A stretch of DNA of 64,000 nucleotides, taken from Armatimonadota bacterium. GTDB taxonomy: Bacteria; Armatimonadota; Fimbriimonadia; Fimbriimonadales; Fimbriimonadaceae. Positions 1 to 64,000 of this stretch are shown in pieces. A program made the translations under genes and the position numbers. How positions within the stretch are numbered: the stretch's first letter is position 1; each line of letters opens with the position of its first letter. Below the pieces are notes generated by a model. That model was not told where the DNA came from, made no database searches, and saw only the letters and a list, made by a program, of their open reading frames with translations. The stretch spans positions 248,001 through 312,000 of the forward strand of contig JAEURN010000006.1 in NCBI GenBank assembly GCA_016789105.1, read 5' to 3'.

Positions 1-381
1 CCACTTGCGCCCAGAAAAAACAAGTGCCCCCGGCACAAGGAGTTCCGGGTTGGCATCCGGGAAATCTTCGGGTCGCGGGGCCTTTTCAGCCGTCGTGACA
101 TAGCCGGTTGCTTGTATGAACTTTGCGAACTGGGAGTTGGTGACTTCCGTCTTCGAGATCCAGAACCCGTCGAGCGAAACAACGTGCACCGGCTGGGAAT
201 CGGCAAGGCCATCTGTCTTGCCCATGTGGAATGAACCGCCGGGGATCCAGACGAATCCCGCCGGGGCTTTGTGGGGTTCCTGGGTCACCAACGATGGAAT
301 TGAATCAGTGACGGGATGCGGTGTGGCGGGAGGCGCCGAACAACCGGCAAGCACGAAGGCAAGAAGCCAAAGCCTTTTCAC
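1..381 (-). CDS. Formylglycine-generating-enzyme (SUMF1) family lipoprotein, 3' part missing
   Basis: The gene runs off the left edge, so only about 127 N-terminal residues are visible. They begin VKRLWLLAFVLAGCSAPP, a lipoprotein signal peptide with lipobox LAGC, so the protein is probably lipid-anchored outside the inner membrane. From about residue 42 the pattern GFVWIPGGSFHMG, then VSLDGFWISKTEVTNSQFAKF, is the usual opening of the FGE-sulfatase domain. Members either oxidise a Cys to formylglycine in sulfatases or have lost catalysis; the catalytic Cys lie beyond the edge, so activity cannot be judged. The start is a GTG at 381 whose first bases overlap the TGA of the upstream MFS gene as GTGA, which suggests translational coupling. 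Confidence 0.8.
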   Translation of the reverse strand, partial: MKRLWLLAFVLAGCSAPPATPHPVTDSIPSLVTQEPHKAPAGFVWIPGGSFHMGKTDGLADSQPVHVVSLDGFWISKTEVTNSQFAKFIQATGYVTTAEKAPRPEDFPDANPELLVPGALVFSGRKW

Positions 382-1553
382 GACTCGGAGCCATCCTCGG
401 ATTTGACGAAGGTGATCCGCCGCATGAGGATGGGGATTGCTGGAAAGAGCAACCCAGAAGAAGCGAACATGGACACCCGGAAGCCCGCAAGCTGGGCAAT
501 GCCGCCCAAAAGGGGGCCGCAAATGATTTCGCCAAAGCTGTGGGCTTGCCCCGCAAAACTTAGCACGGTGGCCCGCACTTTCGATTCGGCCCGGCGGTTG
601 AGCCAAGCCGTGAGCAGGGGATCCAAAGCCCGGCGGGATATCCTGACCGCAAAAAAGGCGGCGACGGCGAGTGGAAGAACCGGGGCCGTGCCAAAGATGA
701 GCATTCCGACCGCGATGGCCATGACCAATGTGAGAATGACTCCGAGGAGTTTCAGCTGCGGCAACTCCACCTTGGCCTTGTTCACGTAAGCGAGGACGGC
801 AAACGTGCCAAGCATCACCCCGGCTTGGAGCAAGGCCCAAATGCCGTGTGGGCTGCCAAAAATCTGTGGCAAGACGAACGAGTCCTTGAATCTCTTTTGC
901 CACAAGCGATCCATTGCCTCGGAACTGAACCCGACAAAAAACGTCGTCAGCACCACGGCAACCAGGGCGGCCCGCCCGCGGATGAGCGCAAACCTTTCGC
1001 GCAAGGTCGCAACCAAGTCGCCAAGGTTGTGGCTATGGTTTGGTGCGCGGTGGAATCCCTCTTCGGTTGCTTTGAAATGGTAAGCCAGGCCAAGGGTTAG
1101 GAAGGCGACCGCTCCGCCCACCACCGCCGCCCGCAACGAGATGAACGTCAGGCCAAAGGCCACCCAAACACCGATGAACCGGCCGACAAGGCCCCACTGG
1201 TTGCCGGAGATGAAGGCCTGGTCGGCACTCACTTCCGGTTGGACGGCAGCGAGCTCGTCAGCAATCCAGGCCTCGCGAGCCCCCGAAAGAAACGTTTCGC
1301 TGACCCCCCACACCATCGCCCCGAGGGCCAAAAGCCAGAATTGCGTGGCCAAACCGGTGATCAAGAATGCCGCACCCGCCCACAGGTAGCTGAGGGTCAC
1401 GCTCAGCTTGCGCGAATAGACATCGGCGACAACCCCAGTGGGAACCTCACAGAGGAAAATCGTGACTTCAAAAACCGTCCCGAGGATGACGAGTTGGAAA
1501 TTGTTCAGGTGGGCATATTCGATGAAGTAGATCGCCATGTAGGTGCCGATCAT
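378..1553 (-). CDS. Major facilitator superfamily (MFS) transporter
   Basis: About 391 residues with roughly twelve hydrophobic segments. The signature PTGVVADVYSRKLSV (about residues 38-52) is the MFS loop 2-3 motif, so this is a secondary transporter of unknown substrate in the inner membrane. Its stop overlaps the GTG of the downstream FGE-like lipoprotein gene by four bases. The N-terminus is uncertain: the frame stays open from the TAA at 1622-1620 down to the ATG at 1553. The intervening codons read PLRFYCSLLFSEGLINS, which looks like the first half of the usual MFS helix 1, yet this stretch contains no ATG, GTG or TTG. Either a CTG or ATC start is used, or the helix is shortened, or a frameshift separates it from an upstream start. 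Confidence 0.85.
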   Translation of the reverse strand: MIGTYMAIYFIEYAHLNNFQLVILGTVFEVTIFLCEVPTGVVADVYSRKLSVTLSYLWAGAAFLITGLATQFWLLALGAMVWGVSETFLSGAREAWIADELAAVQPEVSADQAFISGNQWGLVGRFIGVWVAFGLTFISLRAAVVGGAVAFLTLGLAYHFKATEEGFHRAPNHSHNLGDLVATLRERFALIRGRAALVAVVLTTFFVGFSSEAMDRLWQKRFKDSFVLPQIFGSPHGIWALLQAGVMLGTFAVLAYVNKAKVELPQLKLLGVILTLVMAIAVGMLIFGTAPVLPLAVAAFFAVRISRRALDPLLTAWLNRRAESKVRATVLSFAGQAHSFGEIICGPLLGGIAQLAGFRVSMFASSGLLFPAIPILMRRITFVKSEDGSES

Positions 1554-1788
1554 GCTGTTGATCAGGCCTTCGGAAAAGAGCAGGGAACAATAGAATCGCA
1601 GCGGTTTGATTTGAGGATGTTACTTGTCGGTATTCGGAACATGCCCAGAAGAGCGAATCTTTTTTGGTTAACGGAATCGAGTCGGACAAAACCTCACACC
1701 GTTTGAAGGAAAGAGGGTGGCCACCGGTGACAGTCTGAAAGCAATCCGCCTCGGATTGGGGCCGTGGGTGTCCATGCTGCCAGACAAG

Positions 1789-2331
1789 CTATCGCGTGAA
1801 CCGGGTCGCAAGGAGACGGTTGAATTCGCCAGTCTTCGATTTTGGCAAAAGCTCGGCATGCGAGTCGGCAAATCCGACAACGGCTGTGATGTCCAGACCC
1901 CAGCGGTCTACCCGGACGTAGGCCGTCATGATTTCTGAAGGCGTTGATATGGTCGTGCTGCCGATCGGTACCGCCCCTTGTTCAGGGTCGACGACCACCC
2001 CGGCAACGTTCGTATTCGGCTTGACTCGCCCAAATCCTTTCCCGACCGATGAGAAGAGGTCGAGGTTCTTGCAATAGGGGAGGAGGGCTGCTTCCCAGGC
2101 GGCGTCGCCCGCGGCCAAGGGGTAGCGGTTGTCATAATCGGTTTGGTAGATCAAAAGCGCGGTTGCGACCTGCTTCACGCGGCTCATTGCCTGCGCAGGG
2201 AGCCTTTTGTTTCCGTCATTGGGAATGTTTATCGGCAAAAGCACGAGGATGATGACGGCAATGGCCGGGATTGCCGTCAGGGCAGCCATCCAATCCAGGG
2301 TTCTCAACGTTGCAGGTTGACGGGGTTCCAA
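1789..2331 (-). CDS. Single-span pilin-like protein (DUF1559-like C-terminus)
   Basis: 180 residues. One membrane segment lies at about residues 17-36 (AIPAIAVIILVLLPI), followed by an extracytoplasmic part with AMSRVKQVATALLIYQTDYDNRYP, the pattern seen after the helix in pseudopilin-like and DUF1559 proteins of Planctomycetes and Armatimonadetes. Near the end VVGFADSHAELL resembles their H-X9-DG-type tail. No prepilin peptidase site (G^FTLIE) is present, so this is not a processed pilin. The start is a TTG at 2331, supported by a TAGGAT hexamer six bases upstream. It stands alone between the MFS gene and flhA; its role is unknown. Confidence 0.7.
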   Translation of the reverse strand: MEPRQPATLRTLDWMAALTAIPAIAVIILVLLPINIPNDGNKRLPAQAMSRVKQVATALLIYQTDYDNRYPLAAGDAAWEAALLPYCKNLDLFSSVGKGFGRVKPNTNVAGVVVDPEQGAVPIGSTTISTPSEIMTAYVRVDRWGLDITAVVGFADSHAELLPKSKTGEFNRLLATRFTR

Positions 2332-2337
2332 TTCTGG

Positions 2338-2343
2338 ATCCTA
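2338..2343 (-). promoter_or_regulatory. -10 hexamer TAGGAT, 6 nt before a TTG start
   Basis: On the minus strand TAGGAT ends six bases before the TTG start of the pilin-like gene. This matches the TANNNT consensus and the leaderless spacing seen at several other genes here. Inferred, not measured. Confidence 0.4.
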
Positions 2344-2383
2344 TTGATTGATGATACACAGAGACGATTAAGAACTAGTTAGT

Positions 2384-4513
2384 TTAAGCCACCGATGCCG
2401 AAGACGCGGCATCTGCGTCAAGTCCGATTTGGCCAACAAACTCAACATCGGCATTAGCAGCGACCTCGTTGTAGGCCATGACGGGGATTTGAACCCCATT
2501 GCGGTCGAGGTGCTTCCGCAAGGGTAGGCGGACTTGGGTGCTGCAGATCAGCACCGGTTGGATGCCATTGGCGTGGGCCTGGTCGAGGGCTCCGCGGACG
2601 TCTTCGGTCAATTGCCGGGCGAGTTCGGGCTCCAGGGCCAAGCTTGCTCCCGCCGCGGTGTGTTGGATCGCCTCGGTCACGGCATGCTCCAGCGGGGGCT
2701 CCAAAGTCAGGCAATGGAGGGCACCGCGTTCGTCGGCAAATTGCCGGGTGATTGTTCGTGCGATGGCGCTGCGCACCAGCTCGCCCATTTGCTCCATATC
2801 TTTGATCCTCCCGGCGAAATCGGCCATAGTCTCCAAGATCGTCACCATGTCCCGGATGGGCACGCGTTCGCGCAGCAAGTGCTGCAAGACCTTTTGAACA
2901 TCGCCGGTTCCGAGTCCGGCTGGCTCTAGTTCGTTGACCACCGTTTCGTTGATGGACTTTGTGTTCTCGACGAGTTTTGAAGCTTCTTGTCGGCTCAAGA
3001 GTTCGGCGGCGTGTGATTTGATGACTTCCGTCAAGTGGGTTGTCATCATGGCGGCGGGTTCGACCACCGTGTATCCGTTCCGTTCGGCCATTTCGCGCTG
3101 GCCCGGTTCGATCCAAAGTGCGGGCAGTTGGAAAACCGGTTCGGTCGTCGGGGTTCCGGCAACTTGCTGGAGCACGGTGCCGCTATCGATGGCCAAGTAT
3201 TCGTTGGGGAACGCGGTGGCGTGAGCCACCGATTCTCCTCTAATTTTGATGACGTAGTCGTTGGGCTTGAGCACGGCGTTGTCGCGAATGCGGACGCTCG
3301 GCATGACATAGCCCAATTCGGTCGCGATTTGTCGGCGGGTGGCACCGACCCGGTCGCTCAAATCCCCACCTGACCGCACGTCGGCGAGCTTGGTCAGCCC
3401 ATATCCGATTTCGATTTCAATCGGGTCGACGTTAACCAGGGCCATCACCTGTTCGGGCCCGGTCGCCGGCGGTGCTTGAGTTTCTGGAGCCGCAGCAACG
3501 GGTTCTGGCTCACCGGAAAGCATGCGCTTGAAACTGGGGTTCTTATCGGCCAAACGGCTGAGGGCGAACAACAGGCCGCCCATGCCGAGGAAGATGATCG
3601 TCGGAAAACCCGGCACAAAGGCGAACAGGCTCATCGCCCCGCCGGCTGTCGCCAAAACCCGCGGTTGGTTCAGCAACTGCCCGAACATGGAATTGGCCAT
3701 CCCGGATTCTTGCCCGTTGCGGGTGACCAGCAAACCGGCCGAAGTGGAGATGAGCAGAGCGGGGATCTGGCTGACCATGCCTTCGCCGACGCTAAGCATG
3801 GCATAGCTGCCAAGGATGGCCATCACATCCCCTTCGCCGCGCATGAAGCCCATGATGAACCCGCCGATGATGTTGACGATGATGATGAGCAGGCTGGCGA
3901 TGGCGTCGCCCTTTACAAACTTGCTCGCCCCATCCATGGCCCCATAAAAGTCGGCCTCGGCCTTCACCGATTTGCGCCGTTCACGGGCTTGGGATTCGTC
4001 GATCAACCCGCTGGCCAAATCGGCGTCGATCGCCATTTGTTTACCGGGCATCGCATCCAGGGTGAATCGGGCGACAACCTCCGAAACCCGGGTCGAACCT
4101 TGGGTGATGACCACGAATTGGACGATCATCAGAATGATGAAGCTGATGAACCCAACGACGAAGTTTCCGCCCAAGACGAATTCACCGAAGGTTTCGATGA
4201 CATGCCCGGCGGAACCGGTACCCAGGATCAGTTTGGTCGCCGCAATACTCAACGAAACCCGCAACAGGGTCGTGACGACTAGCAGGGAGGGGAAGACACT
4301 GAAGTGGAGCGGTTCTTTGACATTGACCGCGGTGAGCATAATGACGACGCTCGCCGCCATTGCAACCACCAATCCGGTGTCCAGAATGAAATCCGGCAAT
4401 GGCAGGATGAGCATCCCGACAACAAGGATCATGCCGAGCCCCAATATCAGGTCTGTGTTCTTAAACAGTCGGCCCAGCTTGTCCATGTCCCAATAGGCGC
4501 ACTTGGGCGCCAT
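2384..4513 (-). CDS. flhA: Flagellar biosynthesis protein FlhA
   Basis: 709 residues, the expected FlhA length. The N-terminal half has eight hydrophobic segments and the FHIPEP family region, including VVARFTLDAMPGKQMAIDADL (about residues 147-167). The C-terminal half, from about residue 345, is the cytoplasmic domain that docks export chaperones and substrates at the flagellar type III gate. It closes with the conserved segment around LICSTQVRLPLRKHLDR. It is the only flagellar gene in the window; its neighbours are unrelated. The start at 4513 has a GATACT hexamer five bases upstream; an internal ATG at 4486 (MDKLGRLF) is the alternative. The virulence homologue SctV is less likely because the N-terminus is FlhA-like and no injectisome genes are nearby. 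Confidence 0.95.
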   Translation of the reverse strand: MAPKCAYWDMDKLGRLFKNTDLILGLGMILVVGMLILPLPDFILDTGLVVAMAASVVIMLTAVNVKEPLHFSVFPSLLVVTTLLRVSLSIAATKLILGTGSAGHVIETFGEFVLGGNFVVGFISFIILMIVQFVVITQGSTRVSEVVARFTLDAMPGKQMAIDADLASGLIDESQARERRKSVKAEADFYGAMDGASKFVKGDAIASLLIIIVNIIGGFIMGFMRGEGDVMAILGSYAMLSVGEGMVSQIPALLISTSAGLLVTRNGQESGMANSMFGQLLNQPRVLATAGGAMSLFAFVPGFPTIIFLGMGGLLFALSRLADKNPSFKRMLSGEPEPVAAAPETQAPPATGPEQVMALVNVDPIEIEIGYGLTKLADVRSGGDLSDRVGATRRQIATELGYVMPSVRIRDNAVLKPNDYVIKIRGESVAHATAFPNEYLAIDSGTVLQQVAGTPTTEPVFQLPALWIEPGQREMAERNGYTVVEPAAMMTTHLTEVIKSHAAELLSRQEASKLVENTKSINETVVNELEPAGLGTGDVQKVLQHLLRERVPIRDMVTILETMADFAGRIKDMEQMGELVRSAIARTITRQFADERGALHCLTLEPPLEHAVTEAIQHTAAGASLALEPELARQLTEDVRGALDQAHANGIQPVLICSTQVRLPLRKHLDRNGVQIPVMAYNEVAANADVEFVGQIGLDADAASSASVA

Positions 4514-4518
4514 TGGTG

Positions 4519-4524
4519 AGTATC
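4519..4524 (-). promoter_or_regulatory. -10-like hexamer GATACT before flhA
   Basis: GATACT on the minus strand ends five bases before the flhA ATG at 4513. No Shine-Dalgarno sequence fits between, so the transcript would be leaderless or nearly so. Inferred. Confidence 0.35.
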
Positions 4525-4653
4525 GGCAGAATTGCGAGGCTGTTTAGGGCGATACCCAACCGGAAAACACACAATCCGCTCCGTCCGGTCGGGTAATTTC
4601 ATCCGGTCACAATCGGACTTCGGGTAGATGGCGGGAGTTTGGACGGGGCTGGT

Positions 4654-5859
4654 ATGGAGGGTGGATCATTGGATGGAAAACAAGTTCTTGGGCATATCGT
4701 TTTTTTTGAAGTAGCCGATGGCATGCAGTTCGGCCCGGAGCGGCACGCCCAGACTCTGGCGTTTCTGCGGCGGACAGGGGAATCGCATGTTGGGGAAGGC
4801 GTGTATTCTGCCGTCTACCCCTCCGGCCTGGCCATCGTTTTGTCAAACGATCCACTCCGTGCCCTCCAAATCGCCGAGTCGGTAATGGAAACCCCCGCGG
4901 GGGCTGACTTGAGGTGTGGTTTGCACTCTGGGCCGGTGACGGTTTCGGAAGGGGCGATGCCCCACGGGATCGGGTTGACCGGGGCCGAACAAACGTGCGA
5001 CAAAGCAGCCCGTGGCCGGATCTGGCTGACTTCGGTTTTCGTCGACCTCGTGCGCCAACTTGATGGGACGCGCCAATTTGTTGAAATGCCGGAAAGCCTA
5101 GCTGGAGGCCAAAGACTCTTGTGTCTTGGTATTCCGGGAGAGCCGCCCGCGACCCTGCCCCAAACAGAACCCGTACAAATCCAGGCACCTGCCTCTCCCC
5201 GGGAGCCAGCGGGTTCGTCGGGCTCGCCGCCGCCGGGCACTGATCTGATCGTTCATCTTTGGAATGCCCATCCGGAAATCCGGTCGTTTGTGTTTTGCGC
5301 GCTTGGCGGTGTGGGAGCCCAGGTTTTGGTCCACTCGAAAGAGTATGCGGGCGATTTCGACGTATTCTGGTTCCCGGGATTGGTGTTTGGGGCCGTCTGG
5401 GCGGCAATCACGTTCCGGAATTTTTCCAAGGTCGCGGCATTCGCGGCCCTCTCGGGTCTCCTCCACTATGTCGTCGCTACCATCACTTACCGGAATTTCA
5501 ACATATTTCATCCCAATAATGGGATCTTCTTGTTCTGCGCATTTGCCGGGGGTTTCTCGCTTGCCGTCATTGCCCATCTGTTCTGCCAAGTTCGGATCAG
5601 ATGGTGGGTTTGCGGCGCAATCGGGCTCATCGGCACCATTGTGCCGTTTGTGGCGACCATCAAGCCCTTTGAAGATTTTTTTTATCCGCTGTGGCAGGCG
5701 GCCGTTGGCACGGCATTGACTCTCTGGATCAGCACAAAATCGCAAGTCGTCGAACTTGATCAATTCACCGAGCGCCTGACAAGTTTCTTGACTGGGCCAG
5801 CGGTTCAGGTGATGGGGTTCATCGGCACGATTGCGGGACTCTACGCACTGTTCACTTGA
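4654..5859 (+). CDS. Degenerate class III cyclase-like domain fused to a polytopic membrane domain
   Basis: About 401 residues. Residues 10-150 follow the class III adenylate/guanylate cyclase fold: a first strand HIVFFEVADG where FADIVGST is usual, then SGLAIVLSNDPLRALQIAESV in the place of GDG.MA.F, then LRCGLHSGPV and GIGLTGAEQTCDKAARGRIWLT. The two metal-binding Asp of active cyclases appear to be Glu and Ser here, so catalysis is unlikely and a binding or scaffold role is inferred. A Pro/Ser-rich linker (about 155-190) leads to five or six membrane segments (about 205-400). Possible starts are TTG 4639, ATG 4654, or TTG 4669, the last preceded by GGAGGG at 4656-4661. Confidence 0.6.
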   Translation: MEGGSLDGKQVLGHIVFFEVADGMQFGPERHAQTLAFLRRTGESHVGEGVYSAVYPSGLAIVLSNDPLRALQIAESVMETPAGADLRCGLHSGPVTVSEGAMPHGIGLTGAEQTCDKAARGRIWLTSVFVDLVRQLDGTRQFVEMPESLAGGQRLLCLGIPGEPPATLPQTEPVQIQAPASPREPAGSSGSPPPGTDLIVHLWNAHPEIRSFVFCALGGVGAQVLVHSKEYAGDFDVFWFPGLVFGAVWAAITFRNFSKVAAFAALSGLLHYVVATITYRNFNIFHPNNGIFLFCAFAGGFSLAVIAHLFCQVRIRWWVCGAIGLIGTIVPFVATIKPFEDFFYPLWQAAVGTALTLWISTKSQVVELDQFTERLTSFLTGPAVQVMGFIGTIAGLYALFT

Positions 5860-5862
5860 GCG

Positions 5863-6618
5863 TCAAGAGAGTAGTTCGCGCAAGTCAGTGATCGTCAAAT
5901 CCGGCGGAACTGCCGATTCGGGCAAGGCGTCCGGGCGGCCAGATGCGCTCGATGGCGGCACATCCGATGGGCGGCGGATCCACGCCGTCTTCCACCCAAA
6001 GGCCTGGGCGGGTTTGATGTCGTGCCCATAGCTGTTACCCACAAAGAGGAGCTGTTCCGGGGGGAGGCCGACCGATTCTTCGGCCATGCGGAAAATCCGC
6101 TCGTCCGGCTTGCCGATTCGGTGCTCACCCTCAATGAAAATATGGTCGAAGAAGGACGTGATCTGCAGTTTTTCAAGCTCTAAGCGCTGGATGTCGGCGG
6201 GTCCGTTGGTGATGATCCCCAGGGGGTAATCCTGCTTTAGGGCCTGCAAGACTTCAAGGGCTTCGGGGAACAGCTCGAGGGCGGCTTGGCGTTCGACATG
6301 GTAGGTGAAACTCAAACGGTAGGCGAGTTCGTCATCGAAGATATCGAGCCGGTCAAGTGTGCGGCGCATCAGCTCCACCCGGGTGATCTCCCCACTATCG
6401 CAATACTTTTCGTACCAATGGGTTTTGCCGATTGTCTCGACAAATGAGCGGAAGGCGATCGACCATTCTTGCATCAGCCGTTCTGGGTCGTGTCCGTGCT
6501 CGGGATGGTCGGCAAAGGCTTTCCGCAAGGCCGATTTGGCCGCGTCCCAATACCCGCATAGGGTGTCGTCGAGGTCGAAGAAGACGGCTTTGACATCGGC
6601 GAACTGGGGGACGAGCAT
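5863..6618 (-). CDS. HAD-superfamily hydrolase
   Basis: 251 residues starting at the ATG at 6618 (MLVPQFADVKAVFF). Motif I is DLDDTL with nucleophile D15 and acid D17, motif II is ITNGP, the conserved Lys is in RIGKPDERIF, and motifs III/IV appear in FVGNSYGHDIKPAQAFGWKT. The helical cap lies between motif I and II, as in subfamily IA phosphatases such as YjjG and pyrimidine 5'-nucleotidases. A soluble phosphatase acting on a small phosphorylated metabolite is likely; the substrate cannot be read from sequence. It is divergent from the aspartase-like gene with 69 bases between starts. The frame continues upstream antisense to that gene, which is not credible coding. Confidence 0.85.
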   Translation of the reverse strand: MLVPQFADVKAVFFDLDDTLCGYWDAAKSALRKAFADHPEHGHDPERLMQEWSIAFRSFVETIGKTHWYEKYCDSGEITRVELMRRTLDRLDIFDDELAYRLSFTYHVERQAALELFPEALEVLQALKQDYPLGIITNGPADIQRLELEKLQITSFFDHIFIEGEHRIGKPDERIFRMAEESVGLPPEQLLFVGNSYGHDIKPAQAFGWKTAWIRRPSDVPPSSASGRPDALPESAVPPDLTITDLRELLS

Positions 6619-6674
6619 TGAGGGCCAAAGTATGGCAGGTTTGCCGGGGGTAGGGGACGCGGGGTCGAATTCAG

Positions 6675-6680
6675 TAGACT
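6675..6680 (+). promoter_or_regulatory. -10 hexamer TAGACT before the aspartase-like gene
   Basis: TAGACT ends seven bases before the ATG at 6688, with no Shine-Dalgarno sequence between. Fits the TANNNT leaderless pattern seen elsewhere in the window. Inferred. Confidence 0.4.
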
Positions 6681-6687
6681 CCACGGC

Positions 6688-8085
6688 ATGTCCACCCGGA
6701 TCGAGAAAGACAGCCTCGGCGATGTGCAAGTTCCCGCCGACGCCTATTGGGGCAGCCAAGCCGAACGGAGTCGCCACCTGTTTCAGATTAGCGGCCTGAC
6801 CGAGCATCCCAAGATGATCGATGCCTACATCTTGCTGAAAAAGGCGTGCGCGGTCGCCAACGGCGAGCTCGGGTTGCTCGACCAATCGCAAGCCGGAGCC
6901 ATCGCCCAAGCGGCCGATGAAATCCTTGGCGGCAAGCTCCGCGACCAGTTCCCGGTCGACGTCTTCCATATGGGTGCCGGGACAAGTTTCAACATGAACT
7001 GCAACGAGGTTTTGGCCAACCGGGCCGAAGAGATACTCGGCGGAAACAAAGGCGAATACAAACTCGTGGGCAGCAACGACCACGTCAACTACGGGCAAAG
7101 CACCAACGACACCTTTCCAACCGCTATGCGCATCATGGCGCGCCTCATGATGGAACCGCTCTTTGAACAGGTCGACCGCTTGGAAGCTGCCCTCGCGGCC
7201 AAGGGAGTCGAATTCGACGGGATCTTGAAATCGGGCCGAACCCACCTGCAAGATGCCGTCCCCATCCGGTTGGGTCAAGAGTTCGCCGCCTATGCCGCCA
7301 GCATCAAGCGGGCGCGGGGGTGGCTGGAAAAAGCAGCTTGGGAGTTGGAGGAGCTCGGTATCGGCGGTTCGGCCGCCGGGACGGGGCTCAACACCCACCC
7401 GGAATACCGGTTCCGAGTTGTGGAGTTGCTCAACGGCTATACCGGTCTTCCGTTCCGAGCCGCCGGCGACCTGCGAGAGGCGATGCAGAGCCAACTGTGC
7501 ATGGCGGCCCTTGCTTCGGGTTTGAGGATCTTTTGCTTGGAACTCACCCGGATCACCAATGACCTGCGCCTGCTTTGCAGTGGCCCGCTCACCGGGCTGG
7601 CCGAAATCACCCTGCCTCCGGTGCAACCGGGAAGTTCGATCATGCCGGGCAAAGTCAACCCGAGCATGGCCGAGAATATGAATTTGGTGCTCTTCCAAGT
7701 GCTGGGGCAATGCCAGTCGCTGGATTATTGTGTGCAAGCGGGTCAGCTTGAGCTAAACGTGATGATGCCCGGGATGGCCTTTAGCGCCCAGTTCAGTTTG
7801 CAGATCCTTGCCAACGCCATCGACACTTATGTCGACAACTGCATCGTGGGGATCACCGCCAACGCCGACCGCTGCCGGCACTATGCCGAAACAAGCCCGA
7901 GTTTGGCGACCGCCCTCAACGCCTTTGTCGGTTACAAGGTGGCGGCGGATGTGGTCAAAAAATCTTTGGCAAGCGGGAAGCCGATCCCGCAAGTTGTCAG
8001 GGAAGAAGGGCTGTTGGACGAGGAGACCTTGACCAAAGCTTTGGATCCCGCCTTGCTGACGGAGCCGGGCATCCCTGGTCATTGA
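6688..8085 (+). CDS. aspA: Aspartate ammonia-lyase (aspartase) / class II fumarase family
   Basis: 465 residues of the fumarase/aspartase superfamily, which reversibly eliminate ammonia from aspartate or water from malate to give fumarate. Family signatures are GAGTSFNMNCNEVLANRA (T99, S100), GQSTNDTFPTA (S138, T139), SGRTHLQDAVPIRLGQEF and the catalytic loop PGSSIMPGKVNPSMAENMN (Ser 316/317, K322, N324). GAGTS instead of GSGTQ, HLQDAVP rather than HLQDATP, and AGQLELNVMMP favour aspartase of the Bacillus type over fumarase. The C-terminus LLTEPGIPG also matches Bacillus aspartase. A fumarase role is not excluded. The gene is probably monocistronic. Confidence 0.8.
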   Translation: MSTRIEKDSLGDVQVPADAYWGSQAERSRHLFQISGLTEHPKMIDAYILLKKACAVANGELGLLDQSQAGAIAQAADEILGGKLRDQFPVDVFHMGAGTSFNMNCNEVLANRAEEILGGNKGEYKLVGSNDHVNYGQSTNDTFPTAMRIMARLMMEPLFEQVDRLEAALAAKGVEFDGILKSGRTHLQDAVPIRLGQEFAAYAASIKRARGWLEKAAWELEELGIGGSAAGTGLNTHPEYRFRVVELLNGYTGLPFRAAGDLREAMQSQLCMAALASGLRIFCLELTRITNDLRLLCSGPLTGLAEITLPPVQPGSSIMPGKVNPSMAENMNLVLFQVLGQCQSLDYCVQAGQLELNVMMPGMAFSAQFSLQILANAIDTYVDNCIVGITANADRCRHYAETSPSLATALNAFVGYKVAADVVKKSLASGKPIPQVVREEGLLDEETLTKALDPALLTEPGIPGH

Positions 8086-8212
8086 GCCGGTTTTGAAGGA
8101 TCTGCGGCTCTAACCTGGGAAAATTACGGGGGCCGGGGCTTCTGCGGAGGGGGCGGATTCCGATAAACTAGAGGCGTTCTCCGGGTGTTTTTCCGCCCGG
8201 GAGGTGTTTCGC

Positions 8213-9106
8213 ATGAGGAAAAACCAGTTGACCCTCGTTGGAGGGGCGTTGCTTTTGTTGCCCGTTGCCGCCCAAGCCATCACGATGCGTAGCGATTACA
8301 CGGATGCTCAGGCCATCGCTTATGGCGCCGAATCACAATTCCAGTCGGTTGGGCAGTGCTCCGGGGCGAGCGGGGTTCTCATTGCCCCCAATTGGGTGCT
8401 GACGGCTTACCATGTGGCTGGCGGATTCTCCGGCAATCCAAGCGGCGCAACCTTCACAATCGGCGGTAATACGTACAACGGAGCCCAAGTGGTCAATCTC
8501 GCCCCCGCTGGTATGAGTGCGATCGACGCCATTGTGAACGGGCTCGACCTCACCCTGATCCGCCTGAGCACCCCGGTGGTTGGGATCACGCCAGCCCAAC
8601 TTTACATGGGCAACAGCGAGCGGGGGAACCTGCTCTCGGCCGTCGGATTTGGGCTGGGAGGGAACGGCAACACCGGCCAGGTGCCGGGGACCGGCGGAAT
8701 CAAGCGGGCCATGCGCAACAAGATCGACGAATATTTTGTCGCGACCGGCAACCCGGGGGAAATCGACATTTCGCCGGATCGCACCGGGCTTTTTGCCAGC
8801 GACTTCGATAGCAACTTGCCGGGCAACAACTCGTTGGGCACCCAGGATTGGGTCGATTACGAAGGCAACTTGGCCTCGGGCGATTCTGGCGGCGGTGTTT
8901 TCATCGAAGAAAACGGCCAGTTTTGGCTCGCCGGGGTCAATTCAGCGATCGGTGGCGGTGCTGGTTATGGCGACGTCAGTTTCTTCACGAGTGCCGGCTT
9001 CAGCCGGCAATGGATCCAGGACACGACCGGCGTACCTGAACCGGGCACGATGGCGCTGATTGGAATCGCCGCCGTTGCCGCCCTAAGAAAGCGGAACCGT
9101 AAATAG
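8213..9106 (+). CDS. Secreted trypsin-like serine protease with PEP-CTERM anchor
   Basis: 297 residues. The start is set by GGGAGG at 8199-8204, eight bases before ATG 8213. A signal peptide (residues 1-22, ending VAAQA) is followed by a chymotrypsin-fold domain with the full triad: H67 in VLTAYHVAGG, D112 in NGLDLTLIRL, S225 in ASGDSGGGVF. The C-terminus is VPEPGTMALIGIAAVAALRKRNRK in pattern: a PEP motif, a hydrophobic helix and a basic tail, the layout of PEP-CTERM sorting signals. The protein is therefore expected to be exported, held at the membrane by its tail and perhaps cleaved there by an exosortase-like enzyme. A strong terminator follows. Confidence 0.88.
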   Translation: MRKNQLTLVGGALLLLPVAAQAITMRSDYTDAQAIAYGAESQFQSVGQCSGASGVLIAPNWVLTAYHVAGGFSGNPSGATFTIGGNTYNGAQVVNLAPAGMSAIDAIVNGLDLTLIRLSTPVVGITPAQLYMGNSERGNLLSAVGFGLGGNGNTGQVPGTGGIKRAMRNKIDEYFVATGNPGEIDISPDRTGLFASDFDSNLPGNNSLGTQDWVDYEGNLASGDSGGGVFIEENGQFWLAGVNSAIGGGAGYGDVSFFTSAGFSRQWIQDTTGVPEPGTMALIGIAAVAALRKRNRK

Positions 9107-9122
9107 GAGTTAAAAAACAGCG

Positions 9123-9163
9123 AAGTAGCCCGCCTCTCACGATAAGGGAGAGGCGGGCTACTT
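9123..9163. terminator. Bidirectional Rho-independent terminator
   Basis: A perfect 16-bp inverted repeat (9123-9138 with 9148-9163) and a nine-base loop lie between convergent genes. On the plus strand the stem runs into TTTTGTTTT; on the minus strand the sequence just past it reads CTGTTTTTT. It can stop both the protease and the rho transcripts. Confidence 0.92.
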
Positions 9164-9168
9164 TTGTT

Positions 9169-10548
9169 TTAGACGGTCGCCCTGGTTTTGGCGATGACGC
9201 TTTCCAAGAAAGCTTCGTTGGTCGGGGTGCGCTTGAGGAGCTTAATCAGGCTCTCGGTTGCGTCCACTGTGTCTTTAGCATTGGCGAGCATCCGGTGCAG
9301 GTGGTAGACCGCCTGCAGGGCCTCTTCGCCGGCAAAGAGTTTTTCCTCATGCCGGGTGCTGGATCGGCGCACATCGATGGCTGGCCAGATACGGCGTTCG
9401 GCAAGATCCCGGTCAAGGACGAGTTCCATGTTCCCGGTGCCCTTGAATTCCTCAAAGATCGCATCATCCATTTTTGACCCGGTGTCCACCAAGGCGGTGG
9501 CGATGATGGTGAGGGAACCGCCTTCTTCGATATTCCGGGCCGCACCAAAGAACCGCCGGGGGCGGTAGAGAGCGGCCGGGTCCAAACCGCCGGAGAGGGT
9601 CCGACCCGAGGGGTTGATGGTCAGGTTGCTTGCGCGGCTCAAACGGGTGATAGAGTCGAGCAGGATCACGACGTCCCGGCCCGATTCGACCATGCGCTTG
9701 GCTTGTTCCAAGCAGAGGTCGGTGACCCGCATGTGGTTTTCTGCGGGCTCATCAAAGGTCGAGCTAATCACCTGGCCCCGTACGAACCGGCGCATGTCGG
9801 TTACTTCTTCCGGCCGCTCGTCGACGAGTAAGACCATCAAGGCCACTTCAGGATCGTTTTCGGCAACAGCTTGGGCGATAGCTTTAACGATTGTCGTTTT
9901 CCCGGCTTTGGGCGGCGCGACGATCAAGCCCCGCTGACCTTTACCGATTGGGGCGATCAGGTCGACGATCCGGCCGATGATCCGATCCGGAACCGTTTCC
10001 ATTTTCAGCTGCTCGTCGGGGAAGAGTGGCGTCAGGCTTTCAAAATCCCGCCGGACTTGGTTTTCTGGCGATTGCGTGGCGTTCCCGTTGATGCTTTCAA
10101 CCCGGAGAACACCTTGGTATTTGTCGCCCTCTTTCGGCGGGCGGACTTGGGCGAAGACAAGGTCGCCCGCTTTGAGGCCGTTCTTTTTGACCTGGTTTTG
10201 GCCGACATAGACGTCTTCATTGGAAGGCTGGTAGGAGGGTTGCCGCAAAAAGCCCCACCCTTCGTTTAGGATCTCCAAGATCCCGCGCTTGTAGATGGCA
10301 CCATGCTCGGCGTTCGTGACGATCATCAGCTCTTCGATCACCTTGGAACGGCTTTGATCGATGGAGATCTTGTGCTTTTTGGCAAGCTTGGCCAACTCGG
10401 TGGGCGTAAGCTGGTCAAAGTGGTTGTAATCGATTGCCGGCAGGTTCTCGAGGTCGGCGCTGTCGATGTCGCGGGGACGGTCGGAGCGGCTGCGCCGGCG
10501 CATTCGTGACCCGCTGTCGGATTTCCGCGGTCGGAAGGTGTGACTCAT
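9169..10548 (-). CDS. rho: Transcription termination factor Rho
   Basis: 459 residues, slightly longer than the E. coli protein because of an Arg/Ser-rich N-terminal extension (residues 1-30). The Rho N-domain helix [15 protein letters not shown] (about 47-61) is followed by the cold-shock-like RNA-binding domain (about 82-155) and the RecA-like ATPase. Walker A is APPKAGKTT (211-219), Walker B is in [15 protein letters not shown], and the R-loop/Q-loop region follows. It forms the hexameric RNA helicase that ends untranslated transcripts. It stands alone, and its 3' end shares the terminator at 9123-9163 with the convergent protease gene. Confidence 0.97.
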
Positions 10549-10627
10549 AGGGAGTTGGGTTTGCCCCGGTACACAAAGGGGCTAGGTCGTTCCTTTAGGG
10601 GATTGAGGTACCAGACGTTCGACACGG

Positions 10628-11170
10628 TTAAACCGGTTCGCTGGTGGGGATGACTGCGGCCACGTAGGGCAGGTTTCGAAACCTCTCGCCGTCGTCTAAT
10701 CCATATCCTACCACAAACCGGTTCTCGATCTCGAAACCGATATATTCCACTGGGACATTGTGTTCCCGGGCGTCGGGCTTGCTCAAAAGGGCCGCAACAC
10801 GCAACGAAGCCGGCTGGCGCGTGCCAAGCAGCTCGCGGAGGTAGGTGAGCGTCAATCCGGAATCGACGATGTCTTCCACCAAGACCACATGCATCCCCTT
10901 GATGTCGAAGTCGTGATCCTTCTTGATCCGGACTGATCCTGTGCTTTCCCTTCCTCCCGCCCAACTGCTGACTTGGATGAAGTCGAATAGGACATCCCCC
11001 TCCATGTTTTTGGCCAAGTCGGCGAGGAACGGGAAGGCCCCCTTGAGGACACAAAGCAAAAGGATCGGGGAGTCTCCGATGTCCCGGCGGATGTCTTGGG
11101 CGATCTGCGCCACCCGGGCCTGGATCCTATCCGCCGGGATCAAGGTCTCCAAATTCTCACCGAAGCTCAT
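10628..11170 (-). CDS. hpt: Hypoxanthine phosphoribosyltransferase
   Basis: 180 residues from ATG 11170 (MSFGENLETL). The PRPP-binding motif VVLVEDIVDSGLTL (96-109) and the upstream VLKGAFPFLADL are diagnostic of HPRT, which salvages hypoxanthine and guanine to IMP and GMP. This cytoplasmic enzyme fits with guaA nearby on the same strand. The ATG overlaps the TGA of queD as ATGA, so the two are translationally coupled. The frame is open further upstream inside queD, but those codons do not match the family. Confidence 0.93.
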   Translation of the reverse strand: MSFGENLETLIPADRIQARVAQIAQDIRRDIGDSPILLLCVLKGAFPFLADLAKNMEGDVLFDFIQVSSWAGGRESTGSVRIKKDHDFDIKGMHVVLVEDIVDSGLTLTYLRELLGTRQPASLRVAALLSKPDAREHNVPVEYIGFEIENRFVVGYGLDDGERFRNLPYVAAVIPTSEPV

Positions 11171-11601
11171 AACCGCTGGCTCATTGTAACCGTCGAGGTT
11201 GACGTCTCGTGGATCGTCAAGGCCAGTGTGCCTGCTGCACCGCGCGCCTTGAGGCCGCCGGCGATCTCCCCAAGCATCCACCGGCACAACTCTTCGGTTG
11301 TCGGGGGGAATGGGACGCTGACGACTTTGAGGCCGAGCGAGCAGAGCATTCCCGTCAAGGGTTCATCGGAATCTTGGAGCATGGTTGCATGGTCCAAAGA
11401 ATCGATGATGGGGCGGACGGCTTCGGTGACCTCGGCAAAATCCAAGACCATCCCATTTTCGCCGGCGTGGCCGGTCAAGGCGACAACAGCCCGGTAAGAA
11501 TGGCCATGGAGGTTGCGGCAGTGCCCGGCGTGAGCAGCCAGCCGATGGCCCATTTCCCAGCGGTACTCCTTGGTGATCGTGATGGGCGTTTGAGTCTCCA
11601 T
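11167..11601 (-). CDS. queD: 6-carboxy-5,6,7,8-tetrahydropterin synthase (QueD)
   Basis: 144 residues of the PTPS/QueD family. The Zn-binding and catalytic pattern is H19 in MGHRLAAH, C28 in GHCRNLHGH, and H32 and H34. Glu in HETSTSTV near the end completes the pterin-binding site. It converts dihydroneopterin triphosphate to CPH4 in queuosine (7-deazaguanine) synthesis for tRNA modification. Other que genes are not in the window. The TGA overlaps the hpt ATG by four bases, pairing two purine-related genes. Confidence 0.9.
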   Translation of the reverse strand: METQTPITITKEYRWEMGHRLAAHAGHCRNLHGHSYRAVVALTGHAGENGMVLDFAEVTEAVRPIIDSLDHATMLQDSDEPLTGMLCSLGLKVVSVPFPPTTEELCRWMLGEIAGGLKARGAAGTLALTIHETSTSTVTMSQRL

Positions 11602-11620
11602 CGGGCCCGATTGTGGCCGA

Positions 11621-12379
11621 TCACATCAACGGGCCTTGGGCAAGTCCACGGAGCGACTTGGCATCCATCGCCGGATCGATCGAAGCATACAGGGCCAAGA
11701 CTAAATCCGCCTTGACGGCGATTGCCGGGAAAGTGTCGTACAAACGCCAGAACTCCGGGTCGCCACAGAATATGGCTTCGGCAAACAGGTTGAAATCCTC
11801 CTCCAAACTGGATGTCGAATATTCGGCCAGGAACCCCTGTCGGTTGTACCGCGCCTCGTACCGGGTACTGGACTTGCCTTCGCGGAGGGATTGGGCTCCG
11901 TCACCGGAATATTTGAAACCGGTAGGCAGGGCCGATTCCCATTCTCCTTGCCTAAACCGGGTGGCGTAATTCCTCAACAAGATGCTGCTGAACTCGTGGT
12001 GGAAGGCCCGCCGCAGGAAGCGATCGGCCAAGACGCGGTCATGCCAGCCGGGGAGCGAAAGGTAGAGACTGTCTAGCGAATTCGTCCCTCCATATTGCAA
12101 ACCATAGAATCGAAGCCCTTGGCCGATGAAGACTCCCTTGAGGTTCTTTTCGACGACGGCGGTTGGATAGCGTCGGAGCTCTTCTCGGATGGCGGTGACG
12201 CAAGCGCCTTCCTCAAAGACTGGGAGAGGTTCGGCAACCGGATCGATTTCAAGGGTTTGCCACTCCCGGGGGAAAATCGACTGATCCGTCCGGAAGCTCA
12301 GCAACACATGGGGCGACTCGAGTTGAAAGTCTTTGGTTGGGGCAAACAACGCCAAGAGCAGCGCGGCAACACAGACCAT
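11621..12379 (-). CDS. Exported protein with HHEFSS motif (metallopeptidase-like?)
   Basis: About 252 residues, with a signal peptide at the N-terminus (MVCVAALLLALFAPT). The start may be the ATG at 12379 or a TTG at 12391. The centre holds FLRRAFHHEFSSILLRNY (about residues 122-139), which recalls the HExxH helix of zinc-binding metallopeptidases such as the Peptidase_Mx1 type, but the second His is Ser. Further on, LEEDFNLFAEAIF resembles the distal acidic ligand region of those peptidases. With one zinc ligand missing, activity is doubtful unless another residue substitutes. It lies 19 bases upstream of queD, so it may be cotranscribed. No firm function. Confidence 0.6.
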   Translation of the reverse strand: MVCVAALLLALFAPTKDFQLESPHVLLSFRTDQSIFPREWQTLEIDPVAEPLPVFEEGACVTAIREELRRYPTAVVEKNLKGVFIGQGLRFYGLQYGGTNSLDSLYLSLPGWHDRVLADRFLRRAFHHEFSSILLRNYATRFRQGEWESALPTGFKYSGDGAQSLREGKSSTRYEARYNRQGFLAEYSTSSLEEDFNLFAEAIFCGDPEFWRLYDTFPAIAVKADLVLALYASIDPAMDAKSLRGLAQGPLM

Positions 12380-12436
12380 GTCTGCCCACAATTTACCAAG
12401 CTGCCCGTCTGGAATGCACCCGTTTTGTTGCGGTGG

Positions 12437-13963
12437 CTATTCCCATTCGATGGTTGCCGGAGGCTTTGAAGTTAGGTCGTAGAGAACCCGATTGACTCCG
12501 TCCACCTCATTGACGATCCGGTTTGCCACATGCTCCAAAAAGTCGAACGCAAACGGAAAAGCCTGGGCCGTCATCGCGTCCTCGCTGGTCACGGCCCGCA
12601 AGACGATCGGCTGTTCATAGGTTCTCTCGTCCCCCATCACACCCACGCTGCGCACATCCAAGAGGGCGGCGTACGATTGCCAGATTCCTTTGTTAAGCCC
12701 GGCTTTACGCAATTCCTCGCGGAAGATCCAGTCGGCTTCCTGGGTGATCCGAACCCTCTCCGGTGTGACTTCGCCTAGGATCCGCACCCCCAAACCCGGA
12801 CCCGGGAACGGCTCTCGGTCGACCACTTCGTCAGGAAGTCCCAGGGCGCGGCCCACTTCACGGACTTCATCCTTGAACAGCCACCGCAACGGCTCGATGA
12901 CTTTCAGGCGCATCCAATCTGGCAATCCTCCGACGTTGTGATGGGTCTTGATCTTGCTGGCGGTTGGCGAGCCTGATTCGATCACGTCGGGATAGAGCGT
13001 CCCCTGCGCCAAAAAGTCATGGCTTTGCAGTTCCTCCCGGTTTCGTTCGAAACAGACAACGAAGTTTTCGCCGATCACCTTCCTCTTTGCCTCCGGGTCG
13101 GTGACCCCCTTGAGGGCGGAGAAGAACTGGTCGTGGGCTTCGATGACCACCAAGTGGGGATGGAACGTTTCGGTGAACGTTTGGCGGACCTGTTCGGCCT
13201 CCCCTTTTCGCAACAGGCCGTGATCTACAAAGACACAAGTCGTCTGATCCCCCACGCTTTCGCTCAACAGGGCGGCAACAACGCTGCTGTCCACCCCACC
13301 GCTCACAGCGCAAAGGACTTTTCCGTTGCCGACCGACTCTCGAATCTGGGCGGTTGCATCGGCGATGAAATTCTGTGCCGACCAATCCCCCTTGAGCCCG
13401 GCGTAGTCGAACAGGAAGCTTTGGAGGAGTTTGCGGCCATCGGGTGTATGAGTAACTTCGGGATGGAATTGGACTCCGAATTTGAGATCCTTCAGATTCT
13501 CCATTGCGGCAATTGGACATGACTCCGTCTTTGCCGTCACGATGAAGCCGGGGGGAACGGCCGTGACCTTGTCCCCGTGGCTCATCCACACTGTGTCGAT
13601 TTGGATCCTGGCGGCCAGACTCCCCGGACTGCGCGGGCCCAGCGACCGGCGCCCATATTCCCGCTCAGTCGATTTTTCAACCGCCCCACCAAGGTTTTTG
13701 GCCATCAATTGGTGCCCGTAACAGATTCCCAAGGTGGGAATGCCTTCCAGAACCGAGAAATCGATGGTTGGCGCGCCCTCGGCAAGTGTGGACTTGGGCC
13801 CACCCGAAAGAATCACCGCCACCGGCTTCCGATCTTGGATGTGGCTGGCGGCAGATTGCCACGGCACCATCTCACTGTAGCAGCCGAGCTCGCGCACTCG
13901 CCGCACGATGAGCTGCGTGTACTGCCCGCCGAAATCGACAACGGTGACGAGTTGGTGCTCCAT
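12437..13963 (-). CDS. guaA: GMP synthase (glutamine-hydrolysing)
   Basis: 508 residues with the three expected parts. A class I glutamine amidotransferase (1-190) has C81 in LGICYGHQ and H167/E169 in VQFHPEV. The ATP pyrophosphatase domain has the P-loop AVSGGVDSS (219-227). The C-terminal GMP-synthase dimerisation domain carries REPFPGPGLGVRI and ends in the typical KPPATIEWE. It converts XMP to GMP with glutamine and ATP in the cytoplasm. A CATACT hexamer lies 11 bases upstream of the ATG on the minus strand. Upstream on the other side is the divergent miniprotein gene. Confidence 0.97.
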   Translation of the reverse strand: MEHQLVTVVDFGGQYTQLIVRRVRELGCYSEMVPWQSAASHIQDRKPVAVILSGGPKSTLAEGAPTIDFSVLEGIPTLGICYGHQLMAKNLGGAVEKSTEREYGRRSLGPRSPGSLAARIQIDTVWMSHGDKVTAVPPGFIVTAKTESCPIAAMENLKDLKFGVQFHPEVTHTPDGRKLLQSFLFDYAGLKGDWSAQNFIADATAQIRESVGNGKVLCAVSGGVDSSVVAALLSESVGDQTTCVFVDHGLLRKGEAEQVRQTFTETFHPHLVVIEAHDQFFSALKGVTDPEAKRKVIGENFVVCFERNREELQSHDFLAQGTLYPDVIESGSPTASKIKTHHNVGGLPDWMRLKVIEPLRWLFKDEVREVGRALGLPDEVVDREPFPGPGLGVRILGEVTPERVRITQEADWIFREELRKAGLNKGIWQSYAALLDVRSVGVMGDERTYEQPIVLRAVTSEDAMTAQAFPFAFDFLEHVANRIVNEVDGVNRVLYDLTSKPPATIEWE

Positions 13964-14080
13964 GAGAAGGTTGGAGTATGCCTGATCGCGGGATCACCCA
14001 GGCAAGAATCCGGGTTTTTGGCCCCGTCCTAAACGGTGGCCCAGGATTTGAATCACCGCTCCTTAACAGAACGGAGTCGC

Positions 14081-14263
14081 ATGAAAACGCTGGGCAAAAA
14101 CAAAGGACTGTTGACGGTTGTCTGTGTTGGGCTTCTGGTTGGGGCGGCCGTCTCCGCCCAAGCCAGCGGGTTCCAATCCGGGGCAGAAGCCCCTTCCAGC
14201 ACGATTGCGATCATCCCCTTGTTGGCGGCCGTGTCGTTTGCCGTCGCCCGTAAGCGGGCCTGA
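14081..14263 (+). CDS. 60-residue exported miniprotein with C-terminal anchor-like tail
   Basis: ATG 14081 follows ACGGAG at 14071-14076. The product is almost only sorting signals: a signal peptide (residues 1-30, ending AAVSAQA), about thirteen polar residues (SGFQSGAEAPSS), then a hydrophobic helix (TIAIIPLLAAVSFAV) and the basic end ARKRA. The tail resembles that of the PEP-CTERM proteins in this window, but the Pro-Glu-Pro motif is missing. It could be a minimal surface peptide or a remnant of a larger anchored protein. A convergent terminator follows at 14311-14337. Function unknown. Confidence 0.6.
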   Translation: MKTLGKNKGLLTVVCVGLLVGAAVSAQASGFQSGAEAPSSTIAIIPLLAAVSFAVARKRA

Positions 14264-14310
14264 AACAGATTTCATCCCTCTCTCAACTCCCTCGGCAAAA
14301 AAAGGATTGC

Positions 14311-14337
14311 CCGGCCCCCGGTTCCCCGGTGGGCCGG
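14311..14337. terminator. Terminator between convergent genes
   Basis: An 11-bp GC-rich stem with one bulged T and a four-base loop. Reading on the minus strand, a run of seven T (complement of 14297-14303) lies seven bases beyond the stem, suiting the GT4 gene. On the plus strand the tail is only CTTTCT. Confidence 0.65.
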
Positions 14338-14349
14338 CTTTCTGGCTTG

Positions 14350-15405
14350 TTAGGGGTGAAGAATCTGATCGTAGGCGGCTTCGACCCGAGCGACCATGTG
14401 GTCAACGGTGAAATTTTCGGTGTACCGTTGTTTGGCATTCTGCCCCAACCGGGTCGCCAAGGCTGGATCTTTGAAAAGGCTATTTATGGCCCGTGCAAAG
14501 TCGGCAGGGTCGGGGTTTTCGGGATTTTCCGAGTGGATGAGCAAGGCCGATTCGTTGTCTTCGAAGATCTCGGTCAGTCCCCCGTAGGCGTTCGCCACGA
14601 TCGGTTTGCCCAAAGACATGGCTTCGGTGGCCGTGTAGCCAAAAGCCTCCCGCCAAACGCTAGGGATGCAGACGACATCCACCGATGCCATGGCATCGGC
14701 CACATCATCGATATGACCGTGGAAAGTGGTGCGGTCCGCAACGCCGACCGATTTTGCCAAGAGTTCCAGCTCGCCCCGGAACGGGCCTTGACCAAACAGG
14801 TGCAAATGTGTTCCCGGAAGATCCTTGAGAGCGCGGATCGCCACATCCTGCCCTTTGACCCAAACCAACCGGCCAAAAACGCCGATGCTCGGACCGGCCA
14901 ACGCCAGGTTCCCGGTCGGCACCAGCGGCGGTGAGCCGTTGTAAGCCACATGGACTTTCCTGTCGGGTATGCCGTCTTGGACGAGATGCGATTTCACCGC
15001 CTGGGAAATGGCGACATAACCGTCGTAGAGCTTTTCATAAAGCCGTACCCGCGAGGGTTTGAACTGGGCCGTCACGTGGCGGGTCATGACACTCTTGACT
15101 CCCGCTGTCTTTGCCGCCCAGGCCGGTGCGATGTAATCGGGGGAAAAGTGGGTGACCAACAAATCTGGCTGTTTCGCGCGGATGGTGCGCAGGTAGGCCG
15201 CAAAGGCCAAAGGGTCATATTTGTGCCAGATCCGAACGGGAACCTGGCCGACCGTCAACCGTTTGGAGAGGGGCGAGCCTTTTGGAGCAGCAACTGTGAC
15301 CCGGTGGCCCCGCCCCGCCATAGCCGTTGTTAAATAAACGACATACCGTTCAATACCCCCCCAATCCTTCGGCATAGAACTCCCGGCATGGAGTTGGGCT
15401 GGCAT
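14350..15405 (-). CDS. Glycosyltransferase family 4
   Basis: 351 residues with a GT-B fold. The N-terminal domain opens with WGGIERYVVYLTTAMAGRGH, the acceptor-side glycine loop. The C-terminal Rossmann domain has SIGVFGRLVWVKGQDVAI and the nucleotide-sugar EX7E-type motif in EAFGYTATEAMSLGKPIV. Last gene of a four-gene operon with an O-antigen-polymerase-like protein, a sugar nucleotidyltransferase and a sugar kinase, so it probably adds a sugar to a lipid-linked surface glycan at the cytoplasmic face. It starts ten bases after the kinase gene stop. Confidence 0.88.
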   Translation of the reverse strand: MPAQLHAGSSMPKDWGGIERYVVYLTTAMAGRGHRVTVAAPKGSPLSKRLTVGQVPVRIWHKYDPLAFAAYLRTIRAKQPDLLVTHFSPDYIAPAWAAKTAGVKSVMTRHVTAQFKPSRVRLYEKLYDGYVAISQAVKSHLVQDGIPDRKVHVAYNGSPPLVPTGNLALAGPSIGVFGRLVWVKGQDVAIRALKDLPGTHLHLFGQGPFRGELELLAKSVGVADRTTFHGHIDDVADAMASVDVVCIPSVWREAFGYTATEAMSLGKPIVANAYGGLTEIFEDNESALLIHSENPENPDPADFARAINSLFKDPALATRLGQNAKQRYTENFTVDHMVARVEAAYDQILHP

Positions 15406-15415
15406 CGCCCTGATT

Positions 15416-16507
15416 TTACGCCAACCGGTCCCGCTCGGCCATCACGATCCGTTCGAGTTCGTCGGCGCTGTCGAGCATCTGCCGGACAAGCTCGAATTGC
15501 GTGCGACAACGGTCTAGGTTTTGGTTTTTGCGGTGGGTACGGAAATAGGTGTCCCCATTGAGGAAATCGGTGAGGAAACGGATCCCGACCGTCATCGTGA
15601 TTACGGCGCCGGAATAGGGCATGGCATCCCATTCGGCGGGGTGGATTGAAGGGCCGGTGCTTTCTGCAAACCCTCGGATGATCGCCGCAAAGTGGTCTTT
15701 GTTGAAGATGACCTTGGAAAGGTCGGTTTCATCCTCGGCCGCCGCGTTGCAGGCCGTCCGGATCAAGTCGCCGATGTCGAACAAGATGGTGCCCGGCATG
15801 ACCGTGTCCAAATCGATGACCGCTTTGCCGACTTTGCCATCGCCGCAAAAGAGGACGTTGTTGACTTTTGTGTCGTTATGGACGATTCGGACTGCTTCCG
15901 GGTAGTTTTCCACCACATGCATCAACCGGCTGCCGAGTTCCCGGTGCCGGTTGACAAAATCGATCTCGGCAGCCGCGGTTTCCAGCCGTCCTGCAACTGG
16001 GTTTGCCAGGGCGGAATCCAACTGGCGGAGCCGGAACTCCGTGTTGTGGAAGTCGGGGATCGTGATGTGGAACCCATCGGTCGGCAGGTCAGAAATCTCG
16101 TTCAAAAACGAGCCGAATGCCAGTGCAGCCTGGTAAGCGACTTCGGGATTAGGGACGATGTCGTAACTGGACGTGTCCTCGATATACCGGTAGCATCGCC
16201 AAAACTCGCCGTCTTCGTCTTTAAAGTAGTAGGAGCCGTCGGCATTTGCAACCAGTTCTAAGCAGTCAGCCGCCGTCCCCCTTTTGGCATGGATGTGGTC
16301 GAGCACCGCCTTGATGTTGTCCATCATCCGCGGCGGATCAGGGAAGACCGATTTGTTGATGTGTTGATAGATGTACCGCCCGATTTCGCCGTCCTTTTGG
16401 ACGACAGACATGTAGGTCTGGTTGATGTGGCCACGCTCGATGGTCTCTTGACCGATCAGTTCGCTCCCCAAGACGAAGTGGGTGGTGATGGGACTCGCAA
16501 GGGCCAT
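15416..16507 (-). CDS. APH-fold sugar kinase, N-acetylhexosamine 1-kinase (NahK)-like
   Basis: 363 residues of the aminoglycoside phosphotransferase fold. ERGHINQTYMV near the N-terminus is the nucleotide loop, RIVHNDTKVNNVLF holds the catalytic Asp, and AVIDLDTVMPGTILFDIGDLIR holds the metal Asp. This combination is typical of NahK, which phosphorylates GlcNAc or GalNAc at C1. The next gene upstream is a sugar-1-phosphate nucleotidyltransferase, consistent with making a UDP-sugar from a free sugar. AGGA stands six bases before the ATG. Homoserine or choline kinase is less likely. Confidence 0.75.
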   Translation of the reverse strand: MALASPITTHFVLGSELIGQETIERGHINQTYMSVVQKDGEIGRYIYQHINKSVFPDPPRMMDNIKAVLDHIHAKRGTAADCLELVANADGSYYFKDEDGEFWRCYRYIEDTSSYDIVPNPEVAYQAALAFGSFLNEISDLPTDGFHITIPDFHNTEFRLRQLDSALANPVAGRLETAAAEIDFVNRHRELGSRLMHVVENYPEAVRIVHNDTKVNNVLFCGDGKVGKAVIDLDTVMPGTILFDIGDLIRTACNAAAEDETDLSKVIFNKDHFAAIIRGFAESTGPSIHPAEWDAMPYSGAVITMTVGIRFLTDFLNGDTYFRTHRKNQNLDRCRTQFELVRQMLDSADELERIVMAERDRLA

Positions 16508-16532
16508 GGTTTTCCTTTCTATTGTGGCTCAC

Positions 16533-17354
16533 TTACCACAGAGGATGCGGAATTTTGCCAGATCGACAAAATTCTGCCAGCCGCTGCTGGACCGACGGTA
16601 AGTCTTGCGCAAATGTCATGCCGAACCATTCGGAGGCGGACAACCGGGCGGGGACTTTCCATCCAGCCCGTGAGATGCGGTCGTTGAGAAAGTCGGGGAT
16701 GGTGACTTCTTGGCCGGTCGGCGCTTGATCGACAAACTGGGCCAGGTCTTCGGCAACCGTAGACGAGAACGTGAAGAAGTTCATTGATACCGGGCAATCT
16801 AACCCCACTTGGACCGGCTGTCCGTTGCAAACCCCCTGGGCTCCGCCGGCATGTGCCTCAAGTCCGTGAGTTTCACGGATGGACGTGAGGAATCCGGATT
16901 CGATGGTGCAAACCGCGCGCGAAACCCCGCCATGAGGCGATAATGTTTGGCCCAGAAGATATGGGACGGCCGCAGCAACAGGGTCGCCGGTTATGAGCTC
17001 CTTGGCCACCCGAAATGTCTTCTCGCCATAGTAATCGTCCCCATTGATGATTGCAAACTGCCCTCTGGGACTTTGGCGGAGGGCGCAGAGCAAGGCGTCA
17101 GCCGTGCCCCTGGGTTTCCCCCCCAGAGTCTCCTGGATGGCTATGCGCACGGGTACCGGGAGTCCTTGTACCGAATTCTTCGCTTGCTCAACGATCTCTG
17201 ACCGTGTGACCAGGGTCAGTGACTCAACGCCATGGTCGAGGCCGTGACGGAGAGAGAAGTGGAAGAGGCATTCGCCGCCCGGGCCGACGGGAAAGAACTG
17301 CTTAGGCCCTCCGAAACGTGTGCCGAGCCCCGCCGCTAAAACGATCAGGTTCAC
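16533..17354 (-). CDS. Sugar-1-phosphate nucleotidyltransferase
   Basis: 273 residues; GTG start at 17354. The N-terminus NLIVLAAGLGTRFGGPKQ is the nucleotide-binding loop of the NTP_transferase family, and FAIINGDDYYG supplies the metal-binding Asp. Such enzymes join a sugar 1-phosphate to UTP, CTP or dTTP. Placed between an O-antigen-polymerase-like gene (6 bases away) and the NahK-like kinase (25 bases away), it likely makes the NDP-sugar used by the GT4 of the same operon. Substrate not readable from sequence. Confidence 0.82.
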   Translation of the reverse strand: MNLIVLAAGLGTRFGGPKQFFPVGPGGECLFHFSLRHGLDHGVESLTLVTRSEIVEQAKNSVQGLPVPVRIAIQETLGGKPRGTADALLCALRQSPRGQFAIINGDDYYGEKTFRVAKELITGDPVAAAVPYLLGQTLSPHGGVSRAVCTIESGFLTSIRETHGLEAHAGGAQGVCNGQPVQVGLDCPVSMNFFTFSSTVAEDLAQFVDQAPTGQEVTIPDFLNDRISRAGWKVPARLSASEWFGMTFAQDLPSVQQRLAEFCRSGKIPHPLW

Positions 17355-17360
17355 AGCAGT

Positions 17361-18680
17361 TCAACCTGCGGGCTCGGGCCGGACCAAGGTCGGGCCTTGG
17401 GGCACCGGCAGCTTGCCCGTCTCTTGGGTCATCCACCGCTTGGAAGATGGATCGACCAAAAAGGCCAGCCCAACGGCGATGCAATAGACATTGCCGACGA
17501 TATTCGACAACTGAAGGGCGTGGTTGTCGTCGGTGAACGAGCGGACAAAGAACGACAAAGTCACCATCATGATGAACTTGCCGAGGAGCCGCAATTCTGG
17601 GTTCTTTGAAGTAAACAGTTTGTAGCCGCGGTAGCCGCTGACCAAGTAGAAAACGACGTAGATGAAGAGGCCGAGGATCCCGTATTGCATGAGGCTCGCC
17701 ATCCAAAAACTGTCAACCGCCGGAGCCTGCTTTTGCCCGAACCCGATCAACTGCGACTTTGACCAGTATTCGATGGAGAACTCGATGTAATCCAAGCGAC
17801 CGGCCAACGGGTCATCAGACTGGAAGGTGCGCTCCTCGATGTTCTTGATCGCCGGGAGGTTGCGGATCGCCCCCGCCAAAACAACGCTTCCGCCGGCAAG
17901 GGAAGCCAGCCACAACATGCCTTGAACTGCGAACTTTTTGGGGTCGTGGACGAGTTCAAGGAGGAAGAGAAACGCCAAGATCCCGAGTGTCGAGAAGAGG
18001 GAAGACCGCCCTTGCGTGACCAGGAGGGTGTAGAAACCAGTTCCGATCGCGAAGGCCTTGTACCACTTGTTCAAGTTCGGTTCGATGATCGCGGCCAATA
18101 CGGTGATCGACCCATAAAGGGCCGCGGCGTTGGGGTGGAACCAGTCGGTGAAAAGGGCACGTCCGGGAGTCAGGATGGTCACCCCCCGCGCTGCATAAAG
18201 AACGTTGTTGATGACGCAGGTGAGCAACGCGCCAGTCAGCAATCCGCGGATGAGCACGCGGACCGGGCTCACATTCGACTCATAAAGACACCTGGGGATG
18301 ATCATCAACACGACGATCAACTTGATGAGGATGACCCCGATGAACCCGAACAGGTAGATGAGGGCAACCGTCCGCGGTTGGCTCACCGCAAGCCCCGGCA
18401 CCCCGATGAGCACAAGCCCAAGCGACAGGTAGTGGAACGCCTTCAACTTCGCCTTGGGCTTGACCTGCACTTCGGCATACATCGCCAGTACCCCGGTGAG
18501 GAGCCAAATCGCCAGGAAGACGAATTCGAAGTCGATGTTTTTGAGAACGGCCCCCATATAGGCAAGGGGCATCAGCACGAACAGGACGAAAAGGGCGAGC
18601 CGCACCGGCTTGTCGGCGTTCTTGACTTGTTTGAACCGTCCCGCAATATACGGGGCGGGGAGCAGGGAACGCTGAGCCAT
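17361..18680 (-). CDS. O-antigen ligase/polymerase-like membrane protein
   Basis: 439 residues from ATG 18680 (MAQRSLLPAPYIAG) with about eleven membrane segments. A large extracytoplasmic loop lies near residues 265-320, and LVTQGRSSLFSTLGILAFL matches the Wzy_C signature around a conserved Arg. Such proteins polymerise or ligate lipid-linked glycans on the outer face of the inner membrane. It heads a four-gene operon with a nucleotidyltransferase, a sugar kinase and a glycosyltransferase, which supports a role in surface polysaccharide. The open frame upstream of 18680 has no membrane character and is left out. Confidence 0.78.
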   Translation of the reverse strand: MAQRSLLPAPYIAGRFKQVKNADKPVRLALFVLFVLMPLAYMGAVLKNIDFEFVFLAIWLLTGVLAMYAEVQVKPKAKLKAFHYLSLGLVLIGVPGLAVSQPRTVALIYLFGFIGVILIKLIVVLMIIPRCLYESNVSPVRVLIRGLLTGALLTCVINNVLYAARGVTILTPGRALFTDWFHPNAAALYGSITVLAAIIEPNLNKWYKAFAIGTGFYTLLVTQGRSSLFSTLGILAFLFLLELVHDPKKFAVQGMLWLASLAGGSVVLAGAIRNLPAIKNIEERTFQSDDPLAGRLDYIEFSIEYWSKSQLIGFGQKQAPAVDSFWMASLMQYGILGLFIYVVFYLVSGYRGYKLFTSKNPELRLLGKFIMMVTLSFFVRSFTDDNHALQLSNIVGNVYCIAVGLAFLVDPSSKRWMTQETGKLPVPQGPTLVRPEPAG

Positions 18681-18780
18681 GGTGCTTATTCGGCAAGCGA
18701 CATTATACCGCTGGGAGCCGAGCCGCATGCCCCCGTTCAAGTATCGGGACGGCCGCCGCGCGCAAGAGGGTTCCCCGGGG

Positions 18781-19305
18781 TCAGTTTGGGGATTCTGAAC
18801 CCGGGGCCGGGGCCACAACCCCGACTGTCGTGTCATCGGTTAGATCGGGGTTGGCAAACTTGCCCAACGTCGTATCGAGTTCCTGGGTTTCAACCGGTTC
18901 GACGGCAATGTCCCCGGTGAGCGTCTCATGCCCTGGGCCGGGCACCGCAACCTCATCCATCTTGGGTTTTGAAGCGGAGCTTTGCGGAACTTGCGTGGCC
19001 TGGGCGCTGCGGCCATCTCCATTTGGTCCGCAACCGGCCATCGGGATCAGGGCCAACCCCGCGGCACCGGCCAGGGCGACCCGCTTGACCCAACCAGACT
19101 TGGTGCGGAAAGAGCCATCTTGTGCGCGGGTGATGCGGATGCACGCTTTCTGGCCCGGCTTGCACAAGATTGATGCCGCTTCTTCCGCGGTCATTTCGGA
19201 AATGTTGTGTACGGATTTTTGGCATTGGCCGCAGAACCGGCTTTGCTCGTCGCCGGTCATGGCGTCCCAATTGGCCGGGCAAGGCTTTTTGATTTCGATG
19301 TCCAC
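18781..19305 (-). CDS. Cys-motif protein with one membrane span, unknown function
   Basis: About 174 residues from GTG 19305. The N-terminal half contains KPCPANWDAM, then RFCGQCQKSVHNISEMT, a pattern I recognise from short uncharacterised proteins of Bacteroidetes and others; its paired Cys could bind metal or be redox active. A helix VALAGAAGLALIPMAGC (about 103-119) is followed by a low-complexity Pro/Glu/Thr tail that would be periplasmic. MAGCG could also act as a lipobox, which would be unusual at an internal position. A TTG at 19389 would add 28 residues lacking family resemblance. It is divergent from the PEP-CTERM gene at 19440. Confidence 0.6.
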   Translation of the reverse strand: MDIEIKKPCPANWDAMTGDEQSRFCGQCQKSVHNISEMTAEEAASILCKPGQKACIRITRAQDGSFRTKSGWVKRVALAGAAGLALIPMAGCGPNGDGRSAQATQVPQSSASKPKMDEVAVPGPGHETLTGDIAVEPVETQELDTTLGKFANPDLTDDTTVGVVAPAPGSESPN

Positions 19306-19439
19306 AGAAAGTTGGTGTCTTCTTTGCCGCGCACGGTTCAAATTTGTTTGACTGCTTTCTTTTAAATGAGTTGCAATTGAAGATTGCAACCTCTATAGTG
19401 GGAACAGGACTGGACGGGTGTCCTTTCCTGAGGAAAGAA

Positions 19440-20276
19440 ATGAGGGAATTCAAACGACGCGGCATTTCGTCCGCAATAGCCATTGTCTGCCTGGGCAGTT
19501 CTGCGTGGGGGGCAACCGGTGACCACTGGATTGTTTCTGGTTGGCCCCAAGTGGATGGGACATGGCTTTTTGATTACACTGAAGGGGCCGCCTCGGCAAC
19601 CAATCCCCGAGTTCTGAACTTTTCCGGGAATACGGCCAGTATCATGGTTTCCGGACTCGACTTCGATAACCAAGGGCGGCTGTTTGCCATGGGGAGCTCG
19701 GGCTTTTACGAGGTTAACCCGGCCAATGGCGACCTCACCCTAAGAGGGGCGTTTGGTGTCGGCATCGAAGGATCAGCTGGATATGACCCGGTCAACAACC
19801 GGTTCCTGGTTTCCGACGCATTCACGGCGATCGAGGCGGTGGATCTTGTGAACTTCACCCACACCCCCATCGCATCCATCAGCGGGATCGATGATGTCTC
19901 GGGCATCGCCGTGGATGGTTCGGGCCGGATTTGGTTCTGCGCCGCCAACACAAACACCACCGGGATTTGCGACTTGTATGAATTGCAAGGCTCGACCCCA
20001 GTGAACTATGGATCGATGGGGGTTTCGGCTGCGGGGGCGGTCTGCGACCTTGATTTTGATTCGGCCGGGAACCTGACTCTGGTCTCTGGGAACAATCTTT
20101 ACAAGGTTTCCACGACATTCGGTTCTCCCACAGCGACTTTGGTCAGCCCCTTCACAAACTCCCAGGCCATCTATAGCGGGATCGCCCTGGCCCCGGTTCC
20201 CGAACCAGGGATGATGCTCCTTGCCGCCGCACCATTGGGCTTGCTGGCAAGAAGGCGCAAAGCGCGGCATTCCTGA
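19440..20276 (+). CDS. Exported PEP-CTERM protein with repeat-like beta domain
   Basis: 278 residues; ATG 19440 follows GAGGAAAG at 19430-19437. After a signal peptide (residues 1-25, ending SSAWGA) comes a beta-rich domain with recurring short blocks such as GLDFDNQGRLFAM, GIAVDGSGRIWF and DLDFDSAGNLTLV. They are spaced as in six- or seven-bladed propellers (SMP-30/NHL type). The C-terminus has VPEPGMMLL, a hydrophobic helix and ARRRKARHS, a PEP-CTERM sorting signal. It is probably exported and displayed; the ligand is unknown. Confidence 0.82.
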   Translation: MREFKRRGISSAIAIVCLGSSAWGATGDHWIVSGWPQVDGTWLFDYTEGAASATNPRVLNFSGNTASIMVSGLDFDNQGRLFAMGSSGFYEVNPANGDLTLRGAFGVGIEGSAGYDPVNNRFLVSDAFTAIEAVDLVNFTHTPIASISGIDDVSGIAVDGSGRIWFCAANTNTTGICDLYELQGSTPVNYGSMGVSAAGAVCDLDFDSAGNLTLVSGNNLYKVSTTFGSPTATLVSPFTNSQAIYSGIALAPVPEPGMMLLAAAPLGLLARRRKARHS

Positions 20277-20293
20277 CCGGGTACTTTGGCTGA

Positions 20294-20335
20294 CCCTGGG
20301 GTGGCCACCGCCTTGACCGGTCCAACCACCCCGGG
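20294..20335 (+). terminator. GC-rich hairpin after the PEP-CTERM gene
   Basis: A 10-bp stem (20294-20304 with 20326-20335, one bulged T) starts 18 bases after the stop codon. No T-run follows, so it is a possible terminator only. Confidence 0.35.
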
Positions 20336-20360
20336 ACGGCCATAATCAAACCAGGAACCT

Positions 20361-20810
20361 ATGACCATCGCCGAACTACGGGAGATTTTGCCGGACCTGG
20401 ACGTGATCTCCTTCCGCAATGTCGACGGGACGATCATTCCTGCGCATTTCCACCTCACCGAAGTTGGTTTGGTGACCAAACATTTCATCGACTGTGGCGG
20501 GGTGGAGCGCACTGAATCGGTTGCCAATTTCCAACTGTGGGTCGCCGACGATGACGAACACCGCCTGACACCAACCAAATTCCAGAAGATCTTAGGCCTC
20601 TCCCAAAAGGTCTTGGGCGAGAGCCAAAACCTCAGCATCGAGGTGGAATACCAACAGGAAACGATTGGGAAGTTCGGGTTGGGGTTCGAAGAAGGGGTCT
20701 TTGTCCTGATCCCCAAGCAAACGGCGTGCCTGGCCCCGGACCGGTGCGGGCTGACCCCCTTGCGGCTGGCAAACAGCGAATGCTGCACCCCCGGCAGCGG
20801 TTGTTGCTGA
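20361..20810 (+). CDS. DUF6428 family protein with Cys-rich C-terminus
   Basis: 149 residues. The core ISFRNVDGTIIPAHFHLTEVG, then KHFIDCGGVERTESVANFQLWVADDDEHRLTPTK, matches DUF6428. To my knowledge members of this family occur in arsenic-resistance clusters of other bacteria; that is recalled, not checked. The tail has six Cys, including ECCTPGSGCC, suggesting thiol binding of a soft metal or metalloid. Here it is not next to ars genes (those are at 51.4 kb) but stands alone before tRNA-Thr. CATAAT at 20341-20346 and AGGA near 20352 precede the ATG. Confidence 0.78.
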   Translation: MTIAELREILPDLDVISFRNVDGTIIPAHFHLTEVGLVTKHFIDCGGVERTESVANFQLWVADDDEHRLTPTKFQKILGLSQKVLGESQNLSIEVEYQQETIGKFGLGFEEGVFVLIPKQTACLAPDRCGLTPLRLANSECCTPGSGCC

Positions 20811-20831
20811 ACTCAAGACACGAGATAGTTC

Positions 20832-20906
20832 TGGAGCCACTTACCGGACTTGAACCGGTGACCTGCTGTTTACGAAACAGCTGCTCTACCACTGAGCTAA
20901 AGTGGC
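20832..20906 (-). tRNA. tRNA-Thr (anticodon CGT)
   Basis: On the minus strand a cloverleaf can be drawn: 7-bp acceptor GCCACTT with AAGTGGC, D arm around GCTCAGTGGTAGAGC, anticodon stem CTGT/ACAG with loop TTCGTAA, and T arm CCGGTTCAAGTCCGG. The anticodon is CGT, reading ACG (Thr). Discriminator T is followed by an encoded CCA at 20834-20832. Confidence 0.95.
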
Positions 20907-21011
20907 CCGCTTGCGAGGGACGATTATGCCAGATTTTCGGCGGCGAGTGCTAAGCCCTGCAGGGCCGTCCGAAACCGTCCCGCCCACGGTTCAACCAGGC
21001 CCCGCTGACCG

Positions 21012-21017
21012 TATAAT
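21012..21017 (+). promoter_or_regulatory. Perfect -10 TATAAT, 6 nt before hppD start
   Basis: TATAAT is separated from the ATG at 21024 by CTAGGT only. Transcription would begin at or next to the start codon, so the message is probably leaderless. This is the clearest case of the pattern in the window. Confidence 0.6.
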
Positions 21018-21023
21018 CTAGGT

Positions 21024-22109
21024 ATGGCAGACACGTTCCCGATCCGGCGGGTAGACCACGTCCGGCATTACGTGAACAATGCGCGGCAGTCCGCATTCTT
21101 CTATCAGCACACATTCGGTTTCAGCATCACGGGGTACCGGGGGTTGGAGACCGGGAGCAAGGATCAAGTCGATTACCTGCTGGAACAGGCCAACATCCGG
21201 CTGGTTTTCAGCGCCCCCATGCGGCCGGGGCACCCCATGGCCGAGAAAATCGCCTTCCACGGGGACTTCGTCCAAGACATCGCCTTTGAAGTGGATGATG
21301 TCGATTGGGCTTACAAAGCGGCTATCGACCGGGGAGCCCAAAGTGCCATGGAACCGACTTGGCTCGAAGACGACAACGGCAGAGTCCGCCAAGCTGCCAT
21401 CCACACCTACGGCGATACGGTCCACAGCCTGGTTAACCGCGACGGTTACAAGGGCGATTTTCTGCCAGGCTTTGCCGAACGAAACGAACCCGGTGACCCC
21501 ATCGGCCTAATCGACGTCGACCACTGCGTCGGCAATGTCGAACTCGGGAAAATGAACACCTGGGTCAAGTGGTACGAAGACGTTCTCGGTTTTGCCAACC
21601 TCATCAGCTTCGATGACAACGACATCTCCACTGAATACACGTCGTTGATGTCTAAAGTCATGGCTAGCGGCAACGGTCGGGTCAAGTTCCCGATCAACGA
21701 ACCTGCCCCGGGCAAAAAAAAGAGCCAGATCGACGAGTATCTGGAGTTCTTCGGCGGGCCGGGCGTTCAACATGTCGCGCTGCTCACAGACGACATCGTG
21801 CATACCGTCAGTCGGCTTCGCGCTCGGGGTGTGCCGTTCCTCAGCGTGCCGCGGTCGTATTATGATGTCCTAGAAGATCGGGTTGGCCAGATCGACGAAG
21901 ACATCGATGTGCTCGCCGACCTCGGCATCTTGGTCGACCGGGATGACGAGGGTTACTTGCTGCAAATTTTTACAAAGCCGATCACCGACCGCCCGACTTT
22001 GTTCTACGAAATCATCCACCGCAAAGGGGCCAAAAGCTTCGGCAAAGGCAACTTCAAAGCGTTGTTTGAGTCCATCGAACGCGAACAGGCCCTCCGCGGA
22101 ACCCTCTAG
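21024..22109 (+). CDS. hppD: 4-hydroxyphenylpyruvate dioxygenase
   Basis: 361 residues, two tandem vicinal-oxygen-chelate domains as in HPPD. The Fe(II) ligands are H167 (LIDVDHCVGN), H250 (GVQHVALLT) and E329 (LFYEIIHRKG). The C-terminal GKGNFKALFESIEREQ is the family's closing helix. It converts 4-hydroxyphenylpyruvate to homogentisate in tyrosine degradation. The downstream genes of that pathway are absent here, so it is probably monocistronic. A perfect hairpin follows ten bases after the stop. Confidence 0.95.
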   Translation: MADTFPIRRVDHVRHYVNNARQSAFFYQHTFGFSITGYRGLETGSKDQVDYLLEQANIRLVFSAPMRPGHPMAEKIAFHGDFVQDIAFEVDDVDWAYKAAIDRGAQSAMEPTWLEDDNGRVRQAAIHTYGDTVHSLVNRDGYKGDFLPGFAERNEPGDPIGLIDVDHCVGNVELGKMNTWVKWYEDVLGFANLISFDDNDISTEYTSLMSKVMASGNGRVKFPINEPAPGKKKSQIDEYLEFFGGPGVQHVALLTDDIVHTVSRLRARGVPFLSVPRSYYDVLEDRVGQIDEDIDVLADLGILVDRDDEGYLLQIFTKPITDRPTLFYEIIHRKGAKSFGKGNFKALFESIEREQALRGTL

Positions 22110-22118
22110 TCTGCCGGT

Positions 22119-22146
22119 GCCCCTCCTTGGTGGGCCAAGGAGGGGC
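22119..22146 (+). terminator. Perfect 12-bp hairpin after hppD, no T-run
   Basis: Arms 22119-22130 and 22135-22146 pair perfectly around a four-base loop, ten bases after the hppD stop. The sequence beyond is GGTCTGCGG, so a classical U-tract is missing. It may be a U-less terminator or a 3'-end stabiliser. Confidence 0.5.
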
Positions 22147-22159
22147 GGTCTGCGGCGGC

Positions 22160-22165
22160 CATAAT
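22160..22165 (+). promoter_or_regulatory. -10-like CATAAT, 7 nt before an ATG
   Basis: CATAAT ends seven bases before ATG 22173 with no Shine-Dalgarno sequence between. Same spacing as the other leaderless candidates. Inferred. Confidence 0.4.
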
Positions 22166-22172
22166 CGCTCTG

Positions 22173-22733
22173 ATGCCCCTCTCCCCGCTTGCCAAAGATG
22201 CTTTTGACACCATCGAGAGCCTGCTTGCAGCGACCGGGGCCGAGAGTGCCAAATGCGAACGCCGGGCCAGTTCCATGGAAGTCACCTACCCGGGCGGGCT
22301 GGATGTGCGGGTGTTTGACGAAGGGGACGAACTCATGGTGAGTTGCGAACGGTGGCACACCCACTGCGATGAACCCGAAGAGGCGGCTTGGTGTGTCCGC
22401 TGGTTGCTGACCCCGTTCAGCCGCATCGTGCACGAACTCAAAGGCGGCATCCTGGCGGCCGTGTGGGTTGAACGCTATGGTGCAGAGGGGTGGGAGGCGT
22501 TCGAGCCGGTCTACTTCCTCAACCCTGAGTATCCGCCCGATTGGGAACTCGAACCTGGCCAGCGGTGGTTCCGGCGGGAACATTGCCAAGCGGTGGTGCC
22601 GTTTGCAGTAGATTTGGGGGCGGCTTTGCCGGGAGCCGAGTTGCAGGATGGAGTGCCGACGGGTTGGCATGCCGAGCCCACAACCGTCGAAACACCCGGA
22701 AGCCAGGGGCTTTTGCTGTTCGACGCCGACTGA
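22173..22733 (+). CDS. Hypothetical cytoplasmic protein
   Basis: 186 residues with no signal peptide or membrane segment. It is rich in Trp (about nine) and acidic residues. A predicted alpha/beta N-terminal part includes TYPGGLDVRVFDEGDELMVS; the middle has WCVRWLLTPFSRIVHELKGG. I do not recognise a family. It is convergent with the GH13 gene, whose stop lies one base beyond its own stop. Confidence 0.65.
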   Translation: MPLSPLAKDAFDTIESLLAATGAESAKCERRASSMEVTYPGGLDVRVFDEGDELMVSCERWHTHCDEPEEAAWCVRWLLTPFSRIVHELKGGILAAVWVERYGAEGWEAFEPVYFLNPEYPPDWELEPGQRWFRREHCQAVVPFAVDLGAALPGAELQDGVPTGWHAEPTTVETPGSQGLLLFDAD

Positions 22734-22734
22734 A

Positions 22735-24912
22735 TCAGGGGGCCAAGCGCAAGATCACGCACGAATACGGCCCAAGGGCGAAAGTTCCCCGATAGCCGAG
22801 GCCATGCATTGGGATCGCCTGAGCATCCACCGGAGCAGTGAAGGTGTTGAGGTAATCGCTGCCGTAGCCGCTCCAGTCGCTGTTGAAGACTGGCTCCCAC
22901 CGGCCCGCGCGGGGAAGCCCAACCGTGTAGGCAGGGAACTGGGTGTTGCTGAAATTCACCAAAACCACCACGTCGTCGCCTGGCCCCCCTTGATCCCAGC
23001 GGTGATAGGCGACGACCTTTGCTCCGTCGTTCACGTGGTAAAGGTTCAGGTTCGGCCCGCAGAGCCCCCGCGTCGTACCCGCGTTGTTTTGGCGCAGGGC
23101 GATAAGGTCTTTGTACAGCTGGCGAACCCCAGCAAAGGTCGTCATTTTCGACCAATCTAGCGGATCGGTATCTTGGAAATAGCCGTCTTCCAAAAACTCT
23201 TGGCCCTGGAAGAGCATAGGAATCCCGGGCACGGTCATCATCACGGCGGCCCCCAGGGTCGAGCGTTTGCGCGCCCAGTACGAGCCCGGGTTGCCAGGAT
23301 CGATTTCTTGCGGGACGCGCGACCGGCCATTGGCAACTTCGTCGTGGGATTCGGTATAGACAACCCGCTGGAGCCAGTTGCCGTTATAGCCGTCGGTGAT
23401 TGAACTCGTTAGGTCGTTGATGTTTCGGCCGTTGTCGTTGACGGCGGTCATTACCCGGCGCATCGGGTGGACAAAATTTGGAGTCCACTGGCTGTCGAAG
23501 CCGGCCCCCCCAGCCCCTGTAGCTTTGGTGATCCACGAATTGCCTTGCAAATCCTCGGCGATGTTGATCTTCCACGGTTGGCGAGAGTCGACCTCGTCAT
23601 TGATCCATTGCATCAGGCTCCATCCATCGGGGTTGTCGCCCCAATCGGTAGTCCGCATGGTCAGGGTGCTGTCCCAACGGAACCCATCGGCCCGGAATTG
23701 TTCCAACCACATCAAGGCATTGTCACGGATGTATTGGCGCACAAACCCCCGCCCAAAATCTGGACGTGGCCCCCACGGAGTATTAGCCCGGGCATCGTTG
23801 TAAAAAAACAATCCGCCATAGTTGCCGACCGACCAGCCGTCGTATCGCCAGAGGTCGAGATCATTGGGCCCGTAGTGGTTGTGGACGACGTCCAGCAAAA
23901 CCGCGATCCCCCGGGCATGAGCGGCGTCGATGAAGGCCTTGAGGCCCTCGGGGCCGCCATAGGCACTTTCAACCGCAAAGGGGTTGCTGCCGTTGTATCC
24001 CCAACTGAAATCACCTGGGAATTCATTGACTGGTAGGAGCTCAACCGCATTGACCCCTAGGTCGCGGAGTTCGTCCAGCCTTTGGATGGCCGTATAGAAC
24101 GTGCCAGGGCCCCCGCCAGGCAAATCGTTGAACGTGCCGATGTGCATTTCATAGATCACGAGCTTGTTCCAATCGGGCATCGTGAACTGGCTTTGCCAGG
24201 CAAAGGCGTTTTGATCGTAGATGACGCTGTTCCCGACGGAACTCGTGAGTTTTGGGCCGTAGGGGTCGGTGCGCCAGAGGGTTTGCGCCCCATTGCGAAT
24301 CACATATTTGTACTGCTGCCCGTTTGTTGCTCCACGGTAAAAGATGCTGTGGTATCCGGCGCTTTCTTCGGGCATTTGGGCAGAAGTGCCATCCCAGCCA
24401 TTGAACTGGCCGGCGATCGCCACCGAATCGGCAAAGGGCGCATAAGTCCGGAAACTCGTACCCACCGGGGTGACGACGTTCCCCATGCCGGGAACATGGC
24501 TCGGAACGGTTTTGCGCCGGATGGTGAAGGAGACAACCTGTTTGTTGAACGTGTAGAACGAAATGTAGATCCGGCCGTTTTGGAGGGGGGGCTGGGTTGT
24601 GTTGGACCGGATGAACGGCGTGGCTTGATTGCTGCCATCCACTTGGCGAAACGTGTCGTACTGCGTAAAGGTCGGCTCAGAACCCATTCGGGTGTACAGG
24701 CCGCAGACGTTGCGGTTCGAGCCAAATTCAATGGAGACCTCCCCGTGGTAACCCTGCAGATCCAGGGCAAAGGTTTTCCAACCGGCAACGAACACCGATT
24801 GAGCCCAGGGGCCGTTGCCGGTGAGCAAGGTCGCATTTTGTGCGCTGGCAGCGATAGCCGCTGCGGCAAGGAGTGCCGACAACCCGGCGCGGAAGCGAAC
24901 CATTTTGACCAT
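22735..24912 (-). CDS. Secreted GH13 enzyme, branching-enzyme-like
   Basis: 725 residues. A signal peptide (1-24, ending IAASA) is followed by an extra domain of about 110 residues without clear identity. An E-set/CBM48-like domain (about 148-208, SFRTYAPFADSVAIAGQFNGWDG) precedes the GH13 barrel (about 250-640). Catalytic residues are D414 in GFRWDSTLTM, E453 in NIAEDLQG and D524 in VYTESHDE. The order resembles GlgB/GlgX, yet branching enzymes are normally cytoplasmic, so an exported alpha-glucan-acting enzyme is inferred. ATG 24912 or 24903 can start. A palindrome overlaps its likely promoter. Confidence 0.88.
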   Translation of the reverse strand: MVKMVRFRAGLSALLAAAAIAASAQNATLLTGNGPWAQSVFVAGWKTFALDLQGYHGEVSIEFGSNRNVCGLYTRMGSEPTFTQYDTFRQVDGSNQATPFIRSNTTQPPLQNGRIYISFYTFNKQVVSFTIRRKTVPSHVPGMGNVVTPVGTSFRTYAPFADSVAIAGQFNGWDGTSAQMPEESAGYHSIFYRGATNGQQYKYVIRNGAQTLWRTDPYGPKLTSSVGNSVIYDQNAFAWQSQFTMPDWNKLVIYEMHIGTFNDLPGGGPGTFYTAIQRLDELRDLGVNAVELLPVNEFPGDFSWGYNGSNPFAVESAYGGPEGLKAFIDAAHARGIAVLLDVVHNHYGPNDLDLWRYDGWSVGNYGGLFFYNDARANTPWGPRPDFGRGFVRQYIRDNALMWLEQFRADGFRWDSTLTMRTTDWGDNPDGWSLMQWINDEVDSRQPWKINIAEDLQGNSWITKATGAGGAGFDSQWTPNFVHPMRRVMTAVNDNGRNINDLTSSITDGYNGNWLQRVVYTESHDEVANGRSRVPQEIDPGNPGSYWARKRSTLGAAVMMTVPGIPMLFQGQEFLEDGYFQDTDPLDWSKMTTFAGVRQLYKDLIALRQNNAGTTRGLCGPNLNLYHVNDGAKVVAYHRWDQGGPGDDVVVLVNFSNTQFPAYTVGLPRAGRWEPVFNSDWSGYGSDYLNTFTAPVDAQAIPMHGLGYRGTFALGPYSCVILRLAP

Positions 24913-24919
24913 TGAATTA

Positions 24920-24935
24920 GAGAATACGTATTCTC
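24920..24935. promoter_or_regulatory. 16-bp perfect palindrome, candidate operator
   Basis: GAGAATACGTATTCTC lies eight bases upstream of the GH13 ATG and overlaps a TATTCT hexamer (minus strand) that could be its -10. A central CpG in an inverted repeat is typical of LacI-family operators, which often control glucan genes. Inferred. Confidence 0.5.
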
Positions 24936-24995
24936 CGCATCCAATATATCACATGGCACGCCTTGGCGCAAATTGAATTTCTCAATGGATACCGG

Positions 24996-25583
24996 TCAGT
25001 GGTTGCGCTTGGGCATCAACGTGGGGATCACCCAGTCCGTAGCCACCACATGGTCCACGGCTGATTGCGGGTCGAGGAGGAACTGCGATGGGTCGATGCG
25101 GGCATTAGTCGGAGCGGAGTAGGAAGGCTCGGATCCCACGGCATCGGTGCCGGCATAGAAGGCTAGGCGGATTTGGGTCTGCAAGGTGCCAGAAACAATT
25201 TTGGGATGGAACTCAAAGTTCTGTCCTTCTGGCAGGTTCACCCGGTGGTACGAATTGCCGCACGTGATCCACAGGTGGTATTGGATGGGCTGCCACTTCT
25301 TGCCGTTTTTTGCTTCCAGCCACATGAGGAGGTTGCCATCGGCGGCCCGAATCCACAAGTTGGGATTGTCTCGGTTGGCGAGAGTCACGGTTGTCACCCC
25401 ATCGACCTGAGCGACTGTTGCGGTCGTATTGGGGGTCTTGGCGGTGTTCGGTTGCGGAAGGTTGACTGATTCGGCAAATCCACCGGGCGAGACTTGGTCG
25501 CGGATCGGCGACTTCGCCGGGTAGCTCGCACGCGATATATAGGTGGGGGCCGGGGCAAGCAGTGGGATGAAGGCCAAAACCAT
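24996..25583 (-). CDS. Exported protein of unknown function
   Basis: About 195 residues from ATG 25583. The N-terminus MVLAFIPLLAPAPTYI is a short signal-like segment. The rest is soluble and beta-rich, with GVTTVTLANRDNPNLWIRAADGNLLMWLEAKNG and a closing PTLMPKRNH; I do not recognise a domain. The start is uncertain: AAGGAG stands about 20 bases upstream, too far for an ATG, and no better start exists. It lies 25 bases downstream of the TPR gene, so the two probably form one operon; it is 83 bases from the GH13 gene. Confidence 0.55.
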   Translation of the reverse strand: MVLAFIPLLAPAPTYISRASYPAKSPIRDQVSPGGFAESVNLPQPNTAKTPNTTATVAQVDGVTTVTLANRDNPNLWIRAADGNLLMWLEAKNGKKWQPIQYHLWITCGNSYHRVNLPEGQNFEFHPKIVSGTLQTQIRLAFYAGTDAVGSEPSYSAPTNARIDPSQFLLDPQSAVDHVVATDWVIPTLMPKRNH

Positions 25584-25608
25584 GATGGTCAGACGTTTGG
25601 CTGCTCCT

Positions 25609-26106
25609 TCAGTTTTTCTCTGGCCTGATGGCAAACCGGTCTTGAAATACTTGGAGCTTCCGCAATTTCTCCATATCCGGGTCGTCCATTGCGAAATCGC
25701 GGACTGGGAACCCCTTGAGGTCGGCATTTTCCAGAGCTTTCATCGCCTGTTCAAATTCGCCCTGGCGGGCAAAAGTGCAGGCGATGTTGTAGTAGCTGAT
25801 TGGAATCCTGTAACCCAGGGAAATGGCCCGGTAAAAAGAATCTCGGCCATAGACGTATTCGCCTTGGTAGTGCTGGGCCAGCCCCAAATAAAACCAAGCT
25901 TCGCCGTCGTCCGGGTTTTTGGCCAGAATCTCTCGGTTCGACTTTTCGCAACTCGCCCAATCTTCATCGGCAAAAGCAAGGTGCCCGGTGACCTTGGTGG
26001 CCATTTGGTCGTTCTTCTTGACTTGTTGATTGGTGGAAAAGGCAACACACACCCCGGCAAACAGGATGGAAGCCAATGCCACGAACCAGCCGACCTTGAG
26101 CACCAT
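25609..26106 (-). CDS. Membrane-anchored TPR protein
   Basis: 165 residues; ATG 26106 has AGGAG seven bases upstream. One N-terminal membrane segment (VGWFVALASILFAGVCVAF) is followed by two to three tetratricopeptide units, for instance GEAWFYLGLAQHYQGEYVYGRDSFYRAISLG and the next unit with YYNIACTFARQGEFEQAMKALENA. TPRs mediate protein contacts, so this is likely a scaffold on the outer face of the membrane. The next gene on this strand encodes an unknown exported protein. Confidence 0.75.
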   Translation of the reverse strand: MVLKVGWFVALASILFAGVCVAFSTNQQVKKNDQMATKVTGHLAFADEDWASCEKSNREILAKNPDDGEAWFYLGLAQHYQGEYVYGRDSFYRAISLGYRIPISYYNIACTFARQGEFEQAMKALENADLKGFPVRDFAMDDPDMEKLRKLQVFQDRFAIRPEKN

Positions 26107-26299
26107 AGTCAATCTCCTTCTACCCCAGTTGGACGGGGGACAGTTCCCGATTGCGTCCCGGAAGATGGTGGATCGTCTGGTGCGCAGTCCTTGAGCCGGT
26201 CGGCCAACCGGCATATTTGAGGGATCTCCCGCTGGTAGACTTAGCCCTGCACGTCTCAACGGAGCGGCGGGCAACCCACCAAACCAGAGGTTGATATTC

Positions 26300-27313
26300 G
26301 TGGCGAAGGCCAAATTGGAAAAAACTGAAAGCCCGGCGAAGCTCGAAGAGTATTACCGCCAGATGCTCCTGATCCGCCGGTTCGAAGAGAAGTGCAACGT
26401 GGCGTACCGGCTCGGAAAAATCGGCGGTTACATGCACACCTATGTCGGGATGGAGGCCACCGCAGTGGGAATCCACCATGCCATCAGACCCGGCTATGAC
26501 ACCATGATCACGGCCTACCGTGACCACCCGCAGCCTCTGCTTTTGGGCAGCGACCCGGTCAAGGTCATGAGCGAAATCATGGGCCGCTCCGGGGGTCTGA
26601 GTCGCGGCAAAGGGGGGTCGATGCACATCTACGACATCGAACGGAACTTTTACGGCGGATGGGGAATCGTCGGCGGACACATCCCCCTTGGCGGCGGATT
26701 GGCGTTTGCTGCCAAATACCGCGGAGAAGACCGGGTCACGATCTGCTTGTTGGGCGATGGCGCGGCCAACCAGGGCGTGGTGTTTGAAACGATGAACATG
26801 GCCGGGCTGTGGGATCTGCCGATTATCTTCTGCATTGAAAACAACGAATTCGCCATGGGCACGCGGCTTGAATACCACGCAGCCGATACCCAACTTTACA
26901 AGCGCGGCGAACCGTTCGGCATCAAGAGCGAACGGATTGACGGAATGGATGTCCTGACGTTCCAAAGAGATATGCAAAGGATTGTCGATTGGGTCCGGAA
27001 GGAGCAAAAGCCGGCCTGGGTCGAAATCATGAACTACCGGTTCCTCGGCCACGGGGCTGCCGACAACGACCGGCAACTCTATCGGACCAAGGAAGAAGAG
27101 GAGGAAGCCTTCAAACGCGACCCCATCCTCAAGCTCGAAGCCGTGTTGCTTGAGCGAAACATCATGAACCGAGAGAAAATGGAAGCCATCGACGAAGAAA
27201 TCACGGATTACGTCGATTCGATCTACGAGCAAGCCGATGCCTCCCCGTTCCCGGATGCTTCGGAAGTCTACGACAACGTTTACACTGACATGGAACCGGA
27301 GAAGGGGCACTAA
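26300..27313 (+). CDS. pdhA: 2-oxoacid dehydrogenase E1 component, alpha subunit (pyruvate dehydrogenase type)
   Basis: 337 residues from GTG 26300, preceded by AGAGG at 26286-26290 with nine bases between. The thiamine diphosphate motif runs from GDGAANQG to IENNEFAMG, and YRDHPQPL, MGRSGGLSRGKGGSMH and MNYRFLGHGAADN are E1-alpha hallmarks. With the beta subunit it decarboxylates a 2-oxoacid, most likely pyruvate, and acetylates the lipoyl E2. The beta gene follows after one base. E2 and E3 genes are not adjacent, so branched-chain or acetoin substrates are not strictly excluded. Confidence 0.88.
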   Translation: MAKAKLEKTESPAKLEEYYRQMLLIRRFEEKCNVAYRLGKIGGYMHTYVGMEATAVGIHHAIRPGYDTMITAYRDHPQPLLLGSDPVKVMSEIMGRSGGLSRGKGGSMHIYDIERNFYGGWGIVGGHIPLGGGLAFAAKYRGEDRVTICLLGDGAANQGVVFETMNMAGLWDLPIIFCIENNEFAMGTRLEYHAADTQLYKRGEPFGIKSERIDGMDVLTFQRDMQRIVDWVRKEQKPAWVEIMNYRFLGHGAADNDRQLYRTKEEEEEAFKRDPILKLEAVLLERNIMNREKMEAIDEEITDYVDSIYEQADASPFPDASEVYDNVYTDMEPEKGH

Positions 27314-27314
27314 G

Positions 27315-28310
27315 ATGGCGGCGACCGAAGTCAAAGTTGCGACGATGTCCTATCGAGACGCGATCAGCAAAGTGCTTGCCGAGGAAATCGAGCGGGACGA
27401 AGACGTCTTTTTGATCGGTGAAGACATCGGGCGGTACCAAGGAACTTTCCGGGTCACGCAGGGCATGTGGGAAAAATATGGCTCAAAGCGCGTGTTGGAT
27501 ACCCCCATTACTGAATGCGGCTTTACCGGGATCGCCATCGGGGCGGCCATGGCCGGCCTCCGGCCCGTGGTTGAGATGATGACAATGTCGTTCTCCATCC
27601 TCGCCATGGATCAGATCATCAACCACGCCGCAAAAATCCATTACATGACGGGTGGACAAGCCAAATGCCCGCTCGTCATCCGGGGGCCGGGTGGGGCCGC
27701 CAAACAGCTTTCGGCGCAACACACGCACTGTGTGGAAGGGTGGTATGCCCATGCCCCAGGGCTCAAGGTGGTGGCTCCGGCCACCGCCGTCGATGCCTAT
27801 GGGATGCTCCGAACCGCCATCCGCGATGACAACCCGGTTATTTTCACCGAGAACCCGGGCCTCTACGGAATCCAGGGCGAAGTCCCTGAAGACCCTGAGT
27901 TCATGATTCCGTTTGGCAAAGCGAACATCCTTAAAGAAGGCACGGACGTCAGCCTCATCGGCTACTCCCGCATGACCCAGGTCAACCTGGCCGCCGCGGA
28001 AGAGTTGGCCAAGGATGGCATCAATGCCGAAGTCGTCGATGTCAGGTCGCTCAGCCCGCTCGATATGACCACGATCAACGCCAGCGTCGCCAAAACGCAC
28101 CGCGCCGTTGTGGTCTACGAAGACTGGAAGTTCGGCGGGTTCGGAGGGGAAATCGCCTCACGGATCATGGAAGACAGCTTCGATGATTTGGATGCCCCGG
28201 TCGTCCGGGTTGGCGGGCTGAACGTGCCCACACCCTATGCGCGGAATCTGGAACTCGAATGCATTCCTGATACGGCCGACGTCGTCGCCGCCGTCCGGAA
28301 AATCAACTGA
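27315..28310 (+). CDS. pdhB: 2-oxoacid dehydrogenase E1 component, beta subunit
   Basis: 331 residues from ATG 27315, preceded by GAAGGGG. Transketolase pyrimidine-binding domain: FLIGEDIGRYQGTFRVTQG, DTPITECGFTGIAIGAAMAG and RPVVEMMTMSF. The C-terminal transketolase domain has VVDVRSLSPLDMTTINASVAKTHR and VYEDWKFGGFGGEIA. It forms the alpha2-beta2 E1 with the product of the gene just upstream. A 13-bp hairpin follows the stop. Confidence 0.92.
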   Translation: MAATEVKVATMSYRDAISKVLAEEIERDEDVFLIGEDIGRYQGTFRVTQGMWEKYGSKRVLDTPITECGFTGIAIGAAMAGLRPVVEMMTMSFSILAMDQIINHAAKIHYMTGGQAKCPLVIRGPGGAAKQLSAQHTHCVEGWYAHAPGLKVVAPATAVDAYGMLRTAIRDDNPVIFTENPGLYGIQGEVPEDPEFMIPFGKANILKEGTDVSLIGYSRMTQVNLAAAEELAKDGINAEVVDVRSLSPLDMTTINASVAKTHRAVVVYEDWKFGGFGGEIASRIMEDSFDDLDAPVVRVGGLNVPTPYARNLELECIPDTADVVAAVRKIN

Positions 28311-28315
28311 TCCAC

Positions 28316-28353
28316 GTGGTAGGAATACTGGGTTTTTCCGGTATTCCTACCGC
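28316..28353 (+). terminator. Hairpin after pdhB
   Basis: A 13-bp stem (28316-28328 with 28341-28353, one G-T pair) and a 12-base loop start five bases after the stop. No T-run follows the stem, though the loop contains five T. Possible U-less terminator. Confidence 0.45.
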
Positions 28354-28489
28354 ATTGCAACATCGTTTCCGCAACAGTTCCAATATTTTGGGATACTCTC
28401 GTTAGCGTTGCCTCCGGATTGCGGGGGCGCCATCTTAGGAGAGCCTGCTTCAGCTTTGCCGCGCAGGTATCCGAATCAGGAAAGTCTGC

Positions 28490-29485
28490 ATGAAAACCCA
28501 CATCTCGCTCGTCGCGTTGGCGGCGGTCGCCTTGCCGGCGGCTTCGCAAGCCCTAAGCTTCAATTTCACGACTTCCGGCACCGTTCCGCAAAACGTGCAG
28601 GATGCCTTTGCCCAAGCCGGTCAACGGTGGTCGTCTCGGTTCAGCGACAACTTCACGGTCAATGTCACGATCGGTTGGGCCGCCCTCGGTGCCGGGATTC
28701 TCGGCCAAGCCGGTTCTTCGACCACGACGATGAGCTATTCGTCGTTCACCACAGCCTTGAATGCCGATAAGACTTCGGGCTTGGACAACACCGCCGTCGC
28801 CAACCTCCCCGGCAACCTGACGTTCTTGACCAACAGCACGTCTTCCAACGGTGGGGCGATCTACCTTGACAACAACGGGAGCGCCAACAACCTCAACGTC
28901 CGTATGAACACGGCCAACGCCAAGGCGCTTGGTTTCAGCACATCCGGTTCGGATGCTTCGATCACTTTCAGCAGCAACTTCAGCTGGGACTTCGACCCGA
29001 GCAATGGCATCACGGCCGGCCAATATGACCTCGTTGGCGTGGCAACCCACGAAATCGGCCACGCACTGGGCTTTACCAGCGGGGTGGATTCCCTGGCTGG
29101 GACATCCGGCCAAAGCGAAGACAACTTCCGGCTGCGGCCAACCGACATCTTCCGGTTCTCCAACCGGGCCGGCTTCGGGATCCAGCGCGACTTCGTCACC
29201 GACCAAGCCAACAAGTATTTCTCGGTCGATGGCGGGGTGACGGTCGGGCCGCTCTTCTCGAACGGTGGCGGGGCCGGCAATGACTACCAAGCCAGCCACT
29301 GGAAAGACAACCTGGGAATCGGGATCATGGATCCGACTGCAGCCCCGGGCGAGCTCATGGCCATTTCACAGAATGACATCGATATGTTCGATGCCATCGG
29401 CTACGATGTTGTGCCGGAGCCGTTCACTATGGTCGGACTCGGGCTTGCTGCCCTGGCTGTTGCCCGCCGCAAGCGCAACAGCTAA
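28490..29485 (+). CDS. PEP-CTERM zinc metalloprotease (NF038122-like)
   Basis: 331 residues. ATG 28490 follows CAGGAAAG with about six bases between; a GATACT hexamer lies about 95 bases upstream, giving a longer leader than most genes here. A signal peptide (1-22) precedes a domain with THEIGHALGF (H187, E188, H191), the metzincin-like zinc motif. The usual third ligand position after the Gly is Ser197, with D200 nearby. The C-terminus VPEPFTMVGLGLAALAVARRKRNS in pattern is a PEP-CTERM anchor. It is probably exported and processes surface or extracellular proteins. Confidence 0.85.
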   Translation: MKTHISLVALAAVALPAASQALSFNFTTSGTVPQNVQDAFAQAGQRWSSRFSDNFTVNVTIGWAALGAGILGQAGSSTTTMSYSSFTTALNADKTSGLDNTAVANLPGNLTFLTNSTSSNGGAIYLDNNGSANNLNVRMNTANAKALGFSTSGSDASITFSSNFSWDFDPSNGITAGQYDLVGVATHEIGHALGFTSGVDSLAGTSGQSEDNFRLRPTDIFRFSNRAGFGIQRDFVTDQANKYFSVDGGVTVGPLFSNGGGAGNDYQASHWKDNLGIGIMDPTAAPGELMAISQNDIDMFDAIGYDVVPEPFTMVGLGLAALAVARRKRNS

Positions 29486-29504
29486 TCCACCCCTTGCACA
29501 CTTC

Positions 29505-29533
29505 CGGGCCGCCCTGTCAGACAGGGCGGCCCG
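29505..29533. terminator. GC hairpin between convergent genes
   Basis: Perfect 13-bp arms (29505-29517 and 29521-29533) around a three-base loop, without T-runs on either side. The stop codon of the GNAT gene spans the stem-loop boundary (29517-29519). Confidence 0.5.
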
Positions 29534-29933
29534 ATTGGTTTGCATAGTTCCGCTTGACCATGGCCGTGAGCGCCGTCATCCCCATGGATAGATAAAATGG
29601 GCGGAGGGCGGCATCACACGTCAAATCGACCATATAGTAGTCGTTGAGCTTGAGCAACAGAAGGCGGACAAGCTCTTTCCCGATCCCCTGTTGCCGGTAA
29701 CCCGGCAATACCTCTAATAGTGGAATGCTGGCGCACAAAACACCATCGGTGAGGGCGGTCACAAAGCCGACGACCTGATCGCCATCCTTTGCGACCACGA
29801 CCTCGCTTGAACCCTTGAGGATCCGCAGGTGGGTCTCGGGGCTCGGCGGCTCGGGCCAACCTTCGAAGAATCCGTCCAGGTGTTCGGGCCGGATGCCGTC
29901 GAGTTTGTCCGTGTATGTGACCATTGGTTGCAT
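29517..29933 (-). CDS. GNAT-family acetyltransferase
   Basis: 138 residues from ATG 29933 (MQPMVTYTDKLDG); ATG 29924 is also possible. The acetyl-CoA-binding motif A is LEVLPGYRQQGIGKELVRLLL (Q/RxxGxG/A), preceded by VVGFVTALTDG. It transfers an acetyl group to an amine of unknown identity in the cytoplasm. It is divergent from mqnD with 58 bases between the starts, and convergent with the metalloprotease gene. Confidence 0.82.
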   Translation of the reverse strand: MQPMVTYTDKLDGIRPEHLDGFFEGWPEPPSPETHLRILKGSSEVVVAKDGDQVVGFVTALTDGVLCASIPLLEVLPGYRQQGIGKELVRLLLLKLNDYYMVDLTCDAALRPFYLSMGMTALTAMVKRNYANQSGRPV

Positions 29934-29991
29934 TGTGAACGGACCTGGACTTTCCCGGGACACTTCAATTTTCAAGACAAAATGAAATTTG

Positions 29992-30834
29992 ATGAAGATC
30001 CGCCTCGGCCACTCGCCCGACTCCGATGATGCTTTTATGTTTTGGGGGCTTGCTTGCGGGCAAGTGCAGAGCGATTTTGAATTCGAACACATCCTCCGTG
30101 ACATTCAAACCCTAAACGACTGGGCCAGGGAAGGGAAGCTCGAGAGCAGCGCCGTCAGCGTGCACGCTTTTGCCTATGTAGCGGACAAATACGCCCTCCT
30201 CCGGCATGGAGGTTCGTTTGGCGACGGTTATGGGCCCATGCTGGTCTCACAAAACCACATCCCGCTCGACGAGCTGAAGGGCAAGACCATTGCCGTGCCT
30301 GGCGTGTTGACCTCCGCATTTCTCCAGCTGAACCTATGGTTCGAAGAGCAATTCGGTGCTGGCGTCAAACCGGTCTACGAAGTTGTGCCGTTTGACGAAA
30401 TCATCCCCGCCATCCAATCCGGCCGGTACGAGGTTGGACTAATCATTCACGAAGGGCAACTGACCTATGAAAAAGATGGGCTCGTCGAACTGGCGAACAT
30501 GGGCAAATGGTGGGGGGGCAAGACAGGGCTGCCGTTGCCACTGGGTGTCAACGTCGTCCGAAAAGACCTTGGCGAAGAAGCCTGCATCGAAGTGAGCCGG
30601 TGCATGCGCGAATCGATTGAAGCCAGCCTGGGCAACCGCGAAAAGGCTTTGGAATACGCTTTGCAGTTTGCCCGAGGGATGGATCACGACACGAGCGATG
30701 AATTCGTCGGCATGTATGTTAACGAACGCACCCGCGACATGGGAGAAGAGGGCGTTCGGGCGATCCGCTTGCTGTTGAGCGAGGGTGCCCGGATTGGACT
30801 CGTCCCGGCAGTGGAAGTCGCGGTGATCGACTAA
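29992..30834 (+). CDS. mqnD: 1,4-dihydroxy-6-naphthoate synthase (menaquinone futalosine pathway)
   Basis: 280 residues of the periplasmic-binding-protein-like fold. The start HSPDSDDAFMFWGL, the segment DIQTLNDWAREGKL, VGLIIHEGQLTYEKDGLVELANMGKWWG and TGLPLPLGVNVVRKDLG align well with what I recall of Thermus MqnD. It converts cyclic de-hypoxanthine futalosine to 1,4-dihydroxy-6-naphthoate. No signal peptide, so it is an enzyme and not a transporter. ATG 29992 is preferred over the TTG three bases earlier. Other mqn genes are elsewhere. Confidence 0.85.
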   Translation: MKIRLGHSPDSDDAFMFWGLACGQVQSDFEFEHILRDIQTLNDWAREGKLESSAVSVHAFAYVADKYALLRHGGSFGDGYGPMLVSQNHIPLDELKGKTIAVPGVLTSAFLQLNLWFEEQFGAGVKPVYEVVPFDEIIPAIQSGRYEVGLIIHEGQLTYEKDGLVELANMGKWWGGKTGLPLPLGVNVVRKDLGEEACIEVSRCMRESIEASLGNREKALEYALQFARGMDHDTSDEFVGMYVNERTRDMGEEGVRAIRLLLSEGARIGLVPAVEVAVID

Positions 30835-30895
30835 ATTTCACAGCAACCAGGGAACAGGTCGCGCGTCAAAACCCGTAGGGGATTCCACAAGGGTC

Positions 30896-33070
30896 ATGAC
30901 TACCGTTTTGTTCGCATTGGCTGCCTTCCGACCGGACGGGCTTGATACGAAGATCGACCGGCTTTCTGTGGTGGCAAGGCCGCTTTCCGAAGTGGCAAGC
31001 CAACTATCGGCGGCAAGTGGCGAGCTGATTCTAGTCAGCGGGGCACTTGCCAATGAGCCGATCTTTATCTCGCTCAACGGCCGTTCTGTCCAGGAGGCGA
31101 TGGATCAGATCGCCAAGGCGACCTATGGCGAATGGTCGCACAAAAACGATGCTTGGACCCTTACTCAAGGCAACGGCGCTGCCGAGGCTTCCTCAAAGCA
31201 AAGGTTGAAACGGTTGGCTAGTTTGAAGGCCGGCATCGACAAAAAGCGGGCTGAGCTCCAGTCTGCGGACTGGGGCCCGGATTCTGCGAAGCGGGTTGTC
31301 GGTGAAATTGATGCGGCGCGAGCGCGGTTCAAAGACAGCTTCCAAGTGCGAGAGGGTGAGAGGCCCTACGTGACAATTGGCGGGGCCGCAATCCATGGCC
31401 CGGTGCAAATCGTCCTGGCCGAAGCCCTTACGGCTGTGACACCGGAACTCTTGGATAGCATCCCCGACGGGCGGAGGTTTGTTTGGAGCACTCAGCCCAA
31501 CCGGTTGCAAAAACCCTTGAATGCGAACCTCGGCAATGCCATTTCTCAGTTTGCGCAGGCGACGGCAGGCATCTTCGACGAAGCGGCCAAGTCGGGGAAG
31601 CAAGATTATGGGGCCGATTGGAACGGATCCTTGGCCTATCCCAAACAGCGGGTGGTCTCCGTATCCAAAGTCAACCTTGCCATTCAAAACGTCCACGGAA
31701 CCTATTCGGCAAAGGTTCAACTGGTTGGAGCCAATGGCGAAGATCTTGGGTCTGAGTCCGCGACCTTCACAGTCGCCGCAGAGGAACCCGGAAGGGAAGA
31801 ACCGCAGGAATCCAAACCGATCCCTCTGAACCCAGCAAGTCGAGAATTCGTCGCGTTTCAAGGCACGTCTTCCGGTCCGCAGAACTCCATGTCGTGGGCT
31901 ATGCATTCCGGGGGCGGGTTAGTCCGGCTCGATTCAGGCCAAGTCCCGACGGCGATCCGGCCGAGTGCGGCCCTCAAGCCCTTTTTGGAACAACCCGCCC
32001 AAAATGATTTCCTCGGGCTCGCCATCCCAGAGATTTTGGCGGCCGAATTAGATGTGAAGGACTATGTGGCTATCTTGCCGGATGAGGCGTGGTCAAAGAT
32101 CATCGCGGAATCGACGGATGGCAAGATCGACCAGGCTGCGGTCGAAAAGGCCCTTGGTAGCGAAGTCGAACGGATTGATGGCGGGGATATCGGCATCTGG
32201 CGTCCGCTAGACCCCTTGTCCGCCCAGTCCAAGAGAGTGAGCCGAGCCCAAATGCAAATGTTGACCGGCCGTGTCCGGGCGGCTGGTTTTGGGCATATCA
32301 AGGATTTGGCAGGGTACGTCGCCAATCGTGGCTTGACCGTGGGGCCGCTCGATCCCGACGCCACCCTTTTCCGGGTCTCCATGCCCTACGAATACCGAAC
32401 CCTCACCTCGGGAACGGCCTTTGACGCTGATTTGTCGGTGATTTTGGCAGGGGGGCCAGACTACGCCAAGGGCGAATTCCCGGCCGAGTCGCCTTGGCTC
32501 TACTCCAAAATGTCGGTCCCGCAACGAGCGGCGTTTGAGCGCCTGGTGCTCACAAGGCCCGACCCGTTTGCCTCCATGGGTGCCGGATCGATTTCGATCG
32601 GTGTTTCGACATCGCCACCGGGCCCAGACTTGGCGGCAGACAACGAACCAACAGAGCGGTTCCAAAATGGGTTTCCTGCCGATGCCGGCATCAATTTCAA
32701 GGTCTTCATTGCCAATGGTGTTCTGGCCCGGATGAAAGGTGACCCTATGGGCCGACTCATGTCGGGTGAGCAGCTCGGCGCTCTCACTGGATTCATCGAG
32801 GGTTCAGGGGGGGCGAACGGAGATCTCAGGATCACAGAATTCGAAGAGTATTTGCTTGCCAACGTCCGGAACTTCGAAGGCGAAGTTTCAGGTGGGTTCG
32901 GGTTCGATATGACCGACGGTGCGGTCATCCCTGGCGCAAGGGCGATGCCCTATAGCCAACTGCCAGCCGATCTGCTAAAGCAAGGGGAAGCCATGCGAGA
33001 ATCAGTCCGGGAGGCCATGAAAAACATCGGGCCGATGCGCCGGGGGGGCGACCCGCCCCCATCGCGATGA
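30896..33070 (+). CDS. Large exported protein with an N-terminal STN-like domain, unknown
   Basis: 724 residues. A short hydrophobic N-terminus (TTVLFALAAF) suggests export. Residues about 20-92 (LSVVARPLSEVASQLSAASGE, then VQEAMDQIAKATYGEW) resemble the secretin/TonB STN domain, which normally binds partner proteins in the periplasm. A helical stretch (about 100-145) follows, then about 570 residues I cannot assign, with a low-complexity junction near PGREEPQESKPIP. The end is Arg/Pro-rich (PMRRGGDPPPSR). No secretin barrel is present. It is probably monocistronic, 61 bases after mqnD. Fimbriimonadetes-specific family inferred. Confidence 0.6.
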   Translation: MTTVLFALAAFRPDGLDTKIDRLSVVARPLSEVASQLSAASGELILVSGALANEPIFISLNGRSVQEAMDQIAKATYGEWSHKNDAWTLTQGNGAAEASSKQRLKRLASLKAGIDKKRAELQSADWGPDSAKRVVGEIDAARARFKDSFQVREGERPYVTIGGAAIHGPVQIVLAEALTAVTPELLDSIPDGRRFVWSTQPNRLQKPLNANLGNAISQFAQATAGIFDEAAKSGKQDYGADWNGSLAYPKQRVVSVSKVNLAIQNVHGTYSAKVQLVGANGEDLGSESATFTVAAEEPGREEPQESKPIPLNPASREFVAFQGTSSGPQNSMSWAMHSGGGLVRLDSGQVPTAIRPSAALKPFLEQPAQNDFLGLAIPEILAAELDVKDYVAILPDEAWSKIIAESTDGKIDQAAVEKALGSEVERIDGGDIGIWRPLDPLSAQSKRVSRAQMQMLTGRVRAAGFGHIKDLAGYVANRGLTVGPLDPDATLFRVSMPYEYRTLTSGTAFDADLSVILAGGPDYAKGEFPAESPWLYSKMSVPQRAAFERLVLTRPDPFASMGAGSISIGVSTSPPGPDLAADNEPTERFQNGFPADAGINFKVFIANGVLARMKGDPMGRLMSGEQLGALTGFIEGSGGANGDLRITEFEEYLLANVRNFEGEVSGGFGFDMTDGAVIPGARAMPYSQLPADLLKQGEAMRESVREAMKNIGPMRRGGDPPPSR

Positions 33071-33077
33071 CCAAAAA

Positions 33078-33554
33078 CTATCCGGTGCGCCGGTAATCCA
33101 ATTGCCAATCGGTCTTCCAACCCGCGGCATCCTTGTGCTCCCAAATCCACACAAACGACTGCGCCGTGATCTTGGTAAAGCGCATCCGTTGCTCCTTCTT
33201 CGGGTGAGTTTGGGTGAGAATGACTTCGCTACCAACCTTTCCACCTTCAAACGTGAGATAGGCCCCCGAGTCGTCAACCCAAGTTTGATGCCATTTCGAT
33301 TCCTTTGGGTCGAAGACACTCCAGCTTTCGCCGTTGAACCCACCGGTATGGAAATCCTCATGGACGACCTTCCCCCCTTTGATTTTGGAGACTGTGTTGT
33401 GGGCGGCGTCCTTGGCGAGTTGCATTTTTCCATCCTTGTCCGGTTGGTGCGAATCGGCAACCCAGCTCCCGATCCAAAAGTCCATCGATTTGGCGTCGGT
33501 ATCGGGTGTTTGCCAAGTCAGGGCAACTGCAAGTGAAATAGTGATTGGAGCCAC
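33078..33554 (-). CDS. DUF1579-like exported protein
   Basis: About 158 residues from GTG 33554. A short hydrophobic start (ITISLAVALTW) may be a signal sequence. The rest, MDFWIGSWVADSHQ, then GGFNGESWSVFDPKESKWHQTWVDDSGAYLTFEGG, is the pattern of DUF1579/lipocalin-like proteins, in which a beta barrel surrounds a ligand site. The GTG has GGAGG only two bases upstream, so the true start is uncertain and may lie in the long open stretch before it. It follows the DUF389 gene on the same strand, 28 bases after its stop. Confidence 0.65.
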   Translation of the reverse strand: MAPITISLAVALTWQTPDTDAKSMDFWIGSWVADSHQPDKDGKMQLAKDAAHNTVSKIKGGKVVHEDFHTGGFNGESWSVFDPKESKWHQTWVDDSGAYLTFEGGKVGSEVILTQTHPKKEQRMRFTKITAQSFVWIWEHKDAAGWKTDWQLDYRRTG

Positions 33555-33582
33555 GTCCTCCGGTACCGCCGGGGATCCAAGG

Positions 33583-34794
33583 CTAGTTCCCACCCGTTTG
33601 CGCTGGCGGATTTGGGCTTTTGATCTTTCCCTCGTCTGAGGGTTGCGCGACTGGATCGTTGCCAGACGGATTGGATTCCGGAGTGTCACCTGGAAAGGCG
33701 GTGGTTTGGATGGTGTCACCCGAGGGCTGGTCTGTGCCCGCATGGAGCCAACCTTGGCTGCTGGCTTCTTTGGTGATCACCGAACGGACATAGAGGTGCA
33801 CTTTTTCCCCGACAGCACTTGAAAGGCCCTGTTCGACATCGGCGACCTCTTCAGGCGAGAACGAGACCGGCGTCCGGACAACCGCAAAGGCCGAATACCC
33901 GTCATTTCCCTGTTTGACGTTGAGGTCGGCAAGTGCCGAGCCAGGTCGTTTAACTTGAACCAGGACGGCCAAGGTCTGGCGGATTTTGGTGTTCCTTTCG
34001 TCCTTTTGCAATGTGCCCTGGAAGGTGACCGTCAAAAATCCACCGATCAATACGACCAGGACAAGTGAAAGCCAGTTTCTCCGGAGAAGCCCGACATACC
34101 CTTTCTCCGCAGCCCGGATCGGAGAATGGACACCGAATATCCAGAACACCGCGCTGGCCGCCGCTTGGATGGTCACCAAGTTGGTCACAAAAAGGAGGAG
34201 AGCCCCGAGGCCCAACTGGATGTTTTCCCACCCTCCACGGGCGATCAGCAATCCGGCGGTCGTGAGCGGCGGCACCAAGGCCGTTGCAATGGCGACCCCG
34301 ACAACACCAGAACGAAGTTTTGGTGACACGACGGCATAGGCACCAGCCGCCCCGCCCGCCAAGGCGATGACAAGGTCGAAGATGTTGGGGATCGTCCGGG
34401 CGAGCATCTCGCTACCGGCCGGGATGTTTGCATGCATTTTGCCGATGAACAGCGATACGGTGAACACGGCCCCCGCGCCAACTGCCTCGGCGAACCCCGC
34501 ACGTTTGAGAAGGGACAGGTTGCTGTCGTTCAAGGCCAGGGCCAACCCATTGATCGGCCCCAGGAGAGTGGCGATGATCATGGCCCCGATGACGACTGCC
34601 GTGGAGTTTTGGAGCAACCCGTATCCGGCCACGACCGTCGCCAGAAGGTTCATGGCAAGGTATTCCGGCGAGAAGTTGGCAGAGTCAGAAACAAGTTTCC
34701 GGATTTCGGACTTCCGTTCTGCGCTTGCCGCCATGGATGGCCATAACGGCCAACTTGGTGATTGGCCTTCATTCGATTCCTGATCCGTGGTCAC
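33583..34794 (-). CDS. DUF389 (TIGR00341) membrane protein
   Basis: 403 residues from GTG 34794, with TAAGGT seven bases upstream. About seven or eight membrane segments; the core NLLATVVAGYGLLQNSTAVVIGAMIIATLLGPI and the later ALVPPLTTAGLLIARGGW are diagnostic of DUF389, a family of unknown inner-membrane proteins. A periplasmic-type alpha/beta segment (about residues 268-345) and a Pro/Ser-rich tail follow the last helix. The DUF1579-like gene comes next. Confidence 0.85.
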   Translation of the reverse strand: MTTDQESNEGQSPSWPLWPSMAASAERKSEIRKLVSDSANFSPEYLAMNLLATVVAGYGLLQNSTAVVIGAMIIATLLGPINGLALALNDSNLSLLKRAGFAEAVGAGAVFTVSLFIGKMHANIPAGSEMLARTIPNIFDLVIALAGGAAGAYAVVSPKLRSGVVGVAIATALVPPLTTAGLLIARGGWENIQLGLGALLLFVTNLVTIQAAASAVFWIFGVHSPIRAAEKGYVGLLRRNWLSLVLVVLIGGFLTVTFQGTLQKDERNTKIRQTLAVLVQVKRPGSALADLNVKQGNDGYSAFAVVRTPVSFSPEEVADVEQGLSSAVGEKVHLYVRSVITKEASSQGWLHAGTDQPSGDTIQTTAFPGDTPESNPSGNDPVAQPSDEGKIKSPNPPAQTGGN

Positions 34795-34801
34795 TGCCCT
34801 T

Positions 34802-34807
34802 ACCTTA
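34802..34807 (-). promoter_or_regulatory. -10 TAAGGT before the DUF389 gene
   Basis: TAAGGT on the minus strand ends seven bases before GTG 34794. AAGG within it could also act as a ribosome site, so the assignment is ambiguous. Confidence 0.3.
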
Positions 34808-34871
34808 CTTGACAACCCCGTTTGGCAAGAATGTGAGTGGGTACCGCCCCTGATTAGGTAAAAGTTGAAGC

Positions 34872-37800
34872 ATGAACCGCCTCCTGACGAGGTTCGTCCC
34901 CGAATTGGCCATTCTGTTGGCCGTTTCCCTGGCAGTGCCGTGTGCGGCCCAGCCATACCGGGTTGAAGATCCACGTCTCGCGCAACTCCAATGGCGATCG
35001 ATCGGGCCATGGCGTGGTGGACGGTCATCGGCAGTGACCGGAGTCAACGACAACCCGAAGACGTTTTTCATGGGCACGACCGGTGGCGGGATCTGGCGAA
35101 CCACCGATGAAGGCGAGACCTGGATCCCGGTTTCCGATGGCTTTTTGAAGACGCAAACCGTGGGATCGCTTGCCGCAGCCCCAAGCAACGGCAAAGTCAT
35201 TTTTGCCGGGATGGGCGAAGCAGCAATCCGGGGGAATATCACGCCGGGAGATGGGGTTTACAAGTCGGTGGACGGGGGTGAAACTTGGAAGCACATGGGT
35301 TTGGCCGAAACGCAGACCATCGGCCGCATCCGCGTCCACCCAACTAATCCCGATATCGTTTGGGCTGCGGCTTTAGGTCCGGTTTTTGGGCCGAGCAAAG
35401 ACCGGGGGGTTTACAAAAGCACCGATGGGGGCAAGACCTGGCGCAAGACGTTGTTTGTCAGTGATGTCGCCGGAGCCGTGGAGATCGCTTTGGATCCCAA
35501 GAACCCGGATACTCTGTTTGCCGCAACTTGGGAGTGCTGGCGGCGTCCCTGGGAACTTGTATCCGGCGGGCCCGGCAGCAAACTCTTTAAAAGCACCGAT
35601 GGAGGGGAACACTGGACCGATGTGAGCCGGTCCAAGGGTTTGCCGGGAGGCGTGTGGGGGCGAATCGGCATAGCGATCAGCCCTGTCGACTCCAACCGCA
35701 TCTACATGATGCTCGAAGCGGCTGAAGGCGGGATGTATCGCAGCGATGATGCCGGCAAAACCTGGGAACGAACAAGCGACGATGCCGGCCCGCGTCAGCG
35801 GCCCTGGTATTTCAGCAACACCTATGCCGATCCCCAAGATAAAGACACGGTCTATGTGATGAACGTGCAGTACTACAAGTCGACGGACGGGGGCAAGACG
35901 TTCCGGCCAGGGGTTGCGGGGCACAGCGACCACCACGATATGTGGATTGACCCGAGCGACAACAAACGGCTGATCATGGCCAACGACGGCGGAGCGGCTG
36001 TCAGTACCAATGGCGGGAGCCGGTGGAGCGCAGAGGACTACCCGACCGGTCAGTTCTATCATGTCTCGACTGACACCGCCTTCCCGTACAATATCTTGGG
36101 CGCCCAACAAGACAACTCAACAGTGCGGATTGCCAGCCGGACGAACGGTAACGGTATCGGCACCGCAGATTGGACGTCGACTGCCGGTGGGGAAAGCGGT
36201 TATGTGGTTGCCGACCCCCTCAATCCGGACATCGTCTATGGCGGAAACTACGGCGGGGATCTCTCGTGGATTAACCACCGAACCCGCATGAGCCGCCAGA
36301 TCGACCCGTGGCCGGATAATCCGATCGGACGGGGCGCCATTGAAGCCGTCCACCGTTTCCAATGGACTTTCCCAATCGTTTTTTCACCGAACGATCCCAA
36401 TGTGATGTACACAGGTTCGCAGTACGTCCTCCGGAGCCGGGATCGGGGTGCGAGTTGGGAGACGATCTCGCCCGATCTCACAACGAACGACCCAAAGAAG
36501 CAACAATCCAGCGGGGGGCCAATCAGCAAGGATAACACCGCCGTGGAAGTCCACTGCACGGTCTTCACCATCGCAGAATCCCCGGTTGAAGCCGGTGTGA
36601 TTTGGGCAGGCAGCGACGATGGCCTGATCCACGTCACCCGGGACAATGGAACCACCTGGACAAACGTCACTCCCCCGGACATGCCAAAAGGGGCGACCGT
36701 CAGCATGATCGACGCCTCGGCATTAGAAATGGGGAGGGCGTTCGCGGCGGTCAACAACTACCGGCAAAATGACTTCCGCCCTTATGTGTTTGTCACTGAG
36801 GATTACGGAAAGAGTTGGAAAAGTGTTGTTGACGGGATCCCCGGCGACATCTTTGTCCGGATCGTGCGGGAAGATCCCCTCATCGAGGGCACATGGTATG
36901 CCGCAACCGAAGAAGGTGTCTACATGCGTTCTCGGGGTCATGCCTGGGTCAAACTCGGCGGTTTGCCCGATGCCCCCGTCCACGACATTGCCCTGCCTGG
37001 CCGCGAGATGGTGATTGCCACGCATGGCCGCGGCTTTTATGTGCTGGACAACCGGTACATCTTCGATTCAATCCTTGCCCCCGAAGTCCGGCTGAGCGTC
37101 ATGTCGGCGATCGGCGACCCGTCGCGGTTTGGGCCGGTCGGGGTCGGGGAAGTGGGCAAGAATCCATCGGGTTACGGCTTGCGTGTCGACATTTGGGCCA
37201 AGCAAAAGGAAACCAATGCCGTTATCACCCTTAAAGACAAAGACGGATTTGCGGTGGCCCGGCAGAAAGTATCCGAACTCGCCCCGGGATACAACCAGGT
37301 TTACCTTTCGCCAAGCTATCCGGGCATGCAGTCGTTCACCGGGCTGCTCATGTGGTCGGGATACACCGGCTCACTGAAGGCTCCGCCGGGGCTCTACACT
37401 GTGGAATTGGCCGTCGATGGGTTGGAGCAGACGGTCACCAGCCCCGCCCGATGGATGAACACGCCCGGCAGCACCGCTACCGATGCGGAAATGGTGGCCA
37501 AGTATGAGTTATCCCGCCAAGTTGCCGATATGGCCACGGAATGCAACCGGATGGTTCTCCAATGCCGGGGTTACCGGACGGCAATCCAGGAATCGGTGAA
37601 AGGCGACCCCAAACTTGAAAAGCTGGCATCAGTTCCGCTCCAGGTTTTGGATGCGGTTGAAGCAAGCCTCAACCAGGGCAAGGCGCGTGCCGGACAAGAC
37701 TTCCTCAATTTCCCCCCGCAACTCATCAACCGGTTGGCCGCGCTTTTAGGAACCATTCAAAGCGGCGACTATGGCCCGACAAAGCAATCCTATGCCGTCT

Positions 37801-38021
37801 TTGAACGCTTGGGCTGGCTTTACAAAGCGGAAAGGGATCGGTTTGACGACTTTGTCGGGAAATCTGTCCCGATTCTGAATGCGGCCCTCAAAGCGTCCGG
37901 CCGTGCTGAGCTCGCACCGAAGTTCGACGAGCTCCGGCCGGCGCGCGGCGGCGCCGGATCCGGCCCTCAAGACGAGAACCAGGAATCGGCCCCGGGCCAG
38001 GGGGATGGGGACGGGCTTTGA
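34872..38021 (+). CDS. Secreted BNR/VPS10-type beta-propeller protein
   Basis: 1049 residues. Signal peptide 1-27 (LLAVSLAVPCAA). From residue 38 to about 720 there are many Asp-box repeats, for example VYKSVDGGETWKHM, VYKSTDGGKTWRK, LFKSTDGGEHWTD and MYRSDDAGKTWER, forming one or two large propellers of the sortilin/VPS10 and xyloglucanase-like group. The C-terminal 300 residues add a beta domain (about 725-860) and a helical part. These proteins are often annotated as glycosyl hydrolases, but no catalytic pair is visible, so binding of glycans or peptides is as likely. The downstream GDSL esterase gene overlaps it by four bases. A non-exported relative sits at 55.3-58.0 kb. Confidence 0.85.
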   Translation: MNRLLTRFVPELAILLAVSLAVPCAAQPYRVEDPRLAQLQWRSIGPWRGGRSSAVTGVNDNPKTFFMGTTGGGIWRTTDEGETWIPVSDGFLKTQTVGSLAAAPSNGKVIFAGMGEAAIRGNITPGDGVYKSVDGGETWKHMGLAETQTIGRIRVHPTNPDIVWAAALGPVFGPSKDRGVYKSTDGGKTWRKTLFVSDVAGAVEIALDPKNPDTLFAATWECWRRPWELVSGGPGSKLFKSTDGGEHWTDVSRSKGLPGGVWGRIGIAISPVDSNRIYMMLEAAEGGMYRSDDAGKTWERTSDDAGPRQRPWYFSNTYADPQDKDTVYVMNVQYYKSTDGGKTFRPGVAGHSDHHDMWIDPSDNKRLIMANDGGAAVSTNGGSRWSAEDYPTGQFYHVSTDTAFPYNILGAQQDNSTVRIASRTNGNGIGTADWTSTAGGESGYVVADPLNPDIVYGGNYGGDLSWINHRTRMSRQIDPWPDNPIGRGAIEAVHRFQWTFPIVFSPNDPNVMYTGSQYVLRSRDRGASWETISPDLTTNDPKKQQSSGGPISKDNTAVEVHCTVFTIAESPVEAGVIWAGSDDGLIHVTRDNGTTWTNVTPPDMPKGATVSMIDASALEMGRAFAAVNNYRQNDFRPYVFVTEDYGKSWKSVVDGIPGDIFVRIVREDPLIEGTWYAATEEGVYMRSRGHAWVKLGGLPDAPVHDIALPGREMVIATHGRGFYVLDNRYIFDSILAPEVRLSVMSAIGDPSRFGPVGVGEVGKNPSGYGLRVDIWAKQKETNAVITLKDKDGFAVARQKVSELAPGYNQVYLSPSYPGMQSFTGLLMWSGYTGSLKAPPGLYTVELAVDGLEQTVTSPARWMNTPGSTATDAEMVAKYELSRQVADMATECNRMVLQCRGYRTAIQESVKGDPKLEKLASVPLQVLDAVEASLNQGKARAGQDFLNFPPQLINRLAALLGTIQSGDYGPTKQSYAVFERLGWLYKAERDRFDDFVGKSVPILNAALKASGRAELAPKFDELRPARGGAGSGPQDENQESAPGQGDGDGL

Positions 38022-38668
38022 TCATCGCCCCGGGTTCGACCCTGCTTTTTGCCGGCGATAGCATTACGGATTGTGGCCGGGCAAGGCCAATTGGGGAATC
38101 GGCTTTCGGGGGGTTGGGAACAGGCTATGTCTCCCTGGTTGACGCCTATTTAAAGGTGAAATGGGGCCAGTCGCGAATCCGGGTGCAGAACATGGGCGTC
38201 GGGGGCAACACTGTGCGCGACTTATCGGCCCGGTGGGACGACGACGTGTTGGATTTGGAACCCGACTGGGTGTGCGTCATGATTGGAATCAACGACGTTT
38301 GGCGGCAATTCGACCGGTTTTTGGAGGTGGAAACCCATGTGCGGCTCCCCGAATACCGCTCCACACTGAATAGTTTGGTCGGTATGGCAAAAGACAAGTG
38401 CCAAGGCGTCGTGGTCATGAGCCCGTTTTTCGCCGAACCAAACACGGATGAACCCATGAGGGCCCTGATGGATGAATATGGCGCCAGCGCCATGGAGATA
38501 GCCAACCTAAACGACGCGATATTCGTCGATATCCAAGGTGAATTGGATGCGTTGATGGTTCATGTTCCGCCCATGGCGTTAGCTTGGGATCGGATCCACC
38601 TTTCCACTGCGGGCCACATGATGATTGCCACCGCGTTTCTGGAAGCTGTCCGGGCGCTCTCTGCCTAG
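38018..38668 (+). CDS. SGNH/GDSL-family esterase
   Basis: 216 residues; TTG start overlapping the previous stop as TTGA. All four SGNH blocks are present: FAGDSITD with nucleophile S15, GVGGNTVRDL with the oxyanion Gly, IGINDVWRQF with Asn, and WDRIHLSTAGH with the Asp/His pair. No signal peptide, so it acts in the cytoplasm unless exported with a partner. The family hydrolyses acyl or acetyl esters on sugars and lipids. Coupling to the BNR protein suggests a shared substrate, possibly a glycan. Confidence 0.88.
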   Translation: MIIAPGSTLLFAGDSITDCGRARPIGESAFGGLGTGYVSLVDAYLKVKWGQSRIRVQNMGVGGNTVRDLSARWDDDVLDLEPDWVCVMIGINDVWRQFDRFLEVETHVRLPEYRSTLNSLVGMAKDKCQGVVVMSPFFAEPNTDEPMRALMDEYGASAMEIANLNDAIFVDIQGELDALMVHVPPMALAWDRIHLSTAGHMMIATAFLEAVRALSA

Positions 38669-38677
38669 CACAAGAAA

Positions 38678-38705
38678 AGTCCCCCGGCTAGTAGGCCGAG
38701 GGACT
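38678..38705. terminator. Terminator of the T2SS operon (minus), also after the GDSL gene
   Basis: An 11-position stem with one C-A mismatch (38678-38688 with 38695-38705), loop TAGTAG. On the minus strand it continues as TTTTCTTG, fitting the end of the secretion operon. On the plus strand no T-run follows. Confidence 0.7.
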
Positions 38706-38732
38706 CCTGTGTGAGAGAGGGACAGCTGAGCT

Positions 38733-39512
38733 TTAGTTACCGCCGCCGCCCCGACCGCCGCGGTTGAACATGTTGCGGGCCGCTTCATCGTCTTTGGGGT
38801 CGCGGGTGAACTTGGGGCCCTTCATGTCTTCAAACATTTTCGTTTGTTCGGGGGTCAAAACCTTGGCCAATTCTTGATCCAAGATCTTGTTGTTTTCTTC
38901 CATCAGAGGTTGGATTTCCGTCCGGTCGATCTCACCGTTTTGAACCCGTTGGAAGATCGCCTGGTTAGCGGTTTGCATGGAGGCTTGGAGGTCTTCCACT
39001 TTGCGCGTTTGCTCCTTGGTAAAGCCGAGTTTCTTTTGCAGGTCTTCTTGCATCAGGGCCCGGTTGCCTTGCATTTGAAGGCTGATTTGGTCGAGCCGTG
39101 CCTTTTGTGCGTCGTCCAAGGGCTTGGTGGCATCCTCTTCGAACTTCTTCATGGCGGCTTGGATTTTTTCCTGCATAGCCTGGAAGTCTTGTTGGCCGCC
39201 GCCACCTTGTCCGCGTTGACCGCCGCCTTGTCCGCCGCCGAATTGGGGCATCGCGGCTTGCATTTCTTTGGCCGCCGCGTCGATCTTGGCGTTTTGATCA
39301 GCCGTGGTTTTCAGGTCTTTGCGGACGTCGTTGCGCATCAGCAAGAAGCCTTTGGATTGGCCCATGCCGCCGCGTTGGAACATGCCGCCTCGGCCTTGGC
39401 CTTGACCTTGGCCTTGACCGCCTTGGCCGCGACCTTGGGCAATTGCTGAGAGGGGGAGGACTGCGACACCAAAGATTAGGGCCGCAACTGCGAGTGACTT
39501 GATGTTGATCAT
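38733..39512 (-). CDS. Spy/CpxP-like periplasmic protein, Gln/Gly-rich
   Basis: 259 residues. A signal peptide (1-25, ending LSAIA) is followed by a Gly-Gln-Arg repeat region, then long amphipathic helices with an LTxxQ-type motif near the end (KVLTPEQTKMFEDMKG). A second Gly/Gln stretch (about 91-108) sits between helices. This resembles the Spy/CpxP group of periplasmic chaperones and metal sensors, though I cannot assign it firmly. It is the last gene of the type II secretion operon and overlaps the secretin stop by four bases (ATGA), pointing to a role beside the secretin. Confidence 0.65.
   Translation of the reverse strand: MINIKSLAVAALIFGVAVLPLSAIAQGRGQGGQGQGQGQGRGGMFQRGGMGQSKGFLLMRNDVRKDLKTTADQNAKIDAAAKEMQAAMPQFGGGQGGGQRGQGGGGQQDFQAMQEKIQAAMKKFEEDATKPLDDAQKARLDQISLQMQGNRALMQEDLQKKLGFTKEQTRKVEDLQASMQTANQAIFQRVQNGEIDRTEIQPLMEENNKILDQELAKVLTPEQTKMFEDMKGPKFTRDPKDDEAARNMFNRGGRGGGGN
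39371..39447 (-). repeat. Gly-Gln-Arg-coding tandem repeat
   Basis: Short imperfect six-base units (complement of CTTGGC/CTTGAC) encode GQG/GRG repeats just after the signal peptide of the Spy-like protein. It may vary in length between strains. Confidence 0.5.
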
Positions 39513-41956
39513 TGTCCGATTTCCTTTTTGGGGCCGGTTTTGATGCCGGAGTTGTTTTTGGCCGTGGGCGGCAAGTTTTGTTGCATCGCCTTTTGGCTGG
39601 GTTTGCTTAGGCGTTGAACCTCATCGTTGCGCAGCTTGCCCGACTCTTCGGGATTGCGGACAACTCTGGGGGTGAGGAAGACGAGGAGTTCGGTCTTTGT
39701 TTCGGAATTCGACCGACTCTTGAAGAGTTCGCCCAAGATGGGAATGTCGCCCAGCAAGGGGAGCTTTTTCACTTTGCTGGTGACGGTGTTGCGCATCATG
39801 CCGCCCAAAACAACGGTGTCGCCGTCGCCGACAGACACGGTGGTGAACGCCTGGCGTTGGTTGACGATGGGCGCGTTGAAGTCGGTGAAACCTTGCAGGT
39901 CGTTGGCGGTTTGGGTCACGTCCAACGTCACCATCCCGTTCTGGGTGATGCGCGGGGTGACGTTCAACACGATGCCGACATCTTGGAACGCATAGTTGAA
40001 TGTCAGGTTCCCGTTGGCGTCTTCCCGGGTGGAAAGGATATACGGGATGCTTTGGGAGATGTTGATCTCCGCTTCCACGTTGTTGGAGGTGAAGATCCGC
40101 GGCGTACTGAGAACCTGGAACTTATCGTCGGACGCCAGCGCGTTGAGGAACGCGCTGAAGTTTTGCCCGGTGATCGTATAGCGCAAACCTTGCAACGCTG
40201 GGTTGGCGGTCTGATCGCCGAAGGTCGTTGACCCCGTGCCGGTAGCGTTGTTGCCAAACGCCCGATCCTGGGTGAAATTCCACTCGACCCCCATTTTCAG
40301 GGCTTTGTCCAGAGTCGCTTCGACAATCAGCGTCTCAATCATCACCTGTTCTGGGATTTGGTCGAGCTGGGTCAGGATTTGGCGGATCATGTCCACGTTT
40401 TCCGGAGCCGTGACGACGATGAGGCTGTTCGTGTTTGGGTCGGCGATGATGGTCACCTGGCCGCTGAGGTCGCGCACGTTGACAAGCCGACCATCCGCCC
40501 CACGGGCAACTTGGCTAGAACCGCCTTGTTGGTTGTTGCGGTTCTGCCCGCCGAGCTGGGCGCCAAATCCGCCTTGCCCTGTCCTCACTTGGGTGTAGAG
40601 CTCGTCGCTGTTATCTTCGTAATCCAGATAAAGCTCGTTTTGGCCCTTGGCATTGGGTTCGATCCGGGCCGGCACATCTTCCACGCCCCGGCCTCCATTG
40701 AGCCCAGCACCGCCGCCGCCGTTGTTCCGGTTGTTGGTGTTGTTGCGGTTGTTGGTGCCTGTCCGGTTTGTCCCGGTGCCCGTGCCGGTCCGGTTGTTGC
40801 GCCCGTTGCTGCCAAAGGCTTGGTTCAGCAGGTCGGCAACGTTATCGGCTCGGGCGTTGTTGAGGGGGATGACGAACGTCGTGTTTTGAACGTCGACTTC
40901 TTTGTCCAGATCTTTGATGAGCTGGTCTAGGATCTTGTGGTTTTCTGCAGTGGCCGAAACGATCAGCGAGTTGGATCGGACGTCGGCCGTGACATTGGCT
41001 TCGCCCTGCCCCGGGCCGGTGACCCGGCGGATGAAGGCGTTGAACCCTCCTTGGTTTGCCTGTCCGGTGTTCCCGCGGCCAGTGGGGGCATTGGCGGTCA
41101 ACACGGTTTGAACCGTTTGCACGAGGTCGTTTGCCGAAGCGAATTCCAACGGGTAAATCTTGGTGGTGAGGGGGGCATCGGTCAGCTGGTCGATCTGTTC
41201 GATCAGGTCTTCCACCTCCCGCTGCTTGTCACGAGGGGCATTGACGATGACCGAGTTGCTGAAATCGTCAGAGCTCGCGCGAACCGAAGGTGCCTGTTGC
41301 TGGCCAAAGTTCATGCCGCCGAAACTGAAACCGGTTCGGCCAAAGTTCCCGCGACCGCCGCGGCCATTGTTGCCGCCAAAACCGCCGAATTGGAACGGGT
41401 TGTTGGCTTGTTCTTGTTGGGCAAAAACTTCGTTAATGACCCGGGCAACTTCGTTGGCCGCCGCAAACTTGACGCGATAAACCTTGAGCTCGACCTGGGG
41501 TTGGGTGAACTGCTGAAGCATCGAGGGGTCGAACTGCATTTGGCCGTTGTTCCGGTCATCCTTCTTTTTGATGACCAGGACATTGCCCTGCTTTTCCATG
41601 GAATAGCTGCGGACACCCAAAGCCGCGTTGAGGATTTCAAACGCTTCACCGATCGGCACTGCTTTGGCGCTGCTGAGGGTCATCGGATCTTTGAGGCTGG
41701 GGTCTTTGACGATCGTGATGCCCGAGACTTTCATGAAAAGGTCGAGCACGAGATCGACATTCGCGTTGCGGAAATTGAGCTTGACCGTCTTATCCGGCAG
41801 CTTGAATTCTTCCCAGGGCTTCTTGGTGGTTTGGCCGGTTCCGCCCGTGCTGAATTGAGCAGGCGAATCTTTCCCGGCGCTTTCAAAGGCAAAAGACGGC
41901 GCGACCAAGGCCATAGCCAAGGCGAGGGTGCTGGCAAGCTTAATTCGTGGGTTCAT
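39509..41956 (-). CDS. gspD: Type II secretion system secretin GspD
   Basis: 815 residues from ATG 41956, with GGAG seven bases upstream and a 17-base overlap with the preceding gene. Signal peptide (1-23), then an N0/STN domain (about 50-130, VKLNFRNANVDLVLDLFMKVSG), several N-domains (DLIEQIDQLTDAPLTTKIYPLEFA), and the secretin barrel (about 560-770, ending LLGDIPILGELFKSRSNSETKTELLVFLTPRVV). It makes the outer-membrane pore. An Asn/Thr/Gly-rich low-complexity stretch of about 40 residues interrupts the N-domains. The C-terminal tail (QKAMQQNLPPT) could bind a pilotin. Confidence 0.93.
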   Translation of the reverse strand: MNPRIKLASTLALAMALVAPSFAFESAGKDSPAQFSTGGTGQTTKKPWEEFKLPDKTVKLNFRNANVDLVLDLFMKVSGITIVKDPSLKDPMTLSSAKAVPIGEAFEILNAALGVRSYSMEKQGNVLVIKKKDDRNNGQMQFDPSMLQQFTQPQVELKVYRVKFAAANEVARVINEVFAQQEQANNPFQFGGFGGNNGRGGRGNFGRTGFSFGGMNFGQQQAPSVRASSDDFSNSVIVNAPRDKQREVEDLIEQIDQLTDAPLTTKIYPLEFASANDLVQTVQTVLTANAPTGRGNTGQANQGGFNAFIRRVTGPGQGEANVTADVRSNSLIVSATAENHKILDQLIKDLDKEVDVQNTTFVIPLNNARADNVADLLNQAFGSNGRNNRTGTGTGTNRTGTNNRNNTNNRNNGGGGAGLNGGRGVEDVPARIEPNAKGQNELYLDYEDNSDELYTQVRTGQGGFGAQLGGQNRNNQQGGSSQVARGADGRLVNVRDLSGQVTIIADPNTNSLIVVTAPENVDMIRQILTQLDQIPEQVMIETLIVEATLDKALKMGVEWNFTQDRAFGNNATGTGSTTFGDQTANPALQGLRYTITGQNFSAFLNALASDDKFQVLSTPRIFTSNNVEAEINISQSIPYILSTREDANGNLTFNYAFQDVGIVLNVTPRITQNGMVTLDVTQTANDLQGFTDFNAPIVNQRQAFTTVSVGDGDTVVLGGMMRNTVTSKVKKLPLLGDIPILGELFKSRSNSETKTELLVFLTPRVVRNPEESGKLRNDEVQRLSKPSQKAMQQNLPPTAKNNSGIKTGPKKEIGQ
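40696..40815 (-). repeat. Asn/Thr/Gly/Arg low-complexity insert in the secretin
   Basis: Simple GTTGTTGC-type repeats encode roughly residues 381-420 of GspD as runs of TGTGT, NNRNN and GGGGAG. The stretch is probably a disordered loop between periplasmic N-domains and could be length-variable. Confidence 0.55.
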
Positions 41957-42596
41957 TTGTGGCTCCGGATCGGGAGTTGGTCGGGGGCCGTTGTTCGGCC
42001 GAGGCGTTGCTGATTCCGATATTGCCCACCAGGGGGTCGAACGGTTGGTTGTTGGCATTCACGCCTTTTTCGTCGACGATGGGCCGGTTTTCCAAAATCG
42101 TGAATTCCTTGCTGCCGTTCGGCCCGGCCAAGGTGACGCTGTTACGCGTGATCCCCATGACGGTTGCCGACTTCAGGGTTTCCCCGACTCCCAAGTACTG
42201 GCCTTCATTCTGCGAAGGGTTTTCCAGGAGGGCGACAGTGCGCCCATCAAAGGTGACGATGCCGGTGAGCAACCAACCGTTCTCCCCGCCCATGAAGTCG
42301 GCCGGAATTTGGTTGGGGATCTCGGCCCCGCCACCCCGGCTCTTGGATGGGTCGATGACACCGGGCCGGAACACATTATTGACTGGTTCATCCAAGCGGG
42401 CGAAGCTCGCTTCGAGATCCTCTTCGGTGAAAGCCGAGACTTTGCTACTCTTCGTGGTTGTCGGGGTTCCGGCACCCTTCCGGATGGCAACACCACCGGC
42501 CGAAGGCTTTTTCTCGGGTTCGGTCATCATGAATCCGGCTACGCCGATCACAACGACCGCACCATAAATCCACATGCGTTTGTTAGTTGCCGCCAT
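41940..42596 (-). CDS. PilP/GspC-like inner-membrane protein of the T2SS
   Basis: 218 residues. One membrane helix near the N-terminus (MWIYGAVVVIGVAGFMM, about 8-24), a disordered Lys/Ser/Thr linker, then a small beta domain with GWLLTGIVTFDGRTVALLENPSQNEGQYLGVGETL (about 108-142). This HR/PilP fold is how GspC and PilP link the inner-membrane platform to the secretin N0 domain. Its place between the PilO-like gene and gspD fits. It overlaps the gene before it by 14 bases and gspD by 17. Confidence 0.78.
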   Translation of the reverse strand: MAATNKRMWIYGAVVVIGVAGFMMTEPEKKPSAGGVAIRKGAGTPTTTKSSKVSAFTEEDLEASFARLDEPVNNVFRPGVIDPSKSRGGGAEIPNQIPADFMGGENGWLLTGIVTFDGRTVALLENPSQNEGQYLGVGETLKSATVMGITRNSVTLAGPNGSKEFTILENRPIVDEKGVNANNQPFDPLVGNIGISNASAEQRPPTNSRSGATNEPTN

Positions 42597-43305
42597 TCTT
42601 TTGCTTTGCGCTTCCTTGCGTAGACGTACCGGTTTGGCCGGTGTTCGGTTCCTGGCTGGTGTTTTTTCCGCCGCTGGGCTCTTCGGCCTTGGCCACCTTG
42701 TCCGGTCTCCCGCCCGGGGTTCCTAGTTCCTTTGCCGAATCAGCAACAAAACCCGCTGGTGTGGGAGATTGCTTTGTCGCCTCGGGCATCCGGACAAAGG
42801 CGATCACCCCGATTGTCGCCCCGATGTTGTCGGATTCTTGGTCAACGGAGGCCATCTGCACCAGGTTGACGCCAAGCCGGCTGGATTCGGAATCTAAGGC
42901 GCGGATGAAGGCGACGACCTTGGGGAACGGCCCGTCGACCATGACGCTGTAACTGACCCGAGCCAGATTGCCGTCGGCCACCGGGTTTTGCGGGCGGAAA
43001 CTCTTGAGGTTGACTCCTTGGGTCTTGGCGATCATGGTCACCGATTGCAGGACTTGCGGGGTGACGGTTTCGGCCTGGCCCTCCCATATCGCCGCCGAGC
43101 CAGCTTTTCGGTCGTCGAGTTCCTTTTGGGCGATGTCCCGCTCCGATTTGGCAAGCTCAAGCCGGCCTTTGCCATCTTTCTTGGCGGCTTCCGGATTGGG
43201 CATCGGCAAGACCGCGTGGGCAATGGCGATTGCGGCGACCACGGTGGCCAAGGCGTAGCATGCCAGGTTCCACGTGCGGAGGTTATTGCCGAATTCAAAG
43301 TTCAT
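42583..43305 (-). CDS. PilO/GspM-like platform protein
   Basis: 240 residues: a short cytoplasmic end, one membrane helix (ACYALATVVAAIAIAHAVL, about 15-33), a coiled coil (about 45-75), then a ferredoxin-like domain with VSYSVMVDGPFPKVVAFIRALDSESSRLGVNLVQM typical of PilO. A charged low-complexity tail follows (about 195-240). It pairs with the GspL-like protein to stabilise the T2SS inner-membrane platform. Four-base overlap with gspL. Confidence 0.82.
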   Translation of the reverse strand: MNFEFGNNLRTWNLACYALATVVAAIAIAHAVLPMPNPEAAKKDGKGRLELAKSERDIAQKELDDRKAGSAAIWEGQAETVTPQVLQSVTMIAKTQGVNLKSFRPQNPVADGNLARVSYSVMVDGPFPKVVAFIRALDSESSRLGVNLVQMASVDQESDNIGATIGVIAFVRMPEATKQSPTPAGFVADSAKELGTPGGRPDKVAKAEEPSGGKNTSQEPNTGQTGTSTQGSAKQKNGGN

Positions 43306-44573
43306 TTCCTACCTGCCTTTTTTGTCTTCTTCGGATCTGTCAGGGGCATGTTGCCCACAACGTGCGCCGTCACCGAGAACTGGACGACCGGCACATCGGC
43401 GATGTTGTTGTTGTTGCTAAACGCCAGGTGGACGTCGCGCAACCGCGGGGTTGCGGAAAGGGAATCCACAAAGGCCGCCACCTGGGTGTTGCTGGTCGCC
43501 GTCCCCCGCACGGTGAGGTCTTTGCCCCGCTCGATGGAAAGTCCGGTGAGCCAGAGTCCGTCGGGGGCCGCATTGGCGGCCACAGTGACCACATCGGCCA
43601 AATGCTGCTTGGGTTCGATCCCGTCCACAACCAGGTCCGACTGCACTTTGAGCTTTGAGGCTTCGACGTTGATCAAATCCTTTTGGCCCTTGATCGCATC
43701 AATCTGGCGGCGATAGTTTTCGCGCACGGTCGCCTCGGTTGCCATGTCCTCATCGCGCGCCGACCAGGCGATGGCCGCCGCGGCGACGGCGGCGAGACCA
43801 AGAATGAGGGCGAGCCGCTTGCGGGCGTTGAGCTTGGAGCTCTGCAACTTCGCCAAATCCTCAGGCAGGCGCAAATTCGTCTGCACCGGGTGGCGGTTGA
43901 GGTTGGAAAGCGGGTGTTCGTCGGTCAACCTCACTTCCGGCGTCACCAGGTGGTTAAGCGAGGAATGGGCGACAACCAGAGGGTTCGCAATTCCGGCGGC
44001 TGCGGCAGACCGGCCGATCTCAACTTCCATCTCGGCTTGGGTGGAAGGGTAGGGTCCGACCCGACTATAGGCCAGGTGCCCATGGTGGAACGCATCGAAC
44101 GCCAGACCTTCCGCACAGGGAGAAACAAGAAGGCAATCGATTGACGTGTCGGCGATGTGTTGCCCGCCGAGGGCCGCTGGCACAACTTGCTCGACCTTTG
44201 CCCCGGCATGGGCAAACAGGCTGCGGGCCTGGATCAAGGTTTCCGTCTTTGTGGCCAAGACAATGAATTCCCGACCCTCATGGTTGATGTCGCCGGTTGC
44301 GATAACGTCATAGGCCGCCTCCGCACCAGGGATGGGGAAGAGGTCGTCCAACCGGAACCGGAGCAGGTTCCGTGCTTCTTCCACCGGGACATCCGGCAGG
44401 CGGATCGACTTGACGAAAGTCTGCCGGCGGCCGAGCGCCAAAACGATTTTTCTTGGCCTCCCCAAGGCGGCGAGGGCCTCAACCGGGGAAACATAGCTGG
44501 CAATCTTATGCGTGCCAGGGTCGGAGACCAGGCAGGCTTCGGGTGCCCATTCGATGACAGGAAAGTTGCTCAT
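43302..44573 (-). CDS. gspL: GspL-like PilM-PilN fusion
   Basis: 423 residues. The cytoplasmic part (1-245) has the actin-like PilM/GspL-N fold with FVKSIRLPDVPVEEARNLLRFRLDDLFP, which contacts the ATPase. A membrane helix (253-270) and a PilN-like periplasmic domain follow (about 275-400, with a coiled coil and GLWLTGLSIERGKDLTVRGTA). In type IV pili these are separate proteins; the fusion is the GspL arrangement. Four-base overlaps with gspK before and the PilO-like gene after. Confidence 0.85.
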   Translation of the reverse strand: MSNFPVIEWAPEACLVSDPGTHKIASYVSPVEALAALGRPRKIVLALGRRQTFVKSIRLPDVPVEEARNLLRFRLDDLFPIPGAEAAYDVIATGDINHEGREFIVLATKTETLIQARSLFAHAGAKVEQVVPAALGGQHIADTSIDCLLVSPCAEGLAFDAFHHGHLAYSRVGPYPSTQAEMEVEIGRSAAAAGIANPLVVAHSSLNHLVTPEVRLTDEHPLSNLNRHPVQTNLRLPEDLAKLQSSKLNARKRLALILGLAAVAAAAIAWSARDEDMATEATVRENYRRQIDAIKGQKDLINVEASKLKVQSDLVVDGIEPKQHLADVVTVAANAAPDGLWLTGLSIERGKDLTVRGTATSNTQVAAFVDSLSATPRLRDVHLAFSNNNNIADVPVVQFSVTAHVVGNMPLTDPKKTKKAGRK

Positions 44574-45814
44574 TCGGCTGGTTGGATCAAGGTAGTCGTC
44601 GTAGAAGCGTCGTCATCCCAACCCCATTTGGCAAGGGGGTTGCGTTGGAGGGGCCGTTCCATTTTTGTGATGCGGGGTTGGCCGTTTTCCACCGCGATGT
44701 GGGCAATCCAATAAACCTTTGTTGGACCGCTCCGGCCTTCGGCATAGACAAGGAAGGAACTGCTGCCAATGGCGAAAAAGTCGGCGACTTGGCCAAGAGT
44801 GGCCGTGTTGAGCCCGGCATTTGAAACCAATTCCCCCAAAGATCGGAACTGTCCACTCCGCTGGACGATGCCGGCAACCTCTTGTTCAGTGAGGTTGGGG
44901 ATTGTCCTGAGCACTTGTTCCGATGCGGTGTTGATGTTGATCTTGCCATTCAGCGTCGTTTCGTTGGTCACCGTAGCGACGTTGAGCAGGGTTTCCGCAT
45001 CTTGGGCGTTGATGCCGGCAACATTAAACACTTGGTTGAAGCTCGTGAACTGGCCTTGGGTGTTCCGCCGTTGGATGATGGCCTGAGCCGCCTGGTTGCG
45101 GATTCCCGCCTGGACCATTTGGGGGTTCTGCGCAACGTTCAGGTTCACACGTTGGGATCCGTCAGCCCGCGTATTGGGGGATTGCGAATCCACCTGGAAT
45201 AGGTCGGCCAGCGATGGCTGGTCTTCAGCGCTTCCCGATGCAAGCAGGTTCGATGTAACGTTTTGGGGTGGCAATAGAACCAGCTCCGGCGTAAACCCTT
45301 TGACCAAGAAGATCTCGTTCACGCTTTCAAATCGGCGCAATTTGGCGTTGTAAGGTGTTTCGAGCGCATTGTAGAACTCGTCCTTTGCTCCGAGCGCGCG
45401 GGGTTGGATTTGATCTTCCCGCCAATCCAGCAAGCATGCCGCCTGTTCATCGGTCAGGTTCATCTTGACCAACTGCTCTTCGGTGGCCGAGTTGATGTCC
45501 ACAAAGCGCGTGGCATCCACGATTTGGATCCGCACGGAGGCGTCGCCGATTTGAAATTCTTCGGCTCCGGCGTTACCGATCGTCGCCCATTCTTCCGTTG
45601 TATCCAAGGCGTTGAGGTTGGCCGATGTGAGGGTCGCCATTGCCCGAGCGATGCCCGCCTGCACGGCCTGTTCCGCCTTGATCCGGCCGATTCGGTTGGA
45701 CTCGGCCCGGATGTGGGATTCCAGGCGGACACTGAATGCGGCGACGACGATTGACAACACGAGGATCGTGCCGACGGCCAAAACAAAAGCACTGCCCGAA
45801 CGTTTTGATCTCAT
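44570..45814 (-). CDS. gspK: Minor pseudopilin GspK
   Basis: 414 residues. N-terminal pseudopilin helix GSAFVLAVGTILVLSIVVAAF; no Glu at position 5, as usual for GspK. Two helix-hairpin-helix (ComEA/SAM-like) regions are visible: FVDINSATEEQLVKM (about 104-118) and KININTASEQVLRTIPNLTEQEVAGIV, the all-alpha insert of GspK. It caps the pseudopilus tip with GspI and GspJ. Overlaps its neighbours by four bases on both sides. Confidence 0.9.
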   Translation of the reverse strand: MRSKRSGSAFVLAVGTILVLSIVVAAFSVRLESHIRAESNRIGRIKAEQAVQAGIARAMATLTSANLNALDTTEEWATIGNAGAEEFQIGDASVRIQIVDATRFVDINSATEEQLVKMNLTDEQAACLLDWREDQIQPRALGAKDEFYNALETPYNAKLRRFESVNEIFLVKGFTPELVLLPPQNVTSNLLASGSAEDQPSLADLFQVDSQSPNTRADGSQRVNLNVAQNPQMVQAGIRNQAAQAIIQRRNTQGQFTSFNQVFNVAGINAQDAETLLNVATVTNETTLNGKININTASEQVLRTIPNLTEQEVAGIVQRSGQFRSLGELVSNAGLNTATLGQVADFFAIGSSSFLVYAEGRSGPTKVYWIAHIAVENGQPRITKMERPLQRNPLAKWGWDDDASTTTTLIQPAE

Positions 45815-46539
45815 GGCCCAGTCGGCGCTCCTCCGCCGGTAATGGTGATCGGATTTGCCGCGGTCACATCGCTGCCCGGCACCCGGAAGGTCATGGTTTG
45901 AGGGTCGCCCTCGCTGAACTCCAAAGTCATGCGGATGGCCGCCGGCAGACGGCGGGATCCGCTATTCACGGTGTCCCAGGTGTCCACCCAACTTCCCCCA
46001 TCCCAAAATTCAAAGGTCACCGAAGTCACTCCGGAGACCAGCAAGCGCTCCGTCCCTCCCTGCGTCGGGTCGCCGTCGGATGGGGTTTGGATCCTGAGAA
46101 ATAGACCCGAAGCGTCGGTTTGGTTTGGTTCGCCAACAGGAACGGTGCTCAAACTGACCTCAGATGTCCCCCCCTGCGGGCCGAACCGGGAGTTCAACTC
46201 CTCGGTGTCCGGGCTGTCGCTCAGCAAAAATCCTCCCGCAACCGGCTGGCCCAAGGTTGTGAAGACCAGCGTGTCGGGGGTGCCGGCTTCTCCACCTGAG
46301 CTTTGGGTGGCCAGGTAGGTCAGGTTGTCGGCGGTGTCGGATGAAACGTAGGCACCGGATATGAGTTGAGCGAGCGTCCGGCGGAGTTGGACTTCGTCTT
46401 GGAATTTGTTTAATCGCGCGGGGGTTGTCCGCGAATAGTCCAAGGCGAGTTGGAACGACGTCGAAATCGCGCCGATCAAAATCAGGCTGAGCCCCAAGGC
46501 CACCAAAAGTTCGAGCAATGTGAACCCCCGGCGTTTCAT
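45811..46539 (-). CDS. gspJ: Minor pseudopilin GspJ-like
   Basis: 242 residues; prepilin site RRG^FTLLELLVALG at residues 3-15, with the conserved Glu at +5. The C-terminal beta domain contains LLVSGVTSVTFEFWDGGSWVDTW and AIRMTLEFSEGD, typical of GspJ. It is cleaved and methylated by a prepilin peptidase not encoded in this window. Overlaps gspI and gspK by four bases each. Confidence 0.88.
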   Translation of the reverse strand: MKRRGFTLLELLVALGLSLILIGAISTSFQLALDYSRTTPARLNKFQDEVQLRRTLAQLISGAYVSSDTADNLTYLATQSSGGEAGTPDTLVFTTLGQPVAGGFLLSDSPDTEELNSRFGPQGGTSEVSLSTVPVGEPNQTDASGLFLRIQTPSDGDPTQGGTERLLVSGVTSVTFEFWDGGSWVDTWDTVNSGSRRLPAAIRMTLEFSEGDPQTMTFRVPGSDVTAANPITITGGGAPTGP

Positions 46540-46925
46540 GTGCCTTGTGTCCCCCCGCTTGTTTGAGGCGGCTCAAAAACTAACGTGGAAACCGTGACCT
46601 CGCCTTTGCTGGTGGAGGAGACGGTGAGGGTGAGACCAGTCACATTTTCCACGCCGGTGTTGACCTCCTGGATCGACCAGGTGTAGTCACTGAGCCGAGT
46701 GTCGTCAAAAGAACCGCCAGCCTCTGATTTCCAGGCCTCTGTCGCCACTAATTCGTCGAGCTTTTCGGCGGCGATGCGGTAAATCAAATCTCTTTGGGCA
46801 ACTTTGATCTCGGCGGACGAGAGGCCGCTCAGTGCGCCCATCAGGCCAGTGATCCCGACGGCCAGGATAAAGGCAGCCACGACGACCTCGACCAGGGTGA
46901 AAGCGGACTGGTGCTTAGCCGACAC
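46536..46925 (-). CDS. gspI: Minor pseudopilin GspI-like
   Basis: 129 residues from GTG 46925, which has GGGAGG nine bases upstream and overlaps the gspH stop by 11 bases. The prepilin site reads HQSA^FTLVEVVVAAFILAVG: the residue before the cleavage point is Ala instead of Gly, which prepilin peptidases usually tolerate less well. The short globular domain after the helix (DYTWSIQEVN...LTLTVSSTSKGEV) is the GspI type. Confidence 0.82.
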   Translation of the reverse strand: MSAKHQSAFTLVEVVVAAFILAVGITGLMGALSGLSSAEIKVAQRDLIYRIAAEKLDELVATEAWKSEAGGSFDDTRLSDYTWSIQEVNTGVENVTGLTLTVSSTSKGEVTVSTLVFEPPQTSGGTQGT

Positions 46926-47481
46926 GGCGTTCGACCTCCCCGGCCTTCCATTGTGTTTCTTCCTGGTCGTCGATTGTGCTTTGGACGACGGCCGAGCTCC
47001 CGCTCTCGGGATTGACCGCCAGCACAAACGTTTGCCCGTCCATGGTGAATTCCAGGTAGGCGCGGTCGGCTGAACCATCAGGATAAAACCCAACCAGCCA
47101 ATCTGATTTGCTGACGCTGTCGTTTGCCAGTTGGTAGCCGGTGAACTCCGTAGTTGGGGTTGGGTCAACCGGGTCTCGAACCGCTCCGAGTTCGATATCC
47201 GGCGCATTGGCCGTTTGGCTCTCCGTCACTGCTTCTTCGGCATAATCCCACCCGATCCGGCCTTCTGTGTCGAATTTCAACTGGGTGGCGCGGTTGTTGT
47301 GGATGGCCTCATTCCGCGCCTTCTGGGCTACTGATTCCAGGGCATTCCGGAAACCCATGGCCTTTTGGCTCCGTTCAATGGCCGTGATGGATGGGAAGAT
47401 CGCAAACGAGAGGATGGCGATGATGAAAACCACCATCACCACCTCTACGATTGTGAACCCGCGCTGATCCTTCGACGGCAT
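46915..47481 (-). CDS. gspH: Minor pseudopilin GspH-like
   Basis: 188 residues; prepilin site QRG^FTIVEVVMVVFIIAIL at residues 6-25. The following domain (ESVAQKARNEAIHNNRATQLKFD) is the GspH/FimT pattern of an alpha stretch leading into beta strands. It sits under the tip of the pseudopilus. Eight bases separate it from gspG. Confidence 0.87.
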   Translation of the reverse strand: MPSKDQRGFTIVEVVMVVFIIAILSFAIFPSITAIERSQKAMGFRNALESVAQKARNEAIHNNRATQLKFDTEGRIGWDYAEEAVTESQTANAPDIELGAVRDPVDPTPTTEFTGYQLANDSVSKSDWLVGFYPDGSADRAYLEFTMDGQTFVLAVNPESGSSAVVQSTIDDQEETQWKAGEVERRVG

Positions 47482-47489
47482 GCGGCCAG

Positions 47490-47933
47490 TTACTCGCCAG
47501 ACTCGATGATGTCAGCCGCGTCACCCGAACCGCCGGGGGCGCCGTCGCTACCCGTACAATACAGGTAGAACGAGGCATCGCCATCCGGGCCGGGGAACTC
47601 ATAGGCGTATTGGTAGCCCCATGGGTCGGTTGGAACCGGCTTTTCCAAATAGGGGCCTTTCCACCCGGCGGCATCCGAAGGCGGAGTTCGCAAGGCTTCG
47701 AGGCCTTCTTCGGTCGTCGGGTAAGAGCCTACGTCGATGTAGAAGAGGTTGAGGGCTTTGCGGAGGTTGACGAGGTCGCCGCGGGCAGCGGAGATTTTGG
47801 CTTCGCCGGTGCGGCTCATGATCCGGGGCACAATCATCGCCGCAAGGATTGCGAGGATGAGCATGACCACGAGCAGTTCGATGAGGGTGAAACCCCTGCG
47901 GAGGACGGAGGATTTGCGCGGATTCGGATTCAT
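47490..47933 (-). CDS. gspG: Major pseudopilin GspG
   Basis: 147 residues; prepilin site RRG^FTLIELLVVMLILAILAAM. The downstream domain carries the signature NLRKALNLFYIDVGSYPTTEEGLEAL and WKGPYLEKPVPTDPWGYQYAY, which includes the calcium-binding loop region of GspG. It is the main subunit of the pseudopilus piston. ATGA overlap with gspF. Confidence 0.95.
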   Translation of the reverse strand: MNPNPRKSSVLRRGFTLIELLVVMLILAILAAMIVPRIMSRTGEAKISAARGDLVNLRKALNLFYIDVGSYPTTEEGLEALRTPPSDAAGWKGPYLEKPVPTDPWGYQYAYEFPGPDGDASFYLYCTGSDGAPGGSGDAADIIESGE

Positions 47934-49153
47934 TTGACGAGTTCCTGAGCTTGAACGATCGGCAGCATGATGCTGAGGACGACGAAAGCGACGAACGCCC
48001 CCATGACAAGGACGATGATGGGTTCTAGGGAGGCCGTGAGGCGGCGCAACCCTTGCTCGACTTCGAAGTCGAGACTTTCCGAGACGCGGTTAAGCATTTT
48101 TGGTAAGTCCCCGGTTTCCTCACCAATCGCGACCATGTGGGTGAGCACGGGCGGGAAGGCCCCGGTGTTCTTCATCGCGTCCGCGATCGGAACACCTTCC
48201 TTGACATCTTGCAAAACGCTCTCGGAAGTGGTGGCAAAGACGAGGTTGCCGGTGGATTTGCCCGAGAGGTCCAGTGCCTCCAAGATGCTCACTCCGCCAT
48301 GCAGGAGCGTGCCGAGGACGCGGGCATATCGGCTGACCGTCGACTTTTTGACGATGGGCCCGGCCATTGGGAGTTTCATCAGCATGCGATCCCTTGCAAG
48401 GGCGCCGGACGGCGTTCCGACCCAACCGCGGTAAAGCACCGCCCCCCCAACCAACACCCCGATGATCAGCAGGTAATTGGTTGTGATGAACCCGGTTGTC
48501 GCCAAAAGGGCTTTGGTGACGGCCGGGAGGCTATCGCCCATCCCTTTGAAAACGCCGCTCAACCGCGGCACGACAAACGTGAGCAAAAAGACGACGACGA
48601 AGACGGCGACCCCGGTCAAAACCGCCGGATAGACCAAGGCGGAAACCACCTGGGAACGGCGGGTCACTTCGTTTTCCAGCAGGTCGGCCAACCGCTCAGC
48701 TGATTCAGGGAACTGCCCGCTGGCTTCTCCCGCCCGCAGGGTTTGCGTATAAACCTCGGGGAATAGCTTGGTGCCTTGCATGGCCAAGGCATCACTTACC
48801 GAAAGACCGCCCTGCACTTCGACCAGGGCCGCTTCGGCTGCTTTGGAAAGCGGGAGGGATTCCGATTGCTCGGCGAGGACGGAAAGCACCCGGTCGAGCG
48901 GGAGCCCGGCGTCGCTCAGGTCGGCCATGCGGCGCGTGAACAAGGCGAGGTCGGCCCGGGTCGAATTAGCGCGTTTCCTTTCGCCATCGTGCGACTCAGC
49001 GGATTCGGATGCCTTTGCCTGCTCTTTGATCTCCAACAAGAACTTGCCCTCGCGCGTGAGGAGGGCAACAGCCGCTTGTTGGTCGGATGCCTCGAGAACG
49101 CCGGTGCGCTTGCGGCCCGACGGTTCGACGGCGGAGTAGGCAAAAGTCGGCAA
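47930..49153 (-). CDS. gspF: Type II secretion inner-membrane protein GspF
   Basis: 407 residues with two T2SSF domains (about 70-190 and 275-400) and three membrane helices. Signatures include FTRRMADLSDAGLPLDRVLSVL and VSRYARVLGTLLHGGVSILEAL. The N-terminal PTFAYSAVEPSGRKRTGVLEA is typical. It forms the polytopic platform that couples the ATPase to pseudopilus assembly. Three bases separate it from gspE. Confidence 0.95.
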   Translation of the reverse strand: MPTFAYSAVEPSGRKRTGVLEASDQQAAVALLTREGKFLLEIKEQAKASESAESHDGERKRANSTRADLALFTRRMADLSDAGLPLDRVLSVLAEQSESLPLSKAAEAALVEVQGGLSVSDALAMQGTKLFPEVYTQTLRAGEASGQFPESAERLADLLENEVTRRSQVVSALVYPAVLTGVAVFVVVFLLTFVVPRLSGVFKGMGDSLPAVTKALLATTGFITTNYLLIIGVLVGGAVLYRGWVGTPSGALARDRMLMKLPMAGPIVKKSTVSRYARVLGTLLHGGVSILEALDLSGKSTGNLVFATTSESVLQDVKEGVPIADAMKNTGAFPPVLTHMVAIGEETGDLPKMLNRVSESLDFEVEQGLRRLTASLEPIIVLVMGAFVAFVVLSIMLPIVQAQELVK

Positions 49154-49156
49154 GGT

Positions 49157-50716
49157 TTAGATATCCTCCCGCTGGCAGACCCGGAGCACTTCTTCGGCGG
49201 TTGTGACGCCTTCCAAAACGGCCAAGCGGCCCTCGCCGAGCAGCGTCCTCATGTTCTGCGCCTTCAATGCGTGGTCTTTGATCATGCTCGCTGGCGAATG
49301 ATCCACTGTCATGCGCCGGACTTCCTCGTCCACCGTCATGAGCTCATAAAGACCCCGGCGGCCCTTGAACCCCGTCCCATTGCATTTTTCGCACCCCTTT
49401 CCGGCCCGGAACGGCGGCTTCGAGTGGTCGTAATCGCCCGGGTTGATGCCGATTGCGGAGAGGAGCTCCGGCTTTTCCTCGTGCGGGGCGCTGCAATTGG
49501 AGCAGTTCGTCCGCACCAAGCGTTGGGCGAGCACGCCAACAATCGATGAGGCCGCCAAGTACGGTTCGACCCCCATATCCAGCAACCGGGTGATGGCGCT
49601 GGGGGCGTCGTTGGTGTGCAGGGTGCTGAAAACCAAGTGGCCCGTCAAGGCGGCGTGAATGGCGATCTCGGCTGTTTCGTGGTCGCGGATTTCACCGACC
49701 ATGATGACGTCGGGGTCCTGCCGGACAATGGATCGCAGCCCAGAGGCGAATGTCAGGCCGATGTTCGCCCGGACTTGGATTTGGCCGATCCCGGCAACTT
49801 GGTATTCGACCGGGTCTTCGATTGTCAAGATGTTGAGCTTGGGGCTATAGATTTCCTGCAGCGCCGCATAGAGGGTGGTGGATTTACCGGATCCAGTCGG
49901 GCCCGTCACCAGAATCATGCCGTACGGGATCCCGATTACCTTGCGGAACGTTTTGAACGTGTCTTCGCGCATCCCCAATTGAGGGAGCGTAAACATGCTC
50001 GTCCCTTTGTCCAAGATCCGCATAACAGCCCGTTCGCCGTGGACGGTGGGGACGATTGAGACGCGGACGTCCACCTGGCGGGCCCCGATGGTCAGTTTGA
50101 TCCGGCCATCTTGCGGGAGGCGGCGTTCGGCGATGTTGAGTTCAGCCAGGATCTTGATGCGGCTGATGATGGCCGCATGCATCCTCCGGGCCGGCGACAT
50201 GGAGTCTTTGAGGATGCCGTCGATCCGGAATCGGATCTTGAGTTCCTTCTCATACGGCTCCACGTGGATGTCGCTGACCCCGTCGCGGACAGCCTGGGCA
50301 AACATCAGATTGACGATTTGGACGACGGCCGCATCCCCGGCCAGTTTTTGGAGGTCGGCCAGGTCGCTGACGTCTTCGGCATCAATGAATGTCTCTTCGG
50401 CCCCCGAGATATCGCCAAGCATCCCCTCCAGGAACTGCTTTTCAAGGTTGTCGCGGATCAGGGCCGGGTCGGCGATGAAGACTTGGATGTCTTTGCCCAC
50501 CAAGACGGAAAGGTCATCGGTGGCCGGGAGTGATTTGAGCCCGCCGATTGCCACACTCAAGGTTCCGTTGTGCGCCGAGAGGGGCAACACTTGGTACTTA
50601 AGCGCAAATTCTTTGGGGACGAGGTTGAGCACGGCGGCATCCGGCTTTTCGACTTCAAGGTCGACGAAACCAAAACCGAGTCCGGTCGCTTTTTCTTGTT
50701 CGGGGGTGAGGGCCAC
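49157..50716 (-). CDS. gspE: Type II secretion ATPase GspE
   Basis: 519 residues; GTG start at 50716. An MshEN-like N-domain (about 30-110) precedes the hexameric ATPase core. Walker A is TGPTGSGKST (271-280), the Asp box is LTIEDPVEYQ, the Walker B region is VIMVGEIRD and the His box is STLHTND. A four-Cys zinc element CSNC...CEKC, as in GspE/PilB, follows. It powers pseudopilus growth from the cytoplasm and is the first gene of the 12-gene operon. Confidence 0.96.
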   Translation of the reverse strand: MALTPEQEKATGLGFGFVDLEVEKPDAAVLNLVPKEFALKYQVLPLSAHNGTLSVAIGGLKSLPATDDLSVLVGKDIQVFIADPALIRDNLEKQFLEGMLGDISGAEETFIDAEDVSDLADLQKLAGDAAVVQIVNLMFAQAVRDGVSDIHVEPYEKELKIRFRIDGILKDSMSPARRMHAAIISRIKILAELNIAERRLPQDGRIKLTIGARQVDVRVSIVPTVHGERAVMRILDKGTSMFTLPQLGMREDTFKTFRKVIGIPYGMILVTGPTGSGKSTTLYAALQEIYSPKLNILTIEDPVEYQVAGIGQIQVRANIGLTFASGLRSIVRQDPDVIMVGEIRDHETAEIAIHAALTGHLVFSTLHTNDAPSAITRLLDMGVEPYLAASSIVGVLAQRLVRTNCSNCSAPHEEKPELLSAIGINPGDYDHSKPPFRAGKGCEKCNGTGFKGRRGLYELMTVDEEVRRMTVDHSPASMIKDHALKAQNMRTLLGEGRLAVLEGVTTAEEVLRVCQREDI

Positions 50717-50863
50717 AGGCTAGAATTTCCTCAATTGCAGGCAGGTTCCTTTGCTGACGTGGCACGCCGGCAAAAGTTCAGTCCCGCGCGTTTCGCAATG
50801 GGACTCTGTTCATACGGGTTTGGATCCGGTTTCGTTCCTGCCCCTCAAGCGGATTGCAGCCAA

Positions 50864-51358
50864 TTACTCACGGCCGATCGACCGGCGGACATGGCAACCA
50901 TGGCCCCCGTTTTTTGAAAAATACTCCTGGTGGTATTCCTCGGCCGGAAAAAAGGTTGATGCGTCTTCGATCGATGTGACGATTGGGCGGGGGAAGAACT
51001 GTTGCGCCCAGCTTTTGCTGGCTTCGGCCGCCGCTCTTTGTTCTGGCGAATGGACAAAGATCGCCGATCGGTATTGCGTCCCGATATCCGGCCCCTGGCG
51101 GTTTAGCGTGGTCGGGTCGTGGATCTCCCAAAATATGTGCAAGATCTCGGAATAGGAAATGACATCCGGGTCGAAAGCTATCTGCACGGCTTCGGCATGG
51201 CCGGTCAATCCGCTGCAGACTTCGCGGTACGTGGGGTTTTGGCTATGCCCGCCGATATATCCGCTCACCGCCGATTTGACTCCCGGCACCTTGCGGAAAA
51301 GGTCTTCCACCCCCCAAAAACACCCTCCTGCGACCGTTGCTAATTCGAGTTCAGCCAT
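50864..51358 (-). CDS. msrA: Peptide methionine sulfoxide reductase MsrA
   Basis: 164 residues. Catalytic Cys is C13 in AGGCFWGVEDLF; GYIGGHSQNPTYREVCSGLTGHAEAVQI and FWEIHDPTTLNRQGPDIGTQYRSAIF are the remaining MsrA signatures. It reduces the S-diastereomer of methionine sulfoxide with thioredoxin. It is likely cytoplasmic and monocistronic, divergent from arsR with 95 bases between starts. Confidence 0.96.
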   Translation of the reverse strand: MAELELATVAGGCFWGVEDLFRKVPGVKSAVSGYIGGHSQNPTYREVCSGLTGHAEAVQIAFDPDVISYSEILHIFWEIHDPTTLNRQGPDIGTQYRSAIFVHSPEQRAAAEASKSWAQQFFPRPIVTSIEDASTFFPAEEYHQEYFSKNGGHGCHVRRSIGRE

Positions 51359-51440
51359 AGCATCACTTAAAGGTCAAGTTTGGCGGAATTGTTCGCGGGG
51401 CCTAGTCAAGACCGTTTGCGCCACTAACCGCCAGGCCGGG

Positions 51441-51446
51441 TATCGT
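51441..51446 (+). promoter_or_regulatory. -10-like TATCGT before arsR
   Basis: TATCGT ends seven bases before ATG 51454. Fits TANNNT and the leaderless spacing. No inverted repeat was recognised here as an ArsR operator. Confidence 0.35.
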
Positions 51447-51453
51447 CGTTTCG

Positions 51454-51807
51454 ATGGAATTCGAAATGAAAGTGGCGGCGTTCCGTGCCCTGGGCGACCC
51501 GACGCGATTAGGGATCATCGATTTGCTGGCCACCCAGTGCGACTCGGAGGGGGCGATAGGCGAAGATGGGTCGGTCGTTGGCCTCTCGGCTGGGGAAGTC
51601 TGTTGCCAACTGACGGGTGCCGACAAGATCACATCCACCATTTCTCACCACCTGCACGAATTGGAGTCCGCCGGTCTGGTGGAGTTAACCAAGCAGGGGC
51701 GCCGGACAGTCTGCCGGCTCAACGGCCAGGCGCTCGGCGAGATATCCGGATACCTTGGAGGGTTGGCGGCGGCAACCGGGCGCGGATGCCTAGGCGGCGC
51801 AATATGA
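51454..51807 (+). CDS. arsR: ArsR/SmtB-family repressor
   Basis: 117 residues with a winged helix-turn-helix: FRALGDPTRLGIIDLLA at the start, recognition helix ITSTISHHLHELESAGLVEL (59-78), then wing GRRTVCRLN. A vicinal pair C50-C51 in GEVCCQL and C112 near the end could bind As(III), though the classical CVC motif is not present. It is expected to repress its own operon until arsenite or antimonite binds. It is followed by arsC (4-base overlap) and an aquaglyceroporin gene. Confidence 0.85.
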   Translation: MEFEMKVAAFRALGDPTRLGIIDLLATQCDSEGAIGEDGSVVGLSAGEVCCQLTGADKITSTISHHLHELESAGLVELTKQGRRTVCRLNGQALGEISGYLGGLAAATGRGCLGGAI

Positions 51808-52211
51808 GAATACTGTTCGTTTGCGTGCACAACGCCGGACGGTCGCAAATGGCCGAAGCGCTCTTCAACCACGAAGCCAAGGAACGCGGACTTGAGGCGC
51901 GTGCCGAATCCGCCGGCACCGAAGGCGGAAAGTCCCTGAACCCGGTCGCCGCGGAGGCCATGGCCGAAATTGGGATTCCCATGAACCATCAATCCCCCAA
52001 ACTCTTGACCCAGGCCATGGCCGATCGCGCCGACCGGATCATCACCATGGGGTGCGGGGTTGATGCCGAATCGTGTCCGGCCAAGTTCCTGGTGACCGAG
52101 GATTGGGGGTTGGATGACCCGGCAGGGCAGGGGATCGAATCTGTGCGGCCGATCCGGGATGAAATCCGGAAGCGGATCAATCAACTCTTGGATGGTCTGA
52201 GCCGTGGTTAA
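51804..52211 (+). CDS. arsC: Thioredoxin-coupled arsenate reductase ArsC
   Basis: 135 residues from ATG 51804, overlapping the arsR stop as ATGA. Low-molecular-weight tyrosine-phosphatase fold with the CX5R loop C7VHNAGR13S. The second and third redox Cys, C84 and C91 in TMGCGVDAESCP, are seven apart, as Cys82 and Cys89 are in the S. aureus enzyme. It reduces arsenate to arsenite with electrons from thioredoxin. The downstream channel can release the arsenite. Confidence 0.92.
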   Translation: MRILFVCVHNAGRSQMAEALFNHEAKERGLEARAESAGTEGGKSLNPVAAEAMAEIGIPMNHQSPKLLTQAMADRADRIITMGCGVDAESCPAKFLVTEDWGLDDPAGQGIESVRPIRDEIRKRINQLLDGLSRG

Positions 52212-52884
52212 GCGCTACGTGGCCGAGTTCGTCGGCAGCTTCATGATCGTCGCCGCACCCATTTGGGGTGCCTTTGCCGGACTAGGATTGTCCGAGATGG
52301 CCTGGATCAGCGGCTTGGCGGTGATGGCGATGATTTACGTTTTCGGGCCGGTGTCGGCAGCCCACTTTAACCCGGCGGTGACCTTGGGGTTCGCGGTCGC
52401 CAAGCGGTTTCCTTGGAAGCACGTGGCCCCTTACGTGCTTTGCCAAATTGCGGGTGGGATAGCGGCGGCGGCCCTTGGAAGCTTGGCCCTCAAACCTGGA
52501 CTGGGGGTTCATGTCCCAGCCACGCAATTTATTGGGAGAAACATTGCCACCGAGTTCCTGGTGACCTTTGCGCTGATGGCCGTCATCATGGCGGTGGCCA
52601 CGGATCGTCGGGTCAGCGGCGCAATCCCAGGGGTCGCGATCGGGTTGACCGTCGTCCTGGGGGTGCTGGTTGGCGGATCGGTTACCGGAGGGTCAATGAA
52701 CCCGGCCCGTTCCCTTGGGCCGGCATTGATGGCCGGGGGTGAAGCCCTAAACAACGTGTGGCTCTATCTGAGCATCCCGCCACTTGGGGCCGTTGCCGCC
52801 GCAGTGCTCTTTGAATATCTGCGGCTGGAGCCCGAACACGCCAAAGGGGCACCCGATGGAATCGCCGCCGAGGTGACCGATTAG
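52204..52884 (+). CDS. MIP-family channel (AqpS-like, arsenite exit)
   Basis: 226 residues; GTG start overlapping the arsC stop by eight bases. Six membrane segments and two NPA boxes: HFNPAVTLG (N56) and SMNPARSLGPAL (N166). Aquaglyceroporins conduct uncharged As(OH)3. In Sinorhizobium meliloti AqpS takes the place of ArsB in the ars operon, and the same arrangement is inferred here, since no ArsB or ACR3 gene follows. Its TAG overlaps the stop of the convergent GT4 gene. Confidence 0.88.
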   Translation: MVKRYVAEFVGSFMIVAAPIWGAFAGLGLSEMAWISGLAVMAMIYVFGPVSAAHFNPAVTLGFAVAKRFPWKHVAPYVLCQIAGGIAAAALGSLALKPGLGVHVPATQFIGRNIATEFLVTFALMAVIMAVATDRRVSGAIPGVAIGLTVVLGVLVGGSVTGGSMNPARSLGPALMAGGEALNNVWLYLSIPPLGAVAAAVLFEYLRLEPEHAKGAPDGIAAEVTD

Positions 52885-54287
52885 TCCACCGCCGAAGGTT
52901 CTTCGACCTCGTCCTCGGGTTTCTTGCCCGGGTGGAGGGCCTCTTCGGCGTGGATTTTGACGTCGGGCAGGGATATGTTGGGCATCGGCCGGGCAATGTA
53001 GGCACCGGATTTTGCTTTTTCCTTGACTCGGAGGAGTTCGGCCCGCTCCCGCGCACCGTCGCTGATCGGCCAGAGTGTCCGGTCGGCCCAATAGCTGCCC
53101 AGGAACTCCTGCCAAACGCGTTCATAAACGGCGATGGTCTGGTCGGCAATGCGGCCCCAATCGAAATCCGATTCTAACCGGACGTCGGCCGCCTCCTTGT
53201 ACCGTCCGGTTTTTTCCGGATGGCGCAAGGCTTCCAAAATCGCCCAGGCTAGCGAACCCGGGTCTCCGGCATAACACGTCAACCCGGTCTGTTCGTGCAA
53301 CACGACTTCTTTGAGCCCGCCGGCATCACTGGCCACAACCGCCGCCCCGGCCGCCATGCCTTCCAACGCCACAATCCCGAACGGTTCATAGAGGCTAGGG
53401 AAGACGGCGACATCCGCGCTCCGGAAAAGTTGGTGCAAGGAACGGTTGGCCATGAACCCGGTGAATAAAACTTTGTCTTGCAGGCCGTACCACCGGACGA
53501 ATTTTTCCAAAGAGGCGCGGTTGCCCCCGCCGACGATCACGAACTTAGTGTCGGGCTCGTTGGCTAAAACGACGGAAGCGGCGTTCAGCAAAACATGGAT
53601 GCCCTTTTCCCGCACGAATCGGCCCACATACATCACAATTTTCTCTTGGGGCAGGGCGAGTTTTGCCCGCCACGCCGTGCGTTCCTCTTCTGTCCATTCG
53701 AACCGGAACTTGGCGGGGTCGACGCCGTTGTAAATCACATCGACTTTATCAAAGGGGCAGTTGAAATACCGGTTGACTTCGTTCTTCATGAACTCGCTGC
53801 ACACGATGACCCGCCAGGCCTCGTAGCTCAGCCAATATTCCGATTCGTGGATATACCGCTGGAGGTCGTTATGGATGCCGTTGTTGCGGCCTTGTTCGGT
53901 GGCGTGGATGGTTGCCACCATTGGCAGTTGGTATTCGTATTTGAGCGACCGCGCTGAATCAAGGCTCAGCCAGTCGTGGGCGTGAAAAATCGTGGGCTTG
54001 CCTTCTTCTCGCCATTCCTCCAGAAGTTGCCGGCACCGGAGGTCGGTCGCCTTGTTGAGGAGTTGGATCTCGTGAATGAAGTTGTCGGGTTCTCGCTCTA
54101 GATGGACGCGGTGGATCTGGACCCCGCTCGGCTCGGTTTCCTCGTCGGGAGCAAGGGGGGTGCTCTTGGTGACGACATGCACTTCCACCCCGCGGGCGGC
54201 GAGTTTTTGGGAGAGTTCGTAAACGTGCGGGCTAATTCCCCCGACGATCCGGGGAGGGTATTCCCAACTTAGCATCACAACCCGCAT
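52881..54287 (-). CDS. Glycosyltransferase family 4 (glycogen-synthase-like)
   Basis: 468 residues from ATG 54287 (MRVVMLSWEYPP); a GTG at 54314 is possible. The opening SWEYPPRIVGGISPHVYELSQKLA, the acceptor segment HAHDWLSLDSA and the C-terminal nucleotide-sugar motif EPFGIVALEGMAAGAAVVAS are the pattern of GT4/GT5 enzymes such as Pep2/MalP-type starch synthase relatives. A C-terminal extension of about 60 residues is acidic and Pro-rich. It probably uses a nucleotide-activated hexose in the cytoplasm; acceptor unknown. Confidence 0.88.
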   Translation of the reverse strand: MRVVMLSWEYPPRIVGGISPHVYELSQKLAARGVEVHVVTKSTPLAPDEETEPSGVQIHRVHLEREPDNFIHEIQLLNKATDLRCRQLLEEWREEGKPTIFHAHDWLSLDSARSLKYEYQLPMVATIHATEQGRNNGIHNDLQRYIHESEYWLSYEAWRVIVCSEFMKNEVNRYFNCPFDKVDVIYNGVDPAKFRFEWTEEERTAWRAKLALPQEKIVMYVGRFVREKGIHVLLNAASVVLANEPDTKFVIVGGGNRASLEKFVRWYGLQDKVLFTGFMANRSLHQLFRSADVAVFPSLYEPFGIVALEGMAAGAAVVASDAGGLKEVVLHEQTGLTCYAGDPGSLAWAILEALRHPEKTGRYKEAADVRLESDFDWGRIADQTIAVYERVWQEFLGSYWADRTLWPISDGARERAELLRVKEKAKSGAYIARPMPNISLPDVKIHAEEALHPGKKPEDEVEEPSAVD

Positions 54288-54315
54288 GGGTTCTATTTTG
54301 CCCGAGAAAAGCACG

Positions 54316-54346
54316 TTGCCCCCGGCGGATTGACCACCGGGGGCAA
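54316..54346 (-). terminator. Terminator of the PEP-CTERM gene
   Basis: A 10-bp perfect outer stem (54316-54325 with 54337-54346) plus an inner pair of G-C, loop ATTGA. On the minus strand CGTGCTTTTCTCG follows, a short T-run. It lies 20 bases after the stop at 54366. Confidence 0.7.
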
Positions 54347-54365
54347 TTTGCGGATTCGTGCGGGG

Positions 54366-55157
54366 TTACTTCTTGCGGCGGCGGAGCGCAGCAAGGGCGG
54401 CCGCCCCAGCGAGGATGGTTATGGTCGCGGGTTCGGGAACGGCGTCGCCGGTCACCACGACATTGTCAATCGCCAGCGTGTGGTCAGTGCCCGAGTCATT
54501 GACGTCGATCCAGCGAAGCAGGAGCGTTTCGCCGGCATTCAACGTGAGGCCTGTCAGAGTTGCTGACAGGTCCGAGTAGTTAGCGGGTAGGTTTCCTTCT
54601 AGGGATGTCGCTGATGATCCGGTGATCGGGCTTGTGAATGTGAGGCCGGCAATCGTCGTTGTAGAAGCCGCGAGAACACCCGCATCCGTTTGGGTCGCAT
54701 TGACGGCATATCCGAAAGTGAGTGACTGTGCAGTCGTGTTGCCGTTTTGGCGCCATTGTTCGCCGCGATATGAGACTTGAATGTTGGTCAGCGCAGTTCC
54801 GGAAGTGTTTTGGAGGAATAGCCCGATGGAGTTACGGCCCGATCCTGAAGCTCCGGTGAACGCGTTTGACGTGACAAAACCAAGTGCCCTTTCTGTCACC
54901 GGATTAGTCCCCGCAAGACCGAACGTGTAGAATCCCGCTGTCGTACTGGTGCCTGACCCAGCAATCAAAGACGTCATGCCCGCAGTGACATCTGTGCCGG
55001 CATACCAACCAAGCAGTGTCGTGTTATTGGACCAGATGTTAGTTCCCGTGGAAGGCAAGCTATCGAAGTTTTGGCTGTAACTACCTGCAAACGCCACCTG
55101 AGCGTAAGCTGAAGACGCCAGGCACAGCGGTGCCGCCAGAAGAATGAGTTTTTTCAA
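54366..55157 (-). CDS. Exported PEP-CTERM protein
   Basis: 263 residues from TTG 55157. The start is set by GAGAGGAG six bases upstream; the open frame before it lacks a signal. Signal peptide (1-20, LLAAPLCLASSAYA), then a beta-sandwich-like domain with YSQNFDSLPSTGTNIW, LLLRWIDVNDSGTDHTLAIDNVVVTGD (about 205-232), which resembles secreted lectin-type domains. The end is VPEPATITILAGAAALAALRRRKK in pattern, a PEP-CTERM signal. It is expected at the cell surface. Confidence 0.85.
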   Translation of the reverse strand: MKKLILLAAPLCLASSAYAQVAFAGSYSQNFDSLPSTGTNIWSNNTTLLGWYAGTDVTAGMTSLIAGSGTSTTAGFYTFGLAGTNPVTERALGFVTSNAFTGASGSGRNSIGLFLQNTSGTALTNIQVSYRGEQWRQNGNTTAQSLTFGYAVNATQTDAGVLAASTTTIAGLTFTSPITGSSATSLEGNLPANYSDLSATLTGLTLNAGETLLLRWIDVNDSGTDHTLAIDNVVVTGDAVPEPATITILAGAAALAALRRRKK

Positions 55158-55293
55158 TTTTGCTCCTCTCGAATCCGCAAATGCGGAATCAAACACTGCT
55201 ATTTTGCCTGATCCAAAGCAAAATTGCAAGCCAGGAACATTAAGGTGTTGAATTTTGGGCCGGAATGGTTCCGATCCGGCCCAAATAGAGCGG

Positions 55294-57984
55294 CTAACCC
55301 AGGATCGTGAAAGTCCCTTCGGCCGAGTGCTCGCCCATTTTGAGCTTGACTGTGTAAACCCCCGGGCGACAATGCCAGTCGTTCATCATCAGTTCTTCCG
55401 ACTTGTCGGCGAGTTTGTGCCACTCGTCCGGTTGGAGGTTCCAGACGATGCGGTTGAACCCGGGCGCGCCAGATCCCGTTAGCTTCTTGACAGGCACCCC
55501 ATGGCTGTTTTCAATGGTGCACGAGAGATCGTCGCCGGTGTATTCGTTGATCCAATAATCGATGACGACCCCGTTGGGCGCATTAGGGGCCCGGAACATC
55601 TTGTGCGTCCACAAGCCGTTGTAGTGCAATCGCTGGATCGGTTTCACATCCCGCATGCTGAACAGGTGCAGGGCTTTTTCCAACCGTTCGGGGGTCGCCT
55701 CACCCAGCCAGTTGGCGTTGTCCAAAACCCAAACCGAGCGGCCATGCGTGGCGATGACGAGGTCGCGGTCGCGGGCATGTTGCTTGATGTCGTAAACAGG
55801 AACCGTGGGCAATGCCTTGCCGTGCATCTTCACCCAGGTTTGACCCCGATCTAGGCTCACATACAGGGCATTCTCCGTCCCGCAATAAAGCACATTCTCG
55901 TTGGCATCGTCTTCCCGAACCACCATCGCGCTATGGCTTTGGGGAAGATCCCCCGTGATATCGCGCCATGTTTTGCCAAAGTCTTCGGTGGCCATGACGC
56001 AAGGGGACATGTCGTCCATCCGGTGTCCGTCCAGGCTGATGTAGCAGCGGCCTTCGTTGAACCGGCTGGCCGTCGTCCGGCTCACATAGCGGCCTTTGGC
56101 CGTCGGGGGGGTGGCATTCTCCCAAGTCTTGCCATCGTTTTGCGAGACGTAAACCAACCCGTCGTCTGAACCGGACCACAGCAACCCGGCTTTGAGGGGC
56201 GATTCATCCAAGCTCACAAGGGTGCAATAGTTCTCGGCGTTGGATCCGGCCGTGTTCATTTTGCCGCCATCGGCGGTTGTGAGATCCGGGCTGATGGCCT
56301 CCCAATTGTTGCCTTTGTTCGTGAGTTTGAAGACCACGTTCCCGCCCAGGTAGATGGCGTGGGGCTTGTGTTTGCTCACAAAAAACGGGGCGTTCCAGTT
56401 GAACCGGTATTCGGGTTGTCCTTCCCGCGCTTCGGGTTTGAGCCACCGCCGGTCTCCCGACTCCAAGTTGATGCGCGAAAGGTTGCCGCCTTGCCATTCA
56501 GCATAAACCACGTTCGCGTCTTCGGGGTCAAAATCCGTGTGGAACCCATCGCCCCAGAGGATGAAATCAACCTGAGCATTGGTGATGCCCGTCGCCGGTG
56601 TGCGGCAGGCTTTATCCTCTTCGGCTTCGCGCACCGGGTTGCTGCTGGGCCAAACCCAGCTCCCGTTGTCTTGAAGTCCGCCGGAGATGCGATACGGGGT
56701 CGAGTCATCCAGGGCGATGTTGTAGAACTGACCGACGGCGATGGTGTTGAGGAACTCCCAATTGGCCCCTTTGTCGAACGTCTGGTAAGCCCCGCCATCG
56801 GTGCCGATCACGATGTGGTCGGCATCAGCAGGATCCACGATGATGGCGTGGTGGTCGGCATGGAGGATGTCTCCCCAACCTCCGCGGAAGGTCTCGCCGC
56901 CATCGTCACTGACTTCGGTCGTCCATCCCAACATGTAGACCCGGTTGTCGTCTTTAGGGTCGAATTTGACCTTGCTGAAATAAAACGCCCGCGGAGAGCG
57001 GTGGCTGCACCGCCGCCAAGATTCGCCACCATCGTCGGACCGGAAGACGCCGCCGCCGCGCATTCGGTCGTCCCGGATCGAGTTGGCCCCGCCGTCGGTT
57101 GCCTCCACCACCGCAACGAGTTTGGCGGTGTCTCCGGCAAAGATGTCCAGGCCGATCCTGCCCGTGTTTTTGGGGAGGCCCTTGGTCAGTTGCTTCCATG
57201 TTTTGCCACCGTCCACCGATTTATGAATGCCACCCTTCTTGCCGCCAGATTTAAAGCTGTAAGGGCTCCGGATGCGTTCATAAAAAGCGGCATAGACCGT
57301 TTCGGGGTTTTTGGGGTCGAGCGCGATGTCGCAGCAGCCGGTTTTCTCGTCGATCCCCAGCACCTTCACCCAGGTCTTGCCACCGTCGGTGGTTTTGTAT
57401 AGCCCCCGCTCCTCGTTGGTGCCCCACAGGTGGCCCAGTGCGGCGACAAAGCAGACATCCGGGTTCCGGGGGTCGACGGCAATCCGGGGGATGTCATGGC
57501 TTTCGGCAAGGCCGCAGTGCTGCCAGGTTTTGCCGGAATCGGTGGAGCGGTAAACCCCGTTGCCCCAACTCGAGGAATTGCGGCCATTGCCTTCGCCGGT
57601 GCCGACCCAAATGATTTTCTCTTTGCCCTTTTCAAGCCGCTCCGGCTTTTTGGTCGCGCTGTCCCATCCCTCCCAGTCAGCGGGGGCATCGCAAACTGCA
57701 ATCGAACCAATTGCGCAGGTCGATTCCTTGTCAAAAAGCGATTCGAACGTGTTGCCGTGGTTTTTGGTGCGCCAAAGTCCCGATGTGGCGTAGGCGACAT
57801 AAAACGTCTTGGTGTTGCCGGGGGCAAAGCACATGTCGCTGATGCGGCCGCCCATGATCGCCGGGCCGACCGACCGCCAAGGCAGGCGCTTGAGGTCGCT
57901 TTCATTCAGCTTCCTTGTGAATCCCGGGGCTGGTGACTTCGGAGCCTTCTTTTCGGGAGCGGCCCCACCTTTTTTCGATGCCAT
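55294..57984 (-). CDS. BNR/VPS10-type beta-propeller protein without signal peptide
   Basis: 896 residues from ATG 57984 (MASKKGGAAPEKK). Asp-box repeats include VYRSTDSGKTWQHC, LYKTTDGGKTWVKV, IHKSVDGGKTWKQL, VFRSDDGGESWRRC, VYVSQNDGKTWENA and LYVSLDRGQTWVKM, giving the same two-propeller layout as the protein at 34.9 kb, including DNANWLG-type ends. Unlike that protein, it has a Lys/Ala/Pro-rich N-terminus and no signal peptide, and it lacks the C-terminal helical part. Role unknown. A TATACT hexamer lies eight bases upstream of the ATG; it is divergent from a DUF1800 gene. Confidence 0.83.
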   Translation of the reverse strand: MASKKGGAAPEKKAPKSPAPGFTRKLNESDLKRLPWRSVGPAIMGGRISDMCFAPGNTKTFYVAYATSGLWRTKNHGNTFESLFDKESTCAIGSIAVCDAPADWEGWDSATKKPERLEKGKEKIIWVGTGEGNGRNSSSWGNGVYRSTDSGKTWQHCGLAESHDIPRIAVDPRNPDVCFVAALGHLWGTNEERGLYKTTDGGKTWVKVLGIDEKTGCCDIALDPKNPETVYAAFYERIRSPYSFKSGGKKGGIHKSVDGGKTWKQLTKGLPKNTGRIGLDIFAGDTAKLVAVVEATDGGANSIRDDRMRGGGVFRSDDGGESWRRCSHRSPRAFYFSKVKFDPKDDNRVYMLGWTTEVSDDGGETFRGGWGDILHADHHAIIVDPADADHIVIGTDGGAYQTFDKGANWEFLNTIAVGQFYNIALDDSTPYRISGGLQDNGSWVWPSSNPVREAEEDKACRTPATGITNAQVDFILWGDGFHTDFDPEDANVVYAEWQGGNLSRINLESGDRRWLKPEAREGQPEYRFNWNAPFFVSKHKPHAIYLGGNVVFKLTNKGNNWEAISPDLTTADGGKMNTAGSNAENYCTLVSLDESPLKAGLLWSGSDDGLVYVSQNDGKTWENATPPTAKGRYVSRTTASRFNEGRCYISLDGHRMDDMSPCVMATEDFGKTWRDITGDLPQSHSAMVVREDDANENVLYCGTENALYVSLDRGQTWVKMHGKALPTVPVYDIKQHARDRDLVIATHGRSVWVLDNANWLGEATPERLEKALHLFSMRDVKPIQRLHYNGLWTHKMFRAPNAPNGVVIDYWINEYTGDDLSCTIENSHGVPVKKLTGSGAPGFNRIVWNLQPDEWHKLADKSEELMMNDWHCRPGVYTVKLKMGEHSAEGTFTILG

Positions 57985-57992
57985 GACGAGGC

Positions 57993-57998
57993 AGTATA
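57993..57998 (-). promoter_or_regulatory. -10 TATACT before the second BNR gene
   Basis: TATACT on the minus strand ends eight bases before ATG 57984. The plus-strand TATACT of the divergent DUF1800 gene lies 55 bases away, so the two promoters sit back to back. Confidence 0.45.
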
Positions 57999-58052
57999 CG
58001 CAGGCATGGCCCAAAAAACTCCGGCACATTTTTGGATTGCGAGGATCGTCTT

Positions 58053-58058
58053 TATACT
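58053..58058 (+). promoter_or_regulatory. -10 TATACT before the DUF1800 gene
   Basis: TATACT ends six bases before ATG 58065; TTTGGA at 58031-58036 could be a -35 with a 16-base spacer. A leaderless transcript is inferred. Confidence 0.5.
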
Positions 58059-58064
58059 GAACCC

Positions 58065-59555
58065 ATGTCCAACCTCACGGATCGCCAGAAGATCGGCCAC
58101 CTGCTCCGACGGTTTGGCTTTGGTGCTTCAACCTGGGAAATGGCCGAGTACGAACCGCTCGGTGTCCAGGGGACAATTGACCGATTGCTCAACTGGGAAG
58201 ACGAATCCATTGGCGACCCTTTGCAGTTCGCTTACCGGGACAAAGAAGACGCCGAGCCTGGCGGCTACCGGTTCCGGCTTTGGTGGCTGGTGCAGATGGT
58301 GGCTACCAAGCACCCCCTGAGGGAAAAGCTTGCCTTGTTTTGGCATGACCATTTTGCCGTGAATGAAGAGGATGTCCAACACGGCCTTGCCATGCTGGAT
58401 TACCTGGAAAGGATCCGTCGAAATCCGGCTGGGAAATTCGGCGGCATCTTGGACACCATGGCCAAGAGCCCGGCGGTCATGCGGCAGTTAAACGTCGAGA
58501 TGATCAGCCGTGCCATCCCCAATGAGAATTTCGCCCGGGAACTCTTGGAACTCTACACGCTGGGGGAAGGGAACGGCTACACCGAAAAAGACATCAAAGA
58601 AGTCGCAAAGGCCTTGACCGGGTGGTCCCATTACGATATGTATTGGCGGATGGGGAAGACGAACAACGAACGACTCGCCTACATGAAGAAGTTCGAAACC
58701 CCGCCCCTCTTCTACATCGTTGCCCCAGAAGTGAACATCCCTGGGGTGAAAACGGTCTTGGGCAAGCAAGTGGACACCGGCGACGATGTTTTGAAAATGT
58801 TGGCGGAGCATCCGCAGACGGCCCGTTACATCTGCACCAAGCTGTGGAATTGGTTTGGATACAAGAACCCGGAGAAGGCAGTTGTGGATCAGTTGGCCAA
58901 GAAGTGGGCGGCTACCCAAGGAGATATCAAGGCCGTGCTCAGGGAAATGGCCTCAATGGACGAGTTCTTTTCTCAAAAGGCCTACCGGAACCTTGTCAAG
59001 AACCCGGTCGATTATGTTGTCGGGATCTGCCGGGCCCAAAACGCCTCGGCCCGGCTCTTGCGAGATTTCCCGGCAGGCAAGCCGTACGACACCCCGATGA
59101 GCCAAAGCGTGATGGAAGGTACCGGGGGGCTCATGTACTTCATCAGCGAATGCGGAATGAATCTGTTCTTTGCTCCTTCGGTTGCCGGGTGGGATTGGCA
59201 TGAGGCCTGGACCAGCACCAACATGCTGCTGCGCCGTCGCCAATTCACGGGAATCCTCACCTGGTATCCGGTGGATGTCCCCGGCAAACAGGAAAAGGAG
59301 TACCACCCCGACGAGCCGGTCAAAAATGTGGTCAACGAAATCCGGAAACGCAATCCCGGAGATGTCGAGACGCTGGTTAACGCGTTCTGCTTGGTTTATG
59401 ATTGTCAGCTTTCAACCGGACAGCAGGCGGTGCTGGCCAAGCATTTTGAAAAGAATGGCGGTTTGAACCTGCTCAAGGACGACCGGGCCCTCGGTTGGGT
59501 TTGCACCGTCGGGTTGCAACTCCTTGGGTCTGCGCCAGAATTCCACCTTTGTTGA
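58065..59555 (+). CDS. DUF1800 family protein
   Basis: 496 residues from ATG 58065 (MSNLTDRQKIGHLLRRFGFG). The opening HLLRRFGFGAS, then LREKLALFWHDHFAVN (about 97-112), NFARELLELYTLGEGNGYTEKDIKEVAKALTGW (about 155-187) and GWDWHEAW are the DUF1800 signatures. Family members are mostly exported Planctomycetes-type proteins encoded beside a DUF1501 gene. Here no DUF1501 gene follows and no signal peptide is visible. Function unknown. Confidence 0.88.
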   Translation: MSNLTDRQKIGHLLRRFGFGASTWEMAEYEPLGVQGTIDRLLNWEDESIGDPLQFAYRDKEDAEPGGYRFRLWWLVQMVATKHPLREKLALFWHDHFAVNEEDVQHGLAMLDYLERIRRNPAGKFGGILDTMAKSPAVMRQLNVEMISRAIPNENFARELLELYTLGEGNGYTEKDIKEVAKALTGWSHYDMYWRMGKTNNERLAYMKKFETPPLFYIVAPEVNIPGVKTVLGKQVDTGDDVLKMLAEHPQTARYICTKLWNWFGYKNPEKAVVDQLAKKWAATQGDIKAVLREMASMDEFFSQKAYRNLVKNPVDYVVGICRAQNASARLLRDFPAGKPYDTPMSQSVMEGTGGLMYFISECGMNLFFAPSVAGWDWHEAWTSTNMLLRRRQFTGILTWYPVDVPGKQEKEYHPDEPVKNVVNEIRKRNPGDVETLVNAFCLVYDCQLSTGQQAVLAKHFEKNGGLNLLKDDRALGWVCTVGLQLLGSAPEFHLC

Positions 59556-59559
59556 TCCG

Positions 59560-60153
59560 TTATGGGATCCGCCAATCGGCTTGCCATGCCTTGCCTTCAA
59601 ATGTGAAGTGACAACGTCGGTGCCCTTCATAGGCCAGGCAATAGACATCAAGACGGTCAACATGCGTGAGGGCAACGCAGAAGTGTTCGCGCCCGGCACA
59701 AGACTCCTCCACAGTCGGTTCGCGGTCAACAAGCTCTTCGGGAAGACCCGACGAAGGGAATGGGACAGAGGTGCCCGGGCCCGGTTCTGCCAAATAGCAC
59801 CGCCGACTGAGGAGTTGGGTTGCGGCCCAGGCTTCATCGGCCAAATTCCCTTGGGTGTGGATGCCCATCACGCCGTTGGCCCGCACTTGGAGCTTGATCT
59901 GGGGACATTGGAACACCCAGGCCACCCGATCTCCCGATTGCAGGGATTTGAATTTGCCGCTCCGGACATCGGAATGGAACCGGAGAATCCGATCACCCCG
60001 TTCCACGCCACGCAGGACCACTGTCCGCGCGTCGGGCCCCAAAGGAGTGCTGTTTGCGAGCACTCCCAAATGGAATCCGTGGCGGCGCTGGTTGGCGGCT
60101 TGCTCTAGCTCCCGCCACGCTCGTTCCAAAAGGCCCGCCTGCTCTTCGGTCAT
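59560..60153 (-). CDS. Pyridoxamine 5'-phosphate oxidase family protein
   Basis: 197 residues of the FMN-binding split barrel. The start LLERAWRELEQAANQRRHGFHLGVLANS, then ARTVVLRGVERGDRILRFHSDVRSGKFKSLQSG, is the PNPOx-like substrate-type region, with R/K positions that contact FMN phosphate. The end HRRCHFTFEGKAWQADWRIP carries the usual C-terminal W..RI. Closest in layout to the Pyridox_oxase_2 subfamily; the true substrate is unknown. Convergent with the DUF1800 gene (four bases between stops). Confidence 0.82.
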   Translation of the reverse strand: MTEEQAGLLERAWRELEQAANQRRHGFHLGVLANSTPLGPDARTVVLRGVERGDRILRFHSDVRSGKFKSLQSGDRVAWVFQCPQIKLQVRANGVMGIHTQGNLADEAWAATQLLSRRCYLAEPGPGTSVPFPSSGLPEELVDREPTVEESCAGREHFCVALTHVDRLDVYCLAYEGHRRCHFTFEGKAWQADWRIP

Positions 60154-60196
60154 GGCCCGATGATGCCTGACCCGGGGACGTGATCAAGGGTCTAGG

Positions 60197-60202
60197 TAAG
60201 GT
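60197..60202 (+). promoter_or_regulatory. -10 TAAGGT before a GTG start
   Basis: TAAGGT ends six bases before GTG 60209. Fits TANNNT; the AAGG inside could instead be a ribosome site. Confidence 0.35.
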
Positions 60203-60208
60203 CGATTT

Positions 60209-60577
60209 GTGACACTGGCTCAGAAGTCGATGGTTGCCTATGGTTTGGGCATGCTCGCCCTTGGGGTTCAAGCCTTTTTCTTTCCATTTGCTGGCCACAA
60301 GAGTTCGCTCCCAAGTCTTTTGGGTGGAGGCGGGGTCGGACTGATCGTCCTCGTCTTGGGGATCCTCGCCAGTAAGGCGGCAAACCCCCGTTGGCATTAC
60401 ATTGCCTCCCTCGCTTTGGCCTTAGTCGGGAGTTCCCGATTCATCGGGAATCTCTTCAAAGGTCAATTCGCCTGGTATCCCGGTGGTGTTGTCCTGCTCT
60501 TGAGCCTTGGTTTGATCGCGATCCTCGGCATGGGCCACATGATGGCAATGAAGAACCGTTCAGCCTCGGCGGAATAA
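60209..60577 (+). CDS. Small four-helix membrane protein, TMEM14-like
   Basis: 122 residues; GTG start. Four hydrophobic segments (about 8-27, 35-53, 60-77, 86-110), Gly-rich, with GGVGLIVLVLGILASK and SRFIGNLFKGQFAWYPGG. The length and layout resemble the TMEM14/UPF0136 family of small membrane proteins, but the match is by pattern only. Its 3' end overlaps the ygfZ stop by 18 bases (tail to tail). Confidence 0.55.
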   Translation: MTLAQKSMVAYGLGMLALGVQAFFFPFAGHKSSLPSLLGGGGVGLIVLVLGILASKAANPRWHYIASLALALVGSSRFIGNLFKGQFAWYPGGVVLLLSLGLIAILGMGHMMAMKNRSASAE

Positions 60578-61372
60578 CGGCATCTCATCGACAACGGCAG
60601 CCGTCCCGGCAATGGCGATTTTCGTCCCCGGTTCTGCTGATTCACTCCGGAGAGTCGCGCTAGCGATGAACCCGTAATTTGGATGCGGTGCCGAACGGTG
60701 TATGACACCGGCGCCAGGGATCTCGCCGCAGGGGATGGTCGAATCAGAAACCAGGGCGACCCATTGTCGGTTGACGTGGCCTCGGGCATGGATCCGGTGG
60801 AGGACTTCTTGTCCCACATAGCACCCCTTTGTATAAGACACATATTCAGCTTCAAAGGCCGGACCGAGTTCCGGGGGCAGGGTTTTGGCGGACGTATCCA
60901 GGCCCAGACGCGGGATGCCGGCGGCGATCTCGAGGGCATGGATTTGCTCATCTGGGATTTCTGGAGTGCCGTCTCCCTCAATCGAATCGTAGCCGCCAAA
61001 TCCCGATCGATCGTGAAAGGCCAATCCGGTTGAGCCCACGCCTTGGGTGGATGAGACCGGGCCGAGGTTGATGCCGGCAACGTCTTCGACAATCACAAAA
61101 TCCTCGATCCGCTGGAGAAGGAGTTCCGGATGCGGCGTGATGACCAGGAGGCCGTCCCCGGTCTCCGCGATTCTGAGCAGAGTTTGCAGTTGCCCGGTGG
61201 GGAGGCAGAGGCATGCCGAAACCGGGCCGTCGGCCAACTTTGCGAGATCCTGGGTGACTTGGCCTTGGAGCCAGCTGATGGCGTCTCTCCCCGTGATCCG
61301 GATGGCCTGGTCACTGGTTGGAAAGCTTAATGATCCCGAAGCGAGGCGGCTTATTGTTTCGGTCAAACCCAT
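60560..61372 (-). CDS. ygfZ: Folate-binding protein YgfZ/GcvT family
   Basis: 270 residues from ATG 61372 (MGLTETISRL). The family hallmark KGCYVGQE is at residues 182-189, followed by HRIHARGHVNR. RITGRDAISWLQGQVTQDL (about 25-43) is the first folate-domain block. YgfZ helps assemble or repair Fe-S clusters together with folate; it has no aminomethyltransferase activity. The first ATG at 61384 (TTG) is less likely. Convergent with the TMEM14-like gene. Confidence 0.88.
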   Translation of the reverse strand: MGLTETISRLASGSLSFPTSDQAIRITGRDAISWLQGQVTQDLAKLADGPVSACLCLPTGQLQTLLRIAETGDGLLVITPHPELLLQRIEDFVIVEDVAGINLGPVSSTQGVGSTGLAFHDRSGFGGYDSIEGDGTPEIPDEQIHALEIAAGIPRLGLDTSAKTLPPELGPAFEAEYVSYTKGCYVGQEVLHRIHARGHVNRQWVALVSDSTIPCGEIPGAGVIHRSAPHPNYGFIASATLRSESAEPGTKIAIAGTAAVVDEMPLFRRG

Positions 61373-61416
61373 TACCGTTAACAAGCATACGGTGCCGGCG
61401 GTAGACGCACCCGGGC

Positions 61417-61422
61417 TAGACT
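61417..61422 (+). promoter_or_regulatory. -10 TAGACT before the DUF2993 gene
   Basis: TAGACT ends six bases before ATG 61429; no Shine-Dalgarno sequence lies between. Fits the leaderless pattern. Confidence 0.45.
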
Positions 61423-61428
61423 AGTGCC

Positions 61429-62253
61429 ATGGGACTGCTCGGGCTCTTCTTTCTCGGTGGCGGATTGTTTTTTGCCGACCAGCAAAAGGGCCACTTTGAG
61501 CGCAAGGCAGCATCCGACATCCTCGCCAAGATGACCGGGCAAATTGGACAAGTTTCCGTGAAGGTGGATCCGACCCTGGCCGGAGGCATCGACGGCAGTT
61601 TGCATTCCGCCACAATCACCGCCAGCGGGTTCGGTTTAGACCAACTTCCTCTTTTTACGGAACCGGACCGCTCCAAATCCGGGCGCATTGGCAACCTGCA
61701 GTTGAGGCTGACTGATTTCACGCTCCGCAAACTCAGAGTCGCCGAACTTTCGGCCGATATCCCCGACTGCCGCTATGACTTTGGTTTGGCAAAATCACGG
61801 GGGCAAATCCGGTTGAGCCAAAGCGGGGTCGGGGAAGGGTGGGTCAAGCTCCGGGAACAAGACCTGGCCGACTACATCGTCAAAAAGTACCGCGAGATCA
61901 AACGCTGCACCGTGAAACTCGATGGGGACACTGTTTGGGTTGAAGGGTATGGCGAGTTTTTGATTGTCAACACGGAATTCGCGGTCATCTCCCAAATCCG
62001 GGTGGAAGGCGGGGACAAACTGATGCTGACCAACACCCGGGTTTACTTTGATTGGCTTCCCGCCGAGCCAGAGGCCGTCCAAGGCATCCTGAAAATCATG
62101 AACCCGGTTGTGGACCTCCGCAAAGATTTGGGGCTCTATGATGCTGTCGAAGTCCAAAAGGTGAAGATTCGGGGCGGATTCTTGACCGCCTGGGGCAAGA
62201 CCAAAATCCCAATCCGGCCAACTGACGAAGAACCGCCAGACTTCCGAAAATAG
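61429..62253 (+). CDS. DUF2993 (LmeA-like) lipid-binding protein
   Basis: 274 residues. An N-terminal helix (LLGLFFLGGGLFF) anchors or exports the protein. The rest is a long beta-rich domain with repeated strand pairs: IGNLQLRLTDFTLRKLRVAELSADI, CTVKLDGDTVWVEGYGEFLI, VEVQKVKIRGGFLTAWGKTKI. This is the tubular lipid-binding layout of DUF2993/LmeA proteins. The next gene starts five bases after its stop, so the two are probably cotranscribed. Confidence 0.72.
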   Translation: MGLLGLFFLGGGLFFADQQKGHFERKAASDILAKMTGQIGQVSVKVDPTLAGGIDGSLHSATITASGFGLDQLPLFTEPDRSKSGRIGNLQLRLTDFTLRKLRVAELSADIPDCRYDFGLAKSRGQIRLSQSGVGEGWVKLREQDLADYIVKKYREIKRCTVKLDGDTVWVEGYGEFLIVNTEFAVISQIRVEGGDKLMLTNTRVYFDWLPAEPEAVQGILKIMNPVVDLRKDLGLYDAVEVQKVKIRGGFLTAWGKTKIPIRPTDEEPPDFRK

Positions 62254-62258
62254 GGAAG

Positions 62259-63029
62259 ATGGTGGCAGCAACCCTGGCAATTTTGGGATCGGCCTTTGGG
62301 GAAGGGCCGATTGCCGAGCAAGTAGAAATAGGCAAGCGGGCTGCCGGCCGGTTCGACCAAGAGCATTGGCAAAGGCAGTTGCATATTGCCCCAACCGGCC
62401 AAAGGGCAGACATCAGCACGATTTTCGGCGACGACCGCAAACCGATTGGCCGATGGAACGAAGGAGTCCGAAAACTGGATGTGGAATGGGTTTTCCGCCT
62501 TTCGCCCGAGTTGATGTCCCGGTGGCTCGGATTCCTTTCGATGCGGGAAGGTTGGCTGGACGGCGAAATCGAGCGCCGTTGGTATGAACTCCGCCAACAG
62601 CTGGCCGGGAGGCCGGTCTTTGTCGTTGTCTTGTCATCGTTCCCCAAAAAGGAGCTTTTTGGGCTCGATGACGACACTCCCTCTGACCCCGCTACACTTG
62701 ACAACCTGGTTTTCCGGTTCGAACAAGGCGGTCGCAACATCGGCGCGACGGGTATCGAAATTCTGCGGATGCGGGCGCAGACACGGTCTGAATTGGATAT
62801 GGTGCCGTGGTGGCAATTCACCCGGCTCAAACCGGTTTTGGGCAGCCTTTTCGAGTCAGATTTCGAGCCGCCAATCGTCCAGCGCGGCGACTACCACCGC
62901 TCTTGGCGGTGGGTGACCCCGGACGTTGACCTTGCGGATGGGGAAGTGGCAGTCAAAGTGATGGATGCCCGGAAAACGAGGGTCGCAACTTTTTTCACCG
63001 GCGCCAAGCCCGGTACTTCCAAAGGGTGA
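62259..63029 (+). CDS. Hypothetical exported protein
   Basis: 256 residues from ATG 62259 with a weak signal segment (VAATLAILGSAFG). The middle has VEWVFRLSPELMSRWLGFLSMREGWLDGEIERRWYELRQQL and FVVVLSSFPKKELFGLDD; no family recognised. It follows the DUF2993 gene by five bases. Its last 35 bases overlap the end of the convergent GT2 gene. Confidence 0.55.
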   Translation: MVAATLAILGSAFGEGPIAEQVEIGKRAAGRFDQEHWQRQLHIAPTGQRADISTIFGDDRKPIGRWNEGVRKLDVEWVFRLSPELMSRWLGFLSMREGWLDGEIERRWYELRQQLAGRPVFVVVLSSFPKKELFGLDDDTPSDPATLDNLVFRFEQGGRNIGATGIEILRMRAQTRSELDMVPWWQFTRLKPVLGSLFESDFEPPIVQRGDYHRSWRWVTPDVDLADGEVAVKVMDARKTRVATFFTGAKPGTSKG

Positions 63030-63696
63030 GGAACGCCTCTGGCGCATCGGTCCACCGGATCTTTTTCCCAGCTTCTTTTGACCTGGGTTCGTAGCTGATG
63101 GGCAGTTCTTTGATCGTCTCGCCCATCCGGATGGCTTTCGCTGTGGCCTCAGGGCAGAATTCGAACCGTTGGCATTGGAGTCCCATGTCAACCAGCAGGT
63201 TGCGTCGGAATGCCTTGTAGCACGTAGCTTCGTCGGTCAGCTTTTGACCGTAAAGGAGCTTCACGGCATACCTGAGCATGAGGTTGACTAGCTTATTGGG
63301 CCAAGCCATGCCGCGGATCAATCCGCGGGTGAAGCGGCTGCCATAAACGACATTTGCCTGCCCCTCGAGGATTGGGGCAACCAAGGCCGGGATTTCCTCG
63401 GGGCGGTATTCCAGGTCGGCATCTTGGATGATCACAACTTCGCCCGTGCACGACGGGAGCCCGGTCCGAATGGCGTTGCCTTTACCGCCGGGTTCCGGGT
63501 TGGTGATTAACTTAATCCTTTCGCCGAATTCCGCAAGGATCTGGCCCGTGCGGTCTTTGCTTCCGTCATTCACAACCACAACTTCGAGGCTCAAAGGGAG
63601 CGCGAGGAGCCGGTCGACAACCTCGCGGATCGTGTCCTCCTCATTGTAGGCCGGCACGATCACAGAGACGGCCAATGCAGGATCAGGGGCGGACAT
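62995..63696 (-). CDS. Glycosyltransferase family 2 (dolichol-phosphate mannose synthase-like)
   Basis: 233 residues from ATG 63696 ([20 protein letters not shown]). GT-A fold: [32 protein letters not shown] and [16 protein letters not shown] (the DXD-type metal site), then [14 protein letters not shown] and [15 protein letters not shown]. It moves a hexose from a nucleotide sugar to a lipid carrier or glycan at the membrane. It is a soluble catalytic domain without the membrane segments of DPM3/GtrB types. Confidence 0.9.
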
Positions 63697-63733
63697 CGAC
63701 CCCAAGAGGATACCTGCCAGCCCCCGGCGCGGA

Positions 63734-63739
63734 TAAGAT
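63734..63739 (+). promoter_or_regulatory. -10 TAAGAT before the dihydroorotase-like gene
   Basis: TAAGAT ends eight bases before ATG 63748; AAAGGG between could be a weak ribosome site. Confidence 0.3.
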
Positions 63740-63747
63740 GCAAAGGG

Positions 63748-64000
63748 ATGGAGCATTTCGACCTTGTTGTCCGCGGAGGGACATTGGTATCGCCTCGCGG
63801 CCTGAATCGCGGCGACGTGGGCATCCGGGCCGGAAAAGTCGCCGCTGTCGGCGATCTCGCGGGATCATCCAGGACGACCGAAGTCAACGCATCTGGACTC
63901 CACGTTTTCCCAGGGGCAATCGACACTCAGGTCCATTTCCGTGAGCCCGGGATGGAGCACAAAGAGGATCTTGCCACCGGGACGCTTGCCGCAATCTGCG
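63748..64000 (+). CDS. Dihydroorotase-like cyclic amidohydrolase, 3' part missing
   Basis: The first 84 residues are visible; the gene runs off the right edge. [18 protein letters not shown] is the beta-sandwich start of this superfamily, and [29 protein letters not shown] holds the first part of the metal site. The usual HxH motif reads QVH here, its first His being Gln. REPG with KED favours dihydroorotase (pyrimidine synthesis), though hydantoinase or allantoinase cannot be excluded. The substitution needs the rest of the gene to judge. Confidence 0.78.

Follow-up and report, generated by a model that had tools for sequence, protein, structure and literature searches.

Bacterial AqpN channels reportedly sit in ars operons, and the title of the 2020 work on them by Pommerrenig and colleagues names bacterial arsenic detoxification. 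AqpN (Pommerrenig et al., 2020) is cited in PMC11316224, PMC8355241, and PMC10716587. The ars operon of Sinorhizobium meliloti that carries AqpS (Yang et al., 2005) is recounted in PMC6205960 and PMC4435449, and the former also mentions a Salinispora protein in which AqpS and ArsC are fused. The survey outlined in PMC4435449 counted 18 MIPs among the 717 transporters of 685 ars operons and lists none of the 18 with a second transporter. By these accounts, MIPs in ars operons are already published, and the design is known but uncommon.

The locus described here lies in the window, the whole 64,000-nucleotide stretch of an Armatimonadota genome that was analyzed, and consists of arsR, arsC, and the gene for a MIP channel, all on the + strand (Table 1). 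The first two genes share 4 bp (ATGA) and the last two share 8 bp, in agreement with the earlier note, which had described arsR, arsC, and a two-NPA channel as overlapping; the same note had claimed that no ArsB or ACR3 follows, and the next gene is indeed a convergent glycosyltransferase gene. No other transporter gene was found in the operon, so that, as in the AqpS-type arrangement, arsR and arsC stand beside a MIP gene in an operon without ArsB or ACR3. In both operons, as far as the AqpS operon is portrayed in the papers above, a MIP takes the place of ArsB/ACR3 beside an arsenate reductase and the proposed function is the exit of internally made arsenite; the window differs in that its set is arsR-arsC-channel with a NIP-like channel, and the likeness to AqpS is one of published description. 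In the Salinispora protein, as it is mentioned, channel and arsenate reductase likewise form one functional unit, but they are fused there and encoded by separate overlapping genes here. The HTH_20/HTH_5, LMWPc, and MIP domains each scored over the Pfam cut-off, whereas NCBIfam named broad families alone, with ArsR, ArsC, and the channel all scoring under the curated cut-offs. No sigma-70 consensus was found upstream of arsR (51359-51453); two short inverted repeats are present upstream of the gene and may be due to chance. We infer that the three genes are co-transcribed and that ArsR controls the operon.

Table 1. Coordinates of the cassette, its flanks, and the codons of the channel filter in the window.
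Feature	Position	Strand	Basis and details
arsR, putative ArsR/SmtB-type repressor	51454..51807	+	Pfam HTH_20/HTH_5; 117 aa; Cys29, 50, 51, 87, 112
arsC, thioredoxin-type arsenate reductase	51804..52211	+	LMWPc; 135 aa; Cys7/84/91
NIP-like MIP channel, two NPA motifs	52204..52884	+	Pfam MIP; 226 aa; GTG start
Intergenic stretch, expected promoter and ArsR site	51359..51453	no strand	position only
msrA, left flank of inserted cassette	50864..51358	-	TIGR00401 above cut-off
Glycosyltransferase gene, right flank of inserted cassette	52881..54314	-	orthologues 80-87% identical, five sister species
Filter residue S36 codon (H2 position)	52309..52311	+	alignment
Filter residue V154 codon (H5 position)	52663..52665	+	alignment
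Filter residue G163 codon (LE1 position)	52690..52692	+	alignment
Filter residue R169 codon (LE2 position)	52708..52710	+	alignment

ArsC contains exactly three cysteines, located where the earlier note had placed them, and all three are kept in 13/13 ArsC proteins encoded beside related channels. Among solved structures, arsenate reductases match it best (3t38, E 3.6e-21), and it combines a P-loop cysteine with a redox cysteine pair, as is characteristic of the thioredoxin-type enzymes with the LMW-phosphatase fold. ArsR is divergent; its top solved match is the ArsR protein 6j0e (E 2.6e-4), and a PADLOC scan of it was uninformative. Cys50, Cys51, Cys87, and Cys112 of ArsR are conserved in 20/20 ArsR proteins beside related channels, which suggests that these residues may provide thiol ligands for As(III).

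The channel had been called an aquaglyceroporin, which the comparisons place on the wrong branch. Its best solved match is rice NIP2;1/Lsi1 (phmmer 2.8e-35), ahead of AqpZ2 (3.4e-25) and AqpM (5.4e-25), whereas GlpF matches at 3.7e-12 and over residues 7-91, the first half, only. An Asp after the second NPAR (NPARD) marks GlpF. The window channel reads NPARS at its second NPA motif, and a GlpF-type aquaglyceroporin was rejected on this basis together with the partial length of the GlpF similarity. As read from the alignment, the aromatic/arginine filter is an unusual one, S36-V154-G163-R169, and the same columns are G-S-G-R in NIP2;1 and F-H-T-R in AqpZ2. In a tree of 98 of the 154 collected channels (98-row tree), built without AqpN references, the channel falls with NIP2;1 and NIP-like bacterial channels, apart from AqpZ2 and AqpM, although this split is weak (68/88). 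An AlphaFold2 model from a 27-row alignment (mean pLDDT 92.1) has the aquaporin fold, and its structural Z scores against AqpZ2 (33.5), NIP2;1 (33.1), and AqpZ (32.9) leave NIP, AqpZ, and AqpM tied or nearly so; the fold therefore does not settle the subfamily. From sequence and filter residues, the channel, which resembles NIP more than AqpZ, AqpM, or GlpF, is classed as NIP-like (AqpN-type), and bacterial AqpN and the window channel are both NIP-like bacterial channels. The aligned S-V-G-R filter resembles those of NIP-II channels, with Ser at H2 falling outside the pattern T/A-A/I/V-G/A-R as it is given for NIP-II in PMC7576499. Like the plant NIP-II/NIP-III channels NIP5;1, NIP6;1, and NIP2;1, the window channel has a small residue at H2 and a Gly in the LE1 position, but it is bacterial and located within an ars cassette.

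A fold common to all aquaporins, with Z scores that hardly separate AqpZ-type channels from NIP, would equally suit an ordinary water or glycerol channel that came to lie beside ars genes by chance. We regard this as very improbable, given that the filter differs from the F-H-T-R of AqpZ and that the genome encodes a second MIP (L100, G000:C10:186790-187413, on another contig) with the filter H-I-A-R, no ars reference genes within 3 kb, and a clade in the 98-row tree that it shares with sister-species MIPs. Synteny far above that of a control set argues against chance as well. The 22 most similar channels in 85 genomes of the family were taken by channel similarity alone; arsR is located within 3 kb of 20 and a reductase within 3 kb of 18. 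Among 49 less similar family MIP loci, which were the ones fetched of 65 lower-scoring rows and include L101-L103, chosen for a nearby ACR3, arsR was near 1, ArsC near 2, and ACR3 near 3. The linkage thus differs from the control at Fisher p values of 2e-14 for arsR (20/22 versus 1/49) and 4e-11 for the reductase (18/22 versus 2/49), the neighbor counts being based on one reference protein per gene, by which divergent arsR genes may be missed. The arrangement of arsR, reductase, and channel is beyond chance. Combinations of ACR3 with MIPs of a different kind were also seen: arsR-ACR3-MIP on one strand at L103 (G069), convergent ACR3 and MIP genes at L101 and L102 (G058 and G057), and MIP-ACR3-ArsC at L161 (Microcoleus).

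The filters of the 22 family channels are S-V-G-R in 18, S-I-G-R in 1, F-G-N-R in 2, and F-G-C-R in 1. Across the phylum (Armatimonadota), 42/291 genomes contain a channel match at E <= 1e-40, 20 of them within the family, and the 22 loci outside the family comprise 15 with S-V-G-R, 4 with F-A-A-R, 1 with F-A-G-R, 1 with F-G-C-R, and 1 that is cut. Channel L282 of a genome in this phylum is identical to L112, which comes from a record named Armatimonadetes. The phylum thus has 34 loci with an S-V/I-G-R filter, and within 3 kb arsR was found at 33 (family 18/19, outside 15/15) and an arsenate reductase at 30 (family 15/19, outside 15/15); L078 (at a contig end), L079, L086, and L088 have no reductase within that distance. 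The reductase is ArsC at 22 loci, including L272, where the ArsC neighbor is only 31% identical, and a Car1-like metallophosphoesterase at 8, one of which was tested against Pfam and matched PF12850, a calcineurin-like phosphoesterase family. Car1 of Rufibacter tibetensis is described in PMC12124457 as a metallophosphoesterase that acts as an arsenate reductase and for which Cys74 and Cys76 are essential. A CxC motif beginning at residue 74 or 75 is present in 14/14 Car1-like proteins encoded beside channels (L074-L077, L090, L111, L136, L142, L159, L172, L268, L269, L274, and L277, of which L111 and L277 are perhaps one gene in two collections). Records with Car1-like metallophosphoesterases beside ars channels come from Armatimonadota, Bacteroidota, and Chloroflexota. 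Since two unrelated reductases occur beside one channel, their shared product, arsenite, is indicated as the cargo, and we consider this the best indirect sign of what the channel carries.

Several solutes pass wide NIP filters, according to the account in PMC7576499, and the channel could instead serve mainly for a methylated arsenical or some other metalloid acid (methylarsonite, borate, silicate). Genes for arsM lie within 3 kb at 10/22 family loci and at 9/22 loci outside the family (one of these lies on the opposite strand and has 30% identity), and L079 consists of arsR, arsM, and a channel with no reductase. The partner gene of the channel in the window, however, is arsC, and an ArsM query matched nothing in its own genome at E <= 1e-30; we judge such a cargo improbable as the main one and favor inorganic arsenite.

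The genome that contains the window (2.75 Mb, 11 contigs, 99.96% complete) was searched for five carrier families, and no matches to SBF (PF01758), acr3 (TIGR00832), ArsB (PF02040), ArsP (PF03773), or CitMHS (PF03600) were obtained; of 14 control genomes, 6 to 12 were positive in each of these searches. The earlier note had proposed a look for arsB/acr3 elsewhere in the genome as the check on its reading, and no pump of the five searched families turned up. Arsenic carriers also occur in the MFS, for example ArsK and ArsJ. The search spanned those five families, and a pump of another family, the MFS for example, might export the arsenite, leaving the channel a minor part or a different solute; ACR3 (G020, G021) or ArsB (G022) is also present in 3/22 family genomes with the channel. 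We think this unlikely, as the window's operon holds no other transporter gene and the 18/18 ars-operon MIPs tallied in PMC4435449 are each given there as the only transporter of their operon. An anticorrelation between channel and ACR3 across the family was dropped as support, with ACR3 not significantly rarer alongside the channel (2/22 versus 13/63, p 0.33). With the reductase tied to the channel and no pump of five families in the genome, the locus is best read as one from which As(OH)3 diffuses through the channel; the proposal of the earlier note, that arsenate is reduced and arsenite leaves by diffusion through the channel, is in this way supported indirectly.

Comparison with sister species shows that the cassette is an insertion between msrA and the glycosyltransferase gene. 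The gene order in G078-G081, four of these species, is PulE, msrA, glycosyltransferase gene, and the gap between the latter two is 41-57 bp, versus 1522 bp with the cassette in the window; in G082 the glycosyltransferase gene has different neighbors, and in G083 and G084 no full-length counterpart of it was found. None of the seven sister genomes contains a channel at E <= 1e-40 or an ACR3 match. The G+C content of the cassette is 62.1%, versus 58.4% for the window, and ranks among the highest 0.5% of stretches of the same length. A second tree was calculated from 66 chosen rows with the filter residues masked and the cut channel L275 excluded (66-row tree), its bootstrap being not quite settled. 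In this tree, the window's channel belongs to a well-supported set of 18 family channels (100/92), the smallest such set that includes it. These observations fit a gain of the cassette from another lineage, probably one within the family.

Several other loci bear a resemblance to parts of this region. At L086 (6046-9145, in G045, which belongs to another genus), an arsR-channel pair touches the counterpart of the glycosyltransferase gene, an orthologue with 77% identity, at its opposite end, and the L086 and window channels pair weakly in the 66-row tree (86/89), by chance or through a common past. The sister species G082 encodes a similar ArsC (L104, G082:C23:186411-186797; 65-66%), near which neither ArsR nor ACR3 nor the channel gave a match, and its genome has no ACR3/ArsB match. 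Four plasmid matches were opened: one is an ars cluster (Rubrobacter), two are not, and one came without a gene table. The cluster, L233 on Rubrobacter tropicus plasmid NZ_CP045120.1, comprises a permease, arsM, arsR, a metallophosphoesterase, two arsC genes, a MIP channel, and a Tn3 transposase, and is plausibly a mobile form of the cassette.

The 66-row tree, in which the filter residues were masked, places 35 S-V/I-G-R channels on one branch (support 100/100), so that the S-V/I-G-R filter corresponds to one change of state. The 35th of these channels belongs to a cyanobacterial MAG recorded as Aliterella, through transfer or a binning error. NIP2;1 is located outside the S-V/I-G-R clade; in the 98-row tree it joins channels of Chloroflexota (98/86), with a long branch. 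Because of this position, the plant and Armatimonadota filters look to have been opened separately. Among named channels of all phyla, in the best 80 of at least 583 confirmed, 23/80 loci lie within 3 kb of an ars reference gene, and their commonest filter is F-A-A-R (14 of the 23), as against the S-V-G-R of the window channel, which is found in 2. An open filter is therefore not required for the ars link, the ars-linked channels of other phyla being mostly F-A-A-R in that set. The three F-G-x-R family channels likewise adjoin ars genes, and a reductase is present at 2/6 uncut non-S-V-G-R phylum loci outside the family. The occurrence of ars-linked F-A-A-R and F-G-x-R channels indicates that the association with arsenic predates the opening of the filter. 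We tentatively propose that one lineage of bacterial ars channels may have opened an F-A-A-R or F-G-x-R filter to S-V-G-R, in parallel with plant NIP-II/III, and kept its tie to arsenite production while the reductase was swapped between ArsC and Car1-like enzymes. A single origin of the open filter combined with reductase exchange was not found in a literature search beyond whose reach lay the main 2020 AqpN paper, and a bacterial arsenic channel with a filter opened as in plant NIP-II is possibly new.

In the proposed mechanism, ArsR would hold the operon repressed until arsenite binds its cysteines. Arsenate would enter with phosphate and be reduced by ArsC to As(OH)3, and this neutral species, made inside, would exit through the NIP-like channel down its own gradient, a passive exit for which neither energy nor a pump would be needed. 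The cost would be that the same channel admits arsenite when arsenite is the outside form. Passive exit would lower the inside concentration only to the outside level, and the cassette would thus protect against arsenate and do harm under arsenite. Plant NIP-II channels, as reported in PMC2442057, carry As(III) both ways, and in yeast they sensitize cells to As(III) and give better growth on arsenate. For the window channel, permeability to arsenite, the direction of flow, and a benefit to the cell are presumed. Taken together, we consider it likely that the cassette is a self-contained system for arsenate detoxification in which arsenite is released through the channel.

The locus would then be a well-placed case of arsenic detoxification by leak rather than by pump, with the empty site available in sister species, and the leak design would be spread over the phylum Armatimonadota. 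Because its natural channels have the same filter and occur with either of two exchangeable reductases, the clade would allow the contribution of the filter to metalloid transport to be tested outside plants. If the proposed history is true, the S-V/I-G-R clade would descend from a channel for arsenite release and would itself be a natural experiment on what filter opening adds.
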